From positions 62,001 to 126,000 of the forward strand of contig PAAG01000020.1 in NCBI GenBank assembly GCA_002698785.1: a stretch of 64,000 bases of DNA, read 5' to 3'. Source of the stretch: Verrucomicrobiales bacterium. Lineage in GTDB: Bacteria > Verrucomicrobiota > Verrucomicrobiia > Verrucomicrobiales > DEV007. The position numbers and the translations under genes were made by a program. This document shows, piece after piece, positions 1 through 64,000 of the stretch; positions within the stretch are counted from its first letter, which is position 1; the number at the start of each line of letters is the position of its first letter. The notes beneath the pieces were generated by a model. The model searched no databases. It had not been told where the DNA came from and saw nothing but the letters and a program-made list of their open reading frames with translations.

Positions 1-161
1 GTCATCCCAACCGGTAAGTCTATCTGTTTCGGATACGGCAAAGGAGAGAGGCTACACCAATGAACAGCCTCCTTCCGCACGTTCTGGTAAGCGTCCTCAC
101 CGAAGGATTCCGATCCAAATACAAAGCAAGAAATCCCGATCAGGGAAACTACCGTTTTCAT
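1..161 (-). CDS. Exported protein, N-terminal fragment cut by the window edge
   Basis: Reading leftwards from an ATG at 161, the minus strand is open to the window edge, giving 53 residues. The start MKTVVSLIGISCFVFGSESF is a plausible Sec signal peptide with a short basic end and a hydrophobic stretch. A GGAG ribosome-binding site lies 9 bases upstream of the ATG. The mature start reads roughly GEDAYQNVRKEAVHWCSLS. No family is recognised from so little sequence. This reading is preferred over the 69-residue plus-strand frame at 60-269, which lacks protein-like composition. Confidence 0.6.
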   Translation of the reverse strand, partial: MKTVVSLIGISCFVFGSESFGEDAYQNVRKEAVHWCSLSPLPYPKQIDLPVGM

Positions 162-429
162 TTCTGTCAGCTCCAGAAGATCATGCAATTTTCGAGCCAA
201 CAGATCTCAGGGAATCATCACGGTTCTGAATCATCTATTGGGAGAGCGAGATTGATCAAAATGAAATGAGCAAACAATTTACCCGCAGTCTGAGCGTATA
301 CTGCGCAGAAACTTGCGTTAGGATGATTCTCTGGTTTGCACAATCAGTGGCTTTGTCTCGCTTTTCATATCTCTCGCATTCACGCCGAACTACCGATAGG
401 GTATTCGCTCAGCCCCGCACCGAATTGAG

Positions 430-1104
430 ATGAGTTTTCACGAGAGCGACATTGCCAATCTAGAGTCAGATTCCGATTCTCTGGAAGAGATCGAAATCGA
501 TCTTTCAAAAGCAGTCATACCCAAGCGAGTAAAAGCGTGGCTCGACTTTTCAGACCAGAAGTCCACAGAATGGTATGCTGAAGGTCTTGGTGAGAAGTAT
601 CCCCGACATACCATGAGCGATCCCGAGGTAGTCGCAGGAGCGATCGCTTTTCTTACGAGGGAAGGATACCTGTCAGGAAACCAATTCTGTGAATGGGGAT
701 CCGGACTCGGCGTTGCTGCCGGGGTTGCTGCGATTCTCGGAATGGATGCCGTCGGTATCGAACGGGAAGAGGAACTGACTGAAAAGGCAGCGTCTCTCGC
801 CAAGGAGTTCGGTCTTTCCATCACTTACCTTCCCACCAGTTTTCTTCCTGAAGGCTTTGAAGAGACCGAGGGCATTGGTGGAAAAGATCTGCTCATCTAC
901 GACGATCATCTGTCACGAGAACGGTCTGCGCTTTCGACGACAATCGGGGACTTGGATTATGCCGACATAGATCTGGTTTTAATCTATCCGTGGCCAGATC
1001 AGGAAGAGATGATTTTGCAACTCTTCGAGTTCGTCGCTTCTCCAGATACGATCCTGCTCATGTATTTAGGCGACGGCGAGATCGCTGGATTTCTTAAATC
1101 CTGA
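430..1104 (+). CDS. Class I SAM-dependent methyltransferase-like protein
   Basis: A 224-residue soluble protein. Residues 87-94 read CEWGSGLG in context, matching the glycine-rich motif I (E/DxGxGxG) of Rossmann-fold methyltransferases. Glu111 (GIEREEE) follows at the position of the acidic residue that binds the SAM ribose. The C-terminal half holds a DLVLIYPWPDQE stretch that could be motif IV or a later strand. The acidic N-terminus (about residues 1-30) is probably disordered. The substrate cannot be predicted. The gene stands alone on the plus strand, divergent from the truncated exported protein at the left edge. Confidence 0.6.
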   Translation: MSFHESDIANLESDSDSLEEIEIDLSKAVIPKRVKAWLDFSDQKSTEWYAEGLGEKYPRHTMSDPEVVAGAIAFLTREGYLSGNQFCEWGSGLGVAAGVAAILGMDAVGIEREEELTEKAASLAKEFGLSITYLPTSFLPEGFEETEGIGGKDLLIYDDHLSRERSALSTTIGDLDYADIDLVLIYPWPDQEEMILQLFEFVASPDTILLMYLGDGEIAGFLKS

Positions 1105-1185
1105 TAGAGCCGCCTCGGATTGCGCGGCGCACAGACGGATAATTCCGGACTTTTCCGGGGGCTGAAATTCTTCTACTACTAGAGC

Positions 1186-1899
1186 ATGAAGAAACTCCCC
1201 ATCCTTTGCTCCCTCCTCTTTGTCTCCACATCGTGCCTACTAGCCGAAGACCACGGAGAACTGATTTTTTCCGATGATTTCGAGCGATCGGAATCGCAGG
1301 AAGTGAAAGATGAACCCGGAAACGGCTGGGGAACGAACAGCAAGGGACGAGCAAAAGGGAACAAGCAGGTCGACCTTCGTGATGGAGCGATGCACATCTA
1401 CATCCACAAAGAAGCCAATCACGCTGTCTCAGTCACCCAACCGGCCGAGTTTACAGACGGTGCAGTGGGCATGCGATTCAAACTGGACGATCCCAAAGAC
1501 AGCATCGGGCTTAATTTTGCAGATCTTCAGTACAAGCCTGTTCACGCAGGCCATTTGTTCGTCGCGAAAATCAATCCAAAACAGGTGCAGATCCAGGACC
1601 TCAAGACGGGAAATATGGATCTGAAAATGAGGGAAGCACGGCAATCCAAATCACTCACAAAGGAACAAAAGAAACTACTCGAGACAAAAACCACAACGTT
1701 CCCCCACTCTACCGAAGTCGGCACTTGGCACGATTTGCTGGTCAAAGTTGAAGGCGACACCCTCACTGTATCAATCGACGGTAGCAAGGTTGGGAGTTTC
1801 TCATCCGAGGGCATTGCGCACCCTACCAAGCGCCTGCTGCGGCTCGCTGTGCCAAAAAACGTAGTTGTCGATGACGTTAAAATCTGGCGAAAGAAGTGA
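1186..1899 (+). CDS. Exported concanavalin-like (DUF1080-type) protein
   Basis: A 237-residue protein with a signal peptide (MKKLPILCSLLFVSTSCLLA, residues 1-20). The mature part begins with a GELIFSDDFER motif and ends with LLRLAVPKNVVVDDVKIWRKK. That arrangement, an opening 'F.DDFER' strand and a closing 'DDV.IW' strand, is typical of the LamG/3-keto-disaccharide-hydrolase (DUF1080) beta-sandwich proteins abundant in Planctomycetes and Verrucomicrobia. A lysine-rich charged insertion lies at about residues 140-165. It probably binds or cleaves sugars outside the cytoplasm, but no catalytic residues are identified. No good Shine-Dalgarno sequence precedes the ATG. Confidence 0.6.
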   Translation: MKKLPILCSLLFVSTSCLLAEDHGELIFSDDFERSESQEVKDEPGNGWGTNSKGRAKGNKQVDLRDGAMHIYIHKEANHAVSVTQPAEFTDGAVGMRFKLDDPKDSIGLNFADLQYKPVHAGHLFVAKINPKQVQIQDLKTGNMDLKMREARQSKSLTKEQKKLLETKTTTFPHSTEVGTWHDLLVKVEGDTLTVSIDGSKVGSFSSEGIAHPTKRLLRLAVPKNVVVDDVKIWRKK

Positions 1900-1910
1900 T
1901 TTTTTTGCAG

Positions 1911-2066
1911 TTATTTTCCGTTATTGAAAAACTTTTTCTGCTGATCATCACATTTTTCGCAATTCTTGAAAACGGTCAGTCCTTTGTGAACGATGGTGCA
2001 GCAGCTCAACCATTTTGGATTCTCACGTCGAATGCCAATTCCAGGGCCTAGAACACCAAGCTGCAT
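1911..2066 (-). CDS. Possible small CxxC protein (51 aa)
   Basis: A 51-codon minus-strand frame starts at ATG 2066 and ends at a TAA at 1911-1913. It encodes a basic protein with WLSCCTIVHKG and FKNCEKCDD motifs. Two cysteines plus a CxxC pair and a histidine could form a zinc site. The stop lies 11 bases from the stop of the convergent exported-protein gene. There is no clear Shine-Dalgarno sequence. The frame is open a further 11 codons upstream (with TTG alternatives) to a TAA inside the palindrome at 2095-2109. It could be a genuine micro-protein or the 3' remnant of a longer gene. No family is recognised. Confidence 0.4.
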   Translation of the reverse strand: MQLGVLGPGIGIRRENPKWLSCCTIVHKGLTVFKNCEKCDDQQKKFFNNGK

Positions 2067-2094
2067 TAACAAAGAGGGAGGCAATTTCGTAACA

Positions 2095-2109
2095 TGCTCT
2101 TAAAGAGCA
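2095..2109. promoter_or_regulatory. 15-bp palindrome, operator-like
   Basis: TGCTCTT-A-AAGAGCA is a perfect 7-bp inverted repeat around one base. It lies about 30 bases upstream of the small minus-strand frame ending at 1911 and about 200 bases upstream of the gene at 2332. It has no T-tract, so it is more like a protein-binding site than a terminator. Its function is inferred from shape alone. Confidence 0.3.
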
Positions 2110-2293
2110 CGTTGCGAGAACCGATCGGAGAACTCCCCCTACTTGGTGTCGCTTCAGAATTGTGCACGCCCTTACTTTCCAGGCAGCTTTTCCGGTAGCC
2201 GTAAAGTCTCAGCATTGCTCTAGAATCAGTCAAAATTCAAATACCGAAAACTCATCCTTGATTCTTCATTTTGAGCTGGAAGGCCCTACCGGC

Positions 2294-2322
2294 TTGACGT
2301 TTTTAAGAAAAAAATGTAAATT
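2294..2322 (+). promoter_or_regulatory. Sigma-70-type promoter, probably leaderless
   Basis: TTGACG at 2294-2299 and TAAATT at 2317-2322 are separated by exactly 17 bases. The expected transcription start (about 2328-2330) falls only 2-4 bases before the ATG at 2332. No Shine-Dalgarno sequence is present, so the downstream gene would be translated from a leaderless transcript. Confidence 0.5.
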
Positions 2323-2331
2323 TCCGGCACC

Positions 2332-2775
2332 ATGAGAGAGGCTGCTGCCATGCTTCTCATGCCTTCCATCGAGTCACCCAAAGACGAGGAAAGCAGAGAA
2401 TCTTCGTTCAAGAAAGAGACAGGTGCTAACCTGAAAGAGACAGGTGCTAACCTGGATCCTGCTGTCGTGGAAGGTGGTAACTTACGGGTCCGCTACATCA
2501 CCGGGAAAGCCTCAGCTTGTGTCACTTGGTCAAAGAGGAAAGGCAGCCTTCTCAAAGGCGGAATCGAGATGCTTTCCGGAGATGCCTCAACCGAATTGAA
2601 GACCAGCATCCCGGAACGCCCTTCGAAGCCGCGGAAGCCTTATGGTTTCAAGCAGCACGTATTTCAGCTCATCTTGTCGATGGCGATGGTGACAGCCGTG
2701 TTCGGGCTTCTATTCGCTCTACTGGGCGCGTGCATCTTTCTGATTGGCGTTGCTCTTCCTTTCGAGCTTATCTGA
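2332..2775 (+). CDS. Hypothetical protein with one C-terminal membrane segment
   Basis: A 147-residue protein of unknown function. The N-terminal half is polar and contains a tandem KETGANL-KETGANL duplication at about residues 27-41. A basic, proline-rich stretch (RPSKPRKP) then leads to a hydrophobic helix of about 25 residues near the C-terminus (SMAMVTAVFGLLFALLGACI), which suggests a tail-anchored membrane protein. A well-spaced promoter just before the ATG supports expression. A competing frame at 2517-2837 looks less protein-like. The duplicated segment could instead be part of a small repeated DNA element inside or overlapping the gene, so the gene call is only moderate. Confidence 0.4.
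   Translation: MREAAAMLLMPSIESPKDEESRESSFKKETGANLKETGANLDPAVVEGGNLRVRYITGKASACVTWSKRKGSLLKGGIEMLSGDASTELKTSIPERPSKPRKPYGFKQHVFQLILSMAMVTAVFGLLFALLGACIFLIGVALPFELI
2412..2453 (+). repeat. Perfect 21-bp tandem duplication
   Basis: GAAAGAGACAGGTGCTAACC plus T occurs twice in a row (2412-2432 and 2433-2453) with no mismatch. Each unit carries a small AGGT-GCTA-ACCT inverted repeat. In frame it encodes KETGANL twice. The absence of any drift between the copies points to a recent duplication or to a conserved repeat element. Confidence 0.7.
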
Positions 2776-2796
2776 TCACACGAACGGCAGAGTGCA

Positions 2797-5235
2797 TCAG
2801 TGAATCTTTTCCGGATTCAAAATCACGTGGCGGATAGTTTCCCGCTTCCACGTGTATGTGATGTGGACTTTACCATCCGATGTCTGGATGACTGCCGGAT
2901 AGGAAAATTCCTTTCCCTCCTCCTTTTCCAGCGTCAGGATCGGATCCCACTTTTTCCCATCAGACGAAATGGCAACATTGAGCATTCCTCTGTTGTTTGG
3001 AAACGGCGCTTTCCTTACCGTGTGGTTGTATACGAGAAGCTGACGCCCATCTTTGAGTGTCACCGCATCCGTCCCCGAGTTCGGGTTGGGAAGATGAGTG
3101 GCGGTGATCTCTCCCCATGTGTGCCCCCCATCTTCTGACCAACTCTGTGCAATGATGGATTCCTTTGTGCGACAAAGAATCTGCATACGCCCGTCTGGAT
3201 ATGTCAGGACACTCGGCTGTATCACATTGAAATTCGATGCATCATTAATAGGCCCAATCACCTCCCAGGTTTTCCCGAAATCCTTGGTGAGCTCAAAATG
3301 CACGCGCCAGCCATCGTGTTCGGTGCTGCTCGGGCAGTAGATCGTTCCGTCTGCGAGTTGAATGGGCTTGTTTTTTACGGGACCGAGGAGGTGTGGATTT
3401 CCTTCTCCTAACTTGGAACTTTCACCGAGTTTCCACGGGGCACTCCACGTCTTACCCCCATCCTCAGAAGTTGTCAGCATCCCCCACCAATGGCTCGCCC
3501 GCCCGACCTCGGGATTGACCACTTTGTAAAAAAGCATCAGCGGACCATCGACAGGCTGAAAGAGAACAGGGTTACCGACCCGATGGTCGCGTTCTTCACC
3601 CTCGGTCCCATCAACTACTTGAAGAGGCTTTGTCCAGTTACCGCTCACTTTCCGCGAGACCCAGATCACATTGTCGATATCTGGTTCGGAGGTGCCTCCA
3701 AACCAGGTCGCAACGAGCCCACTCGGAGTTTCTACAATGCTGGAAGAATGACAAGTTGGAGTAGGACGGTCGTCGGGATCGAAAATAAACTCAGCACTCT
3801 CATAAGAACCCTGACCCGGCTCAGCAAGATCAGGCACTTTTGACTCTGAAGCATGGTAATTCTCAGCCAGCCAAATGGCTCCTCCTTTGTAAACCTTTCC
3901 GATCGGATACCGAGGGTTCGGCGTAACCGCATTGTCCATGATTGATTCGATTTTGGCGACAACGTCAGGATGTTCTGTGGAAACATCGGTTTCTTCGCCT
4001 ACATCCGTCGCCAGGTCATACAACTGAATCTTTCCTTTTTCCTTGCCGAGACGAATCCCCTTCCAATCCTCCAAACGAACCGCCTGGTCGTAAAAGCGGC
4101 GGCAGTGGCCGTAGTCCCAGTATAGAAAATCCCGCCTAGCCTGAACTTCTTCGCCTTTGAGGGCTTCGAGTACGGAGATACCGTCGATGACGCCCGACAC
4201 TTCTGCCCCTGCCATTTCCGCAAAGGTAGGAAAAAGGTCCTGAAACGCGATAACCTCTTCGCTGACTTTCCCTTCCGGAATCTCTCCTGGCCAACGAGCG
4301 ATAAAAGGAACCCTCACCCCGCCCTCGTACAAATCTCGCTTGTATCCACGCAGAGGCCCATTGGTATCGAACTCATCCCACACTGTGGAGTGCCCGCCGT
4401 TATCACTGGAAAAAATCAGCAACGTATTCTCAGCGATCCCCAGTCCCTCCAGTTCATTCATGATTCGCCCCACATCGCGATCCAGCATATGAACCATCGA
4501 GGCGTATTTCTTGGATTTCAGATCCCATTCCTTATCGGTGTAGGGATCTGTTGTGGGGACTGTGAGACCATGCGGATCTTCATGTTTTGAAGAGAAATGA
4601 GGAAGCGTGTAAGCCCCGTAAAAAAAGAATGGTTTGTCTTTCGACTCTCGAATGAACTTTATGGCCTCCTTCGTAAGGAGATCATGACTGTAGCGATCGC
4701 GAGAAATGGCATTGTTTGGCAACTCATGGCGTCCCTCGTTACGGTCGAGATAATCGGTGTAGTAGTAGTGGGCGTGATCCTGATTTAGATATCCGTACCA
4801 CATGTCGAACCCTTGGTTGGTTGCCCTCCCCGGAGTTCCAGGATCACCCATCGACCATTTTCCAATCCCTCCAGTCCGATAGCCTGCGTCTTTCAGCACT
4901 TCGGCAATAGTAAGATCATCCTCGTCGAAATAGGTGGGATAGTGCGGAACATTATCGCGGGCAGGAGTATGCCCAGCGTGCAGGCCAGTCAAAAAGACAC
5001 TTCGTGAGGGAGTGCAAACAGGACCGCCAGCGTAAGCCTGGGTGAAACGGATCCCCTCCGAGGCCAATCGATCTAGATTCGGTGTCTTTATTAACTTCTG
5101 CCCGTAGCACCCCAAATCGCCATACCCCAAATCATCGGCCAGTAGAAAAATAATATTCGGCCTCTCCGCGGATGAGGCGGTTTCAGCGAAAGTAAAAACA
5201 AAGCTGAACAGTATGAAATAAAATGTTTTACGCAT
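2797..5235 (-). CDS. Sulfatase fused to a sialidase-like (BNR) domain
   Basis: A secreted two-domain hydrolase of 812 residues. The start at 5235 (MRKTFYFILFSFVFTFAETA) is chosen because it begins a signal peptide and lies 10 bases after the stop of the upstream sulfatase; a start at 5265 would overlap that gene. Residues about 25-450 form a sulfatase: ERPNIIFLLADDLGYGDLG metal-binding start, and Cys74 in CTPSR, the formylglycine motif. Residues about 470-812 resemble exo-alpha-sialidases (BNR_2 type), with Asp-box-like SEDGGKTW and SEDGGHTW turns. Joining desulfation and glycosidase-like activity on one chain suggests stepwise attack on a sulfated glycan. The product is cotranscribed with the upstream sulfatase. 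Confidence 0.85.
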   Translation of the reverse strand: MRKTFYFILFSFVFTFAETASSAERPNIIFLLADDLGYGDLGCYGQKLIKTPNLDRLASEGIRFTQAYAGGPVCTPSRSVFLTGLHAGHTPARDNVPHYPTYFDEDDLTIAEVLKDAGYRTGGIGKWSMGDPGTPGRATNQGFDMWYGYLNQDHAHYYYTDYLDRNEGRHELPNNAISRDRYSHDLLTKEAIKFIRESKDKPFFFYGAYTLPHFSSKHEDPHGLTVPTTDPYTDKEWDLKSKKYASMVHMLDRDVGRIMNELEGLGIAENTLLIFSSDNGGHSTVWDEFDTNGPLRGYKRDLYEGGVRVPFIARWPGEIPEGKVSEEVIAFQDLFPTFAEMAGAEVSGVIDGISVLEALKGEEVQARRDFLYWDYGHCRRFYDQAVRLEDWKGIRLGKEKGKIQLYDLATDVGEETDVSTEHPDVVAKIESIMDNAVTPNPRYPIGKVYKGGAIWLAENYHASESKVPDLAEPGQGSYESAEFIFDPDDRPTPTCHSSSIVETPSGLVATWFGGTSEPDIDNVIWVSRKVSGNWTKPLQVVDGTEGEERDHRVGNPVLFQPVDGPLMLFYKVVNPEVGRASHWWGMLTTSEDGGKTWSAPWKLGESSKLGEGNPHLLGPVKNKPIQLADGTIYCPSSTEHDGWRVHFELTKDFGKTWEVIGPINDASNFNVIQPSVLTYPDGRMQILCRTKESIIAQSWSEDGGHTWGEITATHLPNPNSGTDAVTLKDGRQLLVYNHTVRKAPFPNNRGMLNVAISSDGKKWDPILTLEKEEGKEFSYPAVIQTSDGKVHITYTWKRETIRHVILNPEKIH

Positions 5236-5245
5236 GATGATCTTT

Positions 5246-6685
5246 TCACTTTGGCCGCTGCACATCTAATGCGCCGCCTTGCAATATCTCTCCCAGTTTC
5301 TCAGCCAGATGAGAAGCTGTACCTTCGAACTTCTTTTCCGAAATCACGTTTACCGTCTCCAGTGGGTCCGAGCGGTGGTCATATAGCTCTCTCGCCGTAG
5401 TCTCGCCGGATTCAAAATCGCGCCACTCCGTGTATCGAAAATGATCTGACCGGATCGAATACCCCATGATCTCCGGCATCTTTCCGCGCAGATAATTGGG
5501 TCGCGGCGTTTGAGTCATTGCAGCCTCTCTTACGCTGGACGCAGGATCATGTAGAACAGGAACCAGAGATTCCCCCTCGAGGTCGTCAGGTGTTTCATCC
5601 AGCTCACACAAGTCGGCAAGGGTTGGATACAAATCCATCAATTCAGCTAGTGCCCGAGTCCGTTGCCCCTTCTTCAATCCTGGAACGGAAATAATAAGCG
5701 GCACACCTGCATCGAGTTCAAAAACCGTGGTCTTCCTCGTCAGGCCGTGCTCTCCAATATGCAGACCATGATCCGACCAGAATACAACGATCGTGTTCTC
5801 CCGCAGTTCAAGAGCTTCCAACTCGTCGAGCACCTTTCCGATCTGGGCATCAAGGTATGAGATTGCAGCGAGATGGCCGTGATGCATCTCCTCCAAAAGC
5901 TCCTTTTGAGATCCGTCAAATCGGTCTTTGGTCAACGCTACCTCGGGCACACCAACAGGGATTTCGATGTGGGTAGGAATCGGGATCTCATCCCGATTAT
6001 AGAGGTCCCAGTATTTCTTCGGTGCATTGAAAGGCGTGTGAGGTTTCCAAAAGCCGACAGCGAAAAAGAAAGGCTCGTCTTTTCTCTTCAGGTCGCGCAG
6101 CGTTTCAATCGCCGCATTTGCAACTCGCCCATCGAAATAGGCTTCGTCCGGTACGTCGCGACACTCCAGCCCCGTTCTCCCTGAGGCAAGATTCGGTGGA
6201 ACTTCGCCATCCACCATGGGCTTGTCATTCGCATGGCTGTTGTAGTGGAGAACCGAAGGCACGCTCCACGAAGCTTCGTCGCCTTTCCAATCATCCTGTC
6301 GCCAGTTGTGGAATATCTTTCCAACACACTGCGAGTGGTATCCGTTCTTCATGAACAATTGTGGCATCGTCACCACATCGGGGTGGGTAGTTCGGAAGTG
6401 CGTCGGCAGATCCCAGACTCGTAAGGTATCGGGCCGGAGACCTGTCATCACGGATGCCCTCGAGGGATTGCACACCGTCTGCTGACAGTAGGCTCTCTCG
6501 AAGAGTGTACCCTCGGATGCCAAGGCATCGATGTTTGGAGAAATCACATGCTTTTGGCCGTAACACGCGAGCTCCACCCGCAAATCATCCACGGCTACAA
6601 ACAGGACATTCATCTTCTCATCAGCTCGAACACACATGCCGAGCAGCAAAAAGAAAACGGGAAAACACGAACAGAAACGAATCAT
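5246..6685 (-). CDS. Exported sulfatase (iduronate-2-sulfatase-like)
   Basis: A 479-residue type I sulfatase. A signal peptide (residues 1-21) is followed by [19 protein letters not shown], the start typical of the iduronate-2-sulfatase-like subfamily (S1_7). Cys72 lies in [11 protein letters not shown], the CxPSR motif whose cysteine is oxidised to formylglycine. Further metal-site motifs include [15 protein letters not shown] near residue 310 and a GFWKPHTPF segment. It hydrolyses sulfate esters, probably on a carbohydrate outside the cytoplasm. The sulfatase-sialidase gene follows 10 bases downstream. A hairpin with a T-run sits immediately before the ATG and no Shine-Dalgarno sequence is visible. 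Confidence 0.88.
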
Positions 6686-6693
6686 GGGGGCTT

Positions 6694-6725
6694 GAAAAAA
6701 CTCCCCCCGACGAACCGCCGGGAGT
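6694..6725 (-). terminator. Terminator-like hairpin directly before a sulfatase start codon
   Basis: On the minus strand ACTCCC and GGGAGT close a hairpin with a GC-rich interior (6700-6725), followed by six T residues (6694-6699). The T-run ends 8 bases before the sulfatase ATG at 6685. It could terminate the dehydrogenase transcript, or act as an attenuator in the sulfatase leader if transcription begins at the promoter just upstream. Confidence 0.5.
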
Positions 6726-6738
6726 GAGCATATACGAC

Positions 6739-6766
6739 TCTATAGAGTTCTGTGGATCAATCGCAA
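6739..6766 (-). promoter_or_regulatory. Candidate promoter overlapping a 12-bp palindrome
   Basis: Minus-strand TTGCGA (6766-6761), 16 bases, then TATAGA (6744-6739). The -10 lies inside the perfect palindrome ACTCTATAGAGT (6737-6748), a possible operator. A transcript would start near 6732 and fold at once into the hairpin at 6700-6725 before reaching the sulfatase ATG. Confidence 0.4.
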
Positions 6767-6805
6767 GAGTAAGAGCACAAAAGCACGCGATTACGGAAAC
6801 CCCGG

Positions 6806-9799
6806 TTACTGGGCAACGACGCTATCGATGGGACCTGTTGTTCGGAGATATGCCACCAGATCAGTAACCTCTTCGATCGTCATCGTATCAAGCAATCCCG
6901 GAGGCATCAGCGATGCCTCCGCAACCTGGCGGGATTTCACATCAGACTTATCGATTCGAGTAGTCTGGGTGATTTCTCGAAAGGTGATGACCTTCTCATT
7001 TTCCTCTACCACGTTGCCGACCAGTGTGCGGCCATCTTTCAAAGATAACGTCACAAGGCGATAGTCCTCTCCTACATCTTCGCTGGGAAAGAGAACGTTC
7101 AGCAGAAAGTAGTCGAGGTTCGCACGGTTCGAACCGGTGAGGTTCGGCCCAATCACACCGCCTTCACCAAACATTTGGTGGCAAGCTGAACACGCTCGCT
7201 GATAAACCAACTTTCCTTTGGCGGCGTCAGCTTTCGCTATATTCGATTCAGGCAACCGATCTTTCCAGATTGCCAGAAGAGCTTCTTTCTGTTCCTGACC
7301 ATCGTTGTTGAAGCCCCAGAATTCTTCGAGATCTTCCCGCTCCTTTTTCGGAGAAACATCAATCAGTTGCCTGGCGATGTATGTCGGGACGAGAGATTTG
7401 TCGATCTCTCCTGCCTTCAATCCGCGAACTAACACAGACGCCAACTCTTTCCTCGAAGCAAGGGCCTGCAAAATCGCCGTTCTCTTCTCAGAGGATTCTG
7501 TCTGATGAAATTCTGACAGCAATCGTTTCGCCGTATTTTTCCCCGGATAGGCGGGGATGCTCCGAATGGCTTCCGTTCCAATCACTGGGTCGTCGATCAA
7601 TTCCCAGATTCGTTTACCGAGCAACTTGGACTTTGTTCCCGTCAGTAGGTTCAACACTCTTACCCGCTCTACGTTAGACTTGGATGAAACCACCGTCTCG
7701 ATCAATTTCTTTTCGGCTTCCTCATCTCCAAATAGTAGCGCAAGCTCGAAGGCTGCGTCCTGGATCTCTCGATTCGGATTCGATTCGAGGATTGCAAAGG
7801 TATCGGGCCAAGCCTCCGGCATCTCCGCAGAGGCGGGGAGCTCGGCTAGAATGCCTTGGAGTACGGGGATGGTATTGTTTCCGTTTTGCTCGAGAGAAAG
7901 AGACGTGAGAACGTCGTTCAACCGATTTCCCGAGACAAGCCGCCGGGCAATGGCTTCGGAAAGAAACGGAGGAATGCCTGACCTTGCGAGTTCCAGGGCC
8001 GCTTCCGCATTGGAAACCACGGCAGGTTCCATCCCATACCAGATCATGAGCACGAGATTTTCGTCTTCGGGTGGAATACTCTTCCGGCTCAATTCCTCAG
8101 CTATCGACCAGCGCTTCTCGACCGGGACACGCTGCAGAGCTGAAGCCATGGCCAAGTGCACGAGCGGCCCGGACTCAGTTCCTACATTCTTCTCCAGCCA
8201 CGTGACCGTCTCGTCATCCGTGGTTCGACTTGAAAACGCCAAATTCACCAAGTGCGCACGAACTTCCTCAGCTTTCGCCTCTGCGTAAAGGTCGAAGATC
8301 CAGTCCCCTGTCCCGCCGAGCATTGCATGGATCCCATCTACGGCACTGACGGCGTCCCTGACATTTGTCTCTTTCGCTTCTCCAATCAACTCCTCGACCA
8401 GAGAACGGGGAAACTCCTCCCCTGCCGCCGAACGCTCATAAAGGTTTCGCAGGGCATGTCTCCGCCACCAGGAATTTTCATGAAAGAGTAGGTCCACCAG
8501 TTCCTCCGTTTCCCGTTTGCTGACGTTGAATTCGCTCTTCTCCGCTCGATCTCCGTACCACACCTCATAGAGTCGGCCACTGGTGCGGTGGATCCCATCT
8601 CGATCGTGGCATTCGCCCAGATCGGTCCACTCAGCGACCATCATCTCGCCATATGGGCCCTGCTTTAAATCCACAGCACGAAACCATTCACTGCTCGAAG
8701 TAAGAAAGTCCTCACCGTGGCTCGCCACATAGCCGGAATGAGAGCGCTCGATGTGATCCATGTTAATCCGTTGACCTAGCACATTACTGAAAAATGCCTT
8801 TCCTCGATATTCCTCGGGCCATGCGTCCGCTTGATAAATCACCATGCCGCAATGCGAATGTCCCCCTCCCAGATCTTCATGCCCTGCGCCTTCATAGGTC
8901 TTCCTCTCTTTCTGTCCACCGAACCAGTGCCGATGATCTGAAGTGGGTTTCATCTGCTCGTAGGTAAAAGGATTGGGATGAGTCATTCCCCGATCCGCCC
9001 AACGCTCAAAACGAGCTCCCGGGACGAGGTGCCAGAAGTGATCAATCACACTGGTGTTAATGAATGGCTGGCCTTCCGCATTCCAATCCAGCCCCCACGG
9101 ATTGATCGTTCCATCCGCAACGATTTCAAAATCATGCGTGATCGGGTGAACGCGCCAGATGCAGCAACTGAGTTCGATTCGGTCTTTCTCAGGTGTCCCG
9201 GGTTTCCCGACATGAGAAGGCTTCTTGATTCCGTGACGGCCCCACAGCCAGCCGTCGGGTCCCCAGGTTAGTCCATTGAAGAAATTGTGTTCGGCATCGA
9301 GCGCCCATCCATCGAGCACAACTCTTGGTTCCCCGTCGGGAATATCATCCCCATCGGAATCGGGGATGAACAATAACTCCGGAGCATCACAGACCCACAC
9401 GCCCCCATATCCGACCTGGAAACCGCTGAGGTGATTGCCCTTTTCCCAGAATACTTTCCGCGAGTCGAATGTGCCATCATTATCCGTATCCTCGAATATC
9501 AGGATGCGGTCCTGCCCTTTTCGCGCCCATTCAATGTAGGAGAAGCTCTCGATAGCCCAAAGTCGCCCACGGTCGTCGTACTGAATGGCGATCGGTTGCG
9601 CAATATTCGGCTCACCGGCAAAAAGCGAGACAGAGAAGCCCTCCGGAACGGAAATCATTTCCAGAGATTCTTCAGGCGTCGGTGGCGAGGTTGCGGGGTC
9701 TTGAGTATCGAGAATTCCCTCGGGTAGTTGAGCGATCGCCCGGACACCCGGGAAAAGCAGCACCGCGGCAATACAGATTCGGCAAAGGGGCTTTTGCAT
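6806..9799 (-). CDS. PVC-type membrane-bound dehydrogenase with HEAT region and cytochrome c domain
   Basis: A 997-residue exported protein. The start at 9799 gives a signal peptide (MQKPLCRICIAAVLLFPGVR) with GGAG just upstream; the frame is open to an ATG at 9910, but that extension lacks signal character. Residues about 45-420 match the PVC-type dehydrogenase beta-propeller (FSVSLFAGEPNIAQPIAIQY, followed by the NPWGLDWN type of motif). Next comes a long helical HEAT-like region (about 470-850). The C-terminal 120 residues contain CSACH, a c-type haem site, in a Planctomycete/Verrucomicrobium-type cytochrome (GEGGVIGPNLTGSNR). It probably oxidises sugars and passes electrons to haem in the periplasm. 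It lies upstream of two sulfatases on the same strand, so a shared glycan substrate is likely. Confidence 0.85.
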   Translation of the reverse strand: MQKPLCRICIAAVLLFPGVRAIAQLPEGILDTQDPATSPPTPEESLEMISVPEGFSVSLFAGEPNIAQPIAIQYDDRGRLWAIESFSYIEWARKGQDRILIFEDTDNDGTFDSRKVFWEKGNHLSGFQVGYGGVWVCDAPELLFIPDSDGDDIPDGEPRVVLDGWALDAEHNFFNGLTWGPDGWLWGRHGIKKPSHVGKPGTPEKDRIELSCCIWRVHPITHDFEIVADGTINPWGLDWNAEGQPFINTSVIDHFWHLVPGARFERWADRGMTHPNPFTYEQMKPTSDHRHWFGGQKERKTYEGAGHEDLGGGHSHCGMVIYQADAWPEEYRGKAFFSNVLGQRINMDHIERSHSGYVASHGEDFLTSSSEWFRAVDLKQGPYGEMMVAEWTDLGECHDRDGIHRTSGRLYEVWYGDRAEKSEFNVSKRETEELVDLLFHENSWWRRHALRNLYERSAAGEEFPRSLVEELIGEAKETNVRDAVSAVDGIHAMLGGTGDWIFDLYAEAKAEEVRAHLVNLAFSSRTTDDETVTWLEKNVGTESGPLVHLAMASALQRVPVEKRWSIAEELSRKSIPPEDENLVLMIWYGMEPAVVSNAEAALELARSGIPPFLSEAIARRLVSGNRLNDVLTSLSLEQNGNNTIPVLQGILAELPASAEMPEAWPDTFAILESNPNREIQDAAFELALLFGDEEAEKKLIETVVSSKSNVERVRVLNLLTGTKSKLLGKRIWELIDDPVIGTEAIRSIPAYPGKNTAKRLLSEFHQTESSEKRTAILQALASRKELASVLVRGLKAGEIDKSLVPTYIARQLIDVSPKKEREDLEEFWGFNNDGQEQKEALLAIWKDRLPESNIAKADAAKGKLVYQRACSACHQMFGEGGVIGPNLTGSNRANLDYFLLNVLFPSEDVGEDYRLVTLSLKDGRTLVGNVVEENEKVITFREITQTTRIDKSDVKSRQVAEASLMPPGLLDTMTIEEVTDLVAYLRTTGPIDSVVAQ

Positions 9800-9934
9800 T
9801 TCTCCAATAAAAGCAGTTTCTCCACCCTCTGACAGCACAGTGCATAAGGGAATCCGCGTATTCGCGGGCGACTGGCGGATCCATCCCGCCGGCTCGGGGC
9901 AATTTGCCAATTTTTACTCCAATAAAATGAGAAC

Positions 9935-9967
9935 TTGCGGAATTCCTGTATTTATAGTATTTATAAT
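9935..9967 (+). promoter_or_regulatory. Candidate promoter for the NlpC/P60 gene
   Basis: TTGCGG (9935-9940) is 17 bases from TATTTA (9958-9963), and a perfect TATAAT overlaps at 9962-9967. The very AT-rich stretch contrasts with the flanking genes and lies 24 bases before the ATG at 9991. Which hexamer is used cannot be decided by eye. Confidence 0.4.
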
Positions 9968-9990
9968 AAACACAATTTCAATTCAGTGAA

Positions 9991-10689
9991 ATGACCCCGC
10001 TCCGCACTCCTTTCCGTCTCCTCGTATTGGTAGCGATTTTCTTCTCGCTGTCCAACCCGACCGTAATTCAGGCAAACCTCTTCCGCAGTAGCGGAGGTGG
10101 TCTCTTTAAGAAGAAGACCTTCGTTCTCCCCTACTCCGGCTGGAAATATGACAGAAAACCTGTCCAGCGAGCTGGATTCTTTTTTGGAAACAACGAGCCC
10201 TCTCCTGAAATGATGCAGCTCGTCACCGTAATCCGAGCAAGGGCGGAAGCAGTGGCACGCCTCGGTTTGAAATACCAGTTTGGCGACGAACACCCCACCC
10301 AGGGTGGTATGGACTGCTCAGGCACCATGGAATACATCCTTTCTGACATAGGGTTCTCAGATATTCCCCGCACCAGCTACCAGCAGTATGACTGGCTGCG
10401 TAAAAACCGTACTCTTATTCATTCCAAGTCCATCCCCGACCACATGGGCGGACGCCGAGGGATCAAACCCGGAGACCTCATCTTCTGGGGCGGCACCTAC
10501 GACTCCGGTCACAAGGTCTCCCACGTCATGATCTACCTTGGTCAGGGCGGCGACGGCACTCATTATATGTTCGGCGCTCGTGGAAAGAAGAAGAGAGGCA
10601 TGTTTGGTTCTGGTGTGGATATCTTTACATTGGATTCCGGCTACCAGAAGAATCTTGTTGGGTATGGCTCTCTTCCTGGAGTCAGTTAA
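9991..10689 (+). CDS. Exported NlpC/P60-family cysteine peptidase
   Basis: A 232-residue protein with a signal peptide (residues 1-30, ending near TVIQANLF). The catalytic domain occupies about residues 80-230. The nucleophile is in GGMDCSGTMEYIL (Cys near residue 109) and the histidine in KVSHVMIYLG (His near 178), the classic NlpC/P60 pair. RGIKPGDLIFWGG precedes the histidine as in cell-wall D,L-endopeptidases. It probably cleaves peptidoglycan stem peptides. The gene is divergent from the dehydrogenase and followed on the same strand by a sulfatase. Confidence 0.85.
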   Translation: MTPLRTPFRLLVLVAIFFSLSNPTVIQANLFRSSGGGLFKKKTFVLPYSGWKYDRKPVQRAGFFFGNNEPSPEMMQLVTVIRARAEAVARLGLKYQFGDEHPTQGGMDCSGTMEYILSDIGFSDIPRTSYQQYDWLRKNRTLIHSKSIPDHMGGRRGIKPGDLIFWGGTYDSGHKVSHVMIYLGQGGDGTHYMFGARGKKKRGMFGSGVDIFTLDSGYQKNLVGYGSLPGVS

Positions 10690-10801
10690 TCAGCGCATCC
10701 CGATTCGACACGCTCTTTGCTGAATGCGATACCCGCATTCCTGCCACCTTCAATCCAAGGAAACTGCTTGCCCGGCGAGCGATGTCGCGCCATAGGGAGG
10801 C

Positions 10802-12400
10802 ATGACGTGGAAAAAACTCCTACTCCCCCTGGTTCTTCTATCGGCATCCCTCACCAGCACCATCGCTGCGGATCGGCCGAATATTCTCTTCATTTTTACC
10901 GACGATCACGCCCCTCATGCAATTGGTGCGTATCAAGGATGGCTTCAGTCGGTCAATCCTACCCCGAACATCGATAATCTTGCTGCCCAGGGGATGCTGT
11001 TTGAAAACAGCTTCTGCACCAACTCCATCTGCGGCCCCAGCCGTGCAGTAATTCAGACCGGGAAACACAGCCACAAAAATGGTTTCATGAACAACGGTAA
11101 CTCGTTCGACTGGAACCAGCAGACATTTCCGAAGCTCCTGCAGAAAGCTGGCTACCAGACAGCTATCTACGGAAAATCGCACCTCAAAGGCAAGCCACAG
11201 GGATATGACGACTGGGCAGTTCTCCCGGGTCAGGGCCTCTATTACAATCCCGACTTCATCACACCAGATGGAAAGAAACGCGTCGAAGGCTACTGCACCG
11301 ATGTCGTGACAGATATGGCCATCGAGTGGCTCAAAGAAGGTCGTGAAGGTGAAAAGCCGTTCATGCTCATGGTTCAGCACAAGGCACCTCACAGGAACTG
11401 GATGCCAGCTCTACGTCACCTTCACCTCTACGACGACGTGGAAATCCCAGAGCCCGCGACCCTCTTCGACAAGTGGGAGGACAACAGTCCCGCTGCTCGC
11501 TACCAGGAGCTTGAGATCGACGGGCACATGGACATCAACTACGACCTTTTCCTCGACCTCACCGCCGACTTCGATCAGCCAGCCACTCAGAAACGCCAGG
11601 ACCGCTCCGCATGGAACAACATGAAGCGCATGTCCGAAGAGCAGATGAAAACCTGGCGCGACGCCTACGGCCCTAAAGACGAAGCCTTTCATAAAGCCAA
11701 CCTCACCGGCAAGGACCTCGTGCGTTGGAAGTATCAGCGTTATGCCAAAAACTACCTTCGCTGTGTAAAAGGTGTCGACGAGAGCGTCGGAACACTCATG
11801 GACACACTCAAAGACCTCGGCCTCGATGAGAACACCGTTGTTATCTACTCATCCGACCAAGGCTTCTATATCGGAGACCACGGCTGGTATGACAAGCGCT
11901 GGATGTACGAGGAATCCCTCAAGATGCCTCTCATCGTCAAGTGGCCCGGAGTTGCATCTCCCGGAGCCAAAAACACCGATCTCGTTCAGAACCTCGACTA
12001 CGCCTCCACGTTCCTCGATATGGCCGGCGCAGAGATTCCAGAAGACATCCAGGGCAAGTCAATCGTTCCCCTTCTCAAGGGCGAAGGAGACGGCAACTTC
12101 CGTGACGCGATCTACTACCACTACTACGAGTATCCCAGCGTGCACATGGTGCCCCGCCACTACGGTATCCGCACCGATCGCTACAAACTGATGCACTTCT
12201 ACCAGTTCGACGAATGGGAATTCTACGACCTTCAGGAAGACCCTGACGAGCTGACCAACATGTATCATGCCGCCGACCAGGACCTCATCGCGGAAATGAA
12301 GAAGAAGCTCGAAGACATCCGTAAACACTACGATGACGACAGCGACGTCACTCCATTCCCCATGGAGAAGCAAAAAGAGTTCTGGCCCAACGATCGCTGA
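10802..12400 (+). CDS. Exported sulfatase
   Basis: A 532-residue type I sulfatase. A signal peptide (residues 1-22) leads into DRPNILFIFTDDHAPHAIGA. Cys77 lies in CGPSRAVIQTG, the formylglycine-forming CxPSR motif. The C-terminal part has DLQEDPDELTNMYH, the usual end motif of the family. The long middle insert is typical of the larger polysaccharide sulfatases. The purine-rich AGGGAGG sits only one base before the ATG, an unusually short spacing. A strong intrinsic terminator follows the stop codon, so the gene is probably the end of its transcript. Confidence 0.88.
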   Translation: MTWKKLLLPLVLLSASLTSTIAADRPNILFIFTDDHAPHAIGAYQGWLQSVNPTPNIDNLAAQGMLFENSFCTNSICGPSRAVIQTGKHSHKNGFMNNGNSFDWNQQTFPKLLQKAGYQTAIYGKSHLKGKPQGYDDWAVLPGQGLYYNPDFITPDGKKRVEGYCTDVVTDMAIEWLKEGREGEKPFMLMVQHKAPHRNWMPALRHLHLYDDVEIPEPATLFDKWEDNSPAARYQELEIDGHMDINYDLFLDLTADFDQPATQKRQDRSAWNNMKRMSEEQMKTWRDAYGPKDEAFHKANLTGKDLVRWKYQRYAKNYLRCVKGVDESVGTLMDTLKDLGLDENTVVIYSSDQGFYIGDHGWYDKRWMYEESLKMPLIVKWPGVASPGAKNTDLVQNLDYASTFLDMAGAEIPEDIQGKSIVPLLKGEGDGNFRDAIYYHYYEYPSVHMVPRHYGIRTDRYKLMHFYQFDEWEFYDLQEDPDELTNMYHAADQDLIAEMKKKLEDIRKHYDDDSDVTPFPMEKQKEFWPNDR

Positions 12401-12422
12401 TCCGAAAACATCTTTACAGGAG

Positions 12423-12448
12423 ACCGGTCCGAAAGGGCCGGTTTTTTT
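12423..12448 (+). terminator. Intrinsic terminator after the sulfatase
   Basis: ACCGGTCC-GAAA-GGGCCGGT forms an 8-bp stem with one G-T pair and a GAAA tetraloop, followed by a run of seven T residues. It lies 22 bases after the stop at 12400. A closely similar sequence occurs at 21499-21525. Confidence 0.85.
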
Positions 12449-12501
12449 GTGTTTACCTCACTGATTCAGGCAGAAGGTATACCTTTGCCCCAACAGACAA
12501 C

Positions 12502-14451
12502 CTAATTGATAAAATTCTTCACCGGTTGATGAATGGTCAAACCGGTCGGCCCCAGAGAGCCATATGAAGTATTGACTGAATCGGCCACTTGCGGATCGGT
12601 CCCGATCGAATCTTCCAGCGAATCGCTGAAAGAATCTCCGTCGGTATCCGGATCGTCGTAGTCCGTCCCCAGGGCATATTCTTCGGCATTTGTTAGACCG
12701 TCTCCGTCCGCATCGAGTCCGCCGTCCACGGGATCGACCGGGTCGAAACCGTTCGCCACCTCCCATGCATCGTCGATTCCATCGCCATCCGTGTCGTCGT
12801 CAGTGGGATCGGTGCCTGCCTGATATTCGGCGAGGTTATCCAGGGTATCACCATCGCCGTCGTCATCCGCGTCCTGGTCGTCGAGAGGGTCGAGCCCGTA
12901 GGTGACTTCCCACCCGTCGGGGATGCCGTCCGTATCACTGTCGGCGACGAGTGGGTCGGTGCCGTGGGTATTTACTTCGGCGCCGTCCGATAGCCCGTCA
13001 CCGTCGGTGTCGAATTCTTCGGGGTCCGTCCCTTCCTGATACTCGGCCAAATTGTCCAATGAGTCTCCGTCTCCGTCGTCGTCGGCATCTTGATCGTCCA
13101 GGGGATCGAGGTTGTTGGTGATCTCCCAACCATCTGGCAATCCGTCGCCGTCACTGTCGGATGAGAGAGGATCCGTGCCATAGGTGTTCAGTTCGAGATC
13201 ATCGGCGATGCCGTCTCCATCTGTATCTGTCACGGTGGGATCGGTTCCGGCGTAGAGCTCTTCCAGGTTGGTGAGGCCATCGGAATCGGCATCGTTGCCG
13301 GAGCCATAGCTGACGAGGTCGCCGAAATATTCGATCTCCCATGGATCGGGCAGGTCATCGGTATCGGTATCGGTCCAGCCTGTACCGACGAATTTCACCG
13401 CATCGACGGTGACAAGATCGGTGGTCCCGGTATTGTCCACAGTCACATATTGATTCGAACCGCCTTTATCGAAAGCATAGCTACCCAGATAAACCCACTG
13501 CCCGTCCCCTTCGGTTTGATCGACACTCAATGGGTCGACCTGCGAGCCCGCGTATCCGACATCGACCGGCACATAGTCGTCACGATCGACTCCCGCGGAC
13601 CAGCGGAGAAAGACTTCATACGTTCCCGTAACAGGGATGACCGGAGTGAAGGTGACATCTCCCGAACCCTTGGTGATGCCGTCGTCGTCGAGGTAGTCCC
13701 CTTCGAGGAGAAACTCACCTGTCGCCGCCGTTCGCGCATTCCAGCTTCCCGTCGCGGTGCCGGCATCTTCGTCGAGAGTGATTTCCCGGCGGAAGGCAGC
13801 CGATTCCCGAATCGCTTCGGAAAAATCGGCGGTTGCCGTGTAGCTCGCATCTCCGGAACTGATCGCGAGGCCACCGAGCAAACCGCTGGAAGTCGGAAGG
13901 TCGACACCGAGCAAAGGATTCCAGGTCGTCCCATTAGTGGAGTAATAGGCGACCACGGTCTCGCTGTCGACGACGAGGCGGAACCAGTCGGTTGCGGAAA
14001 CCGAGGCCAGCGGAAACTCCACCGCCGTCTCCGCGGTGTCCGGCCGCCACTGACAGATCACCGAACCATCCGCCTTTGCCGCAAGGAACACATAGGCATC
14101 GTCAGCGTTGGTGCCCGTACGGATCATGATTCCGGCCAATTCGTCACCGAGCGCGCCGGAAGGAGCTGCATCGAGTTGCGCGGTAATGGATTCACTGGGT
14201 GCGAGCGAACCGTAGACGAAGAAGCCTTCGTCCACAGTGCTACCGAAGCCGACTCCAATCGAGTCGACGGTAGTGAGATCGGTCATTGAATCGTACGTCG
14301 CCGAACCTGCGGAACCGGGAGTGCCGATGTCGGTTTGGGTCCAGTTGGGGAGGGTTGGTGTAATGGCAAATGAGAAACTACAGAATATGGTTCTTATTAC
14401 AACCAGAATAACGAAGCTAAACTTTGATAGAGAACAATGGCGGGAGAACAT
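12502..14451 (-). CDS. Surface protein with golvesin-like domain and thrombospondin type 3 repeats
   Basis: A 649-residue exported protein. A signal peptide (residues 1-29) follows an AAAGGA ribosome-binding site. Residues about 30-215 resemble a LamG/DUF1349-type beta-sandwich. Residues about 225-350 resemble a golvesin/Xly C-terminal-like carbohydrate-binding domain (TGTYEVFLRWSAG ... VTVDAVKFVG). From about residue 355 to 630 the chain is a series of calcium-binding DxDxDGxxD thrombospondin-3 repeats, including two near-identical 72-residue units. It is probably a calcium-stiffened surface stalk or adhesin. It starts 64 bases after the Rhs partner gene on the same strand and may be in the same transcript. 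Confidence 0.8.
   Translation of the reverse strand: MFSRHCSLSKFSFVILVVIRTIFCSFSFAITPTLPNWTQTDIGTPGSAGSATYDSMTDLTTVDSIGVGFGSTVDEGFFVYGSLAPSESITAQLDAAPSGALGDELAGIMIRTGTNADDAYVFLAAKADGSVICQWRPDTAETAVEFPLASVSATDWFRLVVDSETVVAYYSTNGTTWNPLLGVDLPTSSGLLGGLAISSGDASYTATADFSEAIRESAAFRREITLDEDAGTATGSWNARTAATGEFLLEGDYLDDDGITKGSGDVTFTPVIPVTGTYEVFLRWSAGVDRDDYVPVDVGYAGSQVDPLSVDQTEGDGQWVYLGSYAFDKGGSNQYVTVDNTGTTDLVTVDAVKFVGTGWTDTDTDDLPDPWEIEYFGDLVSYGSGNDADSDGLTNLEELYAGTDPTVTDTDGDGIADDLELNTYGTDPLSSDSDGDGLPDGWEITNNLDPLDDQDADDDGDGDSLDNLAEYQEGTDPEEFDTDGDGLSDGAEVNTHGTDPLVADSDTDGIPDGWEVTYGLDPLDDQDADDDGDGDTLDNLAEYQAGTDPTDDDTDGDGIDDAWEVANGFDPVDPVDGGLDADGDGLTNAEEYALGTDYDDPDTDGDSFSDSLEDSIGTDPQVADSVNTSYGSLGPTGLTIHQPVKNFIN
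12821..13252 (-). repeat. Two 216-bp coding repeats (thrombospondin type 3)
   Basis: The coding sequence repeats with a period of 216 bases (72 residues): units at about 12821-13036 and 13037-13252. Both encode an LDPLDDQDADDDGDGD core and a following LDNLAEYQ.GTDP. Synonymous changes are scattered, so the units are older than a fresh duplication. This is protein-level repetition within the surface-protein gene. Confidence 0.75.
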
Positions 14452-14515
14452 TTGAATTCCTTTTTAGAATGAATCACAATTTTCTTTGAAGAAGAGGAAC
14501 AGAGGAACGTAACCC

Positions 14516-14932
14516 TTATTCGTAAAGCTTCCGGAGCGGAATCAATATCCACATTTGCTGACCTGACTCATGTATATATTCGATCCGGACGACCGATTCC
14601 GATGCCAGTTGAGCCGATGATGCGAAGAACACTCTCTCTATCACATCTTGATCTCTTTTAATCTTTTTGGTCCTCAAGAAAAATTCAGAGCGATCATCAA
14701 ATACAAGTCGGCAGATAATCGAATCCTCAATGATATTTTCCTTTGTGACATTAATATCGATGACCAAATCTCTCAAATTCTCACTACTCTGGTTTACTGA
14801 GAATCGAACTATCCCGAGTTTAGATTCGAATTCCCCCTTCGATATATCTGCGGTTTCCGAGAGAGGATCGGAAAGAGCAGTTACCTTAATGAAACAGAAT
14901 AGAAATAACGTTGCAAATTTTAGAAGTTTCAT
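14516..14932 (-). CDS. Exported protein coupled to Rhs; candidate immunity protein
   Basis: A 138-residue protein with a signal peptide (MKLLKFATLFLFCFIKVTA). Its ATG overlaps the Rhs stop codon in ATGA (14929-14932), so translation is coupled to the Rhs gene. The mature part alternates charged beta-strand-like stretches (LVIDINVT, ICRLVFDD, VVRIEYIHE, MWILIPL) and resembles no family I can name. Base composition is AT-rich: a hand count at 14521-14580 gives 25 G+C in 60. Position, size and coupling are those of an immunity protein for a polymorphic Rhs toxin. The signal peptide would place it where an exported toxin could act. This function is inference. Confidence 0.75.
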   Translation of the reverse strand: MKLLKFATLFLFCFIKVTALSDPLSETADISKGEFESKLGIVRFSVNQSSENLRDLVIDINVTKENIIEDSIICRLVFDDRSEFFLRTKKIKRDQDVIERVFFASSAQLASESVVRIEYIHESGQQMWILIPLRKLYE

Positions 14933-17900
14933 TTTCGCGGACTAAAATATGTTGGCAGATTAACAACACTCCCATCAGGATTTACCTGAGTAAAGCCCCC
15001 GTCACTATACCAATCACGGTCAGGATCGTTACCTGAGGATGCAGAGCACTGTGAATTTGCGATCGTAACCTTACAGCCAGATATTCTGGAAATCTGGGAT
15101 GCAAAGCCTAATCCAGTATTGCAAGCATGAATTTTTATATGGCATTCTCCGCAAAATTGGATCATACCTAATCCTACTTGTTCTTCGAATTGGGAAATTA
15201 CTCGAGCTCCGTCAGTTGGCATATAAGCCTCTGGCGGGCGAGGAGCAGAAAAGCCCAATGCCGCGAGTTCTGGATCCCAACCTACCTCACTTTCATAATC
15301 CGGATGAAGAGCAGCCCACTCTGGATTAAGGCTGTGAATTGTTTCGAAATTGTCGTAAAATCCATGAAAACCAAAATCAGCTCCTCCTAGAAATTCTCCT
15401 TGTGACGAGTGCGTAGCAATACGCAAATCAGTAATGCAACAACATTCGCTTGTTTTTCTCTCCAAAAAATCAAATAGGGCTGCCCCGTCTCGACCACCTT
15501 CCACGTTTGCGTTATCTCTTCCGCCAGCCATATCGAGAAAGAAATTATCAGGAGAACCGTCCCCGTGATCTGGCCACCCTGTGAATGCGAACCCGACAGG
15601 AGCACACTGGAGCCCTAAAACGTCCGACCGAAGATTTGGCTGATTAGCAACGAACGCATACAAATTCTTACCACCATATTCTCCTATTGGGTCCCTACTC
15701 AACCATTTTCCGGTTTTCGGCGTGTAAAATCTATACCCATAGTAAGATATACTTACCAATTCATCCTCGCTCTTTGTGCTGTACTTCCAGTTATTCATTA
15801 CCCCGTCCACCTCAATCTCGGAGAGCGCACCCCCAAACGCATCATACTCATACGCCGCCACCATATCTCCGTCGGAGGCATCGGTTAGGGTCATCACATT
15901 TCCTCCTCCGTCGTAGCTAAAAAAGTGTCTCGGCGGCGTGGTTCCCTGGTGTTCTGCCGTGCTGACGAGTCCACCGGCTCCGCCCGCGCCAAATGGTGTG
16001 CTGCTAATGTCCAGGCCCCAGAGGTTGCTCTTTATGAGATCGTTCGATCCGTCCCATTCTCCGACGAGGTCCCAGCCGTGGTAGACGAACTTCTGTGTTT
16101 CGACTACCTGCCAAGATCCCATGACTTTTTCATACGCAACCCGCCCGATGCGGCGACTGCCGTAGTCGTACTCGTACTCGACTTTCACTTCCTTGACACC
16201 GGCAGGTGCGGCTCCGGAAATGGTTTCCACTGAGAGAAGGCGGTTTTCCCCGTCCCAGGTGTAATTGAAGTATCCATCGGACGTGAGGTTGCCGTCGGCA
16301 TCGTAGGAGGGGGAAACGCTTGCTTTGGGAACGAGGCGCTTCTTGACGGTGGTGTCGGTGTTGCCGCCTTCGGTCGCTTCGATGGTCATGGTGGCGAGGG
16401 CCGCCCCACTGCTGTTGCTCACGCTCACGGAATGGGAGAAGTGCTCTCCCTGCCGGTCGTCGGGGGCGGAGCTGTTGACCGTCACAGTCGCTCCAGTGTT
16501 GGCCTCGCCGGTGGCGACCGCCACGCCGGGAGTGGTGATGGAGCCATACTGGTTTCGATCTCCGGCGGCGGGGGTGTAGGTGATCGTGTGGAGGTTCGCC
16601 CCGCTGGAATCGCCCCCGAAGGAGGCGCTGGTACGGTTGCCGAGCAGGTCGTAAGCATAGGCATACTGCTCACCCGCGACGTGGGTGCCGTTATCGAAGC
16701 GGCGGGAGGCGGAGGTGACCTGGCCCAGAGAATCGTAGCCGTAGACCCAATCGCGGCCGTTTTCGCGGTCGGTTTTCACAATCTGGTTGGCGTCGTTCCG
16801 GGTGTAGGTGAAGCTGCGCTGCACAGGGGCGGTGGAGCCGGTTCCGAGGGAGCCGATGGAAGACAGGTAACCGAGAGCATCGTAAGTGCGGCCTTCCACC
16901 AAACGAGTGACGCTGTTTTCCGTCATGGTGCTGCTGCGCAGGAGAGAAGAATTCGGATGGTAGGCGTAGGTCGCCTGCCGGGTGTCCTCGGCCACGAAGG
17001 ACAAACGCGAGGTGCCCGACTGGTAGCCGCGCGTCTGGGTGACGGATTGGCTGTTCATGGAAAAAGTGAGAGACGTCCTCCGATTCAGTGTATCATATCC
17101 GGGATCGACGATCAATCCGTCGAGAGTTCCGCCGGAGATGCTTTCCTGCTCCATGATTCCGGGATCGCCGAATGTGTAGGTGTGAGTTGCGGCGCCACGA
17201 CTCACGGTTTTCACGTCTCCGTTCCGGTGGTAGGTGTAGGCGACATCGGGAGTCGAGTCGGAGTAGTCGACGGAATCAAGGCGGCCTGCGTCGTCGTAGT
17301 CGTAGGTGGTGACAATGCTGCGCCCTCCGGTGCGGGTGGAAAGGCGACGCCCGGGAGTGTAGGTCGTGGTGTAAGCGGTAGTCCCGGCGATGAGCTTGCC
17401 GGTAGGTTGTCCTGACTGGGCGTGATAGGTCCAGGTCGTGACCTGCTCGTCGGAAGTGCCGTCATTCGTGGTAAGGGTCTGGCGCCGCCCCTGCGGTGTG
17501 TAAGTGTAGAGTTGCGCATAGGTGCGAGCGCCGGATACAGACTCGAGCAGACCGGTGAGGTAGTACTCGTAATCGACCTGGCCGGAATCCGGGAGGGTCA
17601 CGAGATCTTGCCGGCCCATGTCGTCATAGACGTAGGTAGTCGTCTGCGCGTTGCGCCCGTCGCCGGGTGCCGGGGTCGTCATGGTATGGACCTCGTCGGT
17701 GGTGTAGTAGGTGTAGGTGGTCGTACCGTTGCGAGCGTCGGTCGTCGAAGCGACGCGCCCGTGGGTGTCGTAGGTGTAGCTGGTGCCCTGCAGAACTGTG
17801 CCAGATCCATTGGTGATGGTGGAGGAGGCGAGACGACCGCCGGAATATTGATCAACTCGCTGTCCGCCGTGATTGAGGGTCGTGGTTTCGGTCCAACTGC

Positions 17901-20900
17901 CCGCGCTGCCGTAGGTGGTGACGGTGCTTTCGTCGCCCGCCGGGGTTGTGGTCCAGACGGCGTTTCCGGAAACTTCGCGGTCCCGTTGCATGACCACGGT
18001 GGAAGTGCCACTGTTGTCGGTCTGCCAGACTTCCTGAACTGTGCGTGCCACGGCATAGGCACCGGGTCCGGCGACGACAGACTGGACACTGCGGGTGACA
18101 ACGTCGGTCCCGCCGAGATCGATCGTGTCGTTCGCGTTCATGTCGATGGCGGTGGTCGTCCTGCGCCCGCGATCGTCGTAGCCGTATAGGGTGACGACGC
18201 CGTCCGGGTCTTCCGATTTTTCCATCTGCCCAAGACTGTTGTAGGTGGTCTCCCATGTGGCACTGTCAGCGCCGATAACGAGTGAGGTCCTTCCCGCGAG
18301 ATCGGAGTATGTCTTGGTCCACTCGGAGGTTGCGGAACCGCCGGCGTCGAGCTTGGTTTCTTTGACGAAATACTGCATGCCCGCACCGCCGTTTTCGACA
18401 CCGTAGTCGTAAGCGACTCCGAACTCGGCAGTGCCGGTTCGCGATTTCAGGTTACCGTCCGGGTAATATGTCTCGATGCGGGTGCCTCCGTTAGGGAGCG
18501 TTGTTGTGACGACGCGATTTCCGCTTCCGTCGATGGTGTGTGCGATGGTGGTATCGCGATTTCCGGCGGTTTCGCTTGCAACAGGCCGACCCGCAATATC
18601 GACGGTGCTGCTGTAGGTCTGGATGACGGAGCCGTTGTTGTCGTCACGTTCGGTAATCTGCGTGCGACCGGAACGGCTCGTGGTGGTGGTGATACCGAGA
18701 CGAGTTTCGCTTTTCTCAATATTGTCAACTTCGTCGAAGGTCGTGGTGATGCCATAAGCATCCGTGTGGGATACAAGGCCACAGCAGTCGTAGTCGTAGG
18801 TCTCGGTGCGACCGTCCAGAAGGGTAATCTCCGTCGGGCGGCCAAATCCATCCTGCGCGGTGGCGAGCCGTTGATCGACGGTAAGGCCGGAATCGATATC
18901 GACCAAGGTTTCGGCGAGGGTGTTTCCCCTACGGTCCACGACTGTGGTGGTGCGGGTGCCGTCTACGATATCGGTCCCGGTGCCATTGGGCTCTCCCCTT
19001 TCTACTATGGTAGTGAGAGTCTCACCATTCTCGATGTCGTCATTGCTCTGTCCGTCGAGAGCGCTGTAGTCGTAGAGGACCATGGTTCCGTCAGGGTTGA
19101 GAACGGACTTGATCATCCCGGAATACTCGGTGCCCATATGGAGGCGGACTTCGCGGACGAGGTTTGTCGTGGCTGCAATTCCCGCGCCGGGAACGGTGCA
19201 GGTGATGTCGTCGTAGCCGTCAACGTAGACGCGACGGTACTTACGACTTATCTCCTCGCCCACCAGCTCTTCAATCGTGGTGAAATAGTCCACCGAACCT
19301 CCCGTGCTTGTGGGGTAGATGTATTCGGTGACCCGGCTGAGGTTGTCCGCCGCATCGAAGGCCGCATCCTTGAACTGGGCCTTCACTTTAATGAGGCGTC
19401 CGTAGGTGTCGTATTGATAGGTCTCCCAGTAGCCGTATTCGTCGACGTAGGACTTCTGGTACCGGTAGTTGTCCCCATCGTTCATATCATCGTCGTAGTA
19501 GTCGTAAGTCCGAGTAAGAGCAACTCCGTCGGGATCGACGATTTCCTCGATCATTTCCTCACCCCAGTCGAACATCTCAAAGCTCTGCCGGACTTTGGAA
19601 AGAATGACTCCGGTTCCATCCTTGACGGTTCTTTCCTCGATTCGAACGCCGGAAATGCCCGATGCGGGCTCGGCATATTCCTCGATGGTGTTCCCATTGT
19701 CGGATGTGTAGGTCCACACATCGGTGCCGTCGTCGTAGCTGAACATCCACCAGTCGGTATTGTTGCCCGCAGTCCGGGTGATTTTCACCTCATTGAATGT
19801 ATTGCCAGTCTGATCCGGGTTTTCGACAAGGAAAACAGTGTGGGGCGCCCCTCCCGGAATCGGATACTCTCCGGATCCCCCGGGGGTTCCCGAACCGTCC
19901 CAGTGGTAAAACTTCAGTTCGTAGCTGGAACCGGACAGAACATTAACATCGACCAGAACGCCGGGGCCGATAGCCTGTAGGAGGCCGTAGGTGTTCGCCT
20001 GATAGATCCCCTGAAAACCAAATCCCCCACGAACCACCAGCGCGTTCGGCGTATACCAATTGGTGGTGGGCTTTTCAAAAGCGAACGCGATCGCTCCCGA
20101 AGTTTTTCCAAACCGGGACGATCCCATATTGAAGGTGAAATGCGCGCTATTCGTTTTTGCAGCCACACTTCCCGTTCCACACTCACCGGACTCGCAGGAA
20201 TCGCATTTTTCTGGCTCATAGTTAAATCCTTCGAGCAGGGCTCTAATGGTGGAAGCTTTCCCGCTCCAGACACCCTGGGTTGATGGCCCATTATAGCGAG
20301 TGCTGACCAAACCTTCCACCTCGTGGAACTGCCCGTCGTCCGGTATCGGCGGATCATCCCCGATTGCATAGTCTGCCATGGCGAACACGCGAATTTCTGC
20401 GGAAAGCCCCAGATCCTTTCCGCGCTGGCTCAGGGTGTAAAAGGGCTGGCTCACAGTAGCGCGACTGTTGTACGGTGCCGAGCTATTAAACTGGCCCGAA
20501 TACCATGAGATATACGAATAAAGTGCATATCCAGGAGGATCGGGAAGGTATGAGTTGAAAGTATCAATCGCATCCGCAAGAGCCCCATCGATCGCATCGT
20601 CATAGGACGGCGAGATATAATTCTGCTTCTCTCCCAAGACAATTCTCCGCGAAACATTGTGTCCCGTTAGTACTTTCTCTGCCCGATCCAGCCTCTCTTT
20701 CGCCAATGCGAACTTCTCGCTCGGATCCATTGCCTGAAGGTCGACCGATGAAATGGAATCCCACCGGTTCGACAACTTTTGTTCGTCAGGATCCAGCGTC
20801 TTACCAACTTTTCCGTCAATATATCCTGACATAAATCCGTTGGGATCTGTAATATCTGCCAGAATTGTGTTGATCATCGTATCGAACGACGACTCCACTG

Positions 20901-21186
20901 CAGCGGTCGTTCCCGCACCAGTGTAAAAGCCCCAATCTGGAAAGTATGGATAGCCCGAAGGGCTTTGGTTGGCTGCATTCTTCAACGTAGCCGGATTGCC
21001 CGAATTCATATCATACGCCAGCTTTCGCTCCTGGTATTGACGAACAAGGCGTTCGATTTCGATCACATCTGGTATTGACGGACTTGGCCGAGGTCCAGCA
21101 AACGAAAACGAAATAGAGTAGAAAACAATACAACTTATCACAAGCGGCACGAAGCCACTCCTGAATACAAAGTTCAGCAATCTCAT
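14929..21186 (-). CDS. Rhs/YD-repeat protein with CHAT/caspase-like C-terminal domain
   Basis: A giant exported protein of 2085 residues. The ATG at 21186 begins a signal peptide (MRLLNFVFRSGFVPLVISCI); a TTG two codons upstream is also in frame. A unique N-terminal region (to about 320) is followed by a cysteine cluster CDSCESGECGTG (about 325-340), then some 1400 residues of YD repeats (TYDYDDAGRLDSVDYS, YTYDTHGRVAS and many more). The core ends in the conserved YYGYRFYTPKTGKWLSRDP box near residue 1820. The last 225 residues (1861-2085) are a distinct AT-rich domain with His1926 in IATHSSQG and Cys2022 in HACNTGLG. A coupled small exported gene follows. It is probably a polymorphic toxin delivered to neighbouring cells. 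Confidence 0.88.
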   Translation of the reverse strand: MRLLNFVFRSGFVPLVISCIVFYSISFSFAGPRPSPSIPDVIEIERLVRQYQERKLAYDMNSGNPATLKNAANQSPSGYPYFPDWGFYTGAGTTAAVESSFDTMINTILADITDPNGFMSGYIDGKVGKTLDPDEQKLSNRWDSISSVDLQAMDPSEKFALAKERLDRAEKVLTGHNVSRRIVLGEKQNYISPSYDDAIDGALADAIDTFNSYLPDPPGYALYSYISWYSGQFNSSAPYNSRATVSQPFYTLSQRGKDLGLSAEIRVFAMADYAIGDDPPIPDDGQFHEVEGLVSTRYNGPSTQGVWSGKASTIRALLEGFNYEPEKCDSCESGECGTGSVAAKTNSAHFTFNMGSSRFGKTSGAIAFAFEKPTTNWYTPNALVVRGGFGFQGIYQANTYGLLQAIGPGVLVDVNVLSGSSYELKFYHWDGSGTPGGSGEYPIPGGAPHTVFLVENPDQTGNTFNEVKITRTAGNNTDWWMFSYDDGTDVWTYTSDNGNTIEEYAEPASGISGVRIEERTVKDGTGVILSKVRQSFEMFDWGEEMIEEIVDPDGVALTRTYDYYDDDMNDGDNYRYQKSYVDEYGYWETYQYDTYGRLIKVKAQFKDAAFDAADNLSRVTEYIYPTSTGGSVDYFTTIEELVGEEISRKYRRVYVDGYDDITCTVPGAGIAATTNLVREVRLHMGTEYSGMIKSVLNPDGTMVLYDYSALDGQSNDDIENGETLTTIVERGEPNGTGTDIVDGTRTTTVVDRRGNTLAETLVDIDSGLTVDQRLATAQDGFGRPTEITLLDGRTETYDYDCCGLVSHTDAYGITTTFDEVDNIEKSETRLGITTTTSRSGRTQITERDDNNGSVIQTYSSTVDIAGRPVASETAGNRDTTIAHTIDGSGNRVVTTTLPNGGTRIETYYPDGNLKSRTGTAEFGVAYDYGVENGGAGMQYFVKETKLDAGGSATSEWTKTYSDLAGRTSLVIGADSATWETTYNSLGQMEKSEDPDGVVTLYGYDDRGRRTTTAIDMNANDTIDLGGTDVVTRSVQSVVAGPGAYAVARTVQEVWQTDNSGTSTVVMQRDREVSGNAVWTTTPAGDESTVTTYGSAGSWTETTTLNHGGQRVDQYSGGRLASSTITNGSGTVLQGTSYTYDTHGRVASTTDARNGTTTYTYYTTDEVHTMTTPAPGDGRNAQTTTYVYDDMGRQDLVTLPDSGQVDYEYYLTGLLESVSGARTYAQLYTYTPQGRRQTLTTNDGTSDEQVTTWTYHAQSGQPTGKLIAGTTAYTTTYTPGRRLSTRTGGRSIVTTYDYDDAGRLDSVDYSDSTPDVAYTYHRNGDVKTVSRGAATHTYTFGDPGIMEQESISGGTLDGLIVDPGYDTLNRRTSLTFSMNSQSVTQTRGYQSGTSRLSFVAEDTRQATYAYHPNSSLLRSSTMTENSVTRLVEGRTYDALGYLSSIGSLGTGSTAPVQRSFTYTRNDANQIVKTDRENGRDWVYGYDSLGQVTSASRRFDNGTHVAGEQYAYAYDLLGNRTSASFGGDSSGANLHTITYTPAAGDRNQYGSITTPGVAVATGEANTGATVTVNSSAPDDRQGEHFSHSVSVSNSSGAALATMTIEATEGGNTDTTVKKRLVPKASVSPSYDADGNLTSDGYFNYTWDGENRLLSVETISGAAPAGVKEVKVEYEYDYGSRRIGRVAYEKVMGSWQVVETQKFVYHGWDLVGEWDGSNDLIKSNLWGLDISSTPFGAGGAGGLVSTAEHQGTTPPRHFFSYDGGGNVMTLTDASDGDMVAAYEYDAFGGALSEIEVDGVMNNWKYSTKSEDELVSISYYGYRFYTPKTGKWLSRDPIGEYGGKNLYAFVANQPNLRSDVLGLQCAPVGFAFTGWPDHGDGSPDNFFLDMAGGRDNANVEGGRDGAALFDFLERKTSECCCITDLRIATHSSQGEFLGGADFGFHGFYDNFETIHSLNPEWAALHPDYESEVGWDPELAALGFSAPRPPEAYMPTDGARVISQFEEQVGLGMIQFCGECHIKIHACNTGLGFASQISRISGCKVTIANSQCSASSGNDPDRDWYSDGGFTQVNPDGSVVNLPTYFSPRK
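14932..15606 (-). other. Rhs C-terminal toxin-like domain (CHAT/caspase-like)
   Basis: This is the variable tip of the Rhs protein, residues 1861-2085. LRIATHSSQG and IKIHACNTGLG match the two catalytic signatures of CHAT and related clan CD peptidases (xATHG and SACxTGxG), in the right order and about 96 residues apart. A following GCKVTIANSQ stretch resembles the strand after the catalytic cysteine in that fold. A hand count at 15121-15180 gives 22 G+C of 60, against 35 of 60 in the Rhs core at 17221-17280. The AT-rich segment begins near 15780, just ahead of the conserved core end. Assignment to clan CD is inferred from motifs only. Confidence 0.55.
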
Positions 21187-21577
21187 GGGCAAACACGAAA
21201 GACTTGCGCTCTTCTTACGTAACTATACAAACAAAATCAAGTTCATATACAGAGTATATGTATTTATTTCCTGAAGACCCTCACCTCATTCACTTTCAAG
21301 AAGGTTGGCAATCCAAATGAGTATCACCCCGTTTCGAATATATTTCCGCTGCGGCATTGCCGAATAGTCTGCGCCCCCTTTTCAGGTGTGCCCTTCAAAC
21401 GAATCACAGCTAAATTCCAGAGTTTAGAACACTGGTCATCCGTTAATTTGTCACAGCTGCGCCTTCAACTTTTCAAGAACGCCTGGGGTGAGGCAATAGA
21501 GACCGAAAGGGCCGTTTTTTTGTGGCCATATTTTACGTCCATTGAACCCGGAACAGCCGGGGACACCGACTACGGAT
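21187..21577. promoter_or_regulatory. Intergenic region upstream of the Rhs gene
   Basis: This AT-rich gap should hold the Rhs promoter, but no hexamer pair with good spacing is clear. It contains an inverted repeat CATATA-CAGAG-TATATG at 21244-21260, a possible operator. At 21499-21525 it carries a terminator-like GAGACCGAAAGGGCCG followed by seven T residues, on the plus strand although no intact plus-strand gene precedes it. The 88-residue plus-strand frame at 21388-21654 is not protein-like. Confidence 0.4.
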
Positions 21578-21979
21578 TCAATAGGAGAAGTACAAGAGTA
21601 TTGATCGGCGAGTTCCCTTTCGCATTATCCAGAAAGAGTCACTATTGTCGGTGATGGAAAGGTGAAGCACTTGGAAATCGTGAATGTTTTCACGCTCGAA
21701 GAACAAAGCACACTGCTTCCTGATGTAATCAGAATCCTCTCCATCTGCAGCCTCAAATCCATATTCGGTAGCGATTTCCTGTCTTCGTGCGGAATCAATC
21801 GCAAGAATCCACCCCTCTGCTCGATCGCTCAAAGTGCTTCTGTCTTTGTAGGACTCTACCTCAATCTCTCGCAAGACATCTCGTCGAAATACTTCTGAAA
21901 TTGATTTCGATCCCTTCACGCCACAACCGGAAATCATCAGAAAGGACAATACAGTAGCTATCTTTAAAGTTGATCTCAT
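21578..21979 (-). CDS. Small lipoprotein upstream of Rhs
   Basis: A 133-residue protein starting at ATG 21979. MRSTLKIATVLSFLMISGC is a lipoprotein signal with a good lipobox, Cys19 being the lipidation site. The mature domain (SISEVFRRDVLREIEVESYKD, later FERENIHDFQVLHLSITDN) is not recognised. Low G+C content matches the Rhs tail and its coupled partner. It may be an orphan immunity or accessory gene of the Rhs island, or an unrelated lipoprotein. An in-frame ATG at 21997 would add six residues ahead of the signal and is less likely. Confidence 0.6.
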   Translation of the reverse strand: MRSTLKIATVLSFLMISGCGVKGSKSISEVFRRDVLREIEVESYKDRSTLSDRAEGWILAIDSARRQEIATEYGFEAADGEDSDYIRKQCALFFERENIHDFQVLHLSITDNSDSFWIMRKGTRRSILLYFSY

Positions 21980-22383
21980 ACAGGATTGATCCAGCAAGCG
22001 ACCTTACAACACTAGATCTATAGCATCGTCATGCACGAGTTTTTAACGGTGCATAAGGGCGAAGGGCGTATCGGGAAATCGATCCTACGGCTTAAGATCA
22101 TGAGATGACATGTCGGACTTTCCTTCCCGCTGCGACATAGACAGAACTTCACTTTGGTGAAAGCGTAGCTTCTCAAACTCCCGTCGGGTTTCGAAATACT
22201 CCCGCTTCGATTCGAATCTTTGAAATACGACCCGAGCAATGGGTATCTGGCTCTATTCTCCCATACCCTTAGGGCGTAAGTACGATATCACTCCTATAAT
22301 TCCCATAAGAGAATTTCGAACTATCGAAATATCCCCCTGCTCTCCTCACTCCCGAAAAAAAGAAACCCTTGTAAAAACATAAC
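21980..22383. other. Gene-poor stretch with a possible coding remnant
   Basis: No intact gene is seen here. On the minus strand, 22252-22085 is open for 55 codons between stops without a usual start codon. It reads like a charged helical protein fragment (QRFESKREYFETRREFEKLR, then SDMSSHDLKP and a stop). The opposing 73-residue frame at 22018-22239 has less natural composition. GTGCATAAGGG near 22050 recurs near 9840, upstream of the dehydrogenase. The stretch may hold a decayed gene or a dispersed repeat. Confidence 0.3.
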
Positions 22384-22415
22384 AAAAAACCCGCTGCTCG
22401 GTCTCGAACAGCGGG
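22384..22415 (-). terminator. Intrinsic terminator after the TIM-barrel gene
   Basis: Minus-strand CCCGCTG...CAGCGGG hairpin, extended by an inner CGA/TCG pairing, followed by TTTTTTG. It lies 30 bases after the stop at 22446. Confidence 0.85.
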
Positions 22416-22445
22416 CTTGGTAAATTCAGGTCTTAAAGTTCTACC

Positions 22446-23438
22446 TTATCGATCGAACTGAGCATCGAATACAATGTTTGATGCCGGGAAGTCGACCTTT
22501 TTGACGAACTCCGCGGATTCCGCAGCTCCAGCCTCGCGGTCCATCGCTCCGTCTTCCCATTCCACTGAAAGAGGCCCCGTATACTCGATATCGTTCAGGG
22601 CGCGAATGACACGCTCGAAGTTGATGTTTCCGCGACCGACGGACTTAAAGTCCCAGTAGCGCTTCCGGTCATGGAAATCAACGTGACCTCCGAAAACACC
22701 TGCTTCTACTGGATGTTCAGACCAGCTCACATCTTTCATGTGCACGTGGTTGATCCGGTCAGCAAAGCGATAGATGAACTCTACGTAATCCACTCCCTGA
22801 TAGCCCATGTGACTTGGGTCGTAGTTGAAACCGAAAGCTGGATGGTGATCGATCGCATCGAGCGCACGCTGGGCCGAGGCAATATCAAAGGCGATCTCGG
22901 TCGGGTGAACCTCAAGACCGAACTTGATCCCATTCTCCTGGAAGACGTCCATGATCGGTCCGAAACGGTCCGCAAAGTCCTTGAATCCCCCATCAATTTG
23001 ACCAGGTAAAACCGGAGGAAAGGAATAGAGCAGGTGCCAGATCGAAGAACCAGTGAATCCGTTCACTACACTGACACCAAACTCCTTGGCGGCGATCGCA
23101 GTCTTCTTCAGCTCTTCGGCAGCACGCTGGCGAACACCTTCCGGATCTCCGTCACCCCAGACATAGTCAGGGAGGATCTGCTTGTGACGTCCGTCGATAT
23201 TATCGCAAACCGCCTGCCCTACAAGGTGGCTTGAGATGGAGAAAGCCTTCATGTCGTGCTTATCCAGGAGCGCACGTTTCGCGGCGCAGTATTCAGCATC
23301 AGCCTTGTCGACTTCGAAGTGATCACCCCAGCATCCGAACTCCACACCATCGTAACCCATTTCTTTGGCTTTCGTGACGATGGTTTCGCAATCGAGGTCG
23401 GCCCACTGGCCGGTAAAAAGTGTAACAGGTCTTCCCAT
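22446..23438 (-). CDS. Sugar phosphate isomerase/epimerase-like TIM barrel
   Basis: A 330-residue cytosolic protein of the xylose-isomerase-like (AP endonuclease 2) family. Strand and metal-site motifs are visible in order: [14 protein letters not shown] near residue 28, [14 protein letters not shown] (Glu and His) near 172, [14 protein letters not shown] near 201, HVHMKDVSW near 232 and [15 protein letters not shown] near 291. The Glu, Asp/His, His and Glu ligands of a divalent metal are therefore all present. Such proteins isomerise, epimerise or dehydrate sugars and inositols; the substrate is unknown. It is monocistronic with its own terminator. Confidence 0.82.
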
Positions 23439-23609
23439 ATCTATCGTTCAATCTTGGAGGTTTTACTACAGTAGCGAGGCGATAGTTACCTGTTTCGCTA
23501 AGGGCAATCAAGAAGGAAATCCAGCGAACTCGCGTGCACCTTTTTTACCCGAGGCCTAATAAGTGTTCTGGACCAAATTCACTGACCAAACTGACAAGAA
23601 AACAAAAAA

Positions 23610-23627
23610 GACCCTCGAATGAGGGCC
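23610..23627 (-). terminator. Intrinsic terminator after the TpsB gene
   Basis: Minus-strand GGCCCTC-ATTC-GAGGGTC stem-loop followed by TTTTTTG, 33 bases after the stop at 23661. Confidence 0.8.
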
Positions 23628-23660
23628 TTCTCGTGTTTTGAAAACGAAGGTCGTAAAGGA

Positions 23661-25529
23661 TTAGAATGTCGCAGTAGCTCCTACGTGGAAACGACCAGAT
23701 TCGTCTACCCCAACGACATTCTCGGTGTAAACCGGATAACCGTAATCGAGGCGGAACTTGAACCAATCGCTGTAGTTCCAGCGAAGACCGAGACCAACTG
23801 ATCCGATCTGGAAGCTGCTGGGTTCTCCAACGAGGAGATTCGTGTTGCCAAGATTCGCAGCATCGAAGAAACCGAGGAAGCGGAGACTGTCTGTCTCGTT
23901 CTCCCAGTCGAAGATACGACCGATGGAGAGTTCCGGAGTGTAAAGTTCAACCGTGCTCACGAAACCGTGGTCTCCACGTGCAACTCGCTGATCGAAACCA
24001 CGAACGGTGTCATATCCACCGGCACCGAGCTGCTCAGAGGCTTGAAGGTTCTCGTTGGCAACCTGTCCAGTGATCTTGAATCGTGCTGACCAGTCATCAC
24101 GTAGACGCTGCTGGTGCTCCAAGCTCGCAAGAGCGTAGAAGTATTCTGACTGCGACAGGAGGCGTGCCTGTTGGAAATTCGCAGTAGAGTTGTGATTGTT
24201 AATGTCGCCGGGCGACCAGACACCACGGATGTCGAATTGAGATACAGCACGCTTGTGTTGGATGGTCTCTTTATATCCGAGTGAGAACTGGAAGATCTCT
24301 ACCCGAGTTCCGAACAACTGGAGGTTGCCGAGGTTGTTCACGTCGGTGAATTCAAGATCGTTTCCGTTCGACTTCCAATCAAAGCCGAAGTCCATCTCAC
24401 GAGAGCGAGTTTCGGTTCCGTCGAGCGGAATTCCGTAACGAGCACTCAACTGGGTGTTACTACCGTCGGAATTGAGGAAGTTACCGTTACCGACAGGAAT
24501 CGGATCAGACTCAATCTCAACGTAGGAAGCAAGAACAGTAATCCAGTGTCTCCACGGGAGAGCATGGGTGTAAACAAGTGAGTGAGCTCGCACGTGCTCG
24601 AAGTCCAAGTCAGCTGTGAACTGATAGCTCACGCTTCGATTCGGACCAAAGGCATCTCCAAAATTGAAGCCGGTGATGATACGGTCTTTCCCAAGGTAGT
24701 CAGTTCCGGAGTCTTCATAGCCTGCATAAAACCAGTTAGCCTTGGTCTTGTAATTCTTTAGGATAACATCGGTAGTTCCGAACTCAGCACCTGGAGCATA
24801 GACCAAATCGACCTTGCGGTAGGGGCTACGGTTGATCCAGGAGAGGTCACGAAGGATGTCGGTAGAGCGAATTACTTCACCTTTTCTAGACCGCATGCTG
24901 CTACGGAGAAATTCTTCAGTATCGGCATCCACACCCTCAACACGAATCCGAGCAAGCTGCGATTCGATAACAACCAACTGCACAACACCTGATGTGATGT
25001 CCTGCTCCGGGAGAAGAACGTCAACGACTGGGCGATCACCTTCACGATAAGCGATCACGACGTCCTTCACCATCTGATCGAGAGAAGCAAGAGAAACAGG
25101 GCGACCGATATATTGCTGGAGTGCCAGACCTACCGTGCGAGGAAATTCATCAAAGTCGTGCCAGATACCTTCTACGCCAGGCCAGCCATCTGGGCGAACG
25201 TCACCAGGACGTGGAAGGAGAACGACACCGAGAAGCTGGTTTACAAGATATTCTTCCTGGCTTGGACCGCCTCCCATTCCGCCTTTACCCGCACCTTCAT
25301 CCAAATGGAAGCGACCGAGAGTATCAACCTTGAGTGGGCCTTCGCCACCACCAGTGTCGAGAACCGTCTGAGTTTCATACACCTGAGACTGGACTGCTGG
25401 GGGGAGCACGTCTGTGAGAATCTCTGTACCATACTGGTCAGTGACGGTTTGCTGAGCCAGAGCCAAGCCTGCGCATGAAACTGAAAGTACTGCGATGAAG
25501 CTGGGAATTATTCGGTGGATTCTCATCAT
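23661..25529 (-). CDS. TpsB/ShlB-type outer-membrane transporter
   Basis: A 622-residue outer-membrane protein of the two-partner secretion family. A signal peptide (to about residue 25, ending LALAQ) is followed by a glycine-rich linker (AGKGGMGGGPS, about 80-90). A POTRA_2 region lies at about 140-255 (LASLDQMVKDVVIAYREGDR ... SGVVQLVVIESQLARIRVEG). The 16-strand barrel fills the rest: YAGYEDSGTDYLGKDRIITG, RYGIPLDGTETRSREMDFGF, and the VRGFDQRVARGDHG motif. The chain ends in HVGATATF with the terminal Phe of outer-membrane barrels. Such proteins secrete a large TpsA exoprotein. No TpsA gene is adjacent. It has its own terminator. Confidence 0.82.
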   Translation of the reverse strand: MMRIHRIIPSFIAVLSVSCAGLALAQQTVTDQYGTEILTDVLPPAVQSQVYETQTVLDTGGGEGPLKVDTLGRFHLDEGAGKGGMGGGPSQEEYLVNQLLGVVLLPRPGDVRPDGWPGVEGIWHDFDEFPRTVGLALQQYIGRPVSLASLDQMVKDVVIAYREGDRPVVDVLLPEQDITSGVVQLVVIESQLARIRVEGVDADTEEFLRSSMRSRKGEVIRSTDILRDLSWINRSPYRKVDLVYAPGAEFGTTDVILKNYKTKANWFYAGYEDSGTDYLGKDRIITGFNFGDAFGPNRSVSYQFTADLDFEHVRAHSLVYTHALPWRHWITVLASYVEIESDPIPVGNGNFLNSDGSNTQLSARYGIPLDGTETRSREMDFGFDWKSNGNDLEFTDVNNLGNLQLFGTRVEIFQFSLGYKETIQHKRAVSQFDIRGVWSPGDINNHNSTANFQQARLLSQSEYFYALASLEHQQRLRDDWSARFKITGQVANENLQASEQLGAGGYDTVRGFDQRVARGDHGFVSTVELYTPELSIGRIFDWENETDSLRFLGFFDAANLGNTNLLVGEPSSFQIGSVGLGLRWNYSDWFKFRLDYGYPVYTENVVGVDESGRFHVGATATF

Positions 25530-25668
25530 TAACGGTTGGTCGCGATGGCATTACTGCACTAGCCGACTCATTCGATTAACACAGGTTAAAGGCGTTGAAA
25601 AAGACTTTTTTCAGAAAAATTTCAAGGTTTCACTTCCAAAGTGCATCGTAGGCAGGAATCTAGAATGA

Positions 25669-26490
25669 ATGGAAGGAAAATCCTCATTCCCAATCACAGA
25701 CACGCATGCCCACCTCGCTTCCGAACGTTTTCAGGATGAGTTGGACGATATCGTAGCCAGAGCGGTAGAAAACAATGTCTCTCGAATCGTCACCATTGCC
25801 TGCGATGTGGAAGACTCTGTGAGGAATCTTGAGCTTGCTCAAACGTATTCACCAGTGTTGCCGACAGTAGGAATTCATCCTCTTTATGTGCACGAAACCG
25901 AGGCTGATTGGGAAAACAGGCTTCAGGAATTGGCAAAAACTCCGGGAGTGGCTGCTATCGGAGAGATCGGTCTTGATTACTATCATCCGCCTGCCGACGG
26001 GAGCACTGAGAAAGAGTGGCGGGCTCTTCAATCTAGCGTTTTCGAGAGACTGCTTCAACTCGCTGTCGAGTTGAAACTCCCCGTTGTCATCCACCAGAGG
26101 AACAGTGCTGACGATGTGACAGCTATCCTGCGACAGTTTCCCGACGTTACAGCGGTTCTACACTGTTTTAGCGGTTCGACGAAAGAAGCAGAGACCGCAT
26201 TGGAGATGGGGCATTTCTTATCGTTTACCGGAATTCTAACTTTTCCTAAGGCTGAAGAAGTTCGCGAGGTAGCCGCCATGGTACCTCTGGACCGAATCAT
26301 GATCGAGACGGATTGCCCCTACCTTGCTCCAGTTCCGTATCGGGGAAAACGTTGCGAGCCCTACATGGTTGCCTCCACACTGGAAAAACTCGCTCAAATA
26401 CGTGGCCTATCCGTCACAGAAGCAGCTCAATTAACGACTGGGAATGCTGGTCGTTTCTTTAACGCATTTCCAGAAGTTGCTGACAGCTAG
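25669..26490 (+). CDS. tatD: TatD-family metal-dependent DNase
   Basis: A 273-residue cytosolic TIM-barrel hydrolase. ITDTHAHLASERF near residue 8 gives the HxH metal pair. AIGEIGLDYYHPP near 95 supplies the Glu, VVIHQRN near 138 and VLHCFSGS near 163 the two histidines, and MIETDCPYLAP near 211 the Asp. These are the full TatD/YcfH signature with the usual length (about 260). It is a 3'-5' deoxyribonuclease involved in DNA degradation and repair. The gene is divergent from the TpsB gene across 139 bases. Confidence 0.9.
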   Translation: MEGKSSFPITDTHAHLASERFQDELDDIVARAVENNVSRIVTIACDVEDSVRNLELAQTYSPVLPTVGIHPLYVHETEADWENRLQELAKTPGVAAIGEIGLDYYHPPADGSTEKEWRALQSSVFERLLQLAVELKLPVVIHQRNSADDVTAILRQFPDVTAVLHCFSGSTKEAETALEMGHFLSFTGILTFPKAEEVREVAAMVPLDRIMIETDCPYLAPVPYRGKRCEPYMVASTLEKLAQIRGLSVTEAAQLTTGNAGRFFNAFPEVADS

Positions 26491-26577
26491 AGAACAGCGA
26501 AGGACTTGAGAAGTTGCATTTTGCGGCATTGGAACGATAATCTCCATACCACTTCTTTAACAACCACTCTCAATTCC

Positions 26578-26772
26578 ATGTTTTCCGACCGCTCTTCTTT
26601 GGTTCGGGAGAAGAAGTTCCTACCGCCTCCCCCAGATGGGTTTCAGCGTGGACCCCACTCTTCTGCCACTCTTACAGACGATCACACCTTGTTTCTCCTC
26701 AACCAGCAGCGGGAACTAAGGGCAAAGTCTGAGAGTAAAAACTGGCTCCAGCGCATCTTCCGTCGCCACTGA
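26578..26772 (+). CDS. Hypothetical small protein (64 aa)
   Basis: A short frame starting at ATG 26578, 88 bases after tatD on the same strand and ending one base before the convergent ligA stop. It encodes KKFLPPPPDGFQRGPHSS, then an acidic and finally a basic tail (KNWLQRIFRRH). The composition is protein-like but no family is recognised and no clear ribosome-binding site is seen. An in-frame ATG at 26506 would give 88 residues. Confidence 0.45.
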   Translation: MFSDRSSLVREKKFLPPPPDGFQRGPHSSATLTDDHTLFLLNQQRELRAKSESKNWLQRIFRRH

Positions 26773-26773
26773 G

Positions 26774-28891
26774 TCAATTTTCACCGATCAACGCATTCAG
26801 ATCTTCTTCTGAAATGATCGGCACGCCGAGAGATTCTGCTTTATCTCTCTTCGAACCTCCGCCTTCTCCAGCGAGAAGATAATCCGTATTCCCGCTGATA
26901 GATCCGGAGACCTTCCCCCCTTTCTGCTCAATGAGGCCTTTGATCTCGCTACGGCCTGCTGACAGTGTTCCAGTGATAACGAGGGTTTTACCCGCAAGAG
27001 GAAGATCATCGGAGCCCTTTACCTCGGATGGTCTGGGGGCATAGTTTTCAGACTGAGGATCAATTCCTAAAGCCTTGAGTTTTTCAAGCAGCTCCTGCCC
27101 GGCATCGCTTTCGAAGTAGTCGACTACACTGGAAGCCACCGTTGGTCCGACCTCACCTGCGATCTGGTAGTCTTTCAGCAGCTCGTTCTTTTCCTTTGGT
27201 TGCCCCGGTTTCAGTGTCTTCAGTTCACGCAGAATCTCGGAATCACTTAGTTCACTGAAATTCTCGTGCAAGCGTGAGAGTTCCCTCCCAGCAGATTCAC
27301 CCACCTGAGGGATACCGAGGGCAAAAATCCACTTATTGAGCGGGCTGGTCCTGGCCCGCTTGGCAGTATCTACAATTTTAGTCGCATTCTTTTCCCCGAG
27401 CATACGAGGTTCTTCTTCCGTCCCCAGGTTGAGATCCTTCAGCGTGGAGGACTCTAAGCGGAAAATATCAGTCAACGAGTCGACGACTTTCCGCTCGACT
27501 AGCTTTTCGGCGACGATAGTCCCGACTCCCTCAATATCGAGTGCCTTACGGGAAACAAATTGCTTTAACCGATTCGCCAATTTCGCAGGACAAACCGGGT
27601 TCATGCATTTCCAGGCTACAAATCCTTCCGGTCTTTCAATGGCCGATCCACAACTCGGACACTTACCTTCTACAAAGTCGTAGAGATTGAACTTCTCAGC
27701 CTCAGGAGGACGCTTCTCTAAAACGACTTTAATCACCGCAGGGATAATCTCTCCAGCCTTTTCAATCAGGACGGTATCGCCGATTCTTACATCTTTCCGA
27801 TCAATCTCATCCTGATTATGTAATGTAGCTCGTCTGACGGTCGTTCCGGAAACAAGAACGGGCTCCAGTTCGGCCACGGGAGTGAGTGTTCCAGTGCGTC
27901 CTACTTGAACAGTGATCTCGTTCAGGACGGTTTCTTTTTGCTCTGGAGGGTATTTGAAAGCTGCCGCCCAGCGAGGCGCACGCGAGGTAAATCCCAGCTG
28001 CTCGCGAACTCTGAAATCAACGACCTTGATCACTGCGCCGTCCGTTCCAAATGCCAGTGAATGGCGCTTCTCATCCAGGACATCGATCGCCTCAATGATT
28101 TCCTCCAACGTTGCCGCTTCCCAGAAAGGCTCATTGGGACGAATGCCATACTGTCTGAGAAGCTCGCGAAATTCGGTCGACGACCCCAAGTCCACCCCTT
28201 CCACAAAACCGTGACCATGCGCGATGAAGTCCAAAGGACGCTTGGCCACCTCTCTTGAATCCAGAAGTTTCAGTGCCCCGGCAGTGGCGTTTCGAGGATT
28301 CTTGAAGGTAGGTAACCCTTCCTCGTCTCGTGCTTCGTTTAATTTCGCAAAACCTTCGTTCGGCATGAAGATCTCTCCCCTCACCTCGAACCAGTCAGGT
28401 GCTTTGCCAGAAAGGCGCAAAGGAACATTCCGAATCGTCCTGACATTCTCCGTAATCACATCACCGACTGCCCCATCGCCGCGAGTAATTGCTGATTCCA
28501 GCTCTCCATTGCGATAATGCAGCGCTACAGCAACACCGTCGATTTTTGGCTCGATGGTGACAGGAATGGAATCTTCTCCGAGGTTTTTCTGAAGACGGCG
28601 AAAGAACTCACCCACTTCCTCTTTGGAAAACACATCATCAATACTGAGCATCGGGACTCGATGCTCTTGTTGGACAAATCCTTCGATAGGCTCTCCGCCG
28701 ACGCGGCGGGTGGGAGAATTTGCGGAAGCAAATTCGGGGAACTCCTTTTCCAGAATCTCAAGGGATCGATACATCTCATCGTATTCCCGATCTGAGATTT
28801 CTGGCTCAGCATCTATATAATAGAGCCGGTTGTGGTGCTCCAGCTCTGACGACAGGCGCTCGATCTCCTTTTTCGCCTTCTCCTTGTCCAT
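26774..28891 (-). CDS. ligA: NAD-dependent DNA ligase
   Basis: A 705-residue bacterial replicative ligase that seals nicks using NAD+. Domain order is complete. The Ia domain (LYYIDAEPEISDREYDEMYR) precedes the nucleotidyltransferase with active-site Lys116 in EPKIDGVA. The OB fold contains IGDTVLIEKAGEIIP. A four-cysteine zinc finger (CPSCG ... CMNPVCP) is followed by helix-hairpin-helix repeats (FALGIPQVGE). The C-terminal BRCT domain carries GKTLVITGTLSAGRSEIK. The length is slightly above the usual 670. The gene is convergent with the small gene after tatD and is preceded by the toxin-antitoxin pair on the same strand. Confidence 0.97.
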   Translation of the reverse strand: MDKEKAKKEIERLSSELEHHNRLYYIDAEPEISDREYDEMYRSLEILEKEFPEFASANSPTRRVGGEPIEGFVQQEHRVPMLSIDDVFSKEEVGEFFRRLQKNLGEDSIPVTIEPKIDGVAVALHYRNGELESAITRGDGAVGDVITENVRTIRNVPLRLSGKAPDWFEVRGEIFMPNEGFAKLNEARDEEGLPTFKNPRNATAGALKLLDSREVAKRPLDFIAHGHGFVEGVDLGSSTEFRELLRQYGIRPNEPFWEAATLEEIIEAIDVLDEKRHSLAFGTDGAVIKVVDFRVREQLGFTSRAPRWAAAFKYPPEQKETVLNEITVQVGRTGTLTPVAELEPVLVSGTTVRRATLHNQDEIDRKDVRIGDTVLIEKAGEIIPAVIKVVLEKRPPEAEKFNLYDFVEGKCPSCGSAIERPEGFVAWKCMNPVCPAKLANRLKQFVSRKALDIEGVGTIVAEKLVERKVVDSLTDIFRLESSTLKDLNLGTEEEPRMLGEKNATKIVDTAKRARTSPLNKWIFALGIPQVGESAGRELSRLHENFSELSDSEILRELKTLKPGQPKEKNELLKDYQIAGEVGPTVASSVVDYFESDAGQELLEKLKALGIDPQSENYAPRPSEVKGSDDLPLAGKTLVITGTLSAGRSEIKGLIEQKGGKVSGSISGNTDYLLAGEGGGSKRDKAESLGVPIISEEDLNALIGEN

Positions 28892-28914
28892 AGAACAGTG
28901 GCAGGAAAGGTATG

Positions 28915-29196
28915 TCAGTTGTCGTTGTTACGTGAAACCTCGTCCTCAAGCCGTTCGCTAAGCCACTGCTTGATCATGCTCTGATAGTTCAGGTACCGTT
29001 GACGAGCGAGTCGCTTGATCCGGCTCAGCATTTGAGGGTCGAAACGCAAAGTAATTGTGGTGGATTCCCTCACGTTCTGTCGGTGAATGGCTCCATTCAT
29101 CAACCTGGGGTCAATCGAATGGTTCGCCCAGAACTCGGCTTCCTCTTTTTCATCCTCAAACTCAGGAATCTCACTCCAGCTTTCGATCGTTTTCAC
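28915..29196 (-). CDS. CopG/BrnA-like antitoxin
   Basis: A 93-residue protein with an N-terminal IPEFEDEKEEAEFWANH segment followed by STTITLRFDPQMLSRIKRLA and LNYQSMIKQWLSERLEDE. This is the arrangement of the CopG_antitoxin family (PF12441-type), which pairs with BrnT toxins: a toxin-neutralising acidic arm plus a ribbon-helix-helix DNA-binding domain. It lies 42 bases after the BrnT-like toxin gene and probably represses the pair's promoter. It ends 23 bases before the ligA start. Confidence 0.8.
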   Translation of the reverse strand: MKTIESWSEIPEFEDEKEEAEFWANHSIDPRLMNGAIHRQNVRESTTITLRFDPQMLSRIKRLARQRYLNYQSMIKQWLSERLEDEVSRNNDN

Positions 29197-29238
29197 AATA
29201 GCAATTCAGGGGGTTAATGAATGAATGAGTAAGGACCA

Positions 29239-29517
29239 TTACAGCCACTCTGCATTCTTACGCTCGTAGAATGAGATCTCGTCGTCGGTCATATCCCGAC
29301 AGAGGATAACGCGGTAGAGCTTACCGTCAGTCCAAAATACGGAAAAGAGGTGCCGATTATTGATTGTCTTTCCGAGCGCAAAGTACCTTGTTTCGGAGCC
29401 GGAATTCTCTGTTTCAGGCAAAAGCCGGATAGAAAACGGATCTTCAAAGACTTCTTCCACCTCTGGAGGGGTGATCTTCTTGAGATCAAAATGACAATCG
29501 ATCCAATCGAATTCCAT
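29239..29517 (-). CDS. brnT: BrnT-family ribonuclease toxin
   Basis: A 92-residue protein matching BrnT (RelE-like fold) along its length. It opens with MEFDWIDCHFDLKKI, followed by PPEVEEVFEDPFSIRL, RYFALGKTINNRHLFSVFWT and a C-terminal YRVILCRDMTDDEISFYE. BrnT toxins cleave RNA and halt growth under stress. The gene precedes the antitoxin, which is the BrnTA order. The central 'ETRYFALGKT..R.LFSVF' and 'I..RDMT..E...Y' signatures are intact, so the toxin is probably functional. Confidence 0.82.
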   Translation of the reverse strand: MEFDWIDCHFDLKKITPPEVEEVFEDPFSIRLLPETENSGSETRYFALGKTINNRHLFSVFWTDGKLYRVILCRDMTDDEISFYERKNAEWL

Positions 29518-29700
29518 ATTTTTGCAGAGCGGCCACCCTAATTGAATAGTCGGCTCAATCCGGGGTCAATCGCAGAGTAGAAGGGTCTTGCGGGGAAATC
29601 AATGCGCGAAACACTGGATTCGTTATTTGTTTTCAAAGCAGATGATAATTTTAATAAGTTTCGGCTTTATTAATCTTTAATCGAGGCATAATAATGCTCT

Positions 29701-30222
29701 GTGCGGTTTTACCACTACGGTCTCACCTTTCTTGTCGTCCTGGTCACCACTTCGTGCCAGGTGATAAAGCCGTATGCCCCAGAGCCGCAGAGAGTAGTTG
29801 TTGAATCGGTCGAAGTGGAAATACGTGAGTTCGCCGGCAGACCCGAAGCCTATGCCACTGTGAAAGGACGCCTGACAAGCAACGCAGCACAGCTAGTCGA
29901 TCCGAAACAATCTCGTATTGATAACAATCTCTACATTGAGGTTCTGGAACAGACTCCCAGAGATGCGGTTCTGCTCCCGAATCTCTCTCAAGCTCCCCCA
30001 TTTCAAACACGAATCCCCATCGAACTCCTGGGATTGGACCCCGGGACCTATATTTTAAACGCAAACGGTGTTGAGACTTCGTTTGAGATAGCGCCCCTGC
30101 ATGCTGGTTTGGTATCCGAGGACATCCCCGCGCCTGAAACTCCCTCTGCAGTGAAACTGATCGACGAATTCATTCCGATCGAGGAGTCTGGAATTCCGGG
30201 AACGGAGGCACCGCCTTTGTAG
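29701..30222 (+). CDS. Hypothetical lipoprotein
   Basis: A 173-residue protein starting with GTG at 29701; the nearby ATG at 29695 is in another frame. Residues 1-19 (MRFYHYGLTFLVVLVTTSC) form a lipoprotein signal with Cys19 as the lipidation site. The mature domain has alternating strands (VVVESVEVEIREF, RIPIELLGLDPGTYILNANG), so an immunoglobulin-like beta-sandwich is likely. The C-terminus is proline-rich and acidic. No family is recognised. The leader is very AT-rich, so a promoter is likely within 29640-29700. Confidence 0.65.
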   Translation: MRFYHYGLTFLVVLVTTSCQVIKPYAPEPQRVVVESVEVEIREFAGRPEAYATVKGRLTSNAAQLVDPKQSRIDNNLYIEVLEQTPRDAVLLPNLSQAPPFQTRIPIELLGLDPGTYILNANGVETSFEIAPLHAGLVSEDIPAPETPSAVKLIDEFIPIEESGIPGTEAPPL

Positions 30223-30285
30223 AGTCCGCACAGGACGGTTTGTTCCGCTCTTTCGATTGTGCCTATTCTTCCGCAAGGTTTTTCT

Positions 30286-30305
30286 CCACAATCGTCTAAT
30301 TGTGG
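30286..30305. promoter_or_regulatory. Inverted repeat overlapping a likely -10
   Basis: CCACAAT-CGTCTA-ATTGTGG is a perfect 7-bp inverted repeat that ends one base before TAATCT (30306-30311), a possible -10 for the TlpA-like gene at 30342. No T-run follows. It is more like an operator than a terminator. Confidence 0.35.
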
Positions 30306-30341
30306 TAATCTAGATCCAAACAATAAAGACAGAACACCCCC

Positions 30342-31202
30342 ATGAAATATTTCCCACTCGTCCTTTCTCTCGTTTTTGTTACCCAATTCGGATTTTCGGA
30401 GTCGGTTCGCGAGATTGCCGCAAAGTTTGAAGCACAGAAAATTGAAGCTGTGCAGAAGTACCTCGACGAAAACCCGGATGCTTCAGACAAGGATGAAGCT
30501 CTTTCTATCCTAATCGGTGCCCATATGGCAACTGGCACTTTCGAACCCATTCCTGCCCTGTTGGATTCACGCTACGAATTGCAACCTAAAGGAATGGATG
30601 CAGATCCAAGAGTCATACTTCAGGAAATTGTTCAGCCATACATCCAAGCTGCGGTCGTTTCTGACCAGCGAGACAAGGCAAAAGCTTTCCTTACCAAGGT
30701 AAAAGGAGATTTCTCTGGAGTCCCCCAAGCCGGCCAGATCCTACAGATCCTCGACCAGTGGGGCAGCGAGCTGTATCTCCCTGGCGTCGGCGATAAGATG
30801 GAAATTGCTTTCACCGATCTCGAAGGCAACGAGGTCGACACGACCAAGATGACGGACAAGGTCATTCTTGTCGACTTCTGGGCTACGTGGTGTGGACCTT
30901 GTGTGGCCGAGATGCCGAATGTCATCGCCGCTTACAACGAGCTGCACGAAGAAGGCTTTGAAGTGATCGGGATTTCCCTCGACGAAGAAAAGTCTGCCGT
31001 TGAAAAATTTGTTTCCGACAACAACATGCCATGGCCACAGTATTTTGATGGTAAAGGCTGGGGCAACGAACTCGCTCAGAAATATGGTATCAGTGGTATC
31101 CCTGCTACGTTCTTGATTGGAAAAGACGGCACCATTGTTGCCTCGAACCTTCGCGGTCCTGCCTTGGAAGAAGCTGTGAAGAAAGAACTCGGTACTGAGT
31201 AA
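30342..31202 (+). CDS. TlpA-like thioredoxin-fold protein
   Basis: A 286-residue exported protein. A signal peptide (residues 1-19) precedes a helical region (about 20-145) of unknown role. A TlpA/ResA-type thioredoxin domain fills 148-286: VILVDFWATWCGPCVAEMP with the redox CxxC at 184-187, FEVIGISLDEEKSAVEKFV, and the cis-proline loop YGISGIPATFLIGKDG. It probably keeps cytochrome or other envelope cysteines reduced. A perfect 10-bp hairpin follows, before trpA. Confidence 0.85.
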   Translation: MKYFPLVLSLVFVTQFGFSESVREIAAKFEAQKIEAVQKYLDENPDASDKDEALSILIGAHMATGTFEPIPALLDSRYELQPKGMDADPRVILQEIVQPYIQAAVVSDQRDKAKAFLTKVKGDFSGVPQAGQILQILDQWGSELYLPGVGDKMEIAFTDLEGNEVDTTKMTDKVILVDFWATWCGPCVAEMPNVIAAYNELHEEGFEVIGISLDEEKSAVEKFVSDNNMPWPQYFDGKGWGNELAQKYGISGIPATFLIGKDGTIVASNLRGPALEEAVKKELGTE

Positions 31203-31252
31203 GAACGATCAGTTTCGGCTCTTATTCGGAGGCTGAATGAAAAACACTTTCG

Positions 31253-31283
31253 CGGAATGGGATTTTCTGTTTCCCATTCCGCA
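31253..31283. terminator. Perfect 10-bp hairpin between tlpA-like gene and trpA
   Basis: GCGGAATGGG and CCCATTCCGC flank an 11-base loop with no mismatch. No T-run follows on the plus strand, so it would be a transcript-end or processing hairpin rather than a classical terminator; on the minus strand a T-rich stretch does follow. It lies 27 bases before the trpA start. Confidence 0.45.
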
Positions 31284-31309
31284 AAACTCGCGATAGTGCC
31301 GCCCCCGTC

Positions 31310-32119
31310 ATGAGTAGCGAGAACCGAATCGACCAACGCTTTGCGTCACTTCAATCTGAAGGCAAAGCCGCCTTTGTTGCCTACATTTGCGCAGGCGATC
31401 CTGACATGGATCGCACTTTGGGCATCATGTTCGCTTTGGAAGAGGCCGGGGCGGACGTAATCGAGTTGGGAATCCCCTTCTCTGACCCGATGGCGGACGG
31501 GATCGTGAACCAGATGGCAGCTCATCGTGCGCTTGAAGCGGGAGCAGACACACACAAAGTGCTCGACCTGATTCGGAAGTTTCGCGAGACATCAGAAGTT
31601 CCCATTGTCCTCTTCACTTATCTAAATCCTGTCTATGCCTACGGTTTTCGCGAGTTTCATTCAGACTTTGCTGACGCCGGTGCTGATGGCGTTCTCCTGC
31701 TGGATCTTCCTCCAGATGAGGCTTCGAAGAATATCGAACTGACTGATGACGGTCGGCTGAGGCATATTCGACTGATCGCGCCGACGACGCCAGCGGAAAG
31801 GATCCCCGTTCTAGCAAAGGCAAGTGAGGGATTTATTTACTATGTTTCCAGAGAAGGTGTGACGGGTGAACAGACTAGTCTTGCAGAAGGAATCGCGGAA
31901 AATGTAGCGGGAATTAAAGCACACTCCAGTGTTCCGGTCGTGGTAGGATTTGGTATTTCCACTCCCGATCAGGCTGCAGAGGTTGCACGTGCCGCAGATG
32001 GAGTTGTCGTGGGGAGTGCAATCGTTCGTCAGGTCGAGAAACATGGCTCGTCAGAAGATGTAGCGGAACAGGTTGGTGCGTTCGTCAAACCGCTTGTGGA
32101 CGGCACAAAGTCGGTCTAG
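31310..32119 (+). CDS. trpA: Tryptophan synthase alpha subunit
   Basis: A 269-residue TIM barrel that releases indole from indole-3-glycerol phosphate and passes it to TrpB. The catalytic residues are Glu52 (VIELGIPFSDP) and Asp63 (MADGIVNQ). The phosphate-binding strands read FIYYVSREGVTG, VVVGFGISTPDQA and GVVVGSAIV. The length is normal. trpB and the other trp genes are not in the window; here trpA leads a run with dapF, dapA, dapB and folK. Confidence 0.96.
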   Translation: MSSENRIDQRFASLQSEGKAAFVAYICAGDPDMDRTLGIMFALEEAGADVIELGIPFSDPMADGIVNQMAAHRALEAGADTHKVLDLIRKFRETSEVPIVLFTYLNPVYAYGFREFHSDFADAGADGVLLLDLPPDEASKNIELTDDGRLRHIRLIAPTTPAERIPVLAKASEGFIYYVSREGVTGEQTSLAEGIAENVAGIKAHSSVPVVVGFGISTPDQAAEVARAADGVVVGSAIVRQVEKHGSSEDVAEQVGAFVKPLVDGTKSV

Positions 32120-32183
32120 TTTCGCCCATCGTCGGACCGGTCCTAATCGCATTTTTCGTCCGAGATTCCCCGTATTCACCACC

Positions 32184-32996
32184 ATGTTGAAGTTTTGTAA
32201 AATGAACGGAGCGGGCAACGACTTCGTCGTTCTCGATAACCGCGACAATTCTTTGAGTCTATCGACCGAGCAAATCGCTCAGATCTGCCAGCGTCAACGT
32301 GGCGTGGGTGCCGATGGGCTCCTCGCAGTCGAGCCTGCCGAAAACGGAGCCGATTATCGGATGCGATATTACAACGCTGACGGCGGTGAGGCAGAAATGT
32401 GTGGCAACGGCGCGCGTTGCTTTGCCCGTTTTGTAAATCACCTGGAGGGCGGCAATCTGGAGAAGACCACTTTCGAAACCATCGCAGGAGTAATCGAAGG
32501 CATATTTTTTGGTGACGAAGTTCGAATTCAGCTCAGTGAGCCCTTTGACCTCAGCCTGAATACGACCCTGGATCTTGCTGATGAAGCACATACCGTTCAT
32601 TCCGTAAACACTGGCGTTCCTCATGCGGTGATTTTCACAGAAGATATTTCGAAAATCGACATTCGGAAACTGGGTGCTGCTACTCGCTTTCATGAGCACT
32701 TCGCTCCTGCAGGAACAAACGCAAATTTCGTCCAAATCATCGAGCCTGACCTGATTGCTATCCGCACCTACGAGCGGGGTGTCGAAGATGAAACTCTTGC
32801 ATGCGGGACGGGTATGGTTGCCTGTGCTATTATTCATCACGAACTTAGCGGGCAACCTTCACCAATTCGCGTTAAGGTCGCAGGCGGAGACACGCTTGAA
32901 GTCGGATTTGAGCAAGATGCTTCCGGAGCCTACCAAAATGTAACTCTTCTCGGTCCGGCTGATTTCACCTTTGAAGGCACATTACATTCCATCTGA
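32184..32996 (+). CDS. dapF: Diaminopimelate epimerase
   Basis: A 270-residue enzyme converting LL- to meso-diaminopimelate for lysine and peptidoglycan. The start at ATG 32184 gives the family N-terminus MLKFCKMNGAGNDFVVLDN; an upstream in-frame start at 32073 would overlap trpA. The two active-site cysteines are Cys73 (MCGNGARCFARF) and Cys207 (LACGTGMVA). VNTGVPHAVIF and GTNANFVQ are also present. It lies between trpA and dapA, 64 and 31 bases from its neighbours. Confidence 0.96.
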   Translation: MLKFCKMNGAGNDFVVLDNRDNSLSLSTEQIAQICQRQRGVGADGLLAVEPAENGADYRMRYYNADGGEAEMCGNGARCFARFVNHLEGGNLEKTTFETIAGVIEGIFFGDEVRIQLSEPFDLSLNTTLDLADEAHTVHSVNTGVPHAVIFTEDISKIDIRKLGAATRFHEHFAPAGTNANFVQIIEPDLIAIRTYERGVEDETLACGTGMVACAIIHHELSGQPSPIRVKVAGGDTLEVGFEQDASGAYQNVTLLGPADFTFEGTLHSI

Positions 32997-33027
32997 CAGC
33001 TAGATTTTTTCCCACACATATCATCCC

Positions 33028-33909
33028 ATGTTTGCAGGCGCACACACAGCTCTCGTAACCCCGTTTTCCCCGAACGGTACCATTGATTCCGAAGCATACC
33101 GGAATCTGATCGACAAACAGTTCGATAATGGAATCAAGGGAGTCGTTCCTGTGGGGACTACAGGAGAATCGGCTACCCTTTCTACAGAAGAACATCACCG
33201 CGTCATCGAACTCGCTGTGAAGCAAACCCACGGAAGGGGTATCGTGATAGCAGGAACGGGTTCCAACTCGACACGCGAAGCGATCGACCTGACTCAGGCA
33301 GCTGAGCTTGCCGGTGCGGACGCAGCTCTTCTCGTAACCCCCTATTATAATAAGCCCTCGCAAGAAGGTCTCTTTCAACACTATCGAGCGATCTCCGAGT
33401 CGACGGAGATTCCGCTGATGCTTTACTCGATTCCTGGTCGCTGCCATATCGAAATCGAAGTCGATACTGTGGTTCGTCTCGCGGCTGAATGTCCAAATAT
33501 CAAAGCGATTAAGGAAGCGGGCGGCGTGACTGAAAGAGTCAGGCAGTTGCGTTCGGCGCTTCCGGAAGAGTTCGAGATTCTTTCTGGAGACGATGCATTG
33601 ACTGTGGACTTCATGAAAGAAGGGGCAGTCGGCGTGGTTTCTGTTGCCTCAAACCTGATTCCCGGAGTCATGGCGGACCTCGTTAGCGCCATGAGCGAAG
33701 GTCGTGTCGGTGACGCTGAAGAGCTTCATTCGAAGTATTCCCCGCTGTTCGAAGGTTTCCTAAAACTGGACACGAATCCCGTGCCGATCAAAGCAGCTCT
33801 CGGTCTTACAGGTGAATGCCGCCCGAATCTGAGACTCCCAATGGTGGAAATGTCAGAAGACAAGGTAGCGCAGCTTCGCGGCATCCTTGAGTCTCTCGGA
33901 CTTGTATAG
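33028..33909 (+). CDS. dapA: 4-hydroxy-tetrahydrodipicolinate synthase
   Basis: A 293-residue TIM barrel that condenses pyruvate with aspartate semialdehyde, the first lysine-specific step. The Schiff-base lysine is Lys162 (NIKAIKEAGG). Thr45 (VPVGTTGESATL), Tyr106/107 (VTPYYNKPSQEG) and Tyr133 (MLYSIPGR) provide the catalytic triad. The length is standard. It sits between dapF and dapB, so three DAP-pathway enzymes are made together. Confidence 0.97.
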   Translation: MFAGAHTALVTPFSPNGTIDSEAYRNLIDKQFDNGIKGVVPVGTTGESATLSTEEHHRVIELAVKQTHGRGIVIAGTGSNSTREAIDLTQAAELAGADAALLVTPYYNKPSQEGLFQHYRAISESTEIPLMLYSIPGRCHIEIEVDTVVRLAAECPNIKAIKEAGGVTERVRQLRSALPEEFEILSGDDALTVDFMKEGAVGVVSVASNLIPGVMADLVSAMSEGRVGDAEELHSKYSPLFEGFLKLDTNPVPIKAALGLTGECRPNLRLPMVEMSEDKVAQLRGILESLGLV

Positions 33910-33937
33910 TCCTCTCTTCATCCATTCCGTTTTTGCC

Positions 33938-34687
33938 ATGTCAGATCCTCTCAATATTCTCGTCACCGGTTTTCGCGGCCGCATGGGCCAAGCAGTCGCC
34001 TCGGCAGTCAGCGATGACCCAGATACTCGTATCGCAGCTGGTATTGATCTCGGTGACTCACTTACAGACGCTCTCGAAAAGTCGCAGACAGTAATCGATT
34101 TTACACTTCCTTCCTTTACCGATGAACTGATCGAAGGATGTCTCGAGAGTAAATTGCCGCTCGTCATGGGAACCACTGGTCATGATGACAAGCAATTGGA
34201 AATGATCCAGAAAGCTTCCGAGCAGATACCGATTGTGCATGCTCCCAACTATTCTGTCGGAGTGAATACGCTTTTCTGGCTGACCCGCAAAACAACTGAG
34301 ATTTTAGGTGACGGTTTCGATCTCGAAGTCGTAGAGATGCACCATCGCCACAAAAAGGACTCTCCGAGTGGGACCGCTCGGCGGCTTGCCGAGATTCTTG
34401 CGGAAGCAAAAGGACTTTCCTACGACGACGACTGCCGGCACGGACGCTTTGGCGATGTCGGAGCAAGGACCGCGACAGAGATCGGTGTGCATGCTCTGCG
34501 CGGTGGCGACGTGGTTGGAGACCACACGGTGATTTACGCCGCTGACGGCGAACGGGTGGAGCTCACCCACAAAGCATCGAGCCGAATGACGTTCGCAAAA
34601 GGAGCCGTACGCGCTGCTAAATGGATCGCGGAAAAAGATCTTAAGAAGGGATTGTTTGACATGCAGGACGTTCTTGGGCTGAAATAG
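33938..34687 (+). CDS. dapB: 4-hydroxy-tetrahydrodipicolinate reductase
   Basis: A 249-residue NAD(P)H-dependent reductase acting directly after DapA. The ATG at 33938 gives the proper start MSDPLNILVTGFRGRMGQAV with its Rossmann GxxGxMG motif; an in-frame start at 33887 would overlap dapA by 23 bases. The catalytic and substrate-binding motif VEMHHRHKKDSPSGTA and the substrate-loop HALRGGDVVGDH are intact. Confidence 0.96.
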   Translation: MSDPLNILVTGFRGRMGQAVASAVSDDPDTRIAAGIDLGDSLTDALEKSQTVIDFTLPSFTDELIEGCLESKLPLVMGTTGHDDKQLEMIQKASEQIPIVHAPNYSVGVNTLFWLTRKTTEILGDGFDLEVVEMHHRHKKDSPSGTARRLAEILAEAKGLSYDDDCRHGRFGDVGARTATEIGVHALRGGDVVGDHTVIYAADGERVELTHKASSRMTFAKGAVRAAKWIAEKDLKKGLFDMQDVLGLK

Positions 34688-34713
34688 AGTTCCTGAACCG
34701 AAATCCCTTTTTT

Positions 34714-35214
34714 ATGCCCAAAATCGGCCTTAGCCTTGGCTCAAATCTCGGAGATCGCTTGGCGAATCTCTCTATCGCAGTGCGACGCCTGGAGCCCGTC
34801 CGCAGTAGCGAACACTTTCTCGTTTCTTCCGTCTACGAAACCGACCCTGTCGGATGCCCCCCTGGATCTCCGTCTTTTTACAATGCTACGATTGAGATCG
34901 AAACCGAGTTAACTCCGTTAGCACTTTTGGAAGAGACCCAACGACTCGAAATCCAGATGGGTAGAGAAGAGGATCACGAGAAAAATGCACCTCGTCCGAT
35001 CGACATCGATCTTCTCTACTATGGAGACTTGGTCGTGGAGAGTCCCGACCTGGCACTGCCCCATCCTCGGATGTATCAGCGAGAGTTTGTTTTACGGCCA
35101 CTGCGGGAGATTCGTCCAGATCTGGTATCCGAGGAACTCCTCTCCTCTGTAAGCAATCAGGAAGAAAAAGTCGCTCCAATTGAGGGACGGATCAACGTTC
35201 CGGATCCGGTCTAA
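34714..35214 (+). CDS. folK: 2-amino-4-hydroxy-6-hydroxymethyldihydropteridine pyrophosphokinase
   Basis: A 166-residue HPPK that transfers pyrophosphate from ATP to the pterin in folate synthesis. It has IGLSLGSNLGDRLANL at the N-terminus, SVYETDPVG, FYNATIEIET and the signature APRPIDIDLLYYGD, with LPHPRMYQREFVLRPL after it. These are all the expected binding motifs at normal length. It starts 27 bases after dapB. Its stop overlaps the convergent oxidoreductase gene by four bases (35211-35214). Confidence 0.95.
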   Translation: MPKIGLSLGSNLGDRLANLSIAVRRLEPVRSSEHFLVSSVYETDPVGCPPGSPSFYNATIEIETELTPLALLEETQRLEIQMGREEDHEKNAPRPIDIDLLYYGDLVVESPDLALPHPRMYQREFVLRPLREIRPDLVSEELLSSVSNQEEKVAPIEGRINVPDPV

Positions 35215-36671
35215 GATCCGGACTTCTTCAAAACCATTTCTGCAGCCCAGTATCCGCACATTCCGTGGACACCGCCTCCTGGAGGTGAGGATGAAGAGCA
35301 GATAAATATGTCGTCCGCAGGTGTTGTGTGAGGTTTGAGGCTAACCACCGGGCGGGTAACAAGCTGCCTCCAATCAGCCACGCCTCCTACGATGTCTCCC
35401 CCGACCAGGCTGGGATTGTATCTTTCGTAGTCGAGGCAGTTCATGGTGTGGCGCTCAAGAACACAATCACGGAAACCGGGAGCGAACCTTTCGATCTGGT
35501 TTTCGATCGCCTCGGTCATATCGATATCCGAATTTGCCGGAACGTGGCAGTAGGCCCAGAAGGTGTGTTTGCCCTCCGGCGCACGACTGGGGTCGCATAG
35601 GCTTTGTTGTGCCGTCAGGATAAATGGATGTTCGGGATGTATGCCCTCCCAGACCTCTCGCTCTGCTTTCGCGATCTCGTCTATACCTCCGCCGACATGA
35701 ACTGTTCCCGCTCTGCGACAGGCTTCGGATTTCCACGGAACTGCATCATTTAGGGCATAATCGATTTTGAAAATCCCGGGGCCGTGCCGGAAACGTTCAA
35801 GTCTTCTGCGATATTTCTCAGGAAGTCGATCGCCTGCGATTCGTGAAAGGGCAGAAGGTGGCGTATCAAAAAGATAAGCCGCTGCTAGAGGGAGTTCGTC
35901 GATCGTTTGAACATTCCAATCTGTCTTTACCTCGCCACCGAGCGACTGCAGGTACGCCACCATTGCTCGAGTGATACTTTGCGAACCTCCTTTTGCGACA
36001 GGCCATCCATAGGCGTGCCCAACCAGCATGAGCATGAGACCAATGGCATTTGTTGCCAGGGGGCGGTCGAGCGGAAGAACGGAGTGAGCAGCATTTCCGG
36101 CCAGCAATGCCCTCGCTTTTTCATCCGTGAACCACAACCGTGCCGCGTCCAATGTTGCCGGAAGAGTTCGCAGTCCAAACAGTGTTGTTGAAATGGGATG
36201 AGATGGCAACTTTGGCGGAGCGAATAGGTCACCCATGATATCGGGGACCTTGTCTACTAGTGGACCGAACACCATTTGATAAGTAGCAGCCGAAAAGGAA
36301 TCAAACTGCGCTGCGGTGTCTTTCACCGACTGGAGAAGAACGGCGGCCTCACCATCTTCCAATGGGTGGGCCAGTGGTATCTCTGGATAGATCCACTCCA
36401 ATCCAAATTGATCTAGCGGGAGAGTCTTGAAAAAGGATGAGGCAACCCCCATCGGATGTATCGCCGAACAGACATCGTGATGAAATCCGGGAAGAGTGAG
36501 CTCTGCGGTGCGAGTCCCCCCGCCGGGCTCGGAATGTGCTTCGGCAACGAGGACTCTTTGTCCAGCTTCCGCCAGTCGAATGGCAGCAGCGAGACCATTG
36601 GGGCCAGCCCCAACAATTACGGCGTCGTATTCGTGTTCTCCCGGAGTTCCGAAACTGGTGTCACTGATCAT
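35211..36671 (-). CDS. Phytoene desaturase-like FAD-dependent oxidoreductase
   Basis: A 486-residue flavoprotein. The dinucleotide fold is at residues 15-45 ([20 protein letters not shown] ... [14 protein letters not shown]), the signature of the phytoene-dehydrogenase/carotenoid oxidoreductase superfamily. The C-terminal FAD motif is [19 protein letters not shown]. Many bacterial members of this shape are not carotenoid enzymes, and no crt genes are near, so the substrate is open. The ATG overlaps the stop of the esterase gene in ATGA (36668-36671), indicating coupled translation. Confidence 0.85.
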
Positions 36672-37414
36672 TTTTTTCGTTCTTGCTCAAGCATCCACTC
36701 ATAGAGATCTTCACGCTGGTAAACGGGTATAATTATACTCGCATGAGTTCCCCCGGGAATCACGGTGAGTTTCGCATTGCCTCCGTTGGAATTGACGCTT
36801 TCGATCAATTCCTGGTGGGGGTCTATCGGAACAATCTTATCGGCGTCGCCGTGGAAGGCCCAGATCGGCAGGTTTATCAACCTTTCCCCTGCCGATGCGG
36901 GACCATGGGCGCAAACGGGAACGAGAGCAGCAAACCTGTCAGGATAAGCATTGGCAAAAGTCCATGCTCCCATGGCTCCGAGACTAACACCCGAGAGGTA
37001 GACGCGACCGTTGTCGACTTTGTAGGTGTCGAGTATCTCGTCGAGCAATCTGCCGAGAGATTCGGCGGGCCACGATCCGTCCGGAAGTTGCGGGCAAATC
37101 GTTACAAATGGAAAATCCGGTCGTTCATCGAGGAAGGACGGTGGACCGTACCGCTTGAGTTTAGAGAGATTATCTCCTCGCAGGCTTCGGCCGTGTAGCC
37201 AGACCAAAACGGGCCATTCATCCTTTTCTTCGTAAGTATCGGGAAGGTAGAGCAAATATTTCCATGACTCTGCTCCACTCTCTTTGAATGATGTCTGGGC
37301 TGTTTTTTCGGTAAGGCGATCCTCTGAGGGCGCGGGAAACACGATACCGAATAGACACAAAAAAGCCCAGCCGGACAACAGCACCCGATGAATTGAAATC
37401 GGGGATACCGTCAT
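36668..37414 (-). CDS. Exported alpha/beta hydrolase (esterase/PHB-depolymerase-like)
   Basis: A 248-residue serine hydrolase. The start at 37414 gives [20 protein letters not shown], a signal or anchor segment, and avoids overlap with the upstream cyclophilin gene; a start at 37459 is in frame. The oxyanion region is [13 protein letters not shown], the nucleophile Ser in [13 protein letters not shown] (GxSxG), the Asp in [10 protein letters not shown] and the His in GGTHASII. The set matches feruloyl-esterase/dienelactone-hydrolase-like enzymes. It is the third gene of a minus-strand unit and overlaps the oxidoreductase by four bases. Confidence 0.8.
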
Positions 37415-37443
37415 GGCTGGGCCAGTTGTGTTTTCGCTGTGCT

Positions 37444-37953
<510 letters not shown>

Positions 37954-37981
37954 AAAATCTTGTTGGCTGAAATGCTCTTTC

Positions 37982-38704
37982 TTACGGAACAATCTTGGCA
38001 GATGTGATGATCACATCTTCGACTGGCACATTTTGCATCGGCTGGGGGCCCATCTTGCCGACCAGCGGCTTCGTCGTGGTCTGCACATCCGCTATCTTGT
38101 TCACCACATCCATTCCCTCAACGACCTTACCGAAGACTGCGTATCCCCAACCATCGAAAGAAGGGTAATCGAGATTGGCGTTGTCGTTGTGGTTGATAAA
38201 GAACTGAGCCGTAGCGCTATGTGGATCACTGGTGCGAGCCATAGCGACTGAGCCCTCAACGTTCTTGAGGCCATTTTTGGCTTCGTTCTCCACAGGAGGA
38301 TTCGTCTCTTTCTGAGTCGCCGGGCCATTTCCAGTAAGGCCAAATCCCCCACCCTGAATCATGAAGCCGCTAATGACTCGGTGAAACACGGTATTGTCGT
38401 AAAAGCCGCTGTTTACGTAACTGAGGAAGTTCTCCACGGTGGCAGGGGCTTTGTCGGGATACAGTTCGATGACGATATCACCCATGGTTGTGGACAGCTT
38501 TACTCGATTGCTATCTGGTGCGGCTGGCTCAGAAACCGGTTCGCTCGCAGGTTCTTCCGGAGTTGTCTTTTCCACAGCAGGCTCCTCTGGCTGAGAGACT
38601 TCAGCGGTTTTGTCTTCTGCAGGCGGAGTGGACTCCGGCTTGGGATCGCTACAGGAGCTTAGAACGAATAATAACGATGCGATAAGGAAGTATCGTAAAT
38701 ACAT
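37982..38704 (-). CDS. Lipoprotein cyclophilin (peptidyl-prolyl isomerase)
   Basis: A 240-residue lipoprotein. [18 protein letters not shown] is a lipoprotein signal with Cys18. A Pro/Glu/Ala-rich spacer (about 20-65) tethers the catalytic domain. The cyclophilin domain (about 68-240) has [18 protein letters not shown] and [14 protein letters not shown], the family's active site. It probably folds envelope or outer-membrane proteins. It is the first gene of a minus-strand unit with the cytosolic cyclophilin, esterase and flavoprotein. The 220-base gap upstream holds its promoter and a small CGGAC-AAA-GTCCG hairpin near 38730. Confidence 0.92.
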
Positions 38705-38924
38705 GGGTTTTCGAAATCGGGGGTTCAGTCGAAACGACGGACAAAGTCCGACCGACAGTCAGCGATAGGCACTGCGAAGTCAACCCCGGTCGGCTCCAAT
38801 ACGGATTTGGCGAAAGAGGATACAGCCCTGTGTGCTTCGGTCTTGCCCTGCCGTAGCCATTATGTATTCTTGCTTCCCCTAAGCAACGAATAGATCATTT
38901 TACAAACCCCACGAATACTAACGT

Positions 38925-39941
38925 ATGTCTTCTCTGAAACTGCACAATGCCATGTGGCCCGGTCTCGTCGGTAAAGGCGATGACGAAGGTCAAGAGCCCC
39001 CTATCTCGCTCAAACGCATGCTCGAACTCACCGCCGGAGCGGAAGTCGACGGCCAGAAGTTTGATGGAATCGATTACTTCCTATTCCTCCCCCACACAGA
39101 TCCTGCTGCTACCGACGACGAGCTGAGAGGTATTGCAGATCAGATTGCGGGTTTCGGATTTGATGTAGGTTCGCTGGTAGCTCCCGTCTGGCCAGGCACA
39201 GTCGGAGATTCAGCCATGGGTGACGATGCTTCCACGGCGAAGTTCCTCGAAGCAGTCAAAGTGGGCTGCCGTATCGCAGGAGTTTTCAACGAACATGGCG
39301 TGCGTAAGCGCGGCGTGATCCGGATCGACTCAGCGGAGTTTGGTGTCGCCCAGTGGAAAGAAGATCCAGTGAAGAACACGAAGCGCATCGCAGCTACATT
39401 CCGCGAAGCAGCAAAGATCGCTGCGGATCACGGTGAGAAGCTCGCTGCAGAAGGTGAGATTTGCTGGGCAGGAATGCACAGTTGGAAGGACATGCTCGAT
39501 CTTCTCGAGGAAGTCGGGATGCCTGAGACGCTCGGCTTCCAGGCTGATCTGGCGCACACCTACCTCTACCTGATGGGATACAATGCTCCCGAACACGCTC
39601 TTTTGAAAGAAGGCTACACCGAGGAGGAATTCTGGGCCGCATACGAAGAGATGACGGACAAACTTCGCCCTTGGACGATTGATTTCCACGTAGCTCAAAA
39701 CGACGGAACCGTCCACGGCGCAGGCAGCCATGACAAGACTGGAAAGCACTGTCCGGCTGACGACCCGAATGGGAAGCTCGACATCACGCGCTGCGCGACC
39801 TACTGGTTGAAGGATTATGCAGATCGTGGCATCGAACACATCTGCTGGGATGGCTGTATGTTTCCGAATGCCACCCTCGAGAATCCAGAAACCTGGAACA
39901 CCATTCTCAAGGCGATGATCGACGTGCGCGACGCCGTTTGA
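38925..39941 (+). CDS. Sugar isomerase-like TIM-barrel protein
   Basis: A 338-residue cytosolic protein with the look of the xylose-isomerase-like TIM barrel family. [29 protein letters not shown] (Glu and His) near residue 176, [13 protein letters not shown] (Asp, His) near 205, [12 protein letters not shown] near 245 and [13 protein letters not shown] near 300 provide candidate metal ligands. The substrate is unknown. It differs from the TIM barrel at 22446-23438 and is not its duplicate. It is monocistronic and followed by a very strong terminator. Confidence 0.75.
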
Positions 39942-39968
39942 TCGGTCATTGTTTCCAATTTTACAGAA

Positions 39969-40001
39969 AAGGCCGCTTCGGAGACCCGAAGCGGCCTTTT
40001 T
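39969..40001 (+). terminator. Intrinsic terminator after the TIM-barrel gene
   Basis: AAGGCCGCTTCG and CGAAGCGGCCTT form a perfect 12-bp stem around GAGACC, followed by a T-run. It lies 28 bases after the stop at 39941 and well ahead of the acs ATG at 40093, which confirms the later start for acs. Confidence 0.93.
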
Positions 40002-40092
40002 GCGTCCCGAATATGGAAAATCACGCCAAATTTACGGTTTTCATTTCCGGGCTGTCTTGCTAGTGTCCGTTCCCCACAAGATAAGACCTCGA

Positions 40093-42039
40093 ATGAGCAA
40101 TAATATTGAATCGCTGCAGAAAGAAGATCGCGTTTTTGCCCCCTCGCCTGAGTTTTCAGAAAAGGCACACGTTAAGTCGATGGAAGAATATGAGGCCCTT
40201 CACAAGCGCTCCGTCGAAGACCCCGAAGGTTGGTGGAGCGAACAAGCCGAAGCGCTTACCTGGCAGAAGAAATGGGATACTGTTCTCGACTGGTCGGATG
40301 CTCCTTTCGCGAAGTGGTTCATTGGAGGAAAGATCAACGCGGCAGAGAACTGCTTGGACCGGCATGTGAATGAAGGAAAAGGAGACGATGTCGCGATTCA
40401 TTGGGTCGGGGAACCCGGGGACAAGAGGGACGTGACTTTTTCCGAACTGCTTGCCGAGACCTGCCAATTTGCGAATGCTCTGAAAGCGAATGGCATCAAG
40501 GCTGGCGATCGGGTTCTTATTTACATGCCGATGGTGCCAGAGGCAGCTGTTGCCATGCTTGCCTGTGCGAGAATCGGAGCGGTTCACTCGGTGGTCTTCG
40601 GTGGATTTTCCGCAACATCGATTAAAGATCGACTCGAGGATTCTGAAGCCAATGCCGTCATTACTGCTGACGGAGGGTGGCGCCGTGGCAGCGTCGTCCC
40701 GCTCAAGGCGAATGTTGATGAAGCGTTGGAGAGCTACGATGGGGTCGACAAAGTCTTTGTTCTCAAACGCTGCGAAAACGAGGTGGAAATGTCATTTGAA
40801 CGTGACATCTGGTGGCACGATGCGATTGAAGGCCAGTCATCAGAATGCGCCGCTGAAGGGTTCGATGCGGAACACCCCCTCTTTATTCTTTATACCTCTG
40901 GTTCGACAGGAAAACCGAAAGGAATCCTTCATACCACAGGAGGATATCTGACTGGCACGGCATGCACTTTCAAATACATCTTCGATCATCAACCGGAAGA
41001 CATCTACTGGTGCACGGCTGATGTGGGCTGGATTACGGGGCACAGCTACATTGTCTATGGCCCGATGGCGAACGGTGCCACTCAGGTGATGTATGAAGGA
41101 GCGCCTAATTTCCCCGAATGGAACCGTTTCTGGCAAATCGTAGAAGATTACAAAGTCTCCGTTTTCTACACAGCACCGACTGCGATTCGTGCTTTCATCA
41201 AAGCAGGCGATCAGCATGTGGAGAAACACGACCTCAGTTCGCTCCGCCTTCTAGGAACCGTTGGTGAGCCGATCAACCCTGAGGCATGGATGTGGTATCA
41301 CGACAAGATCGGTGGCGGCCGCTGTCCGATCGTGGATACCTGGTGGCAGACGGAAACGGGTGCCATCATGATTTCTCCGCTCCCCGGTGCAACACCGCTG
41401 AAGCCAGGAACTGCTACCCTTCCATTCCTCGGTGTAGATGCCGCCATTCTCGATGAAACCGGACAGGAATGCGGCCCGAATGAGGGAGGAAAACTTGTGA
41501 TCCGGAAACCCTGGCCCAGCATGCTGCGCACGATCTACAAAGATCCACAGCGATTCAAGGACACCTACTGGAGCGAATATGAGGGCATCTATCTGGCCGG
41601 TGACGGAGCGAGAACCGACGATGACGGCTATTTCTGGATTGTAGGCCGTCTTGATGACGTTTTGAATGTCTCCGGTCACCGACTGGGCACAGCTGAAGTG
41701 GAAAGTGCCCTTGTCTCACACTCCGCCGTTGCCGAGTCTGCAGTAGTCGGGCGACCTCACGATATCAAAGGACAAGCGGTGGTAGCATTCGTTACCTTGA
41801 AAGAAGGAATCGAACCGGGCGACGATCTTGCCAAAGAACTGCGAAACCATGTGGGAACCGAGATCGGAGCTATCGCAAAGCCGGACGACATTCGTTTCAC
41901 TCAGGCGCTTCCGAAGACTCGAAGCGGCAAAATCATGCGCCGCCTCCTGAAAGAGATTGTATCAACTGGCGAAGTGAAGGGTGATACAACGACTTTGGAG
42001 GACTTCAACGTCGTCGCGAGCCTTCAGAAAGAAGACTGA
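40093..42039 (+). CDS. acs: Acetyl-CoA synthetase
   Basis: A 648-residue AMP-forming enzyme that makes acetyl-CoA from acetate, ATP and CoA. The ATG at 40093 gives [20 protein letters not shown]; the longer frame from 39949 would run through the terminator. ANL-family motifs are complete: P-loop [61 protein letters not shown] and the C-terminal acetylation-site motif [11 protein letters not shown]. Trp in DTWWQTE fits an acetate-sized pocket. It is followed by rpsU on its own promoter. Confidence 0.96.
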
Positions 42040-42080
42040 TCGAGCAGAATTATTTCGGAAAACTAAAATAATTCTGACGC

Positions 42081-42109
42081 TTGACGTATCGCAATTCCCC
42101 CTCTAGATT
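42081..42109 (+). promoter_or_regulatory. Sigma-70-type promoter of rpsU
   Basis: TTGACG (42081-42086), 17 bases, TAGATT (42104-42109). Transcription would start near 42116, leaving an mRNA leader of about 70 bases before the ATG at 42188. Confidence 0.65.
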
Positions 42110-42187
42110 CCCCGCCTTTCCTGCCGGGAAGTGCCTTTGTGGTGTGCGCTGCCCGGAAACTTGAAACCCTTACCACGTTTATTACAC

Positions 42188-42415
42188 ATGCCCGAAGTTG
42201 AAATCAAAAAAGGCGAGCCGATCGATCGTGCTCTGAAGCGCCTCAAAAGCAAAATGGAAGCAGAAGGAATCATGGAAGAGATGCGTCGTCTCCGTGCATT
42301 CGAAACTCCTGCTCAGAAGACCAAGCGCAAGGCCCGCTCCAACGCAAAGCGCAATCGCAACCGTTTTCGTTTCACACTGAATCACAACGAAAACAAGTCT
42401 GCTGATTCGGAATAA
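42188..42415 (+). CDS. rpsU: 30S ribosomal protein S21
   Basis: A 75-residue basic protein. The start MPEVEIKKGEPIDRALKRLK and the following KSKMEAEGIMEEMRRLRAFE are the S21 signature, with a lysine/arginine-rich tail that contacts 16S rRNA near the anti-Shine-Dalgarno end. The ATG at 42188 is chosen; an in-frame start at 42131 adds a non-homologous leader. The C-terminal HNENKSADSE extension is specific. It is monocistronic with a strong promoter and terminator. Confidence 0.94.
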   Translation: MPEVEIKKGEPIDRALKRLKSKMEAEGIMEEMRRLRAFETPAQKTKRKARSNAKRNRNRFRFTLNHNENKSADSE

Positions 42416-42446
42416 GAATTTTTCCGGTTTCAAGATCCAGGAAATG

Positions 42447-42472
42447 AGCCGCCCCTCCCGGGCGGCTTTTTT
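42447..42472 (+). terminator. Intrinsic terminator of rpsU
   Basis: AGCCGCCC-CTCCC-GGGCGGCT stem-loop followed by TTTTTTG, 31 bases after the rpsU stop. Confidence 0.92.
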
Positions 42473-42483
42473 GTTTTCTCGAT

Positions 42484-42903
42484 TTACGCAACTGGAGCAA
42501 CGGGTTCAGTTGGAGAAACCACCCTGCCGGATTGCGGTTTACTCAATGATACCTGACGTGCAATCTGTGAAGCTACGTAGTCTTTGAGGAACGCGCGGGC
42601 CGCGGTGGCGAGATCATCCACTTCACCGGCATTGTGGTATAAAACTACCAATCTGAAATCTTCAGCGAGAAGAAGGAGTAGATTCGCCCCATCATAGCCA
42701 AACGAGAGCTGGTCCGGCAACCGTCCTTCGTTTTCGAAGTAAAAAGAGATATCGTCGAGTGTGGACACGACCTCTTGCGTTCTCTCCAACGAAAATTCTG
42801 CAGCGTTGAATAGAGTCTCTGTTCCCCTGGTGAAAATGATTCCGAATACGGAGCCGAGGTTCCGCAGTGCACCAAGGTTCGAAGACAATGTCTCGGGGTT
42901 CAT
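42484..42903 (-). CDS. Hypothetical protein, roadblock/LC7-like
   Basis: A 139-residue cytosolic protein. The pattern LGSVFGIIFTRGTETLFNAAEF, then DQLSFGYDGANLLLLLAEDFRLVVLYHNAGEVDDLATAARAF (given here in parts), recalls the roadblock/LC7 (MglB-like) alpha/beta fold. In that fold an N-terminal helix-strand pair is followed by strands alternating glycine and leucine runs. The C-terminal 25 residues are Pro/Val-rich and probably disordered. Its ATG overlaps the preceding gene's stop in ATGA. Roadblock proteins often regulate small GTPases, but none is adjacent. The assignment is tentative. Confidence 0.55.
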   Translation of the reverse strand: MNPETLSSNLGALRNLGSVFGIIFTRGTETLFNAAEFSLERTQEVVSTLDDISFYFENEGRLPDQLSFGYDGANLLLLLAEDFRLVVLYHNAGEVDDLATAARAFLKDYVASQIARQVSLSKPQSGRVVSPTEPVAPVA

Positions 42904-43223
42904 TGATCGATGTACTCCCGCACCGCAGTCACGAAGTCTGCCATTGGAATCCTTTTATTGACGATAGCTCCGGCGACCTCTGGATTATGGGGGCTGGAAT
43001 TCGGATCAAAACTGAACCCATACGTTTCGTCGCCTTCATAACAAACCGCTCCTGAAACAGCACTCATATCCAACTTTTCGCCGAGAAGAATCGCACACTC
43101 CTGAAGAAGCATAAGATTATCAGCAAATCGCGCGGTATCCTGAGGTCCTGTCTTACCCCGGGCAGATCCTTTGCCCGCACGAAAAAACCGCGGCGTCCTT
43201 GAATGCAGCGCTTCGCGCAACAT
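42900..43223 (-). CDS. Hypothetical protein paired with the roadblock-like gene
   Basis: A 107-residue protein if started at ATG 43223, which has AAGGA six bases upstream; in-frame starts at 43253 (ATG) and 43262 (GTG) would add 10-13 residues. The sequence includes FADNLMLLQECAILLGEKLDM and SAVSGAVCYEGDETYGFSFD, with helix then beta-hairpin character. It could be a second, diverged member of the same small alpha/beta family as its partner. Translational coupling (ATGA) suggests a heterodimer. No function can be assigned. Confidence 0.6.
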   Translation of the reverse strand: MLREALHSRTPRFFRAGKGSARGKTGPQDTARFADNLMLLQECAILLGEKLDMSAVSGAVCYEGDETYGFSFDPNSSPHNPEVAGAIVNKRIPMADFVTAVREYIDQ

Positions 43224-43399
43224 CTCGTTTCCTTGTTCCTGCTCCCCTTCCATCGATTTCACTATCGAATTACTTGAACATGCGTAACTTACCGCTTCGA
43301 GGCTTTCCTGTCGATTCCAGAATGTCTGAGTTTTGGACTAACACGAAGACAAGCGATTCCCCCGGAGGCCCTCACACTTTCTCCTCGCATCTCAGGAAA

Positions 43400-44011
43400 A
43401 TGACACTGGCAAGCAAGATTACAATATCCAGAATCCTCTTGATTCCTGTGTTTATTCTTTTTGCGTCGTACTACAGCCGCTCCATTCACGACGGCCAGGA
43501 AAATCCGTCGTTTCGCTATGTTGCCCTCGTCGTTTTCGCCGTCGCATCACTCAGCGATGCGTTGGATGGCTACATCGCACGACGATTCAATCAGAGCACA
43601 CCGCTGGGCAGGGCTCTGGATCCGGTCGCAGACAAACTTCTTCTCCTTTCCGGAATCGTGACATTGAGCGTGACCAAATGGCATGTGGGCTTCCCGATTT
43701 GGTTCGCCGTTCTCGTAATTGCCAGGGATGTATTGATCATCACTGGTGTTCTCATCATTCACTTTACTGTCGGCAAGGTCCGCATGGGTCCATTGATCAC
43801 GAGCAAAATCTGCACTTTTCTCCAACTGAGTTGTGTATGTTGGGTGCTGCTCGATTTCTGGAGTATCGAAACCCGCCCACTCCTTCTCGACATTTTGATC
43901 TATTGCGCTGCTGCTCTTACCGTATTATCGGGATACCAGTATCTCTCCGAAGGCCTACGCCAGATGAGGGAAAGCGGACACACCAGTCCAGACAACAAGA
44001 ATGCTTCCTAA
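43400..44011 (+). CDS. pgsA: CDP-diacylglycerol-glycerol-3-phosphate 3-phosphatidyltransferase
   Basis: A 203-residue inner-membrane enzyme that makes phosphatidylglycerol phosphate. The ATG at 43400, with AGGA just upstream, yields the usual N-terminus MTLASKITISRILLIPVFIL; the frame is open to 43199. The catalytic CDP-alcohol phosphatidyltransferase motif is complete: SDALDGYIARRFNQ followed by TPLGRALDPVADK. Several hydrophobic segments follow. Its 3' end overlaps der by 11 bases. Confidence 0.92.
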   Translation: MTLASKITISRILLIPVFILFASYYSRSIHDGQENPSFRYVALVVFAVASLSDALDGYIARRFNQSTPLGRALDPVADKLLLLSGIVTLSVTKWHVGFPIWFAVLVIARDVLIITGVLIIHFTVGKVRMGPLITSKICTFLQLSCVCWVLLDFWSIETRPLLLDILIYCAAALTVLSGYQYLSEGLRQMRESGHTSPDNKNAS

Positions 44012-45392
44012 TCGTAAACCACTTGTCGCCATTGTTGGACGACCGAATGTTGGAAAATCCGCGATCTTCAACCGACTCGCCGGACGGAGGATATCCATCG
44101 TCCATGATCAACCCGGAGTCACGCGTGACCGTATCGCCACTGAATGCAACAAGGCTCGAATCCCTTTCGAGCTGACTGATACTGGGGGGATCGGTGCTAT
44201 ACTCGATGATGGATTTGCCGAGCAGGTCCGCATGGAGGCGGACATAGCCATTCACTCGGCGAATCTCGTTCTCTTCGTCGCCGACGCACGAGAAGGAGTG
44301 CACCCGATCGATCTCGAACTGGCCAAAGTGCTTCGTCAGGGAGGTGCTCCCGTTCTTCTTGTCGCCAACAAAGTTGACACAGCGAAGACCGATCCTGACA
44401 CCGCCGAATTTTCCAAGCTCGGTTTCGAACAACAAGTGAACGTATCAGCTGCCCATGGACGGAACTTTGACAAGCTGGAACAGGGAATCTACGAAGAACT
44501 TTCCAAGCTTGAGCTCGATCTTTCTGACTACGACAAAGGAGTCGCTGAGAATAGGGTAAAAGTCGCGATAGTAGGACGCCCGAATGTTGGAAAGTCTTCA
44601 CTGATCAATGCCATCCTGAATGACGAACGAAGCATAGTCTCCGACGTAGCGGGAACGACTCGCGATGCTGTTGACGTCCCCTACGAACGGGACGGCAATC
44701 AATATCTTCTGATAGACACGGCTGGCATTCGGAAACGAACGCGACGGGATACCTCCGTCGAAGTTTTCTCTGTGATGCGTTCGGAGAAGTCCATTCGTCG
44801 CGCTGATATTTGCCTTTTAGTGATCGACGCCTCTTCCGGAGTGACTTCCCAGGACCGAAGGATCGCCAAGATGGTGCTGGATGAACACAAGCCGTGCATT
44901 GTTCTTCTCAACAAGTTTGATCTGTATCACCCGGATGCCAGATTTCAGGATCGAATCGAACAGTTTCGAGAAGATCTCGGCGACGATTTGTTCTTTCTCC
45001 CCTATGCCCCAAAAGTGGCAATCTCTGCAAAGAACCGGCAGTATCTCGGTAAGATATTCAAAGCCGTGCAGGAGGTTGTGGAGATTTCGGCGGATCCAAT
45101 CCCCACCGGTGTTTTAAACAGATTGCTACAGCACTCGATTGAGCGCAACCCACCCCCTGCCAGGCAGAATCGACGTCTGAAGTTGCTCTATGCAACGCAA
45201 CGTCGGGAGGATAAACCGAAGCCGGTTCCAGTCCCCGAATATCTCCTTTTCGTAAACCACGCAAACTTGCTTACCCGAACCTACGAGAGGTTCCTGGAGA
45301 ATTGCATTCGGAAAGAGTATCCCATGGAAGGATTGCCATTCGTCTTCCGCGTCCGCTCCCACCGGGAAAAGCGGAAGCAGGAGAAGAAGTGA
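44001..45392 (+). CDS. der: Ribosome-assembly GTPase Der (EngA)
   Basis: A 463-residue double GTPase needed for 50S subunit maturation. Two G domains are visible: GRPNVGKSAIFNRLAGRRI near residue 13, with DTGG and NKVDTAK; and GRPNVGKSSLINAILNDERS near 193, with DTAGIRKR and LNKFDLY. The C-terminal KH-like domain (about 355-445) includes PPPARQNRRLKLLYATQ and the conserved FVNHANLLTRTYERFLENCIR region. The length is normal. It overlaps pgsA by 11 bases, so the two are cotranscribed. Confidence 0.97.
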   Translation: MLPNRKPLVAIVGRPNVGKSAIFNRLAGRRISIVHDQPGVTRDRIATECNKARIPFELTDTGGIGAILDDGFAEQVRMEADIAIHSANLVLFVADAREGVHPIDLELAKVLRQGGAPVLLVANKVDTAKTDPDTAEFSKLGFEQQVNVSAAHGRNFDKLEQGIYEELSKLELDLSDYDKGVAENRVKVAIVGRPNVGKSSLINAILNDERSIVSDVAGTTRDAVDVPYERDGNQYLLIDTAGIRKRTRRDTSVEVFSVMRSEKSIRRADICLLVIDASSGVTSQDRRIAKMVLDEHKPCIVLLNKFDLYHPDARFQDRIEQFREDLGDDLFFLPYAPKVAISAKNRQYLGKIFKAVQEVVEISADPIPTGVLNRLLQHSIERNPPPARQNRRLKLLYATQRREDKPKPVPVPEYLLFVNHANLLTRTYERFLENCIRKEYPMEGLPFVFRVRSHREKRKQEKK

Positions 45393-45516
45393 CAAGAGAT
45401 CGACGAAAGAGCCAAATATGTGAAACAAAGTGAAACGGTGAGTTGGTGAACGGCGACCACGCTTTTCGGAACTCGTTTCCTGTTACACGGTCTGAGGCTG
45501 GGATGTTTTCAGAAAG

Positions 45517-47580
45517 TCACGGAGTGACCTCTGATTGGGAAAAGGTTTGGTCGCTACCAATCCAGATCAAACCTACCGCTTTCTCCGGCGCCGGTCGGAA
45601 GACGATGTCGCGGGCCGGCCCAATGGAATTGATTTTCTCGATCAACTTCGTGCCACCATCGTTTCCCCATGCCCGCCATATTCCGTCAGACTTCTGAACG
45701 GCAGCCATTAATAGATCAGACTCCACACGAACAACGTTTTCTCGCGCATCAGCAGGAATGTCGAGCACAGCTTCTGCTCTCTGATCCATTTTTCCAGTGG
45801 CTGGCCAAACGTATGTCCTCCCGTTTGCATCTAATCCAATGAAATGCATGACACCGCAGGCTATATCAACTAGCGGAACAGGCGGAACACCAGCTTCTAC
45901 TTTTCCGAAACGTCCGTTCCAACATATAGGTCTCCCGTGCTGCGTGAGAGCAATTCCTGTATCCGACCAAACAGCAATATCGATGATTCCCGGCGTGTTC
46001 TCGATCTCGCGATAGAGATTCCCATGTTTCTCCCATACCGCCTCCGTTGCAGCGAAGTGGACGCGATTTTCTTTGGTCAGTGCGATTGCGAAATGTCGCC
46101 CCTGCTCGATCGTCCGCACTTCCTCGCCAGTATTCACGGGAGTCTCGAACTGGAAATCCAAATCACCAAGTGAATCAGAACGGCGATACAGATGATTGTC
46201 TGTGCTTATGTAGAAGGACCGAGTGGCGAGGCGAATATTGTGCTTTTCCTGCGGAGGGCCAAGCTGCTCGACTTCTTGATTCGCACGAAAACCGAAAAAA
46301 GACTGTACAAAAAATGGTTTCGATTCGAGTTCGAGAAAATCAGATTTCTCTGGTGCTATTTGGTCAACCGACTCAGGAGACGAAGCCTTCCACTCATACA
46401 GGCTTCCGCCCGGTAAGTTGAGTTCAGGAATCGGTAACAGATATCGGCTTCGCAATCTCTCCACGTCGTTTTCGACATTTGCACTTTCAGCGATGTCCGC
46501 CTTTTGCTGATTAATCAAGGGGACCAAAATAAGGGAGGAAACGAGGATACCTGTGCACCCGGTGACGATTCCCATACGACGCCGGAATCCCCTGGCAGAA
46601 TCAGCAGATAACCCATGGTCGATCGATGCATGTGATTTTGGAATTGCTTTCACAAACTCCATCACATCAGCAGGGCGAGCCTCTGGTTCCTGGCGCAGAG
46701 CTTCCAATATAGTCCTGCCCAACCGCCGATATCTACGAGGCTGACCTTTCATGGGCTGATCGGCATTTCCAGAAGGCAAAGTGCCCGTCAGCATCTCAAA
46801 GAAGAGAACACCCAGAGAATAAACATCTGACTTCGAACCGGAATTTGTGGCATTCAAGCGCTGTTCTGGCGCTATGTAGTGAGGCGTTCCTAAGCCGATA
46901 TCGGATCTTGTGAGCGTGAAGTCAGCGGAAGCATGAGCCAATTTTGCCAAACCAAAATCCGCGATTTTCACGTGATCGTCTTTCCCCACCAATATGTTGC
47001 CGGGTTTGAGATCCCTGTGAACAAATCCACTCTTATGCAGGTGATGAACGGCCTCGCAAATTTGGATTATCATTCGCAAAGCCTTCTCAAACGAAAATTG
47101 TTTGGTCCTAATTAGATGATGAAGGTTGTCCCCTTCTACGTATTCCAGAATCAAGAACTGCCTGCTTTCCCGCATCCCGTATTCGTACATCGTCAGCACA
47201 TTAGGATGCTGGATATCGGCCATTGCTTTTGCTTCTCGCTCAAAGCGCTCTTGAAACTCTGGGTTCGCAGAAAGCTCGGCACTTAGCATTTTCAACGCTA
47301 CAAGCCTCTCCAGTGACTTCTGCTTTACGAGAAACACAGTTCCCATTCCGCCCTGACCGAGCACTTTCACTACTTCAAACTCCGGAAAAAGCTTCTTCAC
47401 GGTCTCAATCGACATGCTGATTGCCTCCTCTGTGCCATACTCCTTCCAGGTCCCACGAGGTGAGCGGGCAAGTGGATCGCCTCCAGCTAGCCCTAACTGG
47501 CAGACAGAGCAATTTTCTTCCCCAATTGTGCCTTCGCCAGTCTCGAAAGGACGGCCACAAGATTGACAAAATACCTCCAT
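45517..47580 (-). CDS. Ser/Thr protein kinase with zinc ribbon and RCC1-like repeats
   Basis: A 687-residue protein if started at ATG 47580 (MEVFCQSCGRPFETGEGTIG); an ATG at 47619 would add 13 residues. A four-cysteine zinc ribbon (CQSCG ... CSVCQ) is followed by a complete kinase domain: VLGQGGMGTVFLV, ALKML, catalytic HRDLKPGNILV, DFGLAKL and HYIAPEQR. One membrane helix (TGCTGILVSSLILVPLI, about residue 345) separates it from an extracytoplasmic region (about 365-680). That region has RCC1-like blades (GRHFAIALTKENRVHF, CGVMHFIGLDANGRTYVW). The layout suggests a sensor kinase. A sigma-factor gene lies divergently 148 bases away. Confidence 0.88.
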   Translation of the reverse strand: MEVFCQSCGRPFETGEGTIGEENCSVCQLGLAGGDPLARSPRGTWKEYGTEEAISMSIETVKKLFPEFEVVKVLGQGGMGTVFLVKQKSLERLVALKMLSAELSANPEFQERFEREAKAMADIQHPNVLTMYEYGMRESRQFLILEYVEGDNLHHLIRTKQFSFEKALRMIIQICEAVHHLHKSGFVHRDLKPGNILVGKDDHVKIADFGLAKLAHASADFTLTRSDIGLGTPHYIAPEQRLNATNSGSKSDVYSLGVLFFEMLTGTLPSGNADQPMKGQPRRYRRLGRTILEALRQEPEARPADVMEFVKAIPKSHASIDHGLSADSARGFRRRMGIVTGCTGILVSSLILVPLINQQKADIAESANVENDVERLRSRYLLPIPELNLPGGSLYEWKASSPESVDQIAPEKSDFLELESKPFFVQSFFGFRANQEVEQLGPPQEKHNIRLATRSFYISTDNHLYRRSDSLGDLDFQFETPVNTGEEVRTIEQGRHFAIALTKENRVHFAATEAVWEKHGNLYREIENTPGIIDIAVWSDTGIALTQHGRPICWNGRFGKVEAGVPPVPLVDIACGVMHFIGLDANGRTYVWPATGKMDQRAEAVLDIPADARENVVRVESDLLMAAVQKSDGIWRAWGNDGGTKLIEKINSIGPARDIVFRPAPEKAVGLIWIGSDQTFSQSEVTP

Positions 47581-47728
47581 CAATTCTCTCGACCCAATAG
47601 TTCCACTTTGCTGCGGCATGATTGACAGACGTAGTAACAGAGTTTGAAAGAAAAGGTCATTGCAAATCAGATACAGAAAGGTCAGCGTCAGTCTTGCTCT
47701 ACCAAAGTCTTTAGTAATAGCTGCTTGT

Positions 47729-48508
47729 ATGAGTAATTTCGAACAAAGAGATCAAAAAGAGAAAATCGCTGTTGCAGAAGAAAAGGAATTTCCGATCACT
47801 GCAAAATCTTTCTATGATCGAATCCATTCGAAAGACCCGGAAGAGATTCGGCGTACGCTGGAAGCTTTCTGTGAAAGATACTGGCTGCCCATGTATGTTT
47901 TCCTGCGCCGTTCACGTGAGAATCACCACGATGCTTCTGACATTGTACAAGACTTTGTTGCAGGCGAATTACTAACACGCAACACACTTTCGGACTGGAA
48001 TCCCTCTCTGGGCCCACTTCATTCGTTCATCAAGACCTGTATTGATCGTTTTCGAAAGAAATTTCATCGTTCGCGTCTTGCACTCAAACGTGGTGGAGAC
48101 CGGGCGAAAACCCACGTGTCCCTGAATACTGAAGGCGCTTGCGATTATTTTGAGACCAAACTCATTGATCGTGATGAGTCTCCTGATATGGCATTTGACC
48201 GGGAATGGGCTTACGTGATGATGAACGACACCCTTCGCAGAATTCGAACAGAGTACTCTGACAGGGGCCGGTTACGAGAGTTTGAGTTACTCTTTAAGAA
48301 TCTGGAGATCAGAGCGAACGTTGAGATGGGTGAACTCTCCTATCAACAAATTGGTGAAGAACTGGATCTCGATGTGAATGTCGTTAAGAAGCGGATGAAA
48401 CGCCTTCGAATCGGTTTTCACCAAAAACTACGGGACACCGTCGCAGATACAGTGGACCCGGAAGAAGTCGAAAAGGAAACAGCGTATATTTTCTCTCTGT
48501 TGTCCTAG
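47729..48508 (+). CDS. ECF-like RNA polymerase sigma factor
   Basis: A 259-residue protein; the ATG at 47729 is preferred over a 23-residue in-frame extension to 47660. Region 2 is seen in FCERYWLPMYVFLRRSREN and DASDIVQDFVAGELL, followed by the linker SLGPLHSFIKTCIDRFRKK. The C-terminal region 4 is YQQIGEELDLDVNVVKKRMKRL, a helix-turn-helix. Sigma factors of this form are common beside Ser/Thr kinases in Planctomycetes and Verrucomicrobia. The divergent kinase gene suggests that phosphorylation controls it; this is inference. Confidence 0.8.
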   Translation: MSNFEQRDQKEKIAVAEEKEFPITAKSFYDRIHSKDPEEIRRTLEAFCERYWLPMYVFLRRSRENHHDASDIVQDFVAGELLTRNTLSDWNPSLGPLHSFIKTCIDRFRKKFHRSRLALKRGGDRAKTHVSLNTEGACDYFETKLIDRDESPDMAFDREWAYVMMNDTLRRIRTEYSDRGRLREFELLFKNLEIRANVEMGELSYQQIGEELDLDVNVVKKRMKRLRIGFHQKLRDTVADTVDPEEVEKETAYIFSLLS

Positions 48509-48513
48509 GCTTC

Positions 48514-49260
48514 TCAACGAGAGCGGATATCCTCGATCTCTTCAGGTGACGCAGGAAGGACGTTCATCTTTGCCTCATTCGGGATCTCCACTTCAGGATT
48601 CTCCTCGTAGAGATAGGATTCCATGATCATGTAGACCTTCCCCCGTGAATTGGGACGGTAGGTGCGAGAGCCGAATGCTCGAGAAATCTTGATGGGCTCT
48701 TCGCCGGTTTCGATCTCAAGAACAAACTGCTGCTGCCCCGTTAAACCGAAAGTAGGGTCGACCTTTCTCATTTCCTTCTGGATCTCGATCAGCGGGCGGA
48801 AAAGCTCCTGATACGAGACTTTACCGTTCGTAATTTTCGGTGGGGACACCTTTGGGACTTCGAGGTCGACAAAGATGTTCAGAGAGCCCCGAGGCTGGTT
48901 CGCTACAAGATCAGGATTTTTCTCAAGAAGGTCCGCCCGGTTTGGAACCTCAACGAATCCGTCGTTATCCACTACGAGAACTAATGGACCTTCTTCCAAA
49001 TCGAGAAACAATTCGATGTCACCTGATTTCACACCCGGGTCCCGGCTCTGAATGCGAAGCTTATAGCTCTCCGCATTCTCTTTCGCTTTGGCATCACTCT
49101 GGGCGATCTTGATCAGTTGGGAATATGGCAGACGCGCCAGATTACCAAAGTCGAGTGGTTTACCCGAGAGAGTCTCCGGTTTAGCCTCTTCGGCAACCGT
49201 CGACAAGGAACCAAGCCCGCAGAATGTAATGGTGAGAAGTGTGGCAGAGAGTCGGCTCAT
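48514..49260 (-). CDS. Hypothetical exported protein
   Basis: A 248-residue protein started at ATG 49260 (MSRLSATLLTITFCGLGSLS), a clear signal peptide; the ATG at 49275 would add five residues. The mature chain has repeated strand-like segments (IELFLDLEEGPLVLVVDNDG, LNIFVDLEVPKVSPP, FVLEIETGEEPIKISRAFG) suggestive of a beta-rich domain, with VADL... no catalytic pattern. No family is recognised. It is convergent with the sigma-factor gene, whose stop is only five bases away. Confidence 0.7.
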   Translation of the reverse strand: MSRLSATLLTITFCGLGSLSTVAEEAKPETLSGKPLDFGNLARLPYSQLIKIAQSDAKAKENAESYKLRIQSRDPGVKSGDIELFLDLEEGPLVLVVDNDGFVEVPNRADLLEKNPDLVANQPRGSLNIFVDLEVPKVSPPKITNGKVSYQELFRPLIEIQKEMRKVDPTFGLTGQQQFVLEIETGEEPIKISRAFGSRTYRPNSRGKVYMIMESYLYEENPEVEIPNEAKMNVLPASPEEIEDIRSR

Positions 49261-49308
49261 GAATTGCACTAGCACTAACGGCTACTGAACCCCCGAGCTT
49301 AGAGTATT

Positions 49309-50208
49309 TCAAGTCCCTTCCTCAAGTCGCTTTTCCCAATAAAGTCGCATTCCGTCCGCACACATGTCGGTTCCGTTGATGGTTTCGAGCGTATCCCAGA
49401 CCTCCCGAGGTAGATTGTAGCGAAAAGCCTGCTCAAACTGAAAGGCTTGGTATGCAATGCGAAGGGACTCTTCATCCATTCCCTCTTCCACACGCTGCCG
49501 AACGAAGAGCGCGTTCAGTTCGACCGCCTCACGATACGCCTTCAGGTGCTCCCTTGGGTAATCGACTCGCCCGAAATGAGTGAGAAATAGTGAGGTGATA
49601 CTGCGATTCAGGAGCTTATCGATACTCTCCAGATAGGATTCCAAATGAAATTGTGGAGGTGCTGACGTTACAGACGTGTATTCCTCTTTGCTGATCCGAG
49701 CACCGGCCGTATCTCCAACAAAGGCAGCGTTGCCAATAAAATAAGCATGATGATGAAATGCGTGACCAGGAGTCGACATCGCTTCAATCGGGATTCCTCC
49801 CACATGCACCGTCTCGCCATCTTCGACTGCGTGCACGTTCGATTCTTTTCCCGGAACAGTGTGGCCCCAGAGTAGGTCGAACTGGGATCCATAGACGTGA
49901 CGGGCGCTGCCGACCAGTTTTGAGGGATCTATGATGTGTTTCACCGCTTTCGGATGAGCGTAAACAGGAACCCCTCGCTTTGAAAACCACCCGGCTGCGC
50001 CAGCATGATCCAGGTGGATATGGGTGACCAACACTCCCGCCAGGTCCTCTGGCTCTATTCCCTGCTCCTGAATCCCTCGAACCAAAGTCGGGCGCGTGGA
50101 CTCCGGTCCTGTTTCTATGAGGACCCAACCCTCGGGCCCTTCGAGGAGGTAAGCAGCAATTGCATGGGGCTTTCCCATGAAGCGGAGGTCGATGACGTGA
50201 ACTTTCAT
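49309..50208 (-). CDS. Metallo-beta-lactamase-fold hydrolase
   Basis: A 299-residue cytosolic enzyme. The ATG at 50208 gives MKVHVIDLRFMGKPHAIAAY, the natural first strand of the fold; the frame is open to 50250. The metal motif is VTHIHLDHAGAAGWF (HxHxDH). STPGHAFHHHAYFI gives the next histidine, AFVGDTAGARI the bridging Asp and LFLTHFGRVDYP the last His. The C-terminal helices (VELNALFVRQRVEEGMDE) are typical of the flavorubredoxin/glyoxalase-II-related hydrolases. The substrate is unknown. It lies divergent from the AhbA/B-like gene. Confidence 0.88.
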   Translation of the reverse strand: MKVHVIDLRFMGKPHAIAAYLLEGPEGWVLIETGPESTRPTLVRGIQEQGIEPEDLAGVLVTHIHLDHAGAAGWFSKRGVPVYAHPKAVKHIIDPSKLVGSARHVYGSQFDLLWGHTVPGKESNVHAVEDGETVHVGGIPIEAMSTPGHAFHHHAYFIGNAAFVGDTAGARISKEEYTSVTSAPPQFHLESYLESIDKLLNRSITSLFLTHFGRVDYPREHLKAYREAVELNALFVRQRVEEGMDEESLRIAYQAFQFEQAFRYNLPREVWDTLETINGTDMCADGMRLYWEKRLEEGT

Positions 50209-50289
50209 CAGGGGTAGAGAATACCGAAACCTCGAACAAGGCCAACTCAAACTTGCCGGATTGCGTGCCCGTGTCTAGATTGGCCGCCC

Positions 50290-51423
50290 ATGAGCACAGA
50301 TACTGTCTCCAATCCCCCCATCGAGCATACTGATCCAATCAACACCCAGATCCTGACGGTTTCCGAAGATCTGGTAAACGGGTTTCAGCGCTATCCTTTC
50401 CAGCACATTGCCGAAAAGTCGGGTGTCGAACTCCCCGTGGTTCTTGAGAGAATCCGGGCGATGCTCGACGCCGGAGTGATTCGCCGGGTGCGACAGACAT
50501 TGCTCGCCACGAAACTCGCGCACGGTGCACTTTGTGCGTGGAAAGTGGATGCTGATAAACTGGACGCCACTTTCGATTTCATGTTCCGCGAAGACCCTTT
50601 CAGCGGTCACGTCGTTACACGCTCTACTGATCGGGAAATCTCTGGAGCCGACTACAAACTCTGGACGACATTGAAAGTTCCCCAAGGCGAGTCCCTGGAA
50701 GAACATGCAGATGTCCTGAAACGAATCACTGGCGCTCATGAATACGTCCTCATGCCTGCGAACGGAATCTTCGCTCTTGGTGTTGGCCATGTTCGCCGAA
50801 AATCCATGGATCCAGGCGCGAAGTCGGACGAACCCGCTGTTATGACCACGACGCGCACGGTCGAACTCGAACCCGAAGAATGGGAAGTCCTTCTAGCGAT
50901 TAAAGAGGAACTCTCCGTTGACGAGATCACGGAAGATCCTTGGGGACCAAGAGCAGAAGCCATAGGGATGGACAAAGAGAAGTTCTTTCAAATCGCGGAA
51001 ACCCTTGATGAGAAGAAGGTTATCGGTAGATTTTCTACGTTCCTTGAGCACGTAAAACCGAGCAAAGCTGGTGAACGTGTTACCCGCTTCAACGCATTGT
51101 TTCACTGGAAAGTGCCCGAGGGCATGCAAGCTGAGGCAGGTTCACAAGTCGGCCGTCACATGATCATGACGCACTGCTACTGGCGAGAAGGTGGTCCTAG
51201 ATTCGGCGGCGTAAACATCATGGGTGTCGTTCATGGCACCGACAAAGACCGTGTCCTCGAACACAAAGCGGCCATCGATGCGCACCTCGAATCGGTTGGC
51301 ATTCCCGTTGAATACACAAATGTGTTCTGGGGTGGTCGCAGCGAGATCAAGCCTTCAGAAATCTCACCGAAAATTTACGAAGAATTCCACGATAAGTGGA
51401 AAGACTCCGGTCCGGTCCTCTAA
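50290..51423 (+). CDS. Siroheme decarboxylase-like (AhbA/AhbB, Lrp/AsnC-type) fusion
   Basis: A 377-residue protein made of two similar halves. Each begins with a winged helix (HIAEKSGVELPVVLERIRAM ... IRRVRQTL; and IAETLDEKKVIGRFSTFLEH) followed by an Lrp-like sensing domain. The second half has FHWKVPEGMQAEAGSQVG, MTHCYWREGGPRFGGVNIMG and VVHGTDKD. These match AhbA/AhbB and NirD-type siroheme decarboxylases of haem d1 or alternative haem synthesis (W-K-VP, HCY-R, M-HG). A single chain would then equal an AhbA-AhbB heterodimer. It could instead be an AsnC-family regulator. gatC follows 20 bases downstream. Confidence 0.65.
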   Translation: MSTDTVSNPPIEHTDPINTQILTVSEDLVNGFQRYPFQHIAEKSGVELPVVLERIRAMLDAGVIRRVRQTLLATKLAHGALCAWKVDADKLDATFDFMFREDPFSGHVVTRSTDREISGADYKLWTTLKVPQGESLEEHADVLKRITGAHEYVLMPANGIFALGVGHVRRKSMDPGAKSDEPAVMTTTRTVELEPEEWEVLLAIKEELSVDEITEDPWGPRAEAIGMDKEKFFQIAETLDEKKVIGRFSTFLEHVKPSKAGERVTRFNALFHWKVPEGMQAEAGSQVGRHMIMTHCYWREGGPRFGGVNIMGVVHGTDKDRVLEHKAAIDAHLESVGIPVEYTNVFWGGRSEIKPSEISPKIYEEFHDKWKDSGPVL

Positions 51424-51443
51424 GATTTATCATTCCCGCCAAC

Positions 51444-51719
51444 ATGGACATAAGAAAAGTAGCGCATCTCGCTCGAATTGGCCTTTCCGATGAGGAAGTG
51501 GCCACCTATCAGGCGCAGATGGACAAGATTGTCGACTATGTGGAACAGTTGAATTCGGTCGATGTGGAAGGTATCGAGCCGACGGCCCACGCTTCTGCTG
51601 TCTTCGACGTGATTCGGGAAGACGTGAATCGAGGAGCACAGCTGACGCAGGAGCAGGTGCTCTCCAACGCTCCTGCTGTCGCACACGACCAGATCAAGAT
51701 GCCGAAGGTGGTAGACTGA
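51444..51719 (+). CDS. gatC: Aspartyl/glutamyl-tRNA amidotransferase subunit C
   Basis: A 91-residue protein; the ATG at 51444 gives [20 protein letters not shown], the GatC start. [20 protein letters not shown] and [16 protein letters not shown] complete the signature. It wraps GatA and GatB in the complex that amidates misacylated Glu-tRNA(Gln) or Asp-tRNA(Asn). gatA follows 37 bases later. gatB is not in the window. Confidence 0.94.
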
Positions 51720-51756
51720 TTTCCCCCACTTTCTCAATTCGACTTTTCTCTTTCTC

Positions 51757-53175
51757 TTGAAGATTTCAGAACAAACCATTTCGCAGCTTCAGTGCGCCTA
51801 CAAATCGGGTGATACCACCCCTTCTGAGGCGCTCAAAGCGCTGGCCGAGAGCATCGACACTGTTGATGGCGACATCGGCGGTTATCTTTCCTACGATCTC
51901 GACCTGGCCTTGGCGGACGCCGAGAAGGCTGACCTTTCCAAGCCACTTGGCGGAGTCCCGATTGCGATCAAAGACCTGATCAATGTGTCTGGCCACCCCT
52001 GTTCCTGTGCATCGAAGATTCTCGATGGGAAGTACACAGCTCCTTACGATGCCACGGTGATCCGTAAGCTTCGCGAGGCGGGAGCGATTCCATTCGGCCG
52101 AACCAATATGGATGAATTCGCAATGGGGTCTTCCAATGAGAATTCGGGGATCAAGCCTTGCCGCAATCCACATGACACGGACCGTATTCCTGGTGGATCT
52201 TCCGGTGGCTCTGCTGCTGTTGTGGCCGCTAACACCGCATTTGCCGCTCTTGGCACAGACACAGGTGGGTCGATTCGTCAACCAGCCAGCCTTTGCGGTG
52301 TGGTGGGAGTGAAGCCCAGCTACGGCAGAGTATCGCGTTTCGGTCTGGTAGCTTTCGCCTCTTCTTTGGATCAATGCGGTCCAATGACCAAATCGGTAGA
52401 GGACGCTGCTAAGATCCTGGAGGTAATCGCTGGTCCTTGTGAAAGGGACTCGACTTGCCTCGACAAAGATGTTCCCTCATACACCTCGGTTCTTGGAAAG
52501 GACATTAAGGGGCTCAAGATCGGTTTGCCCAAGGAGTATTTCGCTGAAGGCCTTGATCCAGCGGTCAGAGCGAAAGTTGAAGAAGCGATCAAGAAACTCG
52601 AATCCCTCGGTGCTGAAACGGTGGAGATTTCGCTCCCCAATACCGAGTATGCTGTTGCGACCTACTACATCATCGCAACTGCGGAAGCCTCGGCCAACCT
52701 TGCTCGATTTGATGGTGTTCGCTATGGGCATCGGGCCGAAGCGGATGAATTGATCGAATTGTACGAGAAATCGAGAGACGAGGGTTTTGGAGCCGAGGTA
52801 AAGAGACGCATCATTCTCGGAACTTATGTTTTGAGCTCCGGTTACTACGAGGCCCACTACCTGCGTGCGCAGAAAGTGAGGACACTCATTCGGAAAGACT
52901 TCGAGGAAGCATTTGAGAAGGTCGACCTGATCGCATCTCCTGTGTCTCCGACACCGGCGTTCAAAATAGGTGAGAAGAAAAATGACCCTCTCGCCATGTA
53001 TCTGGCTGATATCTACACAATCTCAGCGAACCTCGCAGGAATCTGCGGAATCTCCGTTCCGTGCGGCACGGTTGCCGAAGATGGTAAGGATCTCCCTGTC
53101 GGGCTGCAGCTATTGGGTAAAGCGTTTGGCGAAGAAGATCTCTTCCGAGCTGCTCACGCGTTTGAAGTGGGGTAA
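51757..53175 (+). CDS. gatA: Aspartyl/glutamyl-tRNA amidotransferase subunit A
   Basis: A 472-residue amidase that frees ammonia from glutamine for tRNA amidation. The catalytic Ser-cisSer-Lys triad is intact: Lys72 ([12 protein letters not shown]), Ser148 in [11 protein letters not shown] and Ser172 in [12 protein letters not shown]. The reading frame begins with TTG at 51757 ([20 protein letters not shown] after it), since no ATG is found near the N-terminus; the leader is pyrimidine-rich with no ribosome-binding site. gatC directly upstream may couple its translation. The length is slightly under the usual 485. Confidence 0.95.
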
Positions 53176-53182
53176 CCACTTC

Positions 53183-55501
53183 TTATTGCTGGATCAAGGC
53201 ATAGTCCCCTACCTCAAGCTTTCCAAAGAGATACTTCGCCGCGTCCCACGGAAGCCGAATGCATCCATGGGAGGCTGGATAGTTCGGAACATAGCCTTGG
53301 TGAATGCCGAACGCGGAAAAACTGAAACGCTGGAAGTATGGCATGCTCGAACCATAGATTGAAGAGTTGTGGTGTCGATGTCGGTCACTGATAACATACT
53401 CGCCTGCTGGAGTGCGATATCCTGACTTCCCTGTTGAGCAACGTGTAGAATATGTCGCCACACCATTCTCGTAAAGAGTCACCCTCTGGCTCGATAGGTC
53501 GACGACAATTTTTCTAGGCTGCATCTCGGGAACTTTACCCAGCAAAGCAATCTGCTGTATTTTGGTGTCCTTGTACCATGCTCCGATACTCGCAGCCATG
53601 AGATACTTCCGAGAGTAGGCTCGTCCGTTTGCTCCCCCATCCATCAATGCCTGGGCAAGCTCGGCATTGCGGTGGGCCGCAGCCATCATGATGGGGCGAA
53701 TGCCACGATCTACCTGCAAATGATAGCGGAAAGTGTTGCTGTCGAACATCTCCCGAAATTCGGAACGAGCTGGTGACCTCTCGCTTTCGTCGGGATCAGC
53801 GCCTGCTTTCAAAAGAGCTTCCACCACATCGACCATCTGGTGAGCGCAGGCCCAGCCAAGGAAAGTATGCCCGTCCTTGGTTTTCATTCCCTCGACCTTT
53901 GCGCCGGATTCAACGAGAGCTAACGCCATTTCTGAGTTTCCTTCACGAATCGATTTTGCCAGCCAGGTCTCACTGTCGTTTGCCATCGCGTTTGGATTCG
54001 CCCCACCCGCGAGTAGATCGCGTGCAGCTTTATATCGACCAAGACTGAGACAATGTTCCAGCGGATCTTGCCCTTCCGGCCCACGCTGGCGAGGATCTGC
54101 GCCCGCCTCGAGGATCAGGCGAATCAGGTCGTCTTGCTCGGTCAATAATGCAGCCCACAGGTTGTCGCCGATCCCGGCACCGGCCGCAAGAAGGGTTCGC
54201 ACAGCACCGGTTGCACCGTCTTGAACTGCTACATCAAACAGGCGTTTATCGGTTCCGGGAATAGTGGACTCTGGATCCCCTCCTGAATTCAGGATCAAAT
54301 TCATCAAAGGGTCATCCCGAAGCTCATACGCCTTCGCCAGCAACGCCTGCTCATCAAGTTCTGCGCCTGCTGTAATTAGTTGATAGGTCGCAGCCACGTT
54401 GCCATTGCCCACGGCCACATCAAGAGGAGTCACTTCGTTCTGATTGGCCATCGACGGATCAGCATCGTGGTCGATCAACAAGTCGAGAAGGTCCAGATCT
54501 TCGTTTTCCACGGCAGACACAAGAACGACCTCGCCGTCTGGAGACTCGATATTCGGATCGGCTTTGTGTTCCAGGAGAGTCTCAGAAAGCTCATAGTCTC
54601 CGTTCCGAACCGCATAGTGAAGAAGTGGCACGCCGGTGGTGGCAAACACGTTGGTATCTGCCCCCTTCTCTAACAGAAGATCCCGAAGCTTATTGTCTCC
54701 GTTCTCAATTGCGAAACTGAGCGCTGACATCTCCATGCCGACGCCTTCCCCGGTCAGAGCATTGAAGTCCACGTCGTGGGAAAGATACATCCTGACCTTC
54801 TGCATATTGCCTTCCTTGGCGGCTTCGATGATCAGAGGCTTTCCAGATATCCCTCTTACGTCCGGGCTCGCGCCGGATTTGAGTAGAAGGCGCATTTTTT
54901 CGAGGCTCTGCGAGTCTGAGGCGTAAGCAAGCGCAGTGGTAGGCTGAGCACCTTTGTAGTCGACATCTGCATTCTTGGCGATCAGGTAATCCAGCATTTC
55001 CTGATCCCCCTGAACAACCGCATCAATAATGATTGGAAGCCCGGCCTCTTTGTCCACTTTCAGAGAGGCCCCACGTTCAATAAGGCGATCCGCCAGTTCA
55101 AAGTCTCGTTCAAGAAGTGCTGCAGAGAGTGGAGTTTCTCGCCCGGGAATCGTAGCGGAGTTGATGGAGTCGATCACACCTTGCCGCTCCATCAGGAAAT
55201 TAATCGCTCCCTGATTTTTGCTTTTCACGGCCTCGAGCAAAGGAGTGTTTCCCTTGTCGTCCGTCAATCCCAGGCTGATCCCTGCCAATTCAAGTTTCTC
55301 AAGAAGGATGAGTTCACCTTTTTCGGCAGCATTGATAGCACTATCGACGGTCGGCTCGATTCCCCGGTCTGTGAGGAAACGCTTGGCCTTTCGTGTCACC
55401 TCGTGCCGAAGGTAGTAGTCACCGACTATAGCGCCTGACAGCAGTGAAAGAGTAAATACAGCGAGAAGGAATGTTTTGAAGAACAAGGCTGCAGGTTTCA
55501 T
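53183..55501 (-). CDS. Ankyrin-repeat protein with C-terminal L,D-transpeptidase domain
   Basis: A 772-residue envelope protein. A signal anchor (residues 7-28, FFKTFLLAVFTLSLLSGAIV) is followed by a long array of ankyrin repeats (about 45-640), for example GNTPLLEAVKSKNQGAINFL and DGHTFLGWACAHQMVDVVEA. Residues about 660-772 form a YkuD domain: KIVVDLSSQRVTLYENG, GYRTPAGEYVISD, FGIHQG and the catalytic YPASHGCIRLPWDAA with Cys. It probably forms peptidoglycan 3-3 cross-links or attaches proteins while ankyrins bind partners in the periplasm. It starts 173 bases after the lipA stop. Confidence 0.9.
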   Translation of the reverse strand: MKPAALFFKTFLLAVFTLSLLSGAIVGDYYLRHEVTRKAKRFLTDRGIEPTVDSAINAAEKGELILLEKLELAGISLGLTDDKGNTPLLEAVKSKNQGAINFLMERQGVIDSINSATIPGRETPLSAALLERDFELADRLIERGASLKVDKEAGLPIIIDAVVQGDQEMLDYLIAKNADVDYKGAQPTTALAYASDSQSLEKMRLLLKSGASPDVRGISGKPLIIEAAKEGNMQKVRMYLSHDVDFNALTGEGVGMEMSALSFAIENGDNKLRDLLLEKGADTNVFATTGVPLLHYAVRNGDYELSETLLEHKADPNIESPDGEVVLVSAVENEDLDLLDLLIDHDADPSMANQNEVTPLDVAVGNGNVAATYQLITAGAELDEQALLAKAYELRDDPLMNLILNSGGDPESTIPGTDKRLFDVAVQDGATGAVRTLLAAGAGIGDNLWAALLTEQDDLIRLILEAGADPRQRGPEGQDPLEHCLSLGRYKAARDLLAGGANPNAMANDSETWLAKSIREGNSEMALALVESGAKVEGMKTKDGHTFLGWACAHQMVDVVEALLKAGADPDESERSPARSEFREMFDSNTFRYHLQVDRGIRPIMMAAAHRNAELAQALMDGGANGRAYSRKYLMAASIGAWYKDTKIQQIALLGKVPEMQPRKIVVDLSSQRVTLYENGVATYSTRCSTGKSGYRTPAGEYVISDRHRHHNSSIYGSSMPYFQRFSFSAFGIHQGYVPNYPASHGCIRLPWDAAKYLFGKLEVGDYALIQQ

Positions 55502-55674
55502 TGATCAGATTTTCTCTCCGTTCTGTGTTCAATGATTAGGGACAATTCGGGTATTCCTGAGTCTATTTCGTTTCGACGAAAGATTAGCACAGATCTTACC
55601 ACTCAAAAGATGAATCGTATGGCGCAATCTGCTGATTGGGAAAAATTCACCGAACTACTCCGCCCCCACCGTGA

Positions 55675-56580
55675 TCAGGCCTCGAGATCGAGTTCCGGTT
55701 TGAAATCCGCAGCATGATATGAACTCCGAACCAATGGCCCGGAGGCAACGTGTCGAAATCCTTTCTCCTGTGCGATCTCTTTCAACCGATCAAAAACTTC
55801 AGGCGTGATATATTCGACCACGGGCAAATGCTTGGGCGAAGGCCGCAAGTATTGCCCCATAGTGAGAACGGTAACGTCGTGATCACGAAGGTCATCCATT
55901 GCCTTGATGACTTCTTCCTCCGTTTCGCCAAGGCCAAGCATGATACCGCTTTTTGTCGCGCATCGCTGACCCATCTGACGAGCCATTTCCTTCGCCGACC
56001 TCAAGACTTGCAGGGACCGCCAGTATTCCGCCTGCGACCGAACCACAGGAGTGAGCCGCTCTACGGTTTCGAGATTGTGATTAAAAATCGCCGGAGCCGC
56101 TTCCATCACGATCCACAGTGAGTCATCCCGACCTATGAAATCGGGGACGAGCACCTCAATCACACACTCAGGGTTTACCTCGCGAACTCTGTAAATGGTA
56201 TTGGCGAAATGGCAGGCGCCGCCATCGGGAAGGTCATCTCGAGCGACCGCGGTGATCACCACGTGATTCAGCTTCATACGCTGAACGGCTTCTGCTACCC
56301 GGTCTGGTTCATCAGCCTCCAAGGGCATCGGTCGACGAGTGTCGACTGCACAGAACCCACAAGCTCGGGTACAACGCTCCCCAGCGATCATAAACGTAGC
56401 GGTCCCCTGTCCCCAACATTCCCATCGGTTGGGGCAGTGAGCTTCTTCGCACACCGTAACAAGCTTAAGATCGTCAATAAGCCCTTTCGTATCCCAGAAG
56501 ACAGGATTATTCGGCAACCGCACCCGAATCCAGGGCGGTTTCTTTTCCTTATGAAGCTTGGGATCGATTTTAACGGGCAT
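55675..56580 (-). CDS. lipA: Lipoyl synthase
   Basis: A 301-residue radical-SAM enzyme inserting sulfur into octanoyl chains. The auxiliary cluster cysteines are Cys44, Cys49 and Cys55 (TVCEEAHCPNRWECW) and the radical cluster Cys70, Cys74 and Cys77 (ERCTRACGFCAVDT). ITAVARDDLPDGGACHFA, GLGETEEEV and the C-terminal RSSYHA serine are present. The start MPVKIDPKLHKEKKPPWIRV is normal. It lies 35 bases after mtnA on the same strand. Confidence 0.97.
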   Translation of the reverse strand: MPVKIDPKLHKEKKPPWIRVRLPNNPVFWDTKGLIDDLKLVTVCEEAHCPNRWECWGQGTATFMIAGERCTRACGFCAVDTRRPMPLEADEPDRVAEAVQRMKLNHVVITAVARDDLPDGGACHFANTIYRVREVNPECVIEVLVPDFIGRDDSLWIVMEAAPAIFNHNLETVERLTPVVRSQAEYWRSLQVLRSAKEMARQMGQRCATKSGIMLGLGETEEEVIKAMDDLRDHDVTVLTMGQYLRPSPKHLPVVEYITPEVFDRLKEIAQEKGFRHVASGPLVRSSYHAADFKPELDLEA

Positions 56581-56615
56581 GGATATGGGTCGTTATCCGA
56601 GTTCAGACTCTTACG

Positions 56616-57755
56616 CTAGTTTTTCGCCAGTTTCTCAGGAAAAAGCTCCAGAATTGACGACTCATTGGCTTCGCAGACGCCACGCTCGGTGATGAGACCG
56701 GTAACGAGGCGCGCAGGAGTCACATCGAAGGCAAAATTAGCAACAGGGCTGCCTTCCGCAACAACATTCAACTCTCTTTCTGCCGCCACCGAATCTCCAG
56801 GCTCAACACCGCCGATAAATCGAACCTCTCCTCCATCCCTTTGTTCGATCGGGATTTCGGAGATGCCGTCCCGCACATTCCAATCGAAGGTCGACGACGG
56901 CAACGCGACGTAAAAAGGAACATCATTATCTTTCGCAGCTAAAGCTTTCAGGTATGTCCCGATCTTGTTCGCCACATCTCCTGTGTATGACGTTCGGTCT
57001 GTCCCTGTTATCACCATGTCGACCATTCCGTGCTGCATCAGGTGACCACCGACATTATCAACAACGACTGTGTGTGGGACTCCGTGCTGCCCAAGTTCCC
57101 ATGCAGTGAGACGCGCACCCTGGTTTCGGGGGCGGGTTTCATCAACCCATACGTGAACCGGGATTCCTGCGTCGTGAGCGGCATAGATCGGCGCCGTAGC
57201 AGATCCATGGTCTGTAAAAGCAAGCCACCCCGCATTACAGTGAGTGAGAATGTTTACCGGCTCATTTTCACTCTTTTTATCGGAAATTGATTTGATAATT
57301 GAAAGGCCGTTTTCACCGATTTTTCGACACCACTCCGCATCCTCATCAGCAATCAAAACAGCAGTGTCCCGTGCGAGATTCACTTTTTCCTTCGTATCTT
57401 GAACGAGATTGACCACGCCGAGGACACGGTCAACCGCCCAAGCGAGATTGACGGCGGTTGGTCTCGCCGCCCTGAGCTTCATGGCTTTCTCCTTGAACAT
57501 CTTGTCGAACGCTTCTCCGGATACGTCGGCATTCTGGCATTCGATTGCTGCAAGAAACATCCCGTGGCCCGCCACAGCGCCTATGCAGCCCGCACCACGC
57601 ACCCACATGTCCGCGATAGCCTGGCAGGCATCCTGAGTAGTCCTCAAAGTAGCGATCTCGAAAGCCCATGGCAGCTTGCGTTGATCGATGATCTCAACAG
57701 AGGCTCCATCATCCCCCATCCAAACCGTTCTATAGTGCGTTCCGTTGACCAGCAT
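56616..57755 (-). CDS. mtnA: S-methyl-5-thioribose-1-phosphate isomerase
   Basis: A 379-residue enzyme of the methionine salvage pathway that converts the aldose phosphate to methylthioribulose 1-phosphate. The N-terminus has VEIIDQRKLPWAFEIATLRT and VRGAGCIGAVAGHGM. The central motif is ILTHCNAGWLAFTDHGSATA with the active-site cysteine. VDETRPRNQGARLTAWEL and VITGTDRTSYTGDVANKIGTY (catalytic Asp) follow. It is part of a pilD-mtnA-lipA run on the minus strand. Other mtn genes are not seen. Confidence 0.95.
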   Translation of the reverse strand: MLVNGTHYRTVWMGDDGASVEIIDQRKLPWAFEIATLRTTQDACQAIADMWVRGAGCIGAVAGHGMFLAAIECQNADVSGEAFDKMFKEKAMKLRAARPTAVNLAWAVDRVLGVVNLVQDTKEKVNLARDTAVLIADEDAEWCRKIGENGLSIIKSISDKKSENEPVNILTHCNAGWLAFTDHGSATAPIYAAHDAGIPVHVWVDETRPRNQGARLTAWELGQHGVPHTVVVDNVGGHLMQHGMVDMVITGTDRTSYTGDVANKIGTYLKALAAKDNDVPFYVALPSSTFDWNVRDGISEIPIEQRDGGEVRFIGGVEPGDSVAAERELNVVAEGSPVANFAFDVTPARLVTGLITERGVCEANESSILELFPEKLAKN

Positions 57756-57779
57756 TCCAGAAATCTAGGGCAGACATGC

Positions 57780-58901
57780 TCAACCTCGCAAGGAAGAGAT
57801 ATACCAATGCCATAGTGCCGGACCGGTAAACAACCAGATAAATGCACCCAGCGCCAAGTATGGGCCAAATGGCAAAGGTCGTGCCCATTCCTCTTTGGCC
57901 ACCAGCTTTTGGAGTAATCCGATGATTGCCCCCAGGATAGAAGCCGCAAATATCGTGAAAATCACTGACTGCCATCCCATGAACGCTCCAATCATGGCGA
58001 TAAACTTCACATCGCCGTAGCCCATGGCCTCTCTGGGAACGACCGCACTTTTCGTTTTCCCGGACACTTTCTTCACGTCCTCCAAAGCAATCTTCTTTTC
58101 GTCGACGAGAAACCCATCGCCGAGCACAGCGAATGTGTCGAACTCACGTTTCTCCTCGTTGATGTAAAGTTCGGTCGCGCCCATAACAAGCTTGTCCCAT
58201 TCGCGGAAGAACACGTCATTCCATTCCAGTTTGTCTTCACCAAGCTGGATGATGATTTCTGTCTCTTCGCCTCCAGGCTGAGAGATCTCAAAATCTGTGG
58301 GCTCTTCGAACTCAAATTTGATCTTTCCGAACATCATCTTGCCCATCAGAACGACGAGCCAGAGAAGGCCGTAACCGATCGCTGCCCCAGCTATTCCGGC
58401 GAGTCCACCTTTCCACCAGATCTCCTGGGCGTGTAGGGCGGGAATCGCAAAACTGGCAACAATCCCTACGACCATTCCCCCGACTGTAATGGAGTTGGGG
58501 ATGATGAAGTGATCTATGTCAATAAACGTGGCTGAGATCAACAATGCCGCGAGCACCCAGAGGGCGATTGCCCCACCCATGCCTAAATCAGTACCAATGC
58601 TTTGATTCCAGATTGCGAGAAAACAGATGCCGGTGATCAATTCCACCATGAAATAGCGGAATGCGATCGGTTGCTCGCACCACTTGCATTTCCCTCTCAG
58701 CATCAGCCAGGTGACGAGCGGGATGTTCAAATACATCGGTATCTGAGTTTTGCAGTTCGGGCAGAACGAGCGCTTTGGCTCGTTCACACTCAAGCCATTC
58801 GGAACGCGATAGATCACGACGTTCAGGAACGAGCCGATACAGGCACCAATGGCAAACGCCGTGGCGGGAAGCAGGTAAGTCAGGATCAGGTCAGAAACCA
58901 T
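57780..58901 (-). CDS. pilD: Prepilin peptidase with a large cytoplasmic insert
   Basis: A 373-residue membrane aspartyl protease (A24 family) that cleaves and methylates type IV pilins and type II pseudopilins. The N-terminal methylation domain has GSFLNVVIYRVPNGLSVNEP and two zinc CxxC pairs (CPNCK, CKWCE). The catalytic aspartates lie in SATFIDIDHFIIPNSIT and MGYGDVKFIAMIG. Compared with the usual 250-290 residues, about 90 are inserted between them (about residues 195-285: FEEPTDFEISQPGGEETEII). No pilin genes are adjacent. It is followed 24 bases later by mtnA. Confidence 0.92.
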   Translation of the reverse strand: MVSDLILTYLLPATAFAIGACIGSFLNVVIYRVPNGLSVNEPKRSFCPNCKTQIPMYLNIPLVTWLMLRGKCKWCEQPIAFRYFMVELITGICFLAIWNQSIGTDLGMGGAIALWVLAALLISATFIDIDHFIIPNSITVGGMVVGIVASFAIPALHAQEIWWKGGLAGIAGAAIGYGLLWLVVLMGKMMFGKIKFEFEEPTDFEISQPGGEETEIIIQLGEDKLEWNDVFFREWDKLVMGATELYINEEKREFDTFAVLGDGFLVDEKKIALEDVKKVSGKTKSAVVPREAMGYGDVKFIAMIGAFMGWQSVIFTIFAASILGAIIGLLQKLVAKEEWARPLPFGPYLALGAFIWLFTGPALWHWYISSLRG

Positions 58902-59028
58902 TTGCGAGCGGGTTCCCGCAATTTCGGTTAACGTCCCCGAAAAGTCTAGAAATTATAGAAATTTATTCTTCCAGTTCACGCCCACGAATGCTCGAGAACG
59001 GGAAAATGAAGTCGGAGCCGGGCTCGGA

Positions 59029-59208
59029 TTAGTTGTAACCGAGGCTTCGAAAGGTCTGATCCTGCCAGCGATAGACGTCCTGACGAGTCTGACCAAGCCC
59101 CTGACCACTGATTCCACCAGCATTGTCATCATTTTTTGTGGTCTGGCAGCTCGTCAGTGTAAGAGACGTGAGAACCACAGCGGCGAACAATATACGTGAC
59201 AGTTTCAT
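59029..59208 (-). CDS. Small lipoprotein (59 aa)
   Basis: A 59-residue protein starting at ATG 59208. MKLSRILFAAVVLTSLTLTS followed by Cys21 is an excellent lipoprotein signal and lipobox (LTSC). The mature part is only 39 residues (QTTKNDDNAGGISGQGLGQ and TRQDVYRWQDQTFRSLGYN). The AGG-GQG-LGQ run and the ending resemble no family I know. It is similar in size to lysis-type or entericidin-like lipoproteins but that is not implied. It lies 127 bases upstream of pilD on the same strand. Confidence 0.75.
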   Translation of the reverse strand: MKLSRILFAAVVLTSLTLTSCQTTKNDDNAGGISGQGLGQTRQDVYRWQDQTFRSLGYN

Positions 59209-59313
59209 GGTGAAGTAGGAAGACCGGTTTGGATATCTTGACCATAATCACGATTTTTGAGGTTCGTCGATAAAAAAGGTGGTTCGAGGAGGCACTTCCC
59301 ATTCATCGAATTC

Positions 59314-60018
59314 CTACGCCGAAATCACGAACTCCCCTCCACTGAGCCATTTTTCGATCATTTGATCGGAGAGAATTTTCCCGACGACCCGATAGTTTGA
59401 GTCAGCCAGTGGATTGCGCCCTACAAGAGGCTCGCTCTTCACCACAGCATCGGGCTTGTAGTATGAAGAGTGTACGAATCGCAGTTCTCCGTTATGATTC
59501 ATCACAAAGCCAACATGGGTATCCAATCCGACGATATAGATGCCCGGACCGCTTTCTCTTATGTGGGTTGCCACTTCCTCAACCGGTTTTGCGACCATGA
59601 CCATTATGGAGTCGCGATTCGAGAAAACCTCGATGATCTTCTGTGATGCCTGTTGGGCCACACGGTACCGATTCATTCTGAAACCGGCATCCTGTAGTGT
59701 AGTCGAAACGAAATATCCGCACGCGATTTCGCCTTCACCAGGCACCTCCGTCGTCCCGTTGAAATCCCACTTTGTTCCATACCAAGCCGGGAAACAGTCT
59801 TCAGCAAAGAAACGGAGTAACTCCTTTCTCGCTTCATCGAGGACAGACTGCCTTTTTTGGTCAGATGCTGCCAGATACTCTGCAGCCCAATCGTTTCGTT
59901 TCTGTTCAAGTGCCTCACACGCTTGGATGTAAGGGTTCGCGTCACTGACGACCTGTCCGCAACCAGTAAACGGTAGCAACACGAACAAAAGAAGGATCCT
60001 GAGGAAGTGTTTTGTCAT
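59314..60018 (-). CDS. NlpC/P60-like lipoprotein
   Basis: A 234-residue lipoprotein. The ATG at 60018 begins MTKHFLRILLLFVLLPFTGC with Cys20 as lipidation site. The AGGAGG ribosome-binding site abuts the ATG with no spacer. The mature domain has a probable catalytic cysteine in GEIACGYFVSTTLQDAGF and a histidine in GLDTHVGFVMNHNGELRF, followed by VHSSY, consistent with a divergent papain-like NlpC/P60 fold. It probably acts on cell-wall peptides. It ends a minus-strand unit that starts with a sulfatase. Confidence 0.75.
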   Translation of the reverse strand: MTKHFLRILLLFVLLPFTGCGQVVSDANPYIQACEALEQKRNDWAAEYLAASDQKRQSVLDEARKELLRFFAEDCFPAWYGTKWDFNGTTEVPGEGEIACGYFVSTTLQDAGFRMNRYRVAQQASQKIIEVFSNRDSIMVMVAKPVEEVATHIRESGPGIYIVGLDTHVGFVMNHNGELRFVHSSYYKPDAVVKSEPLVGRNPLADSNYRVVGKILSDQMIEKWLSGGEFVISA

Positions 60019-60073
60019 CCTCCTTAGTATTCGTGGCGAACGATATGTTTCTTTCACCGAAGAATGGAATTCT

Positions 60074-60511
60074 TCAGAGATCAGTTTTCGGGAGCGGATC
60101 GCCAAGGAGTTCCTTTGCGGCAAAAATGGCTGTCCCGACTACAAACACTCTGTATCTAGGATCGTCCGGGCCGCCAAACGGAATTTTGTCTGTCTCGACT
60201 TCGAGACCACGAGCCTCCAGCCTGTTTTGCAGCTCACTTGCGTTAGGTTCTTTCGAGAAAAAACCTACGCAGTGGAGATGCTTCTGGCTGAGTATCTTCT
60301 TCCTGAAATACTCAACAGCTTTGTCTTCTTTGTCTGTGCAAAACTCTGCATCGCTCTCAATGCCTCTTTCTGAATAGCAGACGTACCATTCCCCGGCGCC
60401 TCCCTTATTCAGGCAGAATACGTCTGAAGAACCTCCTCGCGTTCCAACTCGGAAACTCGCAGGATTGCACCCCTGATCGACGAGATAATCGAATACTTCC
60501 TCTGCCTTCAT
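60074..60511 (-). CDS. Hypothetical protein (145 aa)
   Basis: A cytosolic 145-residue protein of unknown function. It includes EVFDYLVDQGCNPASFRVG, GEWYVCYSERGIESDAEFC, an SQKHLHCVGFFSKEPNASEL segment and YRVFVVGTAIFAAKELLGDP. The middle alternates strand and helix, suggesting an alpha/beta sandwich. The stop lies 55 bases before the NlpC-like lipoprotein start and its own start is nine bases after the CPBP gene, so the three are probably cotranscribed. No family is recognised. Confidence 0.65.
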   Translation of the reverse strand: MKAEEVFDYLVDQGCNPASFRVGTRGGSSDVFCLNKGGAGEWYVCYSERGIESDAEFCTDKEDKAVEYFRKKILSQKHLHCVGFFSKEPNASELQNRLEARGLEVETDKIPFGGPDDPRYRVFVVGTAIFAAKELLGDPLPKTDL

Positions 60512-60520
60512 ATGCCTCCG

Positions 60521-61018
60521 TCAGGTCAGGAACTGAGCGCCCCCAAGTCCTTTCCACAAACCAACCAAAATCCAGTGACAAAGGATAGAAGTCCAAATCG
60601 ATCCTGTGAATTTCCGAATCAATGCAAAGTAGACTCCGAAAACTGCGACCATCGTGAGGAATCGAGGGTCCAGGAAATACGGAATCGCCTCCGGTAGAAA
60701 CAACCGGGCCCCTACCGGATGCCAGGTGACGAAGAAGACTGTCGAGATACTAATCGAAACCACTGATTGAGGCAGATTGAGTAACCCTCGGAAAAATAAC
60801 TCTTCGCAAATTGCGGGAAAGATCATAGCAACGAGCAGGATCTTCCCCATTTCTCTTACCGTGGGTCTGGAGTCCAGATTGATGAAATCCGGTAAAACGA
60901 GATAAGCGCCTCCGGCCAACACCAACACCCCCAGAATCGAAGCCGATGCCTTGCCGACCGGCGGAATAGTTCGGAGCTCTGTCAGGAGTCTAACAGAACT
61001 GGCGCGAATAGATTCCAT
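60521..61018 (-). CDS. CPBP-family intramembrane glutamic protease
   Basis: A 165-residue membrane protein of the CAAX/bacteriocin-processing (CPBP) family. The first motif is PAICEELFFRGLLN (Glu-Glu-x3-Arg), followed by VFFVTWHPVG (His) and WTSILCHWILVG (His). Three to four hydrophobic segments carry them. Such proteases trim membrane peptides or process bacteriocins. It lies between a sulfatase and two envelope-linked genes with gaps of 9-21 bases. Confidence 0.9.
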   Translation of the reverse strand: MESIRASSVRLLTELRTIPPVGKASASILGVLVLAGGAYLVLPDFINLDSRPTVREMGKILLVAMIFPAICEELFFRGLLNLPQSVVSISISTVFFVTWHPVGARLFLPEAIPYFLDPRFLTMVAVFGVYFALIRKFTGSIWTSILCHWILVGLWKGLGGAQFLT

Positions 61019-61039
61019 GGTAATGGCGAAAGTCAGCTA

Positions 61040-62575
61040 CTATTTCGCAGGAGGGTCAGGCTCACGGTAAAACCACGCGGGGAAGGAAGCCGCTTTTGTC
61101 CCTCCTTCTTTTCGATGAAGGAACTTTGTTCCCCGATCTTTCAGGAGAGGCATCTCCTTTCCATGAGTTTCTTCCAATAGCTCAAAGAGTTTTCCATTCA
61201 ACTCTTCGACCTTGTCTGCATACTCCGGATCGTTGATGAGGTTTACTCTTTCCTCCGGATCGTTCTCCAGATCGAACAGTTCATCAACATCCCAGACACC
61301 GTGGTAGCGGATGTATTTGAATCGCTCACCGAGGACGGCATGTGTGGTAGGCGTGTGAGGGTAGTTCCGCTCCCAATAGTATTCGTAGAGCATGTAATCC
61401 CGCCATTCTTCTGATTCCCCGGTGAGCAGAGGTTTCATACTACGGCCATCCATGTGGTCTGGAATCTCTGCACCAGCAAAATCCAGCATTGTAGGGGCAA
61501 CGTCGATATTCGCTACGACTTGGGATAAGGTTTGTCCGGCCTCAACTGCTTTTGGATACCTAAGAAGCATGGGGATCCTGACAGATGCCTCGTAGGCGTT
61601 TCGTTTGTCGATCAAGCCTTTCTCTCCAAACAGGAAGCCGTTGTCACCCAGATAAAGGATGATGGTGTTGTCGAGTTCACCGCGCTCCTTGAGCAAATCC
61701 ATCAACTGCCCCGTGCTCTCGTCTACGGCCTTGATCGTCTCACAATACCGCTTGTAGTAGGTCCCGAGATCTAGATCGCTGTAATAGGCGAATTCCACGC
61801 CATGCCGGCTGTTCTTTTGATTCTGAACCCACATTGGGACATCCCGAAAGGCATCTGGCAGCTCGACCCAGGTCTTCGGTGGCTCAAAAGTTTCCTCTTC
61901 GTAGGCATACGCATGGCGGTTTGCCGGAAGAAAGTCAGCATGGACCGCTTTGTGAGAAAGATACATGAGCCATGGTTTCTCTTCTCCCCGATCTCCGATC
62001 CAGTCCGTAGCGTATTTTGTCAGGACATCGGTGATGTAGCCTTCCTGGGGAACGCGCTCGCCATTTACATTTAATCCATCCCGGCTTACCTGCGGGACAT
62101 AGCGCCCTTTTACCTTGGCATCGGCGGGATCGGCAAAGTATACCCCCTGCCCTTTGAACGCGACCCAGTGATTAAACCCGGGTTGCGGATCATCAATGTC
62201 ACCGCCCATGTGCCATTTTCCTACGAAGGCGGTTTCGTAACCGACGTCCTGAAGATACTTGGGGAAGTATGTCAGATCCCTTTCGATAGGATTGTAGTTA
62301 TCGACGACCCTGTGATTGTGAGCGTAGAGACCTGTAAGGATGGAAGCCCGGCTCGGTGAGCAGAGAGAGGTAGTGACGACAGCGTTCTCCAGATAAGCCC
62401 CCTCTGCAGCGAGCTTGTCGAGGTTTGGGGTTTCGAGAAATGGATGACCTAGAAACCCGAGGGCGTCATAGCGATGGTCATCCGTCAGCACGATCAGAAT
62501 ATTGGGCCGCTCCGACTCGGCAGCCCAAAGCCCGGTTGATAGGAAAAGAAGTCCCAGAAGTAAGGTTCGAAACAT
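61040..62575 (-). CDS. Exported sulfatase
   Basis: A 511-residue type I sulfatase. The ATG at 62575 gives the signal peptide MFRTLLLGLLFLSTGLWAAE; a longer frame to 62611 adds a poor leader. ERPNILIVLTDDHRYDALGF holds the first metal aspartates. Cys72 lies in LCSPSRASILTG, the formylglycine motif. YLGDNGFLFGEKGLIDKR and DLENDPEERVNLINDPEY complete the pattern. It is the first gene of a unit with the CPBP protease, an unknown and the NlpC-like lipoprotein. Confidence 0.88.
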   Translation of the reverse strand: MFRTLLLGLLFLSTGLWAAESERPNILIVLTDDHRYDALGFLGHPFLETPNLDKLAAEGAYLENAVVTTSLCSPSRASILTGLYAHNHRVVDNYNPIERDLTYFPKYLQDVGYETAFVGKWHMGGDIDDPQPGFNHWVAFKGQGVYFADPADAKVKGRYVPQVSRDGLNVNGERVPQEGYITDVLTKYATDWIGDRGEEKPWLMYLSHKAVHADFLPANRHAYAYEEETFEPPKTWVELPDAFRDVPMWVQNQKNSRHGVEFAYYSDLDLGTYYKRYCETIKAVDESTGQLMDLLKERGELDNTIILYLGDNGFLFGEKGLIDKRNAYEASVRIPMLLRYPKAVEAGQTLSQVVANIDVAPTMLDFAGAEIPDHMDGRSMKPLLTGESEEWRDYMLYEYYWERNYPHTPTTHAVLGERFKYIRYHGVWDVDELFDLENDPEERVNLINDPEYADKVEELNGKLFELLEETHGKEMPLLKDRGTKFLHRKEGGTKAASFPAWFYREPDPPAK

Positions 62576-62768
62576 GGTCGGGATGGTAGGTAGAGGAACA
62601 CACGAGGTCAACTGTCGACCACATTCAGATTCACTTTCACCGGAGTGGAAAGAATCTTATCAATCGCTGGTGAGTCGTTGATCGAGTTGATGGCGAAAAA
62701 AATAGCCCGAAAAATTCTTACATTTTCTTCCGACTCATAATCAACGCCTTACAAGGGATGGCAAAAAG

Positions 62769-62787
62769 TTGGCACGCGGGGTGCAAT
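62769..62787 (+). promoter_or_regulatory. Sigma-54 (-24/-12) promoter
   Basis: TTGGCACGCGGGGTGCAAT. The invariant GG (62771-62772) and GC (62783-62784) are exactly ten bases apart and the -24 block TTGGCACG is perfect; the -12 block is GTGCAA against the consensus TTGCA/T. Transcription would begin near 62796 and run through a leader hairpin to the ATG at 62861. A dedicated enhancer-binding activator would be needed. Confidence 0.75.
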
Positions 62788-62803
62788 ACAAAAGAAACAG
62801 AAA

Positions 62804-62820
62804 TTGAGGGAGTCCCTCAA
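62804..62820 (+). promoter_or_regulatory. Hairpin at the 5' end of the YRG leader
   Basis: TTGAGGG-AGT-CCCTCAA is a perfect 7-bp stem with a three-base loop. It would fold about ten bases from the start of the sigma-54 transcript, as a stability or attenuation element. Confidence 0.5.
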
Positions 62821-62860
62821 ACCGACCAAAACAGTTTAAAACCAAACCAAAATTACTACT

Positions 62861-63049
62861 ATGAACAACACTATCTCCTACCGTGGCGCTTCCGCAGACC
62901 AATCCGAAGTTCGCATTCCTCAGCTCCTTCAGCAGCAGGGATCACGTCTCGTCCAGTATCGCGGCAACGTTGGCGAAGCCTCCATCGGACACGTATTCCA
63001 GAAGCGGACCATTTCCTACCGTGGCGCAAAAGCTGACATGAACGTCTAA
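62861..63049 (+). CDS. Triple-YRG micro-protein (62 aa, possibly DUF4278-like)
   Basis: A 62-residue cytosolic protein. The segments NTISYRGASAD (near the start) and RTISYRGAKAD (near the end) are near-identical, and a central LVQYRGNVGEA makes three YRG motifs. Cyanobacterial DUF4278 proteins have comparable YRG motifs, but homology is not proven. The nearest in-frame alternatives are less likely; no Shine-Dalgarno sequence precedes the ATG. Expression appears to be driven by a sigma-54 promoter and stopped by a strong terminator, so it is monocistronic and probably stress- or nutrient-controlled. Confidence 0.7.
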   Translation: MNNTISYRGASADQSEVRIPQLLQQQGSRLVQYRGNVGEASIGHVFQKRTISYRGAKADMNV

Positions 63050-63080
63050 TTTCTCCCCTGATAGTACCGCACACTTCAAA

Positions 63081-63110
63081 AAGGGCAGCCAGCGATGGTT
63101 GCCCTTTTTC
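63081..63110 (+). terminator. Intrinsic terminator of the YRG gene
   Basis: AAAGGGCAGCC-AGCGAT-GGTTGCCCTTT forms an 11-bp stem with one G-T pair and runs into TTTTT, 31 bases after the stop. Confidence 0.9.
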
Positions 63111-63147
63111 TTTGCCAATTTCCGGAAGGTTTCCATAGTCTCTTGCT

Positions 63148-63957
63148 ATGCTGAGACCCCGCAAACGCTACACTGTATACGACCTGCAAAATCTGAAAGG
63201 GAAGCGTGTTCTCACGCACATCCATGTGAAATCTCCGGACGAAGCGGCCGCAGCCGAAGCCGCAGGGGTCGACTTAATGAGCTGTAGCTTTGACTCTCCT
63301 GAAGCGCAGGCCCGACTTCCCCTGCTGGTTGAAGCGGCTCCGAACAGTTTCCTTTCCTGTGCAAGCCCTCACGGGATGGCATCTCCAGAGGAAGCGATCC
63401 GCATTGGATTCCGTGCGCTCGAACTGGGAGCGAGTTCCGTCTATTGCTCAGGCAGCCCCTTTCTTATCGAGGCAATGGCCGAAGAAGGTATCCCCGTCGT
63501 CGGGCACTTGGGAATGGTGCCCCGCCACGTTACCTGGACGGGCTACCGGGCGATAGGAAAAACCGCGGAAGAAGCCACTCAGCTTTTCATGCGAATGAAG
63601 GAACTGGAAGATGCGGGTGCCTATGCAGCAGAACTGGAAGTCGTTCCTCACCAATTAGCCAACTACCTGACAAAGAATACTTCCATGTTGCTGATGAGCC
63701 TGGGATCAGGGTCGGGATGTGATACACAGTTTCTCTTTTCTGACGATATCCTTGGTGACTATGACGAAAGGCTACCTCGACACGCGAAAGCCTATCGGGA
63801 TTTCAGAGCAGAGTTCGACCGGCTGCAGAAAGAACGGATTGCAGCGTTCGGCGAATATATTGCCGATGTGGAAAAAGGAGCTTTCCCCGAAAAGAGTAAC
63901 CTCGTGGAAATGCCGGAAGAGGAGATGACGAAGTTTCTCGAATACGTGGATCGCTGA
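63148..63957 (+). CDS. Divergent PanB-family (ketopantoate hydroxymethyltransferase-like) protein
   Basis: A 269-residue TIM barrel. The C-terminal two-thirds match PanB closely: GIPVVGHLGMVPRHV, TGYRAIGKT, ELEVVPHQLANYL (catalytic Glu kept), a SLGSGSGCDTQFLFSDDILG segment, and PRHAKAYRDF. The N-terminal third does not keep the usual metal motifs. The position of VGDSLGM is CSFDSPEAQ, the 'LLADLPFM' aspartate region is FLSCASPHGM, and the 'VKIEGG' strand is VYCSGS. The usual Mg2+ ligands Asp84 and Glu114 (E. coli numbering) and Lys112 therefore seem absent. It may bind a ketoacid without the standard chemistry. It follows the terminator of the YRG gene. Confidence 0.8.
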   Translation: MLRPRKRYTVYDLQNLKGKRVLTHIHVKSPDEAAAAEAAGVDLMSCSFDSPEAQARLPLLVEAAPNSFLSCASPHGMASPEEAIRIGFRALELGASSVYCSGSPFLIEAMAEEGIPVVGHLGMVPRHVTWTGYRAIGKTAEEATQLFMRMKELEDAGAYAAELEVVPHQLANYLTKNTSMLLMSLGSGSGCDTQFLFSDDILGDYDERLPRHAKAYRDFRAEFDRLQKERIAAFGEYIADVEKGAFPEKSNLVEMPEEEMTKFLEYVDR

Positions 63958-64000
63958 TCGTCCTTTCTGACGGTCTTTTCCGCCAAACAGACACGAGAGT

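What the first reader, a model, noticed from the sequence alone, without database searches (positions are those of the whole stretch)
14932..15606. CHAT/caspase-like peptidase as an Rhs toxin tip
The last 225 residues carry IATHSSQG and HACNTGLG, in the order and spacing of the His and Cys motifs of CHAT/clan CD peptidases. Most known Rhs tips are nucleases, deaminases or ADP-ribosyl-transferases. A caspase-like protease delivered by a Sec-exported Rhs protein would be an unusual effector.
Basis: partly seen in the sequence, partly recalled or inferred. Interest (0 to 1): 0.7.

Follow-up and report, generated by a model that had tools for sequence, protein, structure and literature searches.

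The report
Caspase-like Rhs toxin tip, exported antidote
A giant bacterial Rhs surface protein ends in a small domain that is almost certainly built like a caspase-type protease and is probably a weapon against rival bacteria, because an exported "antidote" gene sits directly behind it here and in nearly all of its newly found relatives.

Summary
In detail: His (15409-15411) and Cys (15121-15123) lie at the ends of two predicted parallel strands in the last 225 residues of a 2085-aa Rhs protein. No Pfam, NCBIfam or PDB sequence model recognises this tip. Genome searches found about 15 distinct relatives, mostly Rhs C-termini, in Verrucomicrobiota and Lentisphaerae/Kiritimatiellaeota MAGs. His and Cys are kept in every aligned member (15/15). 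Profile-profile comparison links the tips to DUF4347 (E about 1e-5; score 40.7 against at most 12.9 in 100 shuffles), His on His and Cys on Cys; CHAT and C14 gave no match. Two AlphaFold models (low overall, good core confidence) have clan CD topology. Their best structural match is Tce1, a putative T6SS cysteine-protease effector (Z 9.4 and 6.1), followed by caspases, legumains and CHAT proteases. A downstream gene with an export or anchor signal follows 14 of 16 tips; in the window it overlaps the Rhs stop by 4 nt. Best reading: a polymorphic toxin whose clan CD protease acts outside the cytoplasm, with an exported immunity protein. Protease activity and toxicity are not shown. Caspase-like polymorphic toxins were predicted in 2012, so this is a new variant of a known kind.

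The parts
14929..21186 (-). Rhs/YD-repeat protein, 2085 aa from the ATG at 21186 (or 2087 aa from the TTG at 21192)
   Evidence: ORF; RHS_repeat 9.3e-05; TIGR03696 5.9e-16; start region
21097..21186 (-). N-terminal signal-peptide-like stretch MRLLNFVFRSGFVPLVISCIVFYSISFSFA
   Evidence: read from sequence; no signal-peptide program was run
15610..15846 (-). Rhs-associated core domain, up to the tip junction
   Evidence: TIGR03696 residues 1783-1861
14932..15606 (-). C-terminal tip: clan CD (caspase-like) domain, putative cysteine-protease toxin
15409..15411 (-). putative catalytic His (tip 66, protein 1926), end of predicted strand 58-65
   Evidence: 15/15 conserved; model
15121..15123 (-). putative catalytic Cys (tip 162, protein 2022), end of predicted strand 151-161
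   Evidence: 15/15 conserved; model
15436..15438 (-). Cys57, conserved structural cysteine at start of the His strand
   Evidence: 14/15 conserved
15142..15153 (-). CxxC (Cys152, Cys155), conserved structural cysteines at start of the Cys strand
   Evidence: Cys152 14/15, Cys155 13/15
15073..15075 (-). Cys178, conserved structural cysteine at start of the next strand
   Evidence: 13/15 conserved
14516..14932 (-). 138-aa exported small protein, candidate immunity protein; its ATG overlaps the Rhs stop (ATGA)
   Evidence: no Pfam family

Best explanation
The last 225 residues are the interchangeable toxin tip of an Rhs polymorphic toxin. The tip folds as a clan CD (caspase/legumain/CPD-like) cysteine peptidase with a His1926-Cys2022 dyad. 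The Rhs protein is exported through Sec; the tip is carried in or on the Rhs shell and reaches a competitor by an undetermined route. Outside the cytoplasm (most likely in the periplasm) it cleaves a protein or proteins of the target cell. The next gene, 14516-14932, makes an exported protein that inhibits the tip in the producer and its siblings. Four further cysteines at the starts of three core strands probably form disulfides that stabilise the fold outside the cytoplasm. Shown by computation: homologous family, invariant His and Cys, clan CD topology, linked exported genes, tip/core mosaicism. Inferred: proteolysis, toxicity, site of action, immunity, disulfides.
For: Family: relatives; His and Cys 15/15. 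Fold: DUF4347 profile match, score 40.7 with E 8.5e-6 against at most 12.9 in 100 column shuffles; AlphaFold models with the dyad at strand ends; VIA-align best hit 9qpe_G (Tce1) Z 9.4, rmsd 4.0, 150 aligned, then drICE 6.3 and legumain 6.2; for the L017 model Tce1 Z 6.1, and by entry title about 41 of the 50 rows are clan CD proteins. Immunity: downstream gene within -4 to +153 nt at 13 of 15 tips, plus L096, all with hydrophobic N-termini or lipoboxes. Homologous partners follow homologous tips: L003/L005/L009, and L015/L032. Polymorphic behaviour: L012-L015 cores 69% and tips 27% identical; L015-L032 cores 82% and tips 51%; L012-L027 cores 41% and tips 42%; L003 and L004 tips identical behind different upstream sequence. 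Same-genome contrast: partners of the two L080/L081 Rhs tips have no export signal.
Against: No activity or toxicity data. Models are of low overall confidence (mean pLDDT 53.7 and 54.5; only four sequences could be used), and Foldseek alone gave no significant match. The substrate pocket is unresolved. The nearest structural relative, Tce1, was not toxic to E. coli or yeast, and its paralogue Tce2 harmed only yeast (PMC13323088). The window's own candidate immunity gene has no detected homologue. Tip L014 has no downstream partner, and L029's has no standard start codon. The Rhs proteins of the relatives read show no N-terminal signal, so delivery is unexplained.
Confidence: 0.66

Rival explanations
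1. The tip is a clan CD autoprotease that releases or matures the Rhs protein, as the CPD of large toxins does, and the downstream gene is a regulator or carrier rather than an immunity protein.
For: Clan CD domains are established self-processing domains in large toxins, and Zhang et al. consider many caspase-like domains in polymorphic toxins to be releasing peptidases.
Against: Releasing peptidases usually sit upstream of the toxin domain; here nothing follows the domain. The tip is the variable, exchanged part and has a linked partner gene.
Confidence: 0.13
2. The domain keeps the clan CD fold and dyad but acts on animal, protist or fungal cells, as proposed for Tce1/Tce2, not on bacteria.
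For: Best fold match is Tce1, whose paralogue Tce2 is antifungal.
Against: Tce1/Tce2 have no obvious immunity genes, whereas these tips nearly always have a linked exported partner, which points to a target shared with the producer.
Confidence: 0.12
3. The fold is clan CD-like but catalytically inactive, working as a binding module or pseudo-enzyme; the partner is unrelated to immunity.
For: No activity data; low-confidence pocket.
Against: His and Cys are 15/15 invariant while surrounding positions, including structural cysteines, vary.
Confidence: 0.06
4. The motifs are a chance resemblance and the tip has another fold.
For: No direct Pfam/NCBIfam/PDB sequence hit; no Foldseek E-value at or below 0.001.
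Against: DUF4347 profile match far above shuffles, two models with clan CD topology and clan CD matches, invariant dyad.
Confidence: 0.03

Closest known systems
Tox-Caspase polymorphic toxin domains (Zhang et al. 2012, PMC3482391)
   Same: Caspase-like fold with H and C at the C-terminus of polymorphic toxins, including Rhs-repeat ones; immunity genes nearby
   Different: Verrucomicrobia are not in the listed phyletic spread; the listed immunities are Imm36 and Imm57, and no Pfam immunity family was detected here; the 2012 work is prediction, and whether this sequence family was inside that group could not be checked
DUF4347 (PF14252)
   Same: Nearest sequence family; His and Cys motifs align over about 100 columns
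   Different: No tip is a clear Pfam match (best member E 0.015); DUF4347 matches in the order lie in large open frames of 1736-4681 codons; the four structural cysteines are not in the DUF4347 sequences compared
Tce1/Tce2, Pseudomonas aeruginosa H3-T6SS putative cysteine-protease effectors (PMC13323088; PDB 9qpe)
   Same: Best structural match, Z 9.4 over 150 residues; His-Cys dyad in the same order
   Different: Tce1 is a T6SS cargo loaded in Hcp3, with no obvious immunity gene and no antibacterial effect seen; the window protein is an Rhs tip with a partner gene, and no VipB was found in the genome
CHAT (PF12770) and Peptidase_C14 (PF00656)
   Same: Clan CD fold; SAVED-CHAT, TPR-CHAT and caspases appear among structure matches
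   Different: No significant profile-profile similarity to CHAT or C14 members of the same genus and order
Cpe1, interbacterial cysteine-protease toxin (PMC12136450)
   Same: Cysteine-protease toxin between bacteria
   Different: Papain-like, cytoplasmic targets GyrB and ParE, unrelated fold (title and abstract; discussion of PMC13323088)

Membership tests
Clan CD cysteine peptidases | alpha/beta fold with catalytic His and Cys at the C-terminal ends of adjacent parallel strands, His before Cys | tested here: met
   Strands 58-65 then H66, and 151-161 then C162; second model 62-70 then H71, and 122-132 then C133; clan CD matches. Models are of limited confidence and strand adjacency is inferred from the structural matches.
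Clan CD cysteine peptidases | dyad conserved across the family | tested here: met
   15/15 for both
Clan CD cysteine peptidases | peptidase activity dependent on the Cys | not testable with these tools
   needs protein chemistry
CHAT (PF12770) | sequence above the family's cut-off or clear profile homology | tested here: not met
   no Pfam hit; profile-profile E 0.1-0.3
DUF4347 (PF14252) | sequence above Pfam cut-off | tested here: not met
   window tip has no match; best member E 0.015, although profile-profile homology is clear
Peptidase C80 (CPD) | sequence match to the family, InsP6-binding basic surface, beta-flap | tested here: inconclusive
Rhs polymorphic toxin-immunity system | Rhs core followed by a variable C-terminal tip at a conserved junction | tested here: met
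   TIGR03696 then tip; D-x-x-G type junction in most relatives and core/tip identity mismatch
Rhs polymorphic toxin-immunity system | linked downstream immunity gene | tested here: met
   gene present, overlapping by 4 nt; protective function not tested
Rhs polymorphic toxin-immunity system | tip toxic, neutralised by partner | not testable with these tools
   bench test needed
T6SS-delivered Rhs effector | T6SS in the same genome | tested here: not met
   no VipB match in a 96%-complete genome, E. coli control positive
Tox-Caspase (Zhang 2012) | caspase-like C-terminal toxin domain with H and C | tested here: met
   toxicity itself untested and the original alignment was not available for direct comparison

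The most novel reading that the evidence does not exclude
A separate family of disulfide-stabilised clan CD protease toxins, spread over Verrucomicrobiota as exchangeable Rhs tips, that kill competitors by proteolysis in the periplasm and are each held in check by an exported or membrane-anchored inhibitor.
Probability: 0.4. Interest if true: 0.68.

Novelty: new variant of a known kind. Interest (0 to 1): 0.5.

Why it matters
Caspase-like toxin tips were predicted in 2012, and in the papers I could search I found no demonstrated antibacterial caspase-like toxin with an immunity partner. This family offers about 15 toxin/partner pairs, several in small genomes of one well-sampled genus, with a clear dyad to mutate. 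The uniformly exported partners predict where the target lies, which makes the question testable.

Tried and rejected
Direct family searches of the tip (Pfam, NCBIfam, PDB sequences) gave nothing. Plasmid and viral collections held no relatives. The 10-member alignment was too divergent for a viral-contig scan. Foldseek alone gave no significant match; its top rows (glutamate-receptor domains) had TM-scores near 0.2 and were disregarded. CHAT and C14 were considered as the family and rejected on profile comparison. C80 does not stand out in the lists but is not excluded. A zinc C4 site for the four extra cysteines was considered; L030 and L096 lose Cys155 and Cys178 while keeping Cys57 and Cys152, which fits two disulfide pairs better, but the sample is small. 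The own-genome hit L002 (E 0.74) lies in a NeuB-like protein by eye and is not a relative. The small lipoprotein ORF listed under L014 lies upstream of its tip and is not counted as a partner.

Full report
Observation. The minus-strand ORF ending at 14929 encodes an Rhs/YD protein of 2085 aa from the ATG at 21186 (a TTG two codons earlier gives 2087) with a signal-peptide-like N-terminus. The Rhs-associated core TIGR03696 ends just before the stretch in question. The last 225 residues contain IATHSSQG and HACNTGLG exactly as stated. Neither Pfam, NCBIfam nor the PDB sequence set recognises this stretch.

Relatives. Genome searches with the tip and then with growing alignments found related domains in a minority of genomes: 4 of 388 in the phylum with the single sequence, 10 of 387 in the order, 12 of 388 in the phylum and 10 of 384 in the class with alignments. 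Three loci carry names: a Verrucomicrobiales MAG, a Lentisphaeraceae MAG and a Kiritimatiellaeota MAG. Most sit at the C-terminus of an Rhs core; some, such as L030 and L004, are orphan or displaced tip cassettes with Rhs fragments nearby. Plasmid and viral collections had none.

Conserved residues. In 15 aligned tips the His and the Cys are present in all. Cys57 and Cys152 are in 14, Cys155 and Cys178 in 13, and the surrounding sequence varies strongly (MAFFT consensus). The typical pattern is CCIxxLTxxxHG ... FCxxCxIxxxxC ... TGCxV. The most divergent member, L031, has lost all four extra cysteines but keeps HSSG and GCNT, so the dyad is the most strongly kept feature. L030 and L096 have lost Cys155 and Cys178 and kept Cys57 and Cys152, which fits two disulfide pairs; this is inference from a few events.

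Sequence homology to known families. A profile of the tips matches a profile of DUF4347 sequences from the same genus and order with E 2.5e-6 (15 tips), 8.5e-6 (13 tips) or 5.5e-5 (6 tips), placing His on His and Cys on Cys over about 100 columns. The score was 40.7 for the 13 tips, against a maximum of 12.9 in 100 column-shuffled versions; reversed alignments of the families gave E 0.2-0.8. The same comparison with CHAT and Peptidase_C14 members found nothing. Pfam lists DUF4347 weakly for two individual tips (best E 0.015).

Fold. Overall confidence is low (mean pLDDT 53.7 and 54.5; pTM 0.56 and 0.59), but the core strands and helices score about 65-85. In both, the strand before the His and the strand before the Cys run directly into those residues, and the helix-strand order is that of clan CD. 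Foldseek against the PDB gave no E-value at or below 0.001. VIA-align, a re-alignment of Foldseek's candidates, put chain 9qpe_G (Tce1) first in both cases: Z 9.4, rmsd 4.0, 150 residues aligned; and Z 6.1, rmsd 3.5, 128 aligned (tied there with an unrelated TFIIH chain). By entry title I count about 41 of 50 rows of the second list, and 13 of 50 of the first, as clan CD. The tool warns that Z under 8 can reflect a common arrangement; the weight lies in the uniform identity of the hits, the Z of 9.4 and the independent sequence link to DUF4347.

What Tce1 is. [quoted passage not shown] aeruginosa H3-T6SS. Their authors aligned them with the cysteine protease domain of TcdB and found a His-Cys dyad spaced by about 50 residues. 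Neither markedly affected E. coli growth, no obvious immunity genes were found, and Tce2 impaired yeast in a dyad-dependent way (PMC13323088).

Partner genes. In the window the ATG of a 138-aa ORF overlaps the Rhs stop codon (ATGA). Twelve of the other fourteen tips are also followed closely (-4 to +153 nt) by a small gene, and so is L096. All fourteen partners begin with a hydrophobic export or anchor segment, some with a lipobox (for L096 read). Exceptions: L014 has no downstream ORF of 90 aa or more, and L029's downstream frame lacks a standard start codon. Partners of related tips are related (L003 with L005 and L009; L015 with L032); others share nothing detectable, and only one of those scanned carries a known domain (ankyrin repeats). 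Two other Rhs tips in the same genome (L080, L081, nuclease-like by eye) are followed by proteins without such a segment. The contrast suggests that the caspase-like tips act, or must be neutralised, outside the cytoplasm. Signal prediction was by hydropathy and reading, not by a dedicated program.

Polymorphic behaviour. Among relatives the Rhs core just before the tip can be far more alike than the tip (L012-L015 69% against 27%; L015-L032 82% against 51%). Tips can also match where cores do not (L012-L027 41% core, 42% tip; L003 and L004 have identical tips behind different upstream sequence). This is what tip exchange produces.

Delivery. The genome has no VipB match and three other Rhs-core places. 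The window's Rhs protein has a Sec-type N-terminus; the four relatives whose N-termini I could read do not (L093-L096). Delivery is therefore unexplained.

Mechanism. Most likely a toxin-immunity pair in which a clan CD cysteine protease is the toxic tip (confidence 0.66 for the whole statement; about 0.9 for the clan CD fold alone). Shown by computation: family, dyad, topology, linked exported genes, mosaicism. Inferred: proteolysis, killing, periplasmic target, inhibition by the partner, disulfides. Rivals are an autoprocessing peptidase, an anti-eukaryotic effector, a dead enzyme and chance.

Novelty. Zhang et al. 2012 predicted caspase-like domains as C-terminal toxins in polymorphic toxins, including Rhs ones (PMC3482391); 'Tox-Caspase' occurs in no other paper of the library searched. 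The class is therefore not new. New here are the Verrucomicrobiota family unseen by current models, its link to DUF4347, its four conserved structural cysteines and its consistently exported partners. I rate it a new variant of a known kind, interest 0.5.

Noticed in passing
window 21578-21997 (-): Small ORF upstream of the Rhs gene encoding a lipoprotein-like protein (MRSTLKIATVLSFLMISGC...); could be an orphan immunity gene of a lost tip.
   Followed up: partly
window 12502-14451 (-): Downstream exported protein with eight TSP3 repeats and a Golvesin_C domain.
   Followed up: no
whole genome G000: The genome is rich in clan CD peptidases: 14 Peptidase_C14, 6 CHAT and 1 DUF4347 matches.
   Followed up: no
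L080, L081 (own genome, contig C47): Two adjacent Rhs-core genes with different tips (nuclease-like by eye), each followed by proteins without export signals.
   Followed up: partly
L015, L028, L032 (genus g2): Tip-plus-partner cassettes with Rhs core fragments nearby, and a broken tip in L028 (split between frames), suggesting displaced orphan tips.
   Followed up: no
L093-L096: Rhs proteins of relatives (2036-2135 codon frames) show no evident N-terminal signal peptide, unlike the window's; their export route is unknown.
   Followed up: no
L030 and L096 tips: Cys155 and Cys178 are lost together while Cys57 and Cys152 stay, hinting at two disulfide pairs.
   Followed up: partly
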